Positions 1 to 20,097 of a DNA stretch of 20,097 nucleotides are shown here, piece after piece. The first letter of the stretch is position 1. Every line of letters begins with the position of its first letter. Both the position numbers and the translations under genes were made by a program. The stretch comes from a virus. The notes under the pieces are model-generated. The model saw only the letters and a list, made by a program, of their open reading frames with translations. It was not told the origin of the DNA and ran no database searches. The stretch lies in IMG/VR virus record IMGVR_UViG_3300031643_000023, positions 1-20,097 of that record, one strand, 5' to 3'.

Positions 1-20
1 AATAGCAACAGGATGCAAAG

Positions 21-416
21 GTGTCTCAAGTAGAGTATTCATATAAGGAATTCACCTTCACGCTTGAGCAAGTAAAGTGGGCATTGGCCAACTTATCGAC
101 ATTGAAAAATGGTGAGTGGCCTAGAGAGCCGACTGGGAGTGGTTATCAAGACTGGGCATTTAAGTCGAAGGGAACTAAAACAGAAGCTAGTTTTGTAAAA
201 CCTGCATTGATAGCAGCAGAAATTGAAATCCGACTGGAGAACGCTGGCCAGGACGGCGCCATGTGCAAGATGGAGTATGTCTATGGGGAAGACGAGGGAA
301 GTATAGCCCGGCACTGGCATATAGACACCTATACGGTTGTGAGGCGGATAGACCGGGCACTCAATTACTGCTGCGGGTGGAGGCGGAAAAAGGTATATGA
401 GCAGAGAAGGAGGTGA
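21..416 (+). CDS. Small HTH-like protein, possible late-gene regulator
   Basis: A complete 131-residue protein: an in-frame stop lies at 3-5 and the GTG start at 21 has an AGGA box at 10-13. The first ~75 residues show no motif I recognise. The C-terminal third (about 85-120, around SIARHWHIDTYTVVRRIDRA) reads like a helix-turn-helix, followed by a very basic tail (GWRRKKVYEQRRR). Small proteins of this kind, with a sigma-region-4-like or ArpU/RinA-like HTH, often sit just before the terminase genes of phages and switch on late transcription; that role is inferred from position and the basic HTH-like tail, not from a recognised family signature. Direct repeats and a TTGACA box lie 80-120 bases downstream, which is where such a regulator would act. 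Base composition is more AT-rich than the structural block. It could instead be a packaging-associated DNA-binding protein. Confidence 0.6.
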   Translation: MSQVEYSYKEFTFTLEQVKWALANLSTLKNGEWPREPTGSGYQDWAFKSKGTKTEASFVKPALIAAEIEIRLENAGQDGAMCKMEYVYGEDEGSIARHWHIDTYTVVRRIDRALNYCCGWRRKKVYEQRRR

Positions 417-417
417 T
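407..417 (+). promoter_or_regulatory. Exceptionally strong Shine-Dalgarno
   Basis: AAGGAGGTGAT is an 11-base match to the complement of the conserved 3' end of bacterial 16S rRNA, much longer than the 4-6 base boxes used elsewhere in the window. It overlaps the end of the preceding gene and lies 5 bases before the GTG at 423, so it serves the 22-codon minigene rather than any long gene. Confidence 0.6.
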
Positions 418-422
418 GTGAA

Positions 423-491
423 GTGACAAGAGTTATACCGAACTATAACCCTTACGAAGGGCAAGGCCGGGGGGCCACCGAGCCGGCTTGA
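423..491 (+). CDS. 22-codon minigene or leader peptide
   Basis: GTG at 423 opens a 22-residue reading frame (MTRVIPNYNPYEGQGRGATEPA) that ends with TGA at 489-491. The only support for translation is the very strong Shine-Dalgarno at 407-417. The coding bases hold two small inverted repeats, CCCTT-ACG-AAGGG at 449-461 and a bulged AAG(G)CCGG/CCGGCTT pair at 463-489, so ribosome movement could affect RNA folding. No family is recognised. It may be a leader peptide, a small regulator, or the residue of a longer gene that has been lost; no in-frame continuation is evident beyond the stop, which argues against a simple nonsense mutation. Confidence 0.35.
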   Translation: MTRVIPNYNPYEGQGRGATEPA

Positions 492-497
492 ACGAGT

Positions 498-530
498 GGT
501 TTTTACACCTTTTACTGTAGTTTTTAGCCC
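498..530. repeat. Paired direct repeats upstream of a -35 box
   Basis: GGTTTTTACACC at 498-509 and AGTTTTTAGCCC at 519-530 match at 9 of 12 positions and start 21 bases apart, two helical turns, so a dimeric regulator could bind both on one DNA face. The second copy abuts the TTGACA at 531-536. The arrangement is that of activator or operator sites. The HTH-like protein encoded at 21-416 is the obvious candidate ligand, by inference only. Confidence 0.4.
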
Positions 531-565
531 TTGACAAGCATCCTCACGATGAATTACACTATAAT
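531..565 (+). promoter_or_regulatory. Candidate late promoter
   Basis: A perfect TTGACA lies at 531-536. Two -10 elements are possible: TACACT at 555-560, giving an 18-base spacer, or a perfect TATAAT at 560-565, giving a 23-base spacer that would be too long for ordinary sigma70 use. Transcription would run into the terminase operon after crossing the hairpins at 567-668. The upstream direct repeats suggest activator dependence. Both hexamers being perfect is unlikely to be meaningless in this AT-rich stretch, but the spacing leaves the assignment uncertain. Confidence 0.45.
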
Positions 566-593
566 ATTGAGGGACAAGCACGCCCTCGACATG

Positions 594-625
594 GCTCCGG
601 TTACAACCGGGGCTTATTTTATTTG
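594..625 (+). terminator. Terminator-like hairpin just after the candidate promoter
   Basis: GCTCCGG (594-600), loop TTACAA, CCGGGGC (607-613) form a 7-bp stem with one G-T wobble, followed directly by TTATTTTATTT. This is a reasonable intrinsic terminator shape. Its place between a candidate late promoter and the first late gene resembles the lambda pR'-tR' arrangement, where read-through needs antitermination; that parallel is inference. Confidence 0.45.
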
Positions 626-668
626 GGGCAGATGGGGAGAGCCGTAAGGTGACACTCCTCGCTGCCCC
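625..668 (+). ncRNA. Structured leader hairpin with GNRA-type loop
   Basis: GGGGCAG (625-631) pairs perfectly with CTGCCCC (662-668). After a small internal loop, GGGGAG (634-639) pairs with CTCCTC (655-660) with one G-T wobble, and the apex holds CC-GTAA-GG (642-649), a GNRA-type tetraloop. It lies in the untranslated leader of the terminase genes. It may be a cis-regulatory RNA or, as DNA, part of the packaging site; I do not recognise it as a named RNA family. Confidence 0.4.
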
Positions 669-680
669 TTACTTATTCCC

Positions 681-700
681 ATTATTTTTTGAGAAATAAT
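681..700. repeat. AT-rich palindrome, copy 1 (before terS)
   Basis: ATTATTTTTTGAGAAATAAT has arms ATTATTT and AAATAAT and is the reverse complement of ATTATTTCTCAAAAAATAAT. The same element recurs at 4474-4491, 13646-13665 and 14117-14136, always between genes. Here it ends two bases before the terS ATG and takes the place of a Shine-Dalgarno. Confidence 0.65.
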
Positions 701-702
701 CA

Positions 703-1233
703 ATGGCAGGACGAAATACTAAACTAACCCCGGTGCTCCGAAGGGAACTGGTCAGGCTTCTCCGGGGCGGTAATTACTTCGAGACGGCCTGTAAGAAATG
801 CGGCATTACCCCGAAGACGGCTTACAACTGGCTGAAAACCGGCGAGAAGTCTAAGAGCGGGGATTATCGTGAGTTTTACCTGGCGGTGGAGACGGCGAGG
901 GCCGAGGCTGAAATAGAGCGTGTCCAGCGCATCCGGCGGGCCGGTAAGGGTGGAGCGCTTATCAAGCGTGTTTCCTATACCAAGAAGGACGGAACGGATG
1001 TAGTAGAGGAAACATTTTCCCGCCCTGAGTGGCAGGCCGACATGACCCATCTGGAGAGGCAGTATTTTGACCGGTGGGGCAAGAAGGAGAAACACGAGCA
1101 CACCGGCAAGGACGGGAAGCCCATAGAGGCGGAGATAGATGCAAAAGGGAAGCTCCTTGATGCACTCAATCGCTTTACTGCCGGAGCAGGAGCGGCGAAA
1201 GGCGATAAACCGGCTGACACAACAGGAGGCTGA
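703..1233 (+). CDS. terS: Terminase small subunit
   Basis: This 176-residue protein has an N-terminal helix-turn-helix (about residues 12-48, with NYFETACKKCGITPKTAYNWL typical of small terminase DNA-binding domains), a charged helical centre that would oligomerise, and a flexible Gly/Ala-rich C-terminus. Small terminases recognise the packaging site on phage DNA and recruit the large subunit. The identification rests on the HTH, the length and the large terminase directly downstream, whose start lies inside this gene. No convincing Shine-Dalgarno precedes the ATG at 703; the AT-rich palindrome occupies that space, so initiation may be weak or structure-dependent. The final codons, where terL overlaps, are of low complexity. 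Confidence 0.85.
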   Translation: MAGRNTKLTPVLRRELVRLLRGGNYFETACKKCGITPKTAYNWLKTGEKSKSGDYREFYLAVETARAEAEIERVQRIRRAGKGGALIKRVSYTKKDGTDVVEETFSRPEWQADMTHLERQYFDRWGKKEKHEHTGKDGKPIEAEIDAKGKLLDALNRFTAGAGAAKGDKPADTTGG

Positions 1234-2458
1234 GGCTCTCCTCTACGACTGGGAAGCCTGGGCTCGAACCGACCAGCTGCCACCGGAGTGGGCCTGGCAT
1301 ATATGGCTTTTGCTCAGCGGCCGCGGTGGGGGCAAGACTCGCGCCGGCGCCGAGATGGTCGTCAAATGGGCTAAGGCCGGCTTCAGCCCTATAGCTTTGG
1401 TAGGACAGACCAAGGCCGATGTCAGAGACACCATGGTCGAGGTCGGTGCCTCGGCTATCCTGAATGTAAGCCCACCATGGTTCAGACCGGAATATGAATC
1501 TTCAAAGCGCCGGTTGATCTTCCCCAACGGTGTGCTGGCCATAATCTATTCCGGGGACGAGCCGGACCAGCTCCGGGGACCGCAGCATATGAAATCTTGG
1601 GTCGACGAGCTGAGCAAGTTTAAGTATCCGCAGGAAGCCTGGGATAACCTGATGTTCGGCCTGCGTATAGGGGACAAGCCTCAAGCAGTAGTTACCACCA
1701 CGCCGCGGCCTATCAAAGTCATTAAGGATTTAGTCAAGGATGCCAGAACAGGGGAAAATCCCAATGGTAGAGTAGCGGTCACCCGGGGACACACATTAGA
1801 AAACAGAGATTACCTGGCCCCGGACTTTTTAAAATACATCATGGAGAAGTATGAGGGTACCCGCCTCGGCCGGCAGGAGCTGGCCGGCGAGATCCTCGAT
1901 GATAACCCGGGTGCTTTGTGGAAGCGGTCGCGGATAGATGATCTGCGGGTCAGGAAGCATCCCGATCTGAGCCGGGTGGTGGTGGCCATCGACCCCGAGG
2001 CGACGGTAAGCGCCGACTCAGCAGAGACCGGTATTATCGCTGCCGGCGTCGCGACTGTCGACGGGAAGATCCACGGTTATATTCTTGACGACCTGACAAT
2101 CAAGGCCTCCCCGAGCGGCTGGGCTAGTGCTGCAGTGACCGGCTATTTTAAGCATAATGCCGACCGGATAATCGGCGAGGTAAATAATGGCGGCGACATG
2201 GTGGAGCACACTATCCGGACGGTGGACGAGTCGGTACCTTACAAGGCGGTGCATGCCAGCCGGGGCAAGCAAGTGAGAGCGGAGCCGGTGAGCGCCTTAT
2301 ATGAGCAGGGGCTGATTCACCATGTCGGCTTCTTCCCGGAGCTCGAGGATCAACTATGCGATTGGGAGCCAGGCGGTAAGTCTCCAGACAGGTTGGATGC
2401 CCTGGTATGGGCGATCACCGAATTGATGCTGGGGGCTACGAGTTGGAGACCATTATGA
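1160..2458 (+). CDS. terL: Terminase large subunit (packaging ATPase/nuclease)
   Basis: A 432-residue large terminase of the HK97/GTA-like Terminase_6 type, which pumps DNA into the prohead and cuts it. Visible motifs: Walker A SGRGGGKT (residues 53-60), Walker B ending in WVDE (147-150), the coupling motif TTTPRP (about 179-184), and nuclease acidic residues D278 (VVVAIDPE), E340 (IIGEVNNGG) and D413 (PDRLDALVWA). Length and motif order are normal and all expected catalytic residues are present. I chose ATG 1160 because GGGAAG at 1147-1152 sits about 8 bases before it; ATG 1139 in the same frame would add seven residues. The gene overlaps terS by 74 bases, and its TGA overlaps the portal ATG (ATGA at 2455-2458), showing translational coupling. 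Confidence 0.95.
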   Translation: MHSIALLPEQERRKAINRLTQQEAEALLYDWEAWARTDQLPPEWAWHIWLLLSGRGGGKTRAGAEMVVKWAKAGFSPIALVGQTKADVRDTMVEVGASAILNVSPPWFRPEYESSKRRLIFPNGVLAIIYSGDEPDQLRGPQHMKSWVDELSKFKYPQEAWDNLMFGLRIGDKPQAVVTTTPRPIKVIKDLVKDARTGENPNGRVAVTRGHTLENRDYLAPDFLKYIMEKYEGTRLGRQELAGEILDDNPGALWKRSRIDDLRVRKHPDLSRVVVAIDPEATVSADSAETGIIAAGVATVDGKIHGYILDDLTIKASPSGWASAAVTGYFKHNADRIIGEVNNGGDMVEHTIRTVDESVPYKAVHASRGKQVRAEPVSALYEQGLIHHVGFFPELEDQLCDWEPGGKSPDRLDALVWAITELMLGATSWRPL

Positions 2459-4467
2459 AGTTACTTTTTAACGTCAGCAGGAAAGGGTTCACCGTTAGTA
2501 GATTACCGGGGCAGGAGTCTCAGGTCGTCACCTCTCTCATGCAGAATACTTCTTTCGATTACGAGAGGAAGGTAAACGGGTACCAGTCCGCTATCATCAT
2601 GGCCTGCATGCGGTGGATACAGAGGACATTCCCCGAGGCGCCCCTTATGCTTTCGAAGCGGGATACCGAAGGGAGCTGGGAGGAAGTCTACAGCCATAAG
2701 ATGCTGGACATGGCCGACTCCCCGAATCCTTACTATGACGGCATCCTCCTGGAGATGACCACCCTCGCAGATTTCGTCCTGGATGGAAATGCCTACTGGT
2801 ACAAATTAAGGTCAGCGGCCGGACGGACCGCGCAGCTCTGGTGGCTGCCATCATCTACGGTAGAGCCGAAGTGGCCGAGGGATGGCACTGCTTTCCTGAC
2901 CCATTATGACTATCGCCCGGGTGCCGCAGCGCCCCTGGAAATCCCCCCGGAGGATATAGTCCATTTCAGAGATGGCTTCGATCCCTCAAATATCCGTAAA
3001 GGGATGAGTCCCCTGAAGTCGTTATTCAGGGAAGTATTTACTGACGACGAGGCGGCCAACATGACCGCCGCGCTTATGAAGAACCTGGGGATCCCCGGGC
3101 TGGTCATATCCCCCGCCGGCGCCGGGACCGCATCAACTGCGGATGCGGCGGAGCTGAAGCAGTGGTTCAAGGATAATTTTACCGGAGATAAAAGGGGCGA
3201 CCCGCTGGTCATGTCCTCGGCCACCGATGTTAAGCCTTTCGGGTTCACCCCCAAGGATATGACGCTGCGGGAATTGCGCCGGATACCGGAGGAGCGGATC
3301 AGTGCCGTCCTGGGTGTCCCGGCGATAGTAGCCGGCCTGGGTGCCGGTCTGGACCGCTCGACCTACTCGAACTATGCCGAGGCGCGGGAGGCCGCTTATG
3401 AGAGCACGATTATCCCCCTGCAGCGGATTATGGCCTCTGTTATAAAGCGCCAGTTCCTGCGGGAATATGAGACAGATCTGCAGGGCTGGAGGGTCGGCTT
3501 CGACTTGAGCGGGGTGCGCATCCTCCAGGAGGACGAGAATAAAAAATCAAAGCGTATTAGTGAGTTGGTCAATGATGGCCTGGTTCAGGTTTCGGATGGC
3601 CAGCGCATGCTGGGAGTGCCGGTAGATGAGACACAGAACTTCTATTTGAGATTATACACCCGGCTCCCGGTCCGCTCCGGCGATCAGGGGATTGTTACCG
3701 AGCTTATCCCGGAGAAGGGTGTAGGGACCGCGCCGGCGGCCGGGGCGAAGGCGGGCGTAACTGAGAAGCGAGTGCTCTTCGATGAGCAGGTCAAGGAAGG
3801 CTGGTGGTGGGGCTATGCCCTCAAGGCGGAGAATTCTGAAAAGAACTTTATAGCGAGCATCAAGAAGATGTTTGCTAACCAGCGGAAAGAGGCGGAGGCT
3901 AGTGTCCGGGCTGGCAAGACCGAGAATTTTATCGACATGGCTAAAGCCATAAAGGATTATAAGACCATCGCCGAGCCGGTGCTCTCTAGCCTAATGGCCG
4001 AGGCAATCGAAGATGCGCGGAGCTTCGTGGAGGCCAGGCAGAAGCAGGATGTCCTGGCTAACAGGGTGGCCGTTCAATGGCTTAAAACGAGGATAGGATG
4101 GGCGGCGGGGGAGATCGGCGAGGAGACGGCAGACCTGCTGGCCCGGGGATTGGCGGAGGGTTTCGATAAGGGCGAGAGCATCCCCCAGCTTACGACCCGG
4201 GTCAAGGATATATTCGGCTTCTCTGACAAGGTGAGGGCTTCGAGGATCGCCCGAACCGAGACAATCCAGGCCAGTGCACAAGGCGCCATCATCGGCTATA
4301 AGGATGCGGGGGTCGGTCGGCTGGAATTTTACGCGGCTTTAGATGAGCGGACCTGCGAGAGCTGCATGGCTCTCCACGGGCGGGAGTTTCCTGTCGATGA
4401 GTCCGAGGGGATAATAACTGTCCACCCGAACTGCCGTTGCACTTGGCTGCCGGTGATTGAGAAGTAG
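2455..4467 (+). CDS. Portal protein fused to a MuF-type minor head domain
   Basis: At 670 residues this is far longer than a usual HK97-type portal (about 400-450). Residues ~1-430 are an HK97-family portal (phage_portal), with features such as the W-rich LWWLPSSTVEPKW stretch and the GLGAGLDRSTYSNYAEAREA segment. Residues ~596-670 are a Phage_Mu_F domain: RIARTETIQASAQGAIIGYK, then DERTCESCMALHG and the terminal HPNCRCTWLP, whose paired cysteines suggest metal or disulfide bonding. A helical linker joins them. The portal forms the dodecameric DNA gateway at one capsid vertex; MuF proteins are minor head proteins that assemble with it. No stop or frameshift separates the parts. ATG 2455 is chosen for its ATGA overlap with terL and TGGAG at 2444-2448; an upstream in-frame start lies inside terL. 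An intrinsic terminator follows. Confidence 0.92.
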   Translation: MKLLFNVSRKGFTVSRLPGQESQVVTSLMQNTSFDYERKVNGYQSAIIMACMRWIQRTFPEAPLMLSKRDTEGSWEEVYSHKMLDMADSPNPYYDGILLEMTTLADFVLDGNAYWYKLRSAAGRTAQLWWLPSSTVEPKWPRDGTAFLTHYDYRPGAAAPLEIPPEDIVHFRDGFDPSNIRKGMSPLKSLFREVFTDDEAANMTAALMKNLGIPGLVISPAGAGTASTADAAELKQWFKDNFTGDKRGDPLVMSSATDVKPFGFTPKDMTLRELRRIPEERISAVLGVPAIVAGLGAGLDRSTYSNYAEAREAAYESTIIPLQRIMASVIKRQFLREYETDLQGWRVGFDLSGVRILQEDENKKSKRISELVNDGLVQVSDGQRMLGVPVDETQNFYLRLYTRLPVRSGDQGIVTELIPEKGVGTAPAAGAKAGVTEKRVLFDEQVKEGWWWGYALKAENSEKNFIASIKKMFANQRKEAEASVRAGKTENFIDMAKAIKDYKTIAEPVLSSLMAEAIEDARSFVEARQKQDVLANRVAVQWLKTRIGWAAGEIGEETADLLARGLAEGFDKGESIPQLTTRVKDIFGFSDKVRASRIARTETIQASAQGAIIGYKDAGVGRLEFYAALDERTCESCMALHGREFPVDESEGIITVHPNCRCTWLPVIEK

Positions 4468-4473
4468 CCCCGG

Positions 4474-4491
4474 ATTATTTCTCAAGAAATA
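4474..4491. repeat. AT-rich palindrome, copy 2 (after portal)
   Basis: ATTATTTCTCAAGAAATA matches the consensus ATTATTTCTCAARAAATAAT at nearly every position it covers. It lies between the portal stop and the terminator at 4495-4517. Its arms TTTCT and AGAAA can pair around a two-base centre. Confidence 0.65.
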
Positions 4492-4494
4492 CCC

Positions 4495-4517
4495 GCCCTC
4501 TTCGGAGGGCTTTTTTA
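4495..4517 (+). terminator. Intrinsic terminator after the portal gene
   Basis: GCCCTC-TTCG-GAGGGC is a perfect 6-bp stem with the very stable TTCG tetraloop, followed by TTTTTTATTA. This is a textbook rho-independent terminator on the + strand. The next gene, the protease, starts only 24 bases later and no clear promoter is seen between. Confidence 0.85.
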
Positions 4518-4540
4518 TTACCTGAAATCAGGAGGTAACT

Positions 4541-5680
4541 ATGGATATCGAGCACAAATCTATACAGTTTAAATTTAAGGAGGAGAGCCCCGGAGCCTTC
4601 GTCGCTCGGATAGCCCAGTTTAATGTCCTCGACGCCGACGGCGACGTAACCATCCCAGGCGCCTTTCCCGCTGGTAAAAATATCTTGATATCGTCTTATC
4701 AGCATGGCTCCTGGATGGGCGAGCTGCCGGTGGGCAGAGCCGTCATCGGTGGTGAAGCTGATGGGTTCGCCATAGCCGACGGCCAGTTTAACCTGGCTAC
4801 GGCTTCTGGTAAGGAGCACTACGAGGCCGTCAAATTTTCTGCCGAGCTTCAGGAGTGGAGCTATGGCTTCAAGGTGCTGGAGCAAGGAAATGAAGAAGAG
4901 ATAGAAGCGTGGGCAAAAGAGCATGATGGCGCCCGGCCGAATCGGATATTGAAGAAGGTCGATCCCTTCGAGATATCGCCGGTCTTGAAAGGCGCCGGAG
5001 CCGGGACCGCTACTATGGCCATCAAGGCGGAAAGCAAGGGTGCCATATCTTATCAGCGAGCCCACCCTGACGGGACGCCCAAGGCCGCCGAGGACGCGGA
5101 GTGGAGCGCGAGTAAAGAGGTAAAAGAAGCGGATGTCGACGACCTGAAGGTGATGTGCACCTACGTCGATTCTGACGCCGATCCGGAGAATAAAGGCAGT
5201 TATAAGCTGCCCCATCACCAGGCATCGGGTAAGCACCCTGTCGTCTGGAAAGGAGTCGCGGCGTCAATGAGCGCGCTGATGGGCGCCCGGGGCGGCGTGG
5301 CCATTCCCGAGTCAGCCAGGAAGGGTGTATATAACCACCTTGTCAGACATTATAAGGAGTTTGAAAAGGAGCCACCCGAATTTCGCAGTGTAGAAGAGGG
5401 CTTTACCTATGCTGACCAGGCGGAGGCGGTGCTTGCCGGCGCCGAAGATCTGGTCGCCCGTACCAAGTCGCTTGCTGACCTGAGACGGAAAGATGGGCGC
5501 GAGCTCTCGATTTCCAACAGGGACAGGATCAAGAAGCTGCATACCTCGATGGGGGATGTAGTCAAGGACCTGAAGGAACTGCTGGAAAGCACTGAACCTA
5601 TGGACAAGGATGCGGTCTTAAAGCTGCAGGCCGAGTTCACTAAAATTGAATCCGAAATATTGGAGGTATCATTACCATGA
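4541..5680 (+). CDS. HK97-type prohead protease with extra C-terminal module
   Basis: Residues ~1-165 are a Caudovirus prohead protease (MEROPS U35/S78): catalytic His55 in SYQHGSW, catalytic Ser107 in EWSYGF, and the conserved FEISPVLKGAGAGT at about 143-156. The enzyme matures the prohead by cutting the capsid delta domain. At 379 residues the protein is about twice the length of a minimal protease. Residues ~200-280 form a second module (YKLPHHQASGK, GARGGVAIPES, VYNHLVRHYKEF) that I recall from other phage proteases and minor capsid proteins; its role is unknown to me. Residues ~285-379 are predicted helical and coiled-coil-like, as in scaffolds, so protease and scaffold may be joined in one chain. 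GGAGGT at 4531-4536 sets the start. The end overlaps the capsid ATG by ATGA at 5677-5680. Confidence 0.9.
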   Translation: MDIEHKSIQFKFKEESPGAFVARIAQFNVLDADGDVTIPGAFPAGKNILISSYQHGSWMGELPVGRAVIGGEADGFAIADGQFNLATASGKEHYEAVKFSAELQEWSYGFKVLEQGNEEEIEAWAKEHDGARPNRILKKVDPFEISPVLKGAGAGTATMAIKAESKGAISYQRAHPDGTPKAAEDAEWSASKEVKEADVDDLKVMCTYVDSDADPENKGSYKLPHHQASGKHPVVWKGVAASMSALMGARGGVAIPESARKGVYNHLVRHYKEFEKEPPEFRSVEEGFTYADQAEAVLAGAEDLVARTKSLADLRRKDGRELSISNRDRIKKLHTSMGDVVKDLKELLESTEPMDKDAVLKLQAEFTKIESEILEVSLP

Positions 5681-6897
5681 AAAAGACACTAAAGGAACTG
5701 CGAGAGGAAATCGCAGAAAAAACCAAGCTGGGGCACCAGGCATACGAGGAGGCCGGAGCGGATCTGGACTTCTCCAAAGTGACCTGCCTCGGCGATGGTG
5801 ACACCCAGTCGAAGGTCGAAAAGCTTCAGGGGATTAACAAGGAGCTGGGCGATCTTAAAAAGGACTTCGACGAGATGACGGCCATCGAGAATGGCCGGAA
5901 AGTAACCGCCGATCTGGACGAGCAGTTCAACAAGGCTGGCAGCATGCCTTTCCCCGAGAATGCCGGTGCGGATGCAGTGGTGCGGAAATCGGTCGGCACC
6001 ATGATCATGGAATCGAAGGGGGCAAAGAAGCAGGGCTTCTCCACCTTCGTGGACATTGACATGAAAACCCTCTTCGAAACCGGCGCCGGCTGGGCTCCGG
6101 AGAGCACTCGCATCCCTCGGATAGAGCTCTATCCCACCCGGAAGCTCCAGGTGATCGACTATATTCCGCAGATCCCGACCACCCAGTCCTCCATCAAGTA
6201 CATGGAGGAGACCACCCACACCGATAGTTCTGCGGAAGCTGCAGAGGGTGCGGCCGCTGCCGAGTCGGCTCTCGCGCTGACGGAGCAGAGCCAGACGGTG
6301 GAGAAGATCGCCACCTTTATCCCGGTCACGGAAGAGCAGCTGGAGGACGTGCCGGCGGCCGAGGCTTACCTGAATAACCGGCTCGGCTACATGGTGAGAG
6401 CGCGACTCGACGGGCAGGTGCTCGAGGGCGATGGCTCTACCCCTAACCTGATGGGGACGCTGAATGTCACCAGCATCAACAGCCAGGAAAAGGGAGCCGA
6501 CCCGACGCCGGACGCGATCTATAAGCTCTTCACCCTGATCAGGACCGTAGGCTTTGCCGAGCCGAGCGTCTACTTTACCAACCCGACCGACTGGCAGGAT
6601 GTCCGGCTTCTGAGGACAGCGGATGGCATCTATATCTTCGGTAGCCCCATGGATCCCGGCCCCGACCAGATATGGGGTGTCCCTGTTGTCCAGACTACCG
6701 CCGTTACCGTAAACACCGCTCTCTCCGGTGACTATACCAACTTCGCAGCCTTCTACGCGAGGCGCGGGCTGCAGATCGATATGTCCAGCGGATACTCCGA
6801 TTACTTCGTCAAGGGTAAGTTCGCCGTCAAGGCGACCCTGCGTGGTGCGATGGTGCACTATCGCCCCGAAGCATTTGGTAAAGTGACCGGCATCTAG
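5677..6897 (+). CDS. Major capsid protein, HK97 fold
   Basis: This 406-residue protein has the layout of an HK97 major capsid precursor. An N-terminal helical delta domain (residues ~1-100, rich in Lys, Glu and Leu) acts as internal scaffold and is removed by the protease encoded just upstream. A mature shell domain follows, with recognisable pieces such as TRKLQVIDYIPQIPTT, EKIATFIPVTEEQLEDVP and FAVKATLRGAMVHYRPEAFGKV near the end, typical of the Phage_capsid family. The length is normal. Translation is coupled to the protease by an ATGA overlap, with a GGAGGT box near 5663-5668. A strong hairpin terminator follows the gene, a common way to limit or set capsid transcript levels. A long open frame on the opposite strand across this gene is only a codon-bias shadow. 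Confidence 0.93.
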   Translation: MKKTLKELREEIAEKTKLGHQAYEEAGADLDFSKVTCLGDGDTQSKVEKLQGINKELGDLKKDFDEMTAIENGRKVTADLDEQFNKAGSMPFPENAGADAVVRKSVGTMIMESKGAKKQGFSTFVDIDMKTLFETGAGWAPESTRIPRIELYPTRKLQVIDYIPQIPTTQSSIKYMEETTHTDSSAEAAEGAAAAESALALTEQSQTVEKIATFIPVTEEQLEDVPAAEAYLNNRLGYMVRARLDGQVLEGDGSTPNLMGTLNVTSINSQEKGADPTPDAIYKLFTLIRTVGFAEPSVYFTNPTDWQDVRLLRTADGIYIFGSPMDPGPDQIWGVPVVQTTAVTVNTALSGDYTNFAAFYARRGLQIDMSSGYSDYFVKGKFAVKATLRGAMVHYRPEAFGKVTGI

Positions 6898-6916
6898 CTG
6901 GTAAAGGTCGAAATAA

Positions 6917-6949
6917 GGGGAGGGGATAATCTCCTCCCCCAAACTTTTT
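6917..6949 (+). terminator. Hairpin terminator after the capsid gene
   Basis: GGGGAGGGGA (6917-6926), loop TAA, TCTCCTCCCC (6930-6939) give a 10-bp stem with one G-T wobble. A T-run (CTTTTT at 6944-6949) follows after a five-base gap, slightly further than ideal. It could be a partial terminator or a 3' stabilising hairpin for the capsid transcript. Confidence 0.65.
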
Positions 6950-6961
6950 AGGAGGTAATCC

Positions 6962-7357
6962 ATGATTATAGAAGGTGCTGTCCAGCGTGGAGTGGCAAAA
7001 TTTACCTATGACTTTGATGCCCTCGGTGGGGTAGCGGGTGACATCACATTAGTTGGTGAGCCGTTGCCTAAAAATGCCATCATATGGGATGGAGTGGTGG
7101 ATGTGATTACCCCGCTTGTGGGTGCTGGGGCGTCGGTGGCATTGACCACTTCACAATCGGCAAACGACCTGATAACTGCTGCCGCTGTCAGCGGTGCCCC
7201 ATGGTCGTCCACTGGCTCCAAGGCGCTGGTTCCGGTTGGCGATGCTTCCAATAGCATCAAGATGACGGCGGAAAGGGCGCCGAAGATAGTGATAACCGCC
7301 GCTGCTTTGACGGCGGGAAAGTTTAACCTGTTCATCGAATACTACCTGTCCGACTAG
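6962..7357 (+). CDS. Putative head decoration or auxiliary capsid protein
   Basis: A 131-residue protein rich in Ala, Val, Thr and Gly, with the alternating hydrophobic pattern of a beta-sandwich (for example AIIWDGVVDVITPLVGAG and APKIVITAAALTAGKFNLFIEYYL). It has no signal peptide, membrane segment or catalytic motif. TTTTTAGGAGGTAATCC immediately before the ATG supplies a strong ribosome binding site. Its place directly after the major capsid gene is where small decoration or cement proteins are usually encoded, and I have seen proteins of this appearance in that slot in other phages. The assignment is positional; a tail or neck role cannot be excluded. Confidence 0.6.
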   Translation: MIIEGAVQRGVAKFTYDFDALGGVAGDITLVGEPLPKNAIIWDGVVDVITPLVGAGASVALTTSQSANDLITAAAVSGAPWSSTGSKALVPVGDASNSIKMTAERAPKIVITAAALTAGKFNLFIEYYLSD

Positions 7358-7389
7358 CGGACAAAAAATAATTAAAAAGAGGTGTAACA

Positions 7390-8085
7390 ATGGAAGGATT
7401 AGTCCAGCAAAACGAGAAATACATCATACCCGACGGCTCCGCATACCGTCCCTATATGACCAGGCGCGGCGAACTCCTGGTAGCCGACTGGATTCAGGCG
7501 GCCATCCTCGAAGGCCGAGGCTTTATCGCCAACGTCGGTGCACTGTCTACCCCGGTGGTTGGCGGTGGTGATGGCGACGTCGTCGATCTCAACCAGCCGG
7601 AATTCGGCATGACAATCCCGTCCGGCACTACAATAATCCCTATCCGCCTGGCGATTCAGCTGACAACCCCGCTGCTCGCCACAGACGCGGATGAGGTCGA
7701 GGCTTTGGCTATGGTCGATGTTACTGCGGCCACTGTTGCGGCTGCTCTCGACGGCACATGGGCTAACACGATTACTCCCACAAATATGAGGATTGCCCTC
7801 AATAACATCAAGTCCGCGGCCTGCACTGTCAAGAGCGTTTGCTCGGCGGATACCACCAACCCGACTGAGAGTATCGACCTGGCTCATATCCAGTTGACCG
7901 GCGACATGAATGGTTCCCCGACGAGCGCGGTCTGGACAAAGAATGAGCTTCTCTACGAGCCGAAGAACCCGCCCTATATCGTCGGCCCCGCCTCGTTATT
8001 CGCCTACTGGGGCGGCACGGTAGCCACCTCCGGCTTTATGCAGTTCTTCTGGCTGGAGATACCGAGTAGCCAGATAACGGGCTGA
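7390..8085 (+). CDS. Predicted virion structural protein, head region
   Basis: A 231-residue protein with no family I can name. It starts at an ATG preceded by AGAGGTG. Composition (Gly, Thr, Ala, Val; few charged residues) and long stretches alternating polar and hydrophobic residues, such as GTTIIPIRLAIQLTTPLL, indicate a beta-rich secreted-like or virion fold without signal peptide or membrane span. Two cysteines near the middle (AACTVKSVC) could pair. It lies between a putative decoration protein and a terminator at 8099, in the head block. It may be a second decoration protein or a capsid-attached spike. Confidence is high that it is a gene and low for its function. Confidence 0.6.
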   Translation: MEGLVQQNEKYIIPDGSAYRPYMTRRGELLVADWIQAAILEGRGFIANVGALSTPVVGGGDGDVVDLNQPEFGMTIPSGTTIIPIRLAIQLTTPLLATDADEVEALAMVDVTAATVAAALDGTWANTITPTNMRIALNNIKSAACTVKSVCSADTTNPTESIDLAHIQLTGDMNGSPTSAVWTKNELLYEPKNPPYIVGPASLFAYWGGTVATSGFMQFFWLEIPSSQITG

Positions 8086-8098
8086 TTATTGGGACATT

Positions 8099-8129
8099 GA
8101 GGGGGCTACAGAACAGCCCCCTCTTATTT
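8099..8129 (+). terminator. Intrinsic terminator at 8099
   Basis: GAGGGGGCT, a 7-base loop ACAGAAC and AGCCCCCTC form a perfect 9-bp stem followed by TTATTT. It separates the gene ending at 8085 from the small gene starting at 8157. The T-run is interrupted by one A, so efficiency may be moderate. Confidence 0.75.
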
Positions 8130-8156
8130 AAAAAGGAGCTAAAAAAGGAGGACATC

Positions 8157-8450
8157 ATGCAGTGCAAGCATCCCTATTTCCGCATGGTAAAAGGCCAGCT
8201 GGTCTGCACTCAATGCGGTAAAACCCCGGAGGAAATCCTCGGCCAGGTGAAAGACAAGGCCGAGGATAAGCTGCCAGACCCGCCGGAGGACAAGGCCGAC
8301 GGCGAGCATGAGGACAAGGAGCCAGCGGATACCGGAGAAACCGGGCAGGCCGAGGTAAAGACCTGGCCGCCCGAAGCTAAGAGACAGGAAAAGGTTATTA
8401 AAAAGGGTGCGAAGCGAGGCAGCAAGAGCCGGAGAGGTTCGAAGGCTTGA
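8157..8450 (+). CDS. Small zinc-ribbon-like protein with a charged tail
   Basis: The start is ATG 8157, with AAGGAG at 8145-8150; an in-frame TTG further upstream lies inside the terminator hairpin and is not credible. The 97-residue product begins with a likely zinc-binding finger: Cys3, His5, Cys17 and Cys20 (CKH...CTQCGK). The remainder is low-complexity and highly charged, acidic and proline-rich at about 35-70 (DPPEDKADGEHEDKE) and very basic at the end (KKGAKRGSKSRRGSKA). A disordered arm with a basic end could contact DNA or RNA. The gene stands alone between a terminator and a structured intergenic region. No function is recognised. Confidence 0.65.
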   Translation: MQCKHPYFRMVKGQLVCTQCGKTPEEILGQVKDKAEDKLPDPPEDKADGEHEDKEPADTGETGQAEVKTWPPEAKRQEKVIKKGAKRGSKSRRGSKA

Positions 8451-8454
8451 CTGC

Positions 8455-8543
8455 TTTCGGCAGAGTGTAGCGACATTGGCTTTGCCGAAGGGCGGGGGCT
8501 CGCCTGGGTTTATCTCCTTTCCCCAGGGAAAACGAGCCCCCGC
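8455..8543 (+). ncRNA. Structured intergenic RNA, two hairpins
   Basis: The 123 bases between 8451 and 8573 hold no gene but two clear inverted repeats. The first pairs TTCGGCA (8456-8462) with TGCCGAA (8483-8489). The second is strong: GCGGGGGCTCG (8492-8502) pairs perfectly with CGAGCCCCCGC (8533-8543), and just inside it CCTGGG (8503-8508) pairs with CCCAGG (8522-8527), leaving a GAAAA bulge on one side. No T-run follows, so this is not a normal intrinsic terminator. It may protect or process the transcript, or regulate the gene at 8574. Confidence 0.45.
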
Positions 8544-8573
8544 ATCTAATATCTGATTTACAGGAGGCATGCT

Positions 8574-9005
8574 ATGGGAGCTGGGAATTGGGTTTTAACT
8601 AATGCCGGTCTAACCTCTTTACTGGATGGGACATTCGACCTCGACTCTGATACCTTTAAGTGTGCTCTATTCTTGAGCACGTCAAATATCGGGGCGGGCA
8701 GCACTACCTATGCGGGGCTGACCAATGAGCACGCCAGCGAGAACGGCTATACCACCGGCGGTATGGCGGTTACCCTCGTCCTGACGGGTACCACGACGGT
8801 CAAAATCGACATCGACACCGACCCGGTCTGGACTGCTAGTGGTGGTAGTATCCTGGCGAGGTTCGGCGTCATCTATGAGGTCAGCGGCACCGTCCTAGCC
8901 TATTGCCTGGCCGATGATACCCCGGCAGACGTGGAGGCTACCGATGGTAATACCTTCACGCTTGCGGCTCATTCAGACGGGGTAGGGACACTGACCACAG
9001 CATAG
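8574..9005 (+). CDS. Phage virion-associated beta protein
   Basis: A 143-residue protein starting at an ATG behind CAGGAGGCATGCT. Segments such as FKCALFLSTSNIGAGSTTYAG, NGYTTGGMAV and WTASGGSILARFGVIYEVSG recur in a family of small phage proteins I recall from many tailed phages, usually annotated as hypothetical or structural. The fold looks all-beta and the protein lacks signal peptide and membrane span. It sits between the capsid group and the large fibre-like gene, so a capsid or fibre accessory role is plausible. Its exact function is not known to me. Confidence 0.65.
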   Translation: MGAGNWVLTNAGLTSLLDGTFDLDSDTFKCALFLSTSNIGAGSTTYAGLTNEHASENGYTTGGMAVTLVLTGTTTVKIDIDTDPVWTASGGSILARFGVIYEVSGTVLAYCLADDTPADVEATDGNTFTLAAHSDGVGTLTTA

Positions 9006-9044
9006 AGATTTCAACCGGTCATTATCATAGGAGGGGAGTAGACC

Positions 9045-9254
9045 ATGGAGAAAAATTACGATGACATGACTATCCCGCAGCTGGAGGGTATCGCCGTCGA
9101 TTTATCGCATAAGAAGCAGGCTCTCCGGGCGGAGCAGAAAAAGGTCAAGCTGGCTATCTCCGCTAAGTACGCTGCAGAGCGCGTCAGGCAAAAGCTGGCG
9201 GCCATGTCCCCGACCGAGCGGGCAGCTATGAAGGCGGCTTTAGACAAGGGGTAG
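9045..9254 (+). CDS. Small coiled-coil protein
   Basis: A 69-residue, almost entirely helical protein with an AGGAGGGGAG ribosome binding site six bases before the ATG. Residues ~10-45 (PQLEGIAVDLSHKKQALRAEQKKVK) have the heptad-like pattern of a coiled coil, and the C-terminal half is Ala/Lys/Arg-rich (MSPTERAAMKAALDKG). It lies 13 bases before the large fibre-like gene and shares its direction, so it may be a chaperone or assembly partner of that protein. No family is recognised. Confidence 0.6.
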   Translation: MEKNYDDMTIPQLEGIAVDLSHKKQALRAEQKKVKLAISAKYAAERVRQKLAAMSPTERAAMKAALDKG

Positions 9255-9267
9255 ATAAGGAGTTTAG

Positions 9268-11166
9268 ATGCCTTACGCTAAACTAGAACCTTCAGGCTGT
9301 GGCATACATAAAGGGCGGGCGAAGCTACGCATTGACCTATTCCTTGAAGTGGGTGACCCGAACTATGATAAAGCTCACGCCTTTGTTGTGGATGAGACGT
9401 GTCCTGAATTCAAGGCGGGTTACAAAGGTAAGCTTGACGCTGAAGGAAATCCTGACTTTGCGGATTACGAGAAGTGGCGAGATGGCCTTCCTCATGTTTG
9501 GAGAGACAATCCCTTCCATTCTCATTTTATCTACCCCGATAAGGAAGCCACAGACGCAGACATTAAAGCCCAGATAGACCGCACCTTAAATTACTTCTAT
9601 ACCTTCCACCAAGAAATGTGGGACACAGATAAGAAGTTCATAGACGAGTGGAAGAAAGTCCCCAAGGTTAAAGGCTCTATCCGTGATGTATTTGTAAAGG
9701 GCGACCCGAAGGACAGAGTTTTTAATGAGCAGAAGGTAGCCGATGTTCTCTCAAGACAAGCCGACTTCTGGGTAGGCGTTTCAAGAGTCCCTCCTATCGA
9801 TTTGAATATAGGGGAGAAGGGGACGATTGATGTTGGGTCAGAGGCGATAAATAGAGATGCGTACCAAGGCGCAGGGAGAACCTTTTTTGATTTAGATAAT
9901 CCTGCTGATGGTACTGGGTCTATTGATACTGTACAAATCTTTCCCGCTTCAACTATGGGAGGATGCAAAGTCGGCACATTCTTCTTGATAAGTGGAACTA
10001 CTTATGAGTGTAGGGACTTAGAAACTATCGGTGATGTAACCGCAGGCGACCCCGACCCCGATGTATTTACTGGCCTTGATATGGGCATAGTGACAGATGA
10101 CCTTCTTGGATGTTATAACGCTACTGGCACGATACAGAGAACTACTAGCGGAACTGCTTCTCTGTATATATACGGTGACTATATCACAGCAGAACGACAA
10201 ACAGCATTTTCCGCATCCACTAGAATATTCTCCCTCTACGGCACAGGAACAGAGAGTGGGGGTGGAGTCGTAGTTACCCCCGGGGCATTCAATTTAACAC
10301 TAACGCCTAAAACCCCGGTAGTTACTGCATCCGACCATAAAACAGTAACGCCGGGAAAAGTCGATATGAGCATAACCAATTATGCCCCAGTCGTTACTGC
10401 CAGTGACCATAAAGAGGTAATTCCTGGCACTGTGGCACTTACTTTAACGCCAAAGATACCGGAGGTCACCGCCTCTGATTTTAAGCTGGTGACGCCCGGA
10501 GTTTTGCCTTTAACATTGACACCCCATACCCCCACTATCTCGGTGACCGGGAATAAGGAGGTAGTGCCGGGGACATTCGCCATGACCCTGACACCCTATG
10601 CTCCGGTGATAACAGCCTCCGACCATAAAGAGGTCGTGCCAAGTGTTGTAACTCTGACGCTAACGCCTAAAACCCCGGTGGTCACCGCATCGGATCACAA
10701 GGAAGTTATACCCGGAACACTGGCTTTAATCATGACACCGAATGCTCCGGTGATCACGGCATCAGATAAAAAGGTGGTTACCCCGGGGGCCCTGGCCATG
10801 ACACTGACGACTTTGGCTCCGAGCATCTTCACGCCGGTCGTAGTAACACCGGGGACTGTCGCTTTAACTCTGACGCCTTATACTCCGACCATCTCCGCTA
10901 CCGGCTCGGTGATAGTAACCCCGGGTCCGGTGAATCTGACATTGACTCCCCATACCCCGAATATATATGTCCCCATCGTAGTGACCCCGGGGACGCTGGA
11001 AATGATACTGACTACCTTCAAACCGACCATAACCGCCAGCGAGTTTATCATCATCACAGCCAACTGCTATTTCCACAAACGGTCGGCTGACCAGGTCTTT
11101 CATGGCCGCAGCGCCGATCAGGTATTTCACGATAGAGAAGCTAACGTGGGGTTTAAATCATCATGA
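9268..11166 (+). CDS. Large repeat-containing fibre-like virion protein
   Basis: A 632-residue modular protein; TAAGGAG at 9256-9262 sets the ATG. Residues ~1-170 are a mixed, charged domain I cannot name. Residues ~172-330 form a Gly/Thr-rich beta domain (IDLNIGEKGTIDVGSEAINR to SLYGTGTESGG) of a type I recall in surface or fibre proteins of environmental phages. Residues 335-593 hold eleven repeats of 22-24 residues, pattern VVTPGxxxLTLTPxxPxVTASDHK. The C-terminus has a tandem RSADQVFH pair. The protein sits between capsid and neck genes instead of with the tail fibres, so a capsid-attached fibre or Hoc-like adhesin is possible; a neck fibre is an alternative. The first ~1000 bases are visibly more AT-rich than the flanks, suggesting a recently exchanged module. 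Its TGA overlaps the next ATG. Confidence 0.8.
   Translation: MPYAKLEPSGCGIHKGRAKLRIDLFLEVGDPNYDKAHAFVVDETCPEFKAGYKGKLDAEGNPDFADYEKWRDGLPHVWRDNPFHSHFIYPDKEATDADIKAQIDRTLNYFYTFHQEMWDTDKKFIDEWKKVPKVKGSIRDVFVKGDPKDRVFNEQKVADVLSRQADFWVGVSRVPPIDLNIGEKGTIDVGSEAINRDAYQGAGRTFFDLDNPADGTGSIDTVQIFPASTMGGCKVGTFFLISGTTYECRDLETIGDVTAGDPDPDVFTGLDMGIVTDDLLGCYNATGTIQRTTSGTASLYIYGDYITAERQTAFSASTRIFSLYGTGTESGGGVVVTPGAFNLTLTPKTPVVTASDHKTVTPGKVDMSITNYAPVVTASDHKEVIPGTVALTLTPKIPEVTASDFKLVTPGVLPLTLTPHTPTISVTGNKEVVPGTFAMTLTPYAPVITASDHKEVVPSVVTLTLTPKTPVVTASDHKEVIPGTLALIMTPNAPVITASDKKVVTPGALAMTLTTLAPSIFTPVVVTPGTVALTLTPYTPTISATGSVIVTPGPVNLTLTPHTPNIYVPIVVTPGTLEMILTTFKPTITASEFIIITANCYFHKRSADQVFHGRSADQVFHDREANVGFKSS
10270..11046 (+). 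repeat. Eleven tandem ~72-base coding repeats
   Basis: These encode residues 335-593 of the fibre-like protein. Copies 1-7 are 24 residues each; copies 8-11 are 22-24 because the ASDHK part is shortened or changed (for example SIFTPV and NIYVPI). Nearly identical DNA blocks recur, such as CTAACGCCTAAAACCCCGGT in copies 1 and 6, so copy number could change by recombination or slippage. Confidence 0.85.
11080..11130 (+). repeat. Tandem RSADQVFH coding repeat
   Basis: RSADQVFH is encoded twice (residues 605-612 and 614-621), separated by one Gly and followed by a diverged third copy, DREAN. The codons differ between the copies although the amino acids are identical, which implies selection on the protein. 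It forms the C-terminal tip of the fibre-like protein. Confidence 0.7.
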
Positions 11167-11495
11167 GTACTAAAACAGAAGATATCACCGTTAAGCAGGG
11201 CGACTTCGGCTATCGACTACGACTCCCCCTATTCGATGCCGACGAGGCTGCGCGGACGGATCTGACCGGCTACACGCCGGAGCTCAAGGTCTGGCCGCCG
11301 GGAGACACCGACGGGGCTCTCACCCTCACCGGCGACAATGGCTGGATTGACGAGGATACCGGAATCGCCTATTACGATGTGGCCGACGGCGATTTCGATA
11401 CCAAAGCTCAGTATCTCTATGAGGTGGAGGTTACCAAGGATGGCGCCGAGGAGAGCGCCAAGAGCGGCCGCTTCATAGTTGAGGAGAGTCCATAA
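11163..11495 (+). CDS. Ig-like/BppU N-terminal-like beta-sandwich protein
   Basis: A 110-residue protein whose start overlaps the fibre gene stop as ATGA. The pattern (ITVKQGDFGYRLRLPLFDAD, DLTGYTPELKVWPP, GIAYYDVADGDFDTKAQYLYEVEVTKDG, SGRFIVEES) matches the small Ig-like beta-sandwich seen at the N-terminus of BppU-type baseplate proteins and as stand-alone phage proteins. In other phages this domain attaches receptor-binding parts to the virion. Tight coupling to the fibre-like protein suggests that it forms part of the same surface appendage or anchors it. A head-completion role is the alternative, since connector genes follow at once. Confidence 0.65.
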   Translation: MSTKTEDITVKQGDFGYRLRLPLFDADEAARTDLTGYTPELKVWPPGDTDGALTLTGDNGWIDEDTGIAYYDVADGDFDTKAQYLYEVEVTKDGAEESAKSGRFIVEESP

Positions 11496-12070
11496 TGGGA
11501 GATTACTGTACTCTAGATGAAGTCAAATCGGAGCTTGGGATTGAGGAGGATGGCAAGGACGGGATGCTCGCTTCTATGATCGAGCAGGCATCAGCCTTTA
11601 TCGATGTATTCTGCAAGCGGGAATTCTCGGCGAGCACCGCGACCCGATACTTCGATGGCGCCCGCCTCCTCCATATCAGCGACCTCCTGGCCGTGACGAC
11701 TCTCAAGCTGGATCAAGACGGCGATGGTGTATTCGAAGTGACTATGGCCACCTCCGACTATATCCTTTACCCCCTGAATGATACTCCAAAGACGATGATA
11801 AAAATCAGCCGCAATTCGTCCTATGGCAGCTTTGCGGACGGGATAGAGAAGGGTGTCCAGATCGCCGGCTCCTGGGGATACGCCACCACGGCTCCGAAGC
11901 CTATCCGGAGGGCGGCTATAATTCAGACCTGCAGGTGGTTCAAGCGCAAGGACTCGGCCTTCTCCGATGTCGTCGGGTCGGCAGAGACGGGCGAGATCAT
12001 CATGTATAAGGGGCTGGATCCCGACATCAAGCTGTTGCTCGAAAAATATATAAAGGTGGTCTATGCCTAG
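11495..12070 (+). CDS. Head-tail connector, gp6-like
   Basis: A 191-residue protein with the pattern of HK97 gp6/phage_connect adaptors, which form the ring under the portal that joins head and tail. Typical features are the start CTLDEVKSELGIEEDGKDGMLASMIEQASAFIDVFCKR, a helical hairpin with aromatic/basic end, followed by a beta insert (LKLDQDGDGVFE, YPLNDTP) and the C-terminal helices IRRAAIIQTCRWFKRKDS and LLLEKYIKVVYA. The ATG shares one base with the preceding stop (TAATG). It is followed directly by the gp10-like gene, the normal neck order. Confidence 0.8.
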   Translation: MGDYCTLDEVKSELGIEEDGKDGMLASMIEQASAFIDVFCKREFSASTATRYFDGARLLHISDLLAVTTLKLDQDGDGVFEVTMATSDYILYPLNDTPKTMIKISRNSSYGSFADGIEKGVQIAGSWGYATTAPKPIRRAAIIQTCRWFKRKDSAFSDVVGSAETGEIIMYKGLDPDIKLLLEKYIKVVYA

Positions 12071-12484
12071 ATGTTCTCAGCCAATACGAAGGTAACGATT
12101 AAGGGGCTTCCCGAGCTGGCGAAGAAGCTGGAGCCTGACAGATTATTGGCTGGCCCGGTCAAGAGCTTGCTCAAGAAGGCCGCCATGCTCCTGGTGAGGT
12201 CGGCAAAGAAACATGCCTCCGGCCGGCCGGGTCCGCGCGTGATCTCCGGCACCCTCCGGTCGAGAATCACACATGAGATAGATGGCTCACACTTTCCACT
12301 GTGGGCAAAGGTCGGCAGCAGTGTGCTCTATGCACCCTTTGTCGAGCTCGGCCATCTATCGAGAGGTGGAACCAGGGTGCGAGCATATCCGTTTCTGGCG
12401 CCTGCACTGGATGATACCCGCGACGAGATCGAGAGCATACTCGGCGAAGCAGCTGGTGAAGTGGAGGACAATTTCAAGAAATGA
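12071..12484 (+). CDS. HK97 gp10-like neck/tail-completion protein
   Basis: The 137-residue product carries the signature of the HK97-gp10_like family: an N-terminal helix pair with basic residues (LLKKAAMLLVRSAKKHAS), RVISGTLRSRITHEID, then VLYAPFVELG and the RAYPFLAPALDD motif. Members act in head-tail joining and tail completion. ATG 12071 follows the previous TAG without a gap, with a weak GGTGGT box upstream. The stop overlaps the next ATG as ATGA at 12481-12484. Confidence 0.85.
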   Translation: MFSANTKVTIKGLPELAKKLEPDRLLAGPVKSLLKKAAMLLVRSAKKHASGRPGPRVISGTLRSRITHEIDGSHFPLWAKVGSSVLYAPFVELGHLSRGGTRVRAYPFLAPALDDTRDEIESILGEAAGEVEDNFKK

Positions 12485-12879
12485 GTATCAAGGGAATCAG
12501 GGATGCCATAAAGACGGGGCTAAAAACTATCGACAAGCTGGAAGCATACGACAATGCCCCGGATAATATTAACCCTCCCTGCGCCTTTCCGATCCCCAAA
12601 GACGGCACCTATGATTTTACTGCCGGCAACTGCTACGAGCTGGGCTTTGAAATCCTGCTCCTCCTGGGCAGACAGGGCGACATCGAGGAGGTCCAGGAGA
12701 AGCTTGATGACTACCTGGCGCCCACAGGAAGCCGATCTATCAAGGCAGCACTTGAGGCGGCTGATTATGGCTCTCATGCCGACACAGTACGGGTGTCGGG
12801 CTTCCGGGATTATGGGGGCATTGTATTTAACGGGATCGTATATATCGGGGTCAAGTTCGATATGTATGCACTGGTTTAG
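12481..12879 (+). CDS. Probable tail terminator protein
   Basis: A 132-residue protein in the slot, and with the size and alpha/beta pattern, of tail terminator proteins (lambda gpU / HK97 neck type): an N-terminal helix (IKGIRDAIKTGLKTI), strands around CAFPIPKDGTYDF and CYELGFEILLLLGRQGD, a helix EEVQEKLDDYLAP, and final strands GIVFNGIVYIGVKFDMYAL. Such proteins cap the tail tube and fix its length. Coupling to the gp10-like gene by ATGA and the tail tube gene just downstream support the call. The sequence signature itself is weak. Confidence 0.7.
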   Translation: MSIKGIRDAIKTGLKTIDKLEAYDNAPDNINPPCAFPIPKDGTYDFTAGNCYELGFEILLLLGRQGDIEEVQEKLDDYLAPTGSRSIKAALEAADYGSHADTVRVSGFRDYGGIVFNGIVYIGVKFDMYALV

Positions 12880-12888
12880 GAGGTTATC

Positions 12889-13605
12889 ATGTCAAAGTAC
12901 CATGGGCAGGATACACGGCTTTATATAGGCGGCTATGACATCAGCTCCCTTATGGCCTCGGTGACGCCGGCGCAGGAGAGAGAGATGAAGGAATATGCCG
13001 TCGCCGATGGTGTGAATGGCTATCATCAGATGCCTGGCTTGACCAAAGATACCATGAGCCTGGACGGGATATTCGATGACAATTACCAGGCGGTGTTGAA
13101 TAGTCTCTTTGCCGCCAGCTCCGGGTATCAGATCATCGTGCCTTTCGGGAGTACCCTCGAGGATAGAGCTCTTGCCTGCGATGCGGTCCGGCTGAATAAG
13201 TATAGCTGGAAGTCAGTGGTGACCGATGTTAACCGGCTCATGGCCGAGATGCTGGCCGACAATCTACCCTGGGACGAGTGCAAGCTGATTCTCCCCAAGG
13301 CTCAAAAGACGACCGACGGCGAGCATACGTCGATAGACGACGGTGACGCATCTGCCTCCGGTCTGGTGGCTTACCTCCAGGTGTTCGCATGCGGCGCTGA
13401 TGATGACCTGATAGTTAAGATTCAGGAATCGGATGACGATGGCGATGAGGACGAATGGGAGGACCTGGTTACTTTTACAACGGCCGCCGGCATTACGACG
13501 GAAAGGAAAGCCGTCTCCGGAGCTGTCGAACAATATCTAAGGGTTGTCTGGTCCGGGACACCGACATATTCAGCTACTTTCGCCGTAGTTTATAAAAGAG
13601 GATAA
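12889..13605 (+). CDS. Tail tube-like protein with C-terminal beta domain
   Basis: A 238-residue protein behind AGGAGGTTATC. Residues ~1-150 form a tail tube-like domain; the segment at 44-64 (GYHQMPGL then SLDGIFDD) is clearly related to residues 52-72 of the next gene's product. Residues ~152-238 are a separate beta-sandwich (GLVAYLQVFA, DLIVKIQESDDDGDEDEWEDL, VEQYLRVVWSGTP, FAVVYKRG) that I recall as an add-on domain in many phage virion proteins. The acidic insert around 180-193 is notable. This may be the major tail protein with a surface-exposed decoration domain, with the shorter paralogue as the second tube component, or the reverse. A terminator follows. Confidence 0.75.
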   Translation: MSKYHGQDTRLYIGGYDISSLMASVTPAQEREMKEYAVADGVNGYHQMPGLTKDTMSLDGIFDDNYQAVLNSLFAASSGYQIIVPFGSTLEDRALACDAVRLNKYSWKSVVTDVNRLMAEMLADNLPWDECKLILPKAQKTTDGEHTSIDDGDASASGLVAYLQVFACGADDDLIVKIQESDDDGDEDEWEDLVTFTTAAGITTERKAVSGAVEQYLRVVWSGTPTYSATFAVVYKRG

Positions 13606-13626
13606 CCCGGATTTCTTAATTACTCA

Positions 13627-13650
13627 GGCGGCTTAGGCCGCCTTTTTATT
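13627..13650 (+). terminator. Intrinsic terminator after the first tail tube gene
   Basis: GGCGGC-TTAG-GCCGCC is a perfect 6-bp, all-GC stem with a four-base loop, followed by TTTTTATT. It is a strong rho-independent terminator. Its T-run merges into palindrome copy 3. Confidence 0.85.
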
Positions 13651-13665
13651 TCTCAAAAAATATTT
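13646..13665. repeat. AT-rich palindrome, copy 3
   Basis: TTATTTCTCAAAAAATATTT matches ATTATTTCTCAARAAATAAT closely. It lies between the terminator and the AGGAGGT ribosome binding site of the second tail tube gene. Confidence 0.65.
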
Positions 13666-13678
13666 AGGAGGTAACAAA

Positions 13679-14116
13679 ATGGGGACTAGTGGAAAAGCGC
13701 ATGGTAAGAGTTTAGTCTTTAAGCTCGATACCCAGGCCGGAGCGGCCAAGGATATCTCGGCATATGTCCGCTCAGTTGACGGGCTTCCTGGCGAGAAGGA
13801 GATGGGCGATGTTACGGCCGGGGGGGCAACGGGGTACTCCCAGTTGCCCGGATTGCAGAAGGCGGATATCAGCCTCGAATGTGTATTCGATGATACTTCT
13901 GAGTCTGCTTACGATGTGGTCAAGGACTTCTTGTCTGATTCCGATACCCGCTCTTTTGAGTATGGGCCCGCAGGGAGCACCTCTGGCTATGCCAAGATCA
14001 CCGGGGAATGCCGGATCAAGAAGGTATCCTTGCCCGCCAAGGTGACGGACCCGCTTATCTTCACCATCGACTTGGTGGTCGACGGTGCCATCACTATCAC
14101 CACTTACCCAGCATAG
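13679..14116 (+). CDS. Second tail tube-like protein, paralogue
   Basis: A 145-residue protein with TTAGGAGGTAACAAA before the ATG. Its core (DISAYVRSVDGLPG, GATGYSQLPGLQKA, DISLECVFDD) aligns with residues ~18-64 of the preceding product; in a 21-residue block 12 positions are identical. The end (YAKITGECRIKKVSLPAKVTDPLIFTIDLVVDG) is typical of the closing strands of the tail tube fold in siphovirus major tail proteins. It lacks the extra C-terminal beta domain. The position immediately before the tail chaperone genes is the classic place of the major tail protein, so this may be the main tube subunit. Confidence 0.75.
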   Translation: MGTSGKAHGKSLVFKLDTQAGAAKDISAYVRSVDGLPGEKEMGDVTAGGATGYSQLPGLQKADISLECVFDDTSESAYDVVKDFLSDSDTRSFEYGPAGSTSGYAKITGECRIKKVSLPAKVTDPLIFTIDLVVDGAITITTYPA

Positions 14117-14136
14117 ATTATTTATCGAAAAATAAA
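14117..14136. repeat. AT-rich palindrome, copy 4
   Basis: ATTATTTATCGAAAAATAAA starts directly after the TAG of the second tail tube gene. It differs from copy 2 mainly in the centre (ATCGA for CTCAA). Arms TTATTT and AAATAA are kept. The ribosome binding site AAAAAGGAG of the next gene follows. Confidence 0.55.
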
Positions 14137-14148
14137 AAAGGAGATGTC

Positions 14149-14493
14149 ATGGGTAAATACTTTATTGGTGCGGAAACAGCAAGGCTGGAATTCCCGGACG
14201 GCAACTGGGTCGATGTCAAAGAGGAGCTGTCGCAGGCCGATCACGATTATGTCGTCAATGAGATGGGCAGAGCCGAGGCGGTGGGGAAGCAGGCAAAGTT
14301 CACTATGACCCTCGGCAAACTGGCGCTCCTGGAGAAATACGTCGTAGCGTGGTCATTCAAAGATGACAAGGAGAAACCGGTGCCGGTCAGCAGAGACACG
14401 GTTTCCAACCTCCGGCAGAAGTACCGGGTTAAGATCCTGGAGGAGATCGACCAGCTGAGTAACAAGGCTACGGAGTTTGTCTCAAAAAACTGA
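14149..14493 (+). CDS. Tail assembly chaperone (gpG-like)
   Basis: The start is ATG 14149, behind AAAAAGGAGATGTC; upstream in-frame starts lie within the tail tube gene. The 114-residue product (GKYFIGAETARLEFPDGNWVD, ADHDYVVNEMGRAEA, KLALLEKYVVAWSFKDD) has the pattern of the short tail assembly chaperones that precede the tape measure gene. These bind the tape measure during tail assembly and are not in the virion. The last codons are TCA AAA AAC TGA, placing an A AAA AAC slip site directly at the stop, so part of the product should be extended by frameshifting. Confidence 0.85.
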   Translation: MGKYFIGAETARLEFPDGNWVDVKEELSQADHDYVVNEMGRAEAVGKQAKFTMTLGKLALLEKYVVAWSFKDDKEKPVPVSRDTVSNLRQKYRVKILEEIDQLSNKATEFVSKN

Positions 14494-14732
14494 CCGAGGG
14501 CATTCATCTAGGGCTTCTTTCGAATCTCCTCTATGGAGATGATAAGGCTCCCCTGGACCTGGAGAGTGCCAGGCGATTCAAGAGATTTCAGATAATGCGC
14601 GCGATGGGCTGGGATCCCCTGCAGTACAGCAGCGCCCCGGCGCATATTGTTGCCGAGGTCGAGATGTTCCTTAATACGATAGAGAGATACATGGATCTGG
14701 CGAAGCAGAAGGTGAGTGATGGCAGAGCCTGA
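14149..14732 (+). CDS. Frameshifted chaperone fusion (gpG-T-like)
   Basis: A -1 slip on A AAA AAC (14484-14490), just before the TGA at 14491-14493, brings ribosomes into a frame that stays open to TGA 14730-14732. The fusion keeps all 114 residues of the short form and adds 80: LTEGIHLGLLSNLLYGDD, then a helical segment with FKRFQIMRAMGWDP, and VEMFLNTIERYMDLAKQKVSDGRA. The extension has no credible start of its own, yet fills the whole gap up to the tape measure start, as in lambda and other siphoviruses. ORF finders that need a single frame miss it. It should bind both the tape measure and the tube protein. Confidence 0.82.
14484..14490 (+). promoter_or_regulatory. Programmed -1 frameshift site A AAA AAC
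   Basis: The heptamer fits X XXY YYZ in the correct phase (tcA AAA AAC), with the zero-frame stop TGA as the very next codon. A small inverted repeat (ATCTCC...GGAGAT, around 14524-14540) lies downstream but further off than usual stimulators. Confidence 0.85.
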
Positions 14733-16341
14733 ACTTAGTGTACTCCTTAAGCTAAAAGACGAGGCGACCTCCGGGCTGAAGAAGTTCGGGAAGGTTGCCG
14801 GCGGAGCACTGGCAGGCCTGGGTGTGGCCGCCATCGGCATGGGTGTGGCCAGCATGAAAATGGCCGCAGACTTCGAGGGATCGATGCGAGAGGTCAACAC
14901 CATGCTCAACCTCTCCGAAGGCGACTTCGCATCTCTGAATGATCAAGTAAATAACCTGTCCAAGGAGGTGGGGATTTCCGGGGGTGAGCTCGCCGGTGCT
15001 TTGTATCAGGCTGTATCGGCCGGCGTCCCTGCCGCCCAGGCTATGGACACTCTGAAGATAGCCGCCCAGGCGGCGGTCGGAGGTGTTACCGATACCGAGA
15101 CGGCTATGGACGGGCTAACCACGGTCATGAATGCTTTCAAGATTCCGGCAACCGATGCGGGTCATATCGCCGATGTCATGTTCACTACCGTCAAGGGTGG
15201 TAAGACCACCATGGAGGAGCTGTCGGCATCGATGTTTAACGTAGCGCCTCTGGCGGCCGCTGCCGGCATTCAATTCGAAGAGGTTTCCGCTGCCATCGCT
15301 ACGGTTACCAAACAGGGTGTTCCCACCACCGTGGCCACTACTCAGCTTAGAGCTGCAATCCAGGCTATGATCAAGCCGACTGCAGACATGAAAACTATGT
15401 TAGATAGCCTGGGGTATTCCTCCGGAAGCGCGATGATCCAGGAGCAGGGTTTGGCCGGGAGCCTTAATATTCTCAGCGGCGCCACCGAGGGCAATCAGGA
15501 ACTTCTCGGTAAGATGTTCGGCTCGGTGGAGGGGCTCGGTGCTGTCCTCGGTCTTACCGGAGCGAATGCAGAAACCTTCGCCGGTGATCTCGCCTCAGTC
15601 CAGGACGCCGCCGGATCCAGCATGGCTGCTTATGATGAGATCAACAAGGGGACGGGGCGAACTTTCGAGAAATTGAAGGTGCAGCTCGAGGCGGTCATGG
15701 TGCAGCTGGGGACAGGGCTTCTGCCACTGCTAACGCCTTTGACGGATGCCTTCGAGAAGCTGATATCATCCCTGCCTATAGATGAGATTAGCCAGCTGCT
15801 TTCGGAGCTGCTGCCTCCGCTGATTGATATTATCGTCGACCTCATGAACGTGATCCCCGTCGACATGGCACTGAAATTTGTTACCTCGGTACTCAAGCCG
15901 ACGATAACCCTCCTTCAGGCGATAATGACTATTGTCCACCCGCTCCTGACTCTCCTCGAGCCGATATTCCTTATTTTAACAAAGGTCATGGAGATACTCA
16001 CGCCGGTCATTGAAGGCCTGGCCTGGGTGATCGAGAACTTCGTCGGCGGTCCTGTCGGCGCCATCACCAGCTGGATAGGCGAGGGGATCGGCGCTCTCTT
16101 CGGCGGCGCCAGCGGCGCCATCGTTACAAAGCCGACACTGTCTATGATTGGAGAGAATGGCCCGGAGGCTTTAATCCCGCTCTCGGGCGCACCCGGCGCA
16201 TCTCCGCTCGGCGGCGGCGGGCCTGTCTATGTAACTGTCAATGTAGCCGGCTCGGTTATCGCGGAGCGAGACCTGGCGGAGACGGTCAGGAGGGAGCTGC
16301 TCCTGCTTAAAAATCGAAACTACTCGACGGGGTTGGCATGA
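14719..16341 (+). CDS. Tail tape measure protein
   Basis: A 540-residue tape measure of the TP901/PhageMin_Tail type; it sets tail length and guides DNA ejection. Visible are an N-terminal Gly/Ala-rich amphipathic segment (KVAGGALAGLGVAAIGMGVA, residues ~25-44), the family core (FEGSMREVNTMLNLSEGDF, ELAGALYQAVSAGVPAAQAMDTL, ATAMD-type helices to about 320), a hydrophobic membrane-like stretch at about 335-450 (LLPPLIDIIVDLMNVIPVDM, VHPLLTLLEPIFLILTKV), and the C-terminal IGENGPEALIPLSG motif of tape measures. The chain is fairly short for the family, implying a tail near 80 nm at the usual ~0.15 nm per residue. ATG 14719 is chosen; GTG 14716 would add one residue. It overlaps the frameshift product by 14 bases. 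Confidence 0.92.
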   Translation: MAEPELSVLLKLKDEATSGLKKFGKVAGGALAGLGVAAIGMGVASMKMAADFEGSMREVNTMLNLSEGDFASLNDQVNNLSKEVGISGGELAGALYQAVSAGVPAAQAMDTLKIAAQAAVGGVTDTETAMDGLTTVMNAFKIPATDAGHIADVMFTTVKGGKTTMEELSASMFNVAPLAAAAGIQFEEVSAAIATVTKQGVPTTVATTQLRAAIQAMIKPTADMKTMLDSLGYSSGSAMIQEQGLAGSLNILSGATEGNQELLGKMFGSVEGLGAVLGLTGANAETFAGDLASVQDAAGSSMAAYDEINKGTGRTFEKLKVQLEAVMVQLGTGLLPLLTPLTDAFEKLISSLPIDEISQLLSELLPPLIDIIVDLMNVIPVDMALKFVTSVLKPTITLLQAIMTIVHPLLTLLEPIFLILTKVMEILTPVIEGLAWVIENFVGGPVGAITSWIGEGIGALFGGASGAIVTKPTLSMIGENGPEALIPLSGAPGASPLGGGGPVYVTVNVAGSVIAERDLAETVRRELLLLKNRNYSTGLA

Positions 16342-17528
16342 GCATCCCGACGCCTATAGTAAGGATCGCTTTCAGCAGCGCCCCATTTGCTGACACTCCT
16401 TCATGGGAAGATGTGTCGAGCTCGGTGGTATCCGTGGCCATAAAGCGCGGCCGGCAGCATGAGCTGGGCCGCATGGAGGCGGGGACGGCCACCGTCGTGC
16501 TTATGAATACCTCCGGGGATTTCTGGCCTGATAACACCGGAGGTTCGTATTACCCAAACGTTAAGCCGCTGAAGCGAATTAATATCAGGGTAACTTATGA
16601 TGAGGCAACCTACGACCTCTATACCGGCTTTATCGAGGACTGGGCACCCGACTTTATTTTGAAACCTATCATGGGGCCGGTGATGGTGGTGACCTGCACC
16701 ACTCTCATCGAGAATCTATCGCGGCTATTTCTGAACGATCCCACTGGCTATTCGCAGGAATTGAGCGGTACCCGGGTGGGCAATGTCCTCGACGACCTGG
16801 GCTGGCCCGCCGGTAATAGAGACATCGACGCCGGCCAGAGTCTCATGCAGGCAACAGGCGAACTTATTAATATCTGCTCTATGGATCACCTCTTCGATGT
16901 CCAGCTCTCCGAGCTAGGCATCTTCTTCATGGCCGGCGATGGCGACGTCCAGTTCCAGGACAGACATGCGCGGCTCAAATCACCTTATACCACCTCCCAG
17001 GCTATATTCGGTGATGACTCCGGAGAGATGGGATATCACCGGCTTGCCCTCGCCTACGGCAATCAATATATCCTGAACGATATCAGGATCACCCGGGAAG
17101 GCGGTGTGGAGCAGGTAGCCACGGATGCGACGAGCCAGACTAACTACGGCAAGCGCGGTCTCCCCCGGACTGGCCTACTTATGACCGCCGATACCGAGGC
17201 TCTCAGCCAGGCGCAGTATCTCCTGAAGCAATATAAAGACCCCGCCCTCCGCGTGAAGAGCGTTACTACCCGGCCCGGCGGTGATGAGGCGAATCTCTAT
17301 CCGAAAGTGTTCGGCTATGACATCTCGACTCGCATTACCATGAGGCTCAATCAGGCCTCGCTTGACGGCGATTATCATATCGAAGGCGTCAACCTATCCT
17401 GGGCAGCTGTCAATGCCTGGGGGTGGGAGGGCAAATGGGAGCTCTCCAGCGCCGACAGCCAGCAGTATTGGGCAATAGGCGTGGCCGGCTTTGGTGAAAT
17501 CGGGGAGACTACCTATGTCGCTTACTAG
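16338..17528 (+). CDS. Minor tail / tail hub protein
   Basis: A 396-residue protein coupled to the tape measure by an ATGA overlap. Its position right after the tape measure and its beta-rich sequence (VVSVAIKRGRQHELGRMEAGTATV, TYDLYTGFIEDWAPDF, LTRITMRLNQASLDGDYHIEGVNLSW-like C-terminal part) fit the minor tail or hub proteins that follow the tape measure in many siphoviruses, which form the tail tip base and combine distal tail and hub folds. Residues ~75-85 NTSGDFWPDN and the final WGWEGKWELSSAD are recurrent in this group as I remember it. No catalytic motif is evident. Confidence 0.75.
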   Translation: MSIPTPIVRIAFSSAPFADTPSWEDVSSSVVSVAIKRGRQHELGRMEAGTATVVLMNTSGDFWPDNTGGSYYPNVKPLKRINIRVTYDEATYDLYTGFIEDWAPDFILKPIMGPVMVVTCTTLIENLSRLFLNDPTGYSQELSGTRVGNVLDDLGWPAGNRDIDAGQSLMQATGELINICSMDHLFDVQLSELGIFFMAGDGDVQFQDRHARLKSPYTTSQAIFGDDSGEMGYHRLALAYGNQYILNDIRITREGGVEQVATDATSQTNYGKRGLPRTGLLMTADTEALSQAQYLLKQYKDPALRVKSVTTRPGGDEANLYPKVFGYDISTRITMRLNQASLDGDYHIEGVNLSWAAVNAWGWEGKWELSSADSQQYWAIGVAGFGEIGETTYVAY

Positions 17529-17537
17529 AGGAGTTCT

Positions 17538-17969
17538 ATGATTACAGCCAATATCTTTTTTAACAGAATCCGCGGACCATACCAGCCCAAGATTGGGAGC
17601 TGGGAACCGTATCGGCAGCTGGTCTTAATCCCGGAGCTGGCGGCTAAAGGCCTGGCCGAGCAGGGCTATGACGAAGAGAGCCCGCCCCTGCAGGCCTACG
17701 TCAATCACGGCCACTGGCGGGTCAAGTGCGAATGCGGCAGCACTGAGTTTGCCTGGGAGGAGGGCTGGTTCCTCTGCCGGGCATGCCTCAATGGAGCATA
17801 TAAGCACAAATACCGCCGGGCCATCTTCCCGAAGAACCGGGCAAAGATAGAGGAGCTGCTGGCCAAGCGGCCGCTGCCTAACCGGAACTGGTATCCCGGG
17901 GAGGCTTTGACCCAGCTCAAGAAGGAGAATAAAGACCATGAAGAGGAGATGCTAGAATGGCCTGGGTAG
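17538..17969 (+). CDS. Zinc-ribbon protein of tail region
   Basis: A 143-residue protein with GAGGAG before its ATG. Cys64, Cys66, Cys80 and Cys83 (KCECGS and LCRACL) form a CxC-x13-CxxC zinc ribbon. The segment after it, IFPKNRAKIEELLAKRPLPNRNWYPGE followed by LTQLKKENKDH, matches a pattern I recall in small zinc-binding proteins near the tail-tip genes of many phages; their function is not established. It may be a structural zinc module in the tail tip or an assembly factor. Its final codons overlap the next gene by 13 bases. Confidence 0.7.
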   Translation: MITANIFFNRIRGPYQPKIGSWEPYRQLVLIPELAAKGLAEQGYDEESPPLQAYVNHGHWRVKCECGSTEFAWEEGWFLCRACLNGAYKHKYRRAIFPKNRAKIEELLAKRPLPNRNWYPGEALTQLKKENKDHEEEMLEWPG

Positions 17970-18367
17970 CGGGAGCAGATGTCAGCACAGGGCAGCTGAT
18001 AACAGCCGCTCAATGGAATAACTACATGGGGACAAGCGGTAGCCTAACATATTTGAAGGGGCAGACGGATAGGCTGGATAACCTTACCCATTCGGAACCT
18101 TCAAGGGCTTTAGATACCATTTACCATAATACCACTGGGAAGATAAAATTCGTGACTCTTCAAGTTTTCTGTAGTGGCACCGAAAGTGTAAAGATTTTTG
18201 TGGGTTCAGCTACCCCACCTACAACATTCTTAGGTTATATCTCTACTAACGGTGATATTGTTAATCTCATGGCTACTTTCCCAGTTTTACCTGATTACTA
18301 TTACAAAGCCGAGATATTTGCCGGTGCTCCCACTATTCAGGAATGGCACGAGTGGGATTTGCATTAA
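17957..18367 (+). CDS. Short tail-tip or fibre protein
   Basis: A 136-residue protein with GAGGAG at 17943-17948 before the ATG. The N-terminus (VSTGQLITAAQWNNYMGTSGSLTYLKGQ) is the kind of short attachment segment found at the start of phage tail fibres. The rest is a single beta-rich domain (KFVTLQVFCSGTESVKIFVGS, TFLGYISTNGDIVNL, YYYKAEIFAG) ending in HEWDLH, plausible as a receptor-binding jelly-roll. From about 18050 the DNA becomes AT-richer than the upstream tail genes, suggesting the tip domain has been swapped in. This would be the host-range part, though the protein is small for a full fibre. Confidence 0.65.
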   Translation: MAWVAGADVSTGQLITAAQWNNYMGTSGSLTYLKGQTDRLDNLTHSEPSRALDTIYHNTTGKIKFVTLQVFCSGTESVKIFVGSATPPTTFLGYISTNGDIVNLMATFPVLPDYYYKAEIFAGAPTIQEWHEWDLH

Positions 18368-18374
18368 TTAGCGA

Positions 18375-18405
18375 AAAGCCTTAGATTCAGTCTAATATAG
18401 CAAAT
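18375..18405. terminator. Weak bidirectional terminator candidate between convergent genes
   Basis: TTAGA-TTCAG-TCTAA at 18382-18396 is a 5-bp stem between the tail-tip gene and the convergent reverse gene. On the minus strand it overlaps the end of the gene and is followed by GGCTTTTC. The stem is short and AT-rich, so function is doubtful. Confidence 0.25.
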
Positions 18406-18986
18406 TTGTTCTTGGCATACTTCGTATTCTTCGCCCAGACAACATCTGAGGGGAATGTATGCTCTATCCCCTCGGGTATTTTGTCAGTCGTACCTAAAAG
18501 CATAATCCTATCATTATTAGGTTCGATGAGGTAGCTCTCAACAATCCCGTCCTCGCATTCTACCCAAGCTGTGTTCATTCGATGGACATTACCCCACCAG
18601 AGTGTACTATGTATCCAATAGCCATCATCCATAGCATTTTGGGTAAGAGTAATAGAAAAATCTTCGCAGTCAAATTCATGTATAGTATATTCCAACTCAT
18701 CTGTCTTGTCTTCGGCAAGAAAGGCTTGTAGCTCCTCCAGGCTCTTAAAGTTGCGGAGCTTGTCTGAATAAGAGATAGCCAGTTCCTGCTTTAGTTCCTG
18801 TATCTCATCCAAGGCAGAAGCATAATCCTTCTCTAAACCGGCTAACTCAGTTTGCAAAGAAACATTACTCGTGCAGGCTTCGGCAATTCCTGTCTCTTTT
18901 AGTCTGAGTTGGTTAGCCAGTAAACCTACAAGGCAGACCAAAATAACCAGTGAGCCTATAGTTAAAAATCTGGCTAGAGTTTTCAT
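18387..18986 (-). CDS. Membrane-anchored transglutaminase/papain-like protein (moron)
   Basis: The only reverse-strand gene, 199 residues, with AAGGAGG five bases before its ATG and its own promoter. Residues ~8-27 are a membrane anchor or signal segment, with no lipobox at Cys18. Residues ~40-75 are coiled-coil-like (LQTELAGLEKDYASALDEIQ). Residues ~100-160 resemble a transglutaminase/papain-fold protease: Cys107 in FDCEDF, His135 in NVHRMNTAW, and E155/N158/D159 in YLIEPNND, the order Cys-His-acid expected of a catalytic triad. Such C-x-D-F...H...IEP proteins occur in anaerobic bacteria and their phages. The product would sit outside the membrane and could alter wall, envelope proteins or phage entry, all inferred. 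Orientation, own promoter and AT-rich bases mark it as a moron, likely expressed outside the lytic cycle. Confidence 0.75.
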   Translation of the reverse strand: MKTLARFLTIGSLVILVCLVGLLANQLRLKETGIAEACTSNVSLQTELAGLEKDYASALDEIQELKQELAISYSDKLRNFKSLEELQAFLAEDKTDELEYTIHEFDCEDFSITLTQNAMDDGYWIHSTLWWGNVHRMNTAWVECEDGIVESYLIEPNNDRIMLLGTTDKIPEGIEHTFPSDVVWAKNTKYAKNKFAILD

Positions 18987-19013
18987 AACGGCCTCCTTAT
19001 TTATGTAATTGAT

Positions 19014-19042
19014 ATATTAGAGTTTCAAGGATATTCTGTCAA
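19014..19042 (-). promoter_or_regulatory. Sigma70-type promoter for the reverse gene
   Basis: Read on the minus strand, TTGACA (19042-19037) is followed after exactly 17 bases by TAATAT (19019-19014). The -35 is perfect and the -10 matches 4 of 6. Transcription would start near 19007, leaving a leader of about 20 bases with the AAGGAGG ribosome binding site at 18998-18992. Its -35 borders the ribosome binding site of the + strand gene at 19057, so the two may interfere. Confidence 0.7.
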
Positions 19043-19056
19043 GAGGAGAAGGGCAA

Positions 19057-19350
19057 GTGAACTGGTTAGGTGAATTTTATCAGTGGTTTTGGTTCCATAC
19101 CGAATTTTGGCTGACGCCGGTTAACCGGCGTCCCTATACTTTTATAATGAGGGACTGGGTATTTACCCACTCAGTATTGGCTTCTGTTCTAGTCTTCCTG
19201 TTTTACGCAGGCATGATTATCCTTTCTATCTGGCATGGGACAGCCAGCACTATTACTACCTCGGTAGGTAGTTTCCTCTTAGCTCACCTTGTTTGGGGAA
19301 GCGCATGGATTGAACACCAGCAGGAGTATCCCGAATATTTAGGAGACTGA
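19057..19350 (+). CDS. Small membrane protein, two predicted spans
   Basis: A 97-residue protein starting at GTG behind GAGGAGAAGGG. An aromatic-rich N-terminus (EFYQWFWFHTEFWLTP) precedes two hydrophobic spans at about 38-58 (HSVLASVLVFLFYAGMIILSI) and 64-82 (TITTSVGSFLLAHLVWGSAW), ending in an acidic tail. The two-span size fits a holin, and the location after the tail genes is where lysis genes normally lie, but no holin family is recognised. It is the first of four closely packed small membrane-protein genes. Confidence 0.65.
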   Translation: MNWLGEFYQWFWFHTEFWLTPVNRRPYTFIMRDWVFTHSVLASVLVFLFYAGMIILSIWHGTASTITTSVGSFLLAHLVWGSAWIEHQQEYPEYLGD

Positions 19351-19351
19351 A

Positions 19352-19540
19352 ATGAGAGATATATTGGCGTTATTATACTTACTCTTATTTCTCCCAGCTT
19401 GGTTTGTTGCTATGATTTATGTAGCCTGTACCTATCCACTAAGCACATTTGAGATGTTAGGAATAGGTACAATCAATGGTGTCTTTTTAGCTTGCTTTAA
19501 GGATATGTGGCAGTTCTATTTCCGCAAGAAGGAATCATGA
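19352..19540 (+). CDS. Small membrane protein, holin-like
   Basis: A 62-residue protein one base after the previous stop, with GGAGACTGAA before its ATG. Two hydrophobic spans, about 4-26 (ILALLYLLLFLPAWFVAMIYV) and 34-52 (MLGIGTINGVFLACFKDMW), and a basic C-terminal end (FRKKES) give the shape of a small class II holin. No family is recognised. Its TGA overlaps the next ATG (ATGA at 19537-19540). Confidence 0.6.
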   Translation: MRDILALLYLLLFLPAWFVAMIYVACTYPLSTFEMLGIGTINGVFLACFKDMWQFYFRKKES

Positions 19541-19662
19541 CCCTCCTAGCCCAGCTCTTTATCGGCTTCCTAACAGTCTTTATAGCAACAATAATCTCCC
19601 TGGTAGCTTTCTGCCTGGTTCTGCACCTTATTATATCGCTGATTGAATGGGGGAAATTATGA
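19537..19662 (+). CDS. 41-residue single-span membrane peptide
   Basis: A short reading frame (MTLLAQLFIGFLTVFIATII continuing to LIEWGKL) fitted exactly between its neighbours: ATGA overlaps at both ends (19537-19540 and 19659-19662) and AAGGAATC before the start. The sequence is one hydrophobic helix of about 30 residues with a short polar end. The double coupling argues that it is translated. It may be a holin regulator, a small pinholin-like peptide or an accessory membrane subunit. Confidence 0.6.
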   Translation: MTLLAQLFIGFLTVFIATIISLVAFCLVLHLIISLIEWGKL

Positions 19663-19973
19663 TAGTAGAAGTAGCCTCACTAGCCACAAGCGGATTAGTA
19701 GCAATCGGTTTAATTGTGACCTGGGTACACAATGGGAGAACTCAGGCGGAACGTGACATAGATATAGCAGAGAAGCAGACCCAGCGTGACCAGGTTTTAG
19801 CCAGCAATCAAAAAACTATTTTAAGGCGGCTTGATGATGAGGATACCGGCCTCTCTGCTCTGAATAACAAAATCCAGTCCTTTAACTTACATTGTGCTAA
19901 GACGAGCACCGGATTAAACGGGCGGATAACTGCCACCGAGAGGGAGATTAAAGAACTCAAGCATCAACCCTGA
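19659..19973 (+). CDS. Membrane-anchored coiled-coil protein of the lysis-like cluster
   Basis: ATG 19659 is preferred over ATG 19647: GGGGGAA at 19649-19655 is well spaced before it, and it overlaps the previous stop as ATGA. The 104-residue protein has one N-terminal span (residues ~3-22, VEVASLATSGLVAIGLIVTW) followed by a long polar helical region (RTQAERDIDIAEKQTQRDQV to REIKELKHQP) with heptad-like spacing and one Cys. This is the build of XhlA-like holin accessories or of spanin-like and phage-membrane tethers. No endolysin is visible before the window ends. Confidence 0.62.
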   Translation: MIVEVASLATSGLVAIGLIVTWVHNGRTQAERDIDIAEKQTQRDQVLASNQKTILRRLDDEDTGLSALNNKIQSFNLHCAKTSTGLNGRITATEREIKELKHQP

Positions 19974-20038
19974 TACCCCCCATAAGCCCTCAGATGGCAA
20001 ATAACAGGCTTTAACAATTAAATAAGGGTAATTCCATT

Positions 20039-20093
20039 GGGGAGAGTTGGAACACACCGATATTAAGGTCGGGATAGGTCGCCAGCTCTCCCC
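20039..20093 (+). ncRNA. Structured element at the right end of the window
   Basis: GGGGAGAGTTGG (20039-20050) pairs with CCAGCTCTCCCC (20082-20093), a 12-bp stem with one G-T wobble. Inside its 31-base loop CCGA (20057-20060) pairs with TCGG (20069-20072). It lies in the gene-free stretch 19974-20097. No T-run is visible before the window ends, so it is not clearly a terminator. It is too short for a tRNA and matches no riboswitch I know. It recalls the GC stem at 625-668 in general design but not in sequence. Confidence 0.45.
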
Positions 20094-20097
20094 GGTT

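What the first reader, a model, noticed from the sequence alone, without database searches (positions are those of the whole stretch)
18387..19042. Reverse-strand moron encoding a membrane-tethered transglutaminase/papain-like protein
A single gene against the transcription of the whole window, with a TTGACA-17-TAATAT promoter, a good ribosome binding site, a membrane anchor, coiled coil and a Cys-His-acid set (C107, H135, E155/D159). Such independently expressed genes in late regions often serve the lysogen, for example by excluding other phages or altering the cell surface. A surface-exposed cysteine enzyme of this type in a phage is not something I know to be characterised.
Basis: partly seen in the sequence, partly recalled or inferred. 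Interest (0 to 1): 0.6.

Follow-up and report, generated by a model that had tools for sequence, protein, structure and literature searches.

The report
Phage membrane-anchored mushroom-lectin-type cysteine protease
A phage related to prophages of the bacterial class Dehalococcoidia carries one reverse-strand gene with its own promoter, probably taken from its host, for a membrane-anchored cysteine protease whose closest solved relatives are mushroom toxin-lectins; it probably trims proteins on the outside of the host cell, but nobody has tested this.

Summary
ORF 18387-18986 (minus, 199 aa) is the only gene against the grain. It has a consensus promoter, a good ribosome-binding site and coding signal. 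It encodes an N-terminal membrane anchor, a long helix and a papain-like domain.

The domain is not transglutaminase-like. Homologue profiles and AlphaFold2 models both lead to the Ca2+-dependent protease domain of Marasmius oreades agglutinin (MOA) and Polyporus squamosus lectin (PSL1a). C107, H135 and E155 align with MOA Cys215, His257 and Glu274.

Seven Dehalococcoidia genomes carry chromosomal relatives; those checked have the same anchor-spacer-protease plan and ordinary bacterial neighbours. The phage gene groups with them (support 96/88). The phage's tail protein has 42-56% identical relatives in Dehalococcoidia genomes. Nine tail-related phages have no such gene in this slot; four related records have a different MOA-type gene on the late strand.

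Best reading: a host-derived moron whose protease faces outward and cleaves host surface proteins, most likely in the lysogen. Main rival: an envelope-lysis peptidase. Dehalococcoides reportedly lack peptidoglycan, and the most complete related prophage read shows no listed endolysin. Protease activity, topology, timing and target are inferred.

The parts
19037..19042 (-). -35 hexamer TTGACA
   Evidence: consensus scan; one of only two such promoter pairs in 20 kb
19014..19019 (-). -10 hexamer TAATAT, 17-bp spacer
18992..18998 (-). ribosome-binding site AAGGAGG, 5 nt before ATG
   Evidence: sequence read
18387..18986 (-). gene for the 199-aa membrane-anchored MOA-type papain-like protein
   Evidence: ORF, coding score, homologues
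18912..18968 (-). membrane anchor, residues 7-25, K2/R6 on the probable inside
   Evidence: hydropathy 2.41; the same plan in Dehalococcoidia relatives
18783..18911 (-). long helix, residues 26-68, probable coiled coil
   Evidence: AlphaFold2 helix 2-68; chromosomal relatives L034 and L036 match coiled-coil families here
18462..18761 (-). papain-like (MOA/PSL1a-type) catalytic domain, residues 76-175
   Evidence: domain model (residues 70-175) pLDDT 90.2, pTM 0.82; top 10 PDB fold matches all MOA/PSL1a; profile hits 3phz 4.6e-9 and 2iho 1.3e-6
18666..18668 (-). codon of C107, predicted nucleophile, start of helix 107-120
   Evidence: invariant in 27 sequences; aligns with MOA Cys215 (PMC8244254)
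18582..18584 (-). codon of H135, predicted catalytic histidine, start of strand 135-143
   Evidence: invariant; aligns with MOA His257
18522..18524 (-). codon of E155, predicted third residue
   Evidence: E in A3, E or D in the wider set; aligns with MOA Glu274
18390..18461 (-). C-terminal tail, residues 176-199, absent from the close relatives, low confidence
   Evidence: pLDDT below 50 for most of residues 177-199; alignment A4

Best explanation
The gene is a moron: a single, independently promoted cargo gene, most likely acquired from the Dehalococcoidia host (Chloroflexota), in a phage related to prophages of that class. Its product is a type II membrane protein. The N-terminal helix anchors it in the cytoplasmic membrane, the following helix is a probable oligomerising stalk, and the C-terminal papain-like cysteine protease domain of the MOA/PSL1a type (C107-H135-E155) faces outward. 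It is proposed to cleave host surface or S-layer proteins near the membrane, changing the surface of the lysogen, for example by removing or masking a phage receptor. In MOA the catalytic cleft is completed by the partner protomer, so the stalk may serve to bring two domains together. Shown by tool results: gene, promoter, anchor, MOA-type domain, conserved catalytic set, clustering with a chromosomal Dehalococcoidia family, absence from the slot in most related phages. Inferred: host identity, direction of transfer, outward topology, protease activity, dimerisation, expression in the lysogen, substrate and benefit.
For: A profile of 10 homologues hits PSL1a (4.6e-9) and MOA (1.3e-6) by sequence. 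The Dehalococcoidia clade aligns with other Agglutinin_C-like proteins by profile-profile comparison (98.9%, E 9.8e-18). The domain model (pLDDT 90) has all ten top PDB matches MOA/PSL1a at probability 0.98-1.00. The full-length model hits a named Agglutinin-C viral protein (E 7.5e-4). The tree puts the gene in an 11-row group of 7 Chloroflexota and 4 viral rows, support 96/88. Chromosomal relatives have ordinary bacterial neighbours (ligA/pth, comEA/comEC-like, a YggS-like gene). The tail protein has relatives in 9 of 393 genomes of the class, the best 42-56% identical. Nine tail-related loci have no such gene at the slot. Related phages carry a recombinase and repressor (L004) or sit in a chromosome (L091), so temperate life is plausible. 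No terminator was found between the convergent plus-strand gene and this one, so late plus-strand transcription would run antisense to it, favouring expression when late genes are silent (inference).
Against: No expression, topology or activity data. The window protein alone gives no relevant Pfam or PDB sequence hit, and the clade-only profile reaches MOA only at E 0.23; the family link needs intermediates. In four related records a MOA-type gene lies on the same strand as the late genes, which fits a lytic role better. Low GC is shared with the neighbouring genes. MOA's Gln276 is Asn157 here and its Trp208 aligns with Tyr100. Foldseek E-values are modest (best 7.9e-3).
Confidence: 0.5

Rival explanations
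1. Envelope-lysis peptidase. Dehalococcoidia phages cannot use a peptidoglycan endolysin on hosts that lack peptidoglycan, so a secreted or tethered peptidase loosens the protein S-layer at the end of infection.
For: MOA-type peptidases of different sequence recur in late cassettes of tail-related phages: L104 right after the fibre-like gene, the G016/L099/L100 prophage, and G399/L103 if its record wraps around; in L096/G404 one follows a late-type membrane protein just before the terminase genes. Other peptidase-like genes occur in the same region (L098 M50B-like E 8e-4, L007 metallopeptidase-like E 0.018). No lysin family among the listed Pfam or PHROG matches of 50 proteins of the G016 prophage. 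Dehalococcoides and Dehalogenimonas are reported to lack peptidoglycan; an S-layer is described in some (PMC10284905).
Against: The window gene is antisense to the late genes with its own promoter. It belongs to the chromosomal host clade, not to the G016-type sequences. Nine tail-related loci have no such gene at the slot, and four long records have none at all. Only the top 25 of 29 Pfam and of 153 PHROG families were listed, and about 2.4 kb at the left end of that prophage was not read.
Confidence: 0.25
2. Cysteine transferase or deamidase (transglutaminase, protein-glutaminase or amidase chemistry) rather than a protease.
For: Protein-glutaminase 2ksv is a weak fold match (prob 0.54). The class has many similarly built anchor-spacer proteins with a C-H-D transglutaminase-like core (L054, L071, L073, L077).
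Against: Closest solved relatives by sequence and fold are MOA and PSL1a, both reported to be proteases (PMC8244254, PMC5256987 abstract). No transglutaminase in the listed fold matches. The transglutaminase-like set is a separate long branch (100/100).
Confidence: 0.12
3. Passive passenger: a host gene picked up without a selected role in the phage, or on the way to decay.
For: Host-clade sequence, an extra 24-residue tail not seen in relatives, no copy found in any relative of this phage at the slot.
Against: Intact frame, consensus promoter and ribosome-binding site, all catalytic residues kept at no more than about 42% identity to its nearest relative, so divergence has happened under constraint.
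Confidence: 0.08
4. Assembly error that joins host DNA to phage DNA.
For: The window is a single metagenomic contig and no second copy of the junctions was found.
Against: Both sides are phage: the fibre-like protein upstream, and downstream small membrane proteins resembling L007:11013-11246, L091:8288-8503 and L101:10167-10493 (by eye).
Confidence: 0.03

Closest known systems
Marasmius oreades agglutinin (MOA) papain-like domain, PDB 2iho/3ef2/5d61/6tsl
   Same: Domain fold, DCDDF motif around the Cys, His and Glu in the same order; C107/H135/E155 align with Cys215/His257/Glu274
   Different: MOA has a beta-trefoil lectin domain and is a fungal protein; here a membrane anchor and stalk replace the lectin. 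Gln276 is Asn157 and Trp208 is Tyr100. Ca2+/Mn2+ dependence not testable here.
Polyporus squamosus lectin PSL1a, PDB 3phz/5mua
   Same: Best sequence-profile hit (4.6e-9) and best domain fold hit (prob 1.00)
   Different: Same differences as MOA
Pfam PF18021 Agglutinin_C
   Same: Matched by 7 of 10 members of alignment A3 and, above the curated cutoff, by the related prophage protein L091:9329-9730
   Different: The window protein itself does not reach a reportable score
Agglutinin C-terminal domain protein of Pyrobaculum filamentous virus 1 (A0A140F3M5)
   Same: Viral, same fold (prob 1.00, E 7.5e-4)
   Different: An archaeal filamentous virus; anchor and stalk not examined
Chromosomal Dehalococcoidia anchor-spacer-protease proteins (L034-L038, L043, L044)
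   Same: Same architecture, nearest kin in the tree
   Different: Chromosomal, stalks of different length, no 24-residue C-terminal tail; function unknown
Superinfection-exclusion surface proteins of temperate phages (Ltp type, PMC3952083)
   Same: Cell-surface-exposed product of a single phage gene in temperate phages
   Different: Ltp is a lipoprotein; no protease domain is known to me in that type; no sequence relation tested

Membership tests
MOA/PSL1a-type papain-like peptidase (Agglutinin_C, PF18021) | Sequence relation to MOA/PSL1a | tested here: met
   Family profile E 4.6e-9 (3phz) and 1.3e-6 (2iho); clade versus Agglutinin_C-like profile 98.9%. Only through intermediates: the single sequence fails.
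MOA/PSL1a-type papain-like peptidase (Agglutinin_C, PF18021) | Pfam PF18021 gathering score reached by the protein itself | tested here: not met
   No PF18021 row for the window protein at E up to 5; the related prophage protein L091:9329-9730 passes (27.1 against 26.8). The protein is therefore described as MOA-type and not filed in the Pfam family.
MOA/PSL1a-type papain-like peptidase (Agglutinin_C, PF18021) | Catalytic Cys, His and Glu in conserved motifs | tested here: met
   Invariant C and H, E or D at the third place; aligned with Cys215/His257/Glu274 (PMC8244254)
MOA/PSL1a-type papain-like peptidase (Agglutinin_C, PF18021) | Fold of the MOA/PSL1a protease domain | tested here: met
   Ten best PDB matches, prob 0.98-1.00, TM 0.46-0.55 on the query; E-values modest. 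The model's alignment contains Agglutinin_C members, so this is not fully independent of sequence.
MOA/PSL1a-type papain-like peptidase (Agglutinin_C, PF18021) | Ca2+/Mn2+-dependent proteolysis; cleft shared by two protomers | not testable with these tools
   Needs purified protein
MOA chimerolectin | N-terminal beta-trefoil lectin domain | tested here: not met
   Residues 1-75 are an anchor and a helix
Transglutaminase-like superfamily enzyme | Recognisable similarity to transglutaminase families or folds | tested here: not met
   None in Pfam or in the 50 listed fold matches
Phage moron | Single gene with own promoter, absent from close relatives at the site | tested here: met
   Promoter; absent at the slot in L004, L005, L006, L007, L008, L096, L101, L102, L105
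Phage moron | Own terminator | tested here: not met
   No terminator-like site near 18387
Phage moron | Expressed in the lysogen | not testable with these tools
   No transcriptome available
Known anti-phage defence protein (PADLOC) | Match to a defence model over its functional domain | tested here: not met
   Only a weak match (E 0.005) to part of a long protein, mainly over the helical region

The most novel reading that the evidence does not exclude
Phages of Dehalococcoidia that lack peptidoglycan use MOA-type cysteine peptidases, tethered or soluble, as S-layer lysins in place of endolysins, and the window gene is a tethered version recruited from the host's own envelope-remodelling protease family.
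Probability: 0.2. Interest if true: 0.75.

Novelty: new variant of a known kind. Interest (0 to 1): 0.45.

Why it matters
MOA's protease has been described as the representative of a fungal-specific papain-like subfamily (PMC4764322). Here the same domain appears in bacteria of several phyla, archaea, phages and an archaeal virus, and in Dehalococcoidia and their phages it is fused to a membrane anchor and stalk. That gives a prokaryotic setting for the domain and a concrete candidate for how phages of peptidoglycan-less, S-layered bacteria alter or open the cell surface, which is an unstudied step as far as the papers searched show.

Tried and rejected
Single-sequence searches of Pfam, NCBIfam, PHROGs, PDB, phage and plasmid collections found nothing relevant, and the first viral scan failed; a hand-made DCEDF...GY DNA pattern broke through. 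NodA, FANCI and LmuB matches were weak and not over the catalytic set: rejected. Transglutaminase reading rejected on fold and sequence. Anti-phage defence gene: no support. The 13-nt imperfect inverted repeat at 18391-18403 / 19009-19021 was considered as insertion-scar evidence, but one arm lies inside the ORF: left as chance. Foreign origin from GC alone rejected because the neighbours share the low GC. Rfam found no RNA element at 17500-20097. A C107-H135 distance could not be measured because model coordinates were not readable.

Full report
OBSERVATION. The window is a 20,097-bp viral contig. Terminase, portal, major head, tape-measure and other head and tail genes run left to right on the plus strand. 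The reverse ORF 18387-18986 is the only convincing minus-strand gene. It has TTGACA-17-TAATAT, one of two such pairs in the window, AAGGAGG 5 nt before ATG, and coding statistics that favour its own frame only. Residues 7-25 form a hydrophobic anchor. The 3' side is convergent with the fibre-like gene 17957-18367, with 19 bp between them and no terminator detected.

FINDING ITS RELATIVES. The sequence alone matches nothing relevant in Pfam, NCBIfam, PHROGs, PDB, phage or plasmid records. A degenerate DNA pattern for DC[DE]DF[AS]...GY found four viral contigs. One, L010/L014, is 35% identical over nearly the whole protein including anchor and helix. Profiles then brought in further viral loci and 17 genomic loci, led by Dehalococcoidia MAGs. 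In the first ten sequences D106, C107, D109, F110, H135 and E155 are invariant; in 27, D106, C107, D109, F110 and H135, with E or D at 155.

WHAT THE DOMAIN IS. The ten-sequence profile hits PSL1a (4.6e-9) and MOA (1.3e-6) in the PDB, aligning C107, H135 and E155 with Cys215, His257 and Glu274 (residue roles from PMC8244254). Seven of ten members match Pfam Agglutinin_C, the window protein not. The clade-only profile reaches MOA only at E 0.23, but profile-profile comparison joins the clade to the other Agglutinin_C-like proteins with 98.9% probability. AlphaFold2 gives pLDDT 80 for the whole protein, with one helix over residues 2-68, and pLDDT 90.2, pTM 0.82 for the domain. The domain's ten best PDB matches are all MOA or PSL1a; no transglutaminase is listed. 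The viral library's one significant match is an Agglutinin-C protein of Pyrobaculum filamentous virus 1.

WHERE IT COMES FROM. Relatives in Dehalococcoidia with the same anchor-spacer-protease plan sit among ordinary chromosomal genes: ligA and pth in L043, comEA/comEC-like genes in L037, a YggS-like gene in L034 and L035 (gene names read by eye). In a 34-row tree the window gene falls in an 11-row group of 7 Chloroflexota and 4 viral rows, support 96/88. A profile of this clade has matches in 93 of 393 genomes of the class, many of them a separate transglutaminase-like family with a similar anchor and stalk. The phage's tail protein has matches in 9 of those 393 genomes, including one integrated prophage, G016. 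Dehalococcoidia are therefore the probable host and donor, although other classes were not searched as a control.

THE SLOT IN RELATED PHAGES. Nine tail-related loci (L004, L005, L006, L007, L008, L096, L101, L102, L105) have no reverse gene of this kind and no MOA-type gene at this place. Four related records carry a different MOA-type gene on the late strand: L104 directly after the fibre-like gene; the G016/L099/L100 prophage in the last late genes; L103/G399 at the far end of its record, which fits the same order if the record wraps around; and L096/G404, next to a late-type membrane protein just before the terminase genes. Fifty proteins of the G016 prophage gave no lysin among the listed Pfam and PHROG families (lists truncated, left 2.4 kb unread). 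Dehalococcoides and Dehalogenimonas are reported to lack peptidoglycan (PMC10284905).

INTERPRETATION. The minus strand, own promoter, lack of a terminator against late transcription, and kinship with a chromosomal host family favour a lysogen-expressed moron that acts at the cell surface. The recurrence of MOA-type peptidases in late cassettes of related phages keeps a lysis role open. Anchor, fold, catalytic set and kinship are shown; topology, activity, timing, target and benefit are inferred. The window protein itself misses the Pfam score, so it is called MOA-type, not a member of PF18021.

NOVELTY. The domain is known from fungi and is named in at least one virus entry. The anchored phage and Dehalococcoidia form, and its wide prokaryotic spread, go beyond the published view of a fungal-specific subfamily (PMC4764322). 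The paper searches found nothing on these prokaryotic proteins, though the library holds only openly licensed papers.

Noticed in passing
window 19113-19132: Perfect 20-bp palindrome GACGCCGGTTAACCGGCGTC, unique in the window and 0.01 expected by chance, inside ORF 19057-19350 and about 70 bp upstream of the reverse gene's -35; possible operator or terminator.
   Followed up: partly
L098:5247-5738: Membrane protein with HEGGH motif, weakly M50B peptidase-like (E 8e-4, below cutoff), in the slot where the window has the reverse gene.
   Followed up: partly
L091:8556-9101 and L103:9775-10320: 181-aa conserved protein with late Cys/His residues, possibly another papain-like (YiiX/NlpC-like by eye) protein in the same late cassette; no Pfam match.
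   Followed up: partly
L091:9731-10442 (minus): GNAT acetyltransferase plus small upstream protein at the right end of the G016 prophage, resembling a toxin-antitoxin pair.
   Followed up: no
L004:14761-15303 (minus): Lipoprotein gene beside a cI-like repressor in a related phage; a candidate lysogeny-expressed surface gene.
   Followed up: no
L054, L071, L073, L077, L043:1-675: A large Dehalococcoidia family with membrane anchor, coiled-coil or glycine/tyrosine-rich spacer, and a transglutaminase-like VCSHFA...HAI...D core, parallel in design to the MOA-type family.
   Followed up: partly
L037:2518-6106: A chromosomal anchored MOA-type gene directly upstream of comEA/comEC-like genes, a possible link to DNA uptake.
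   Followed up: no
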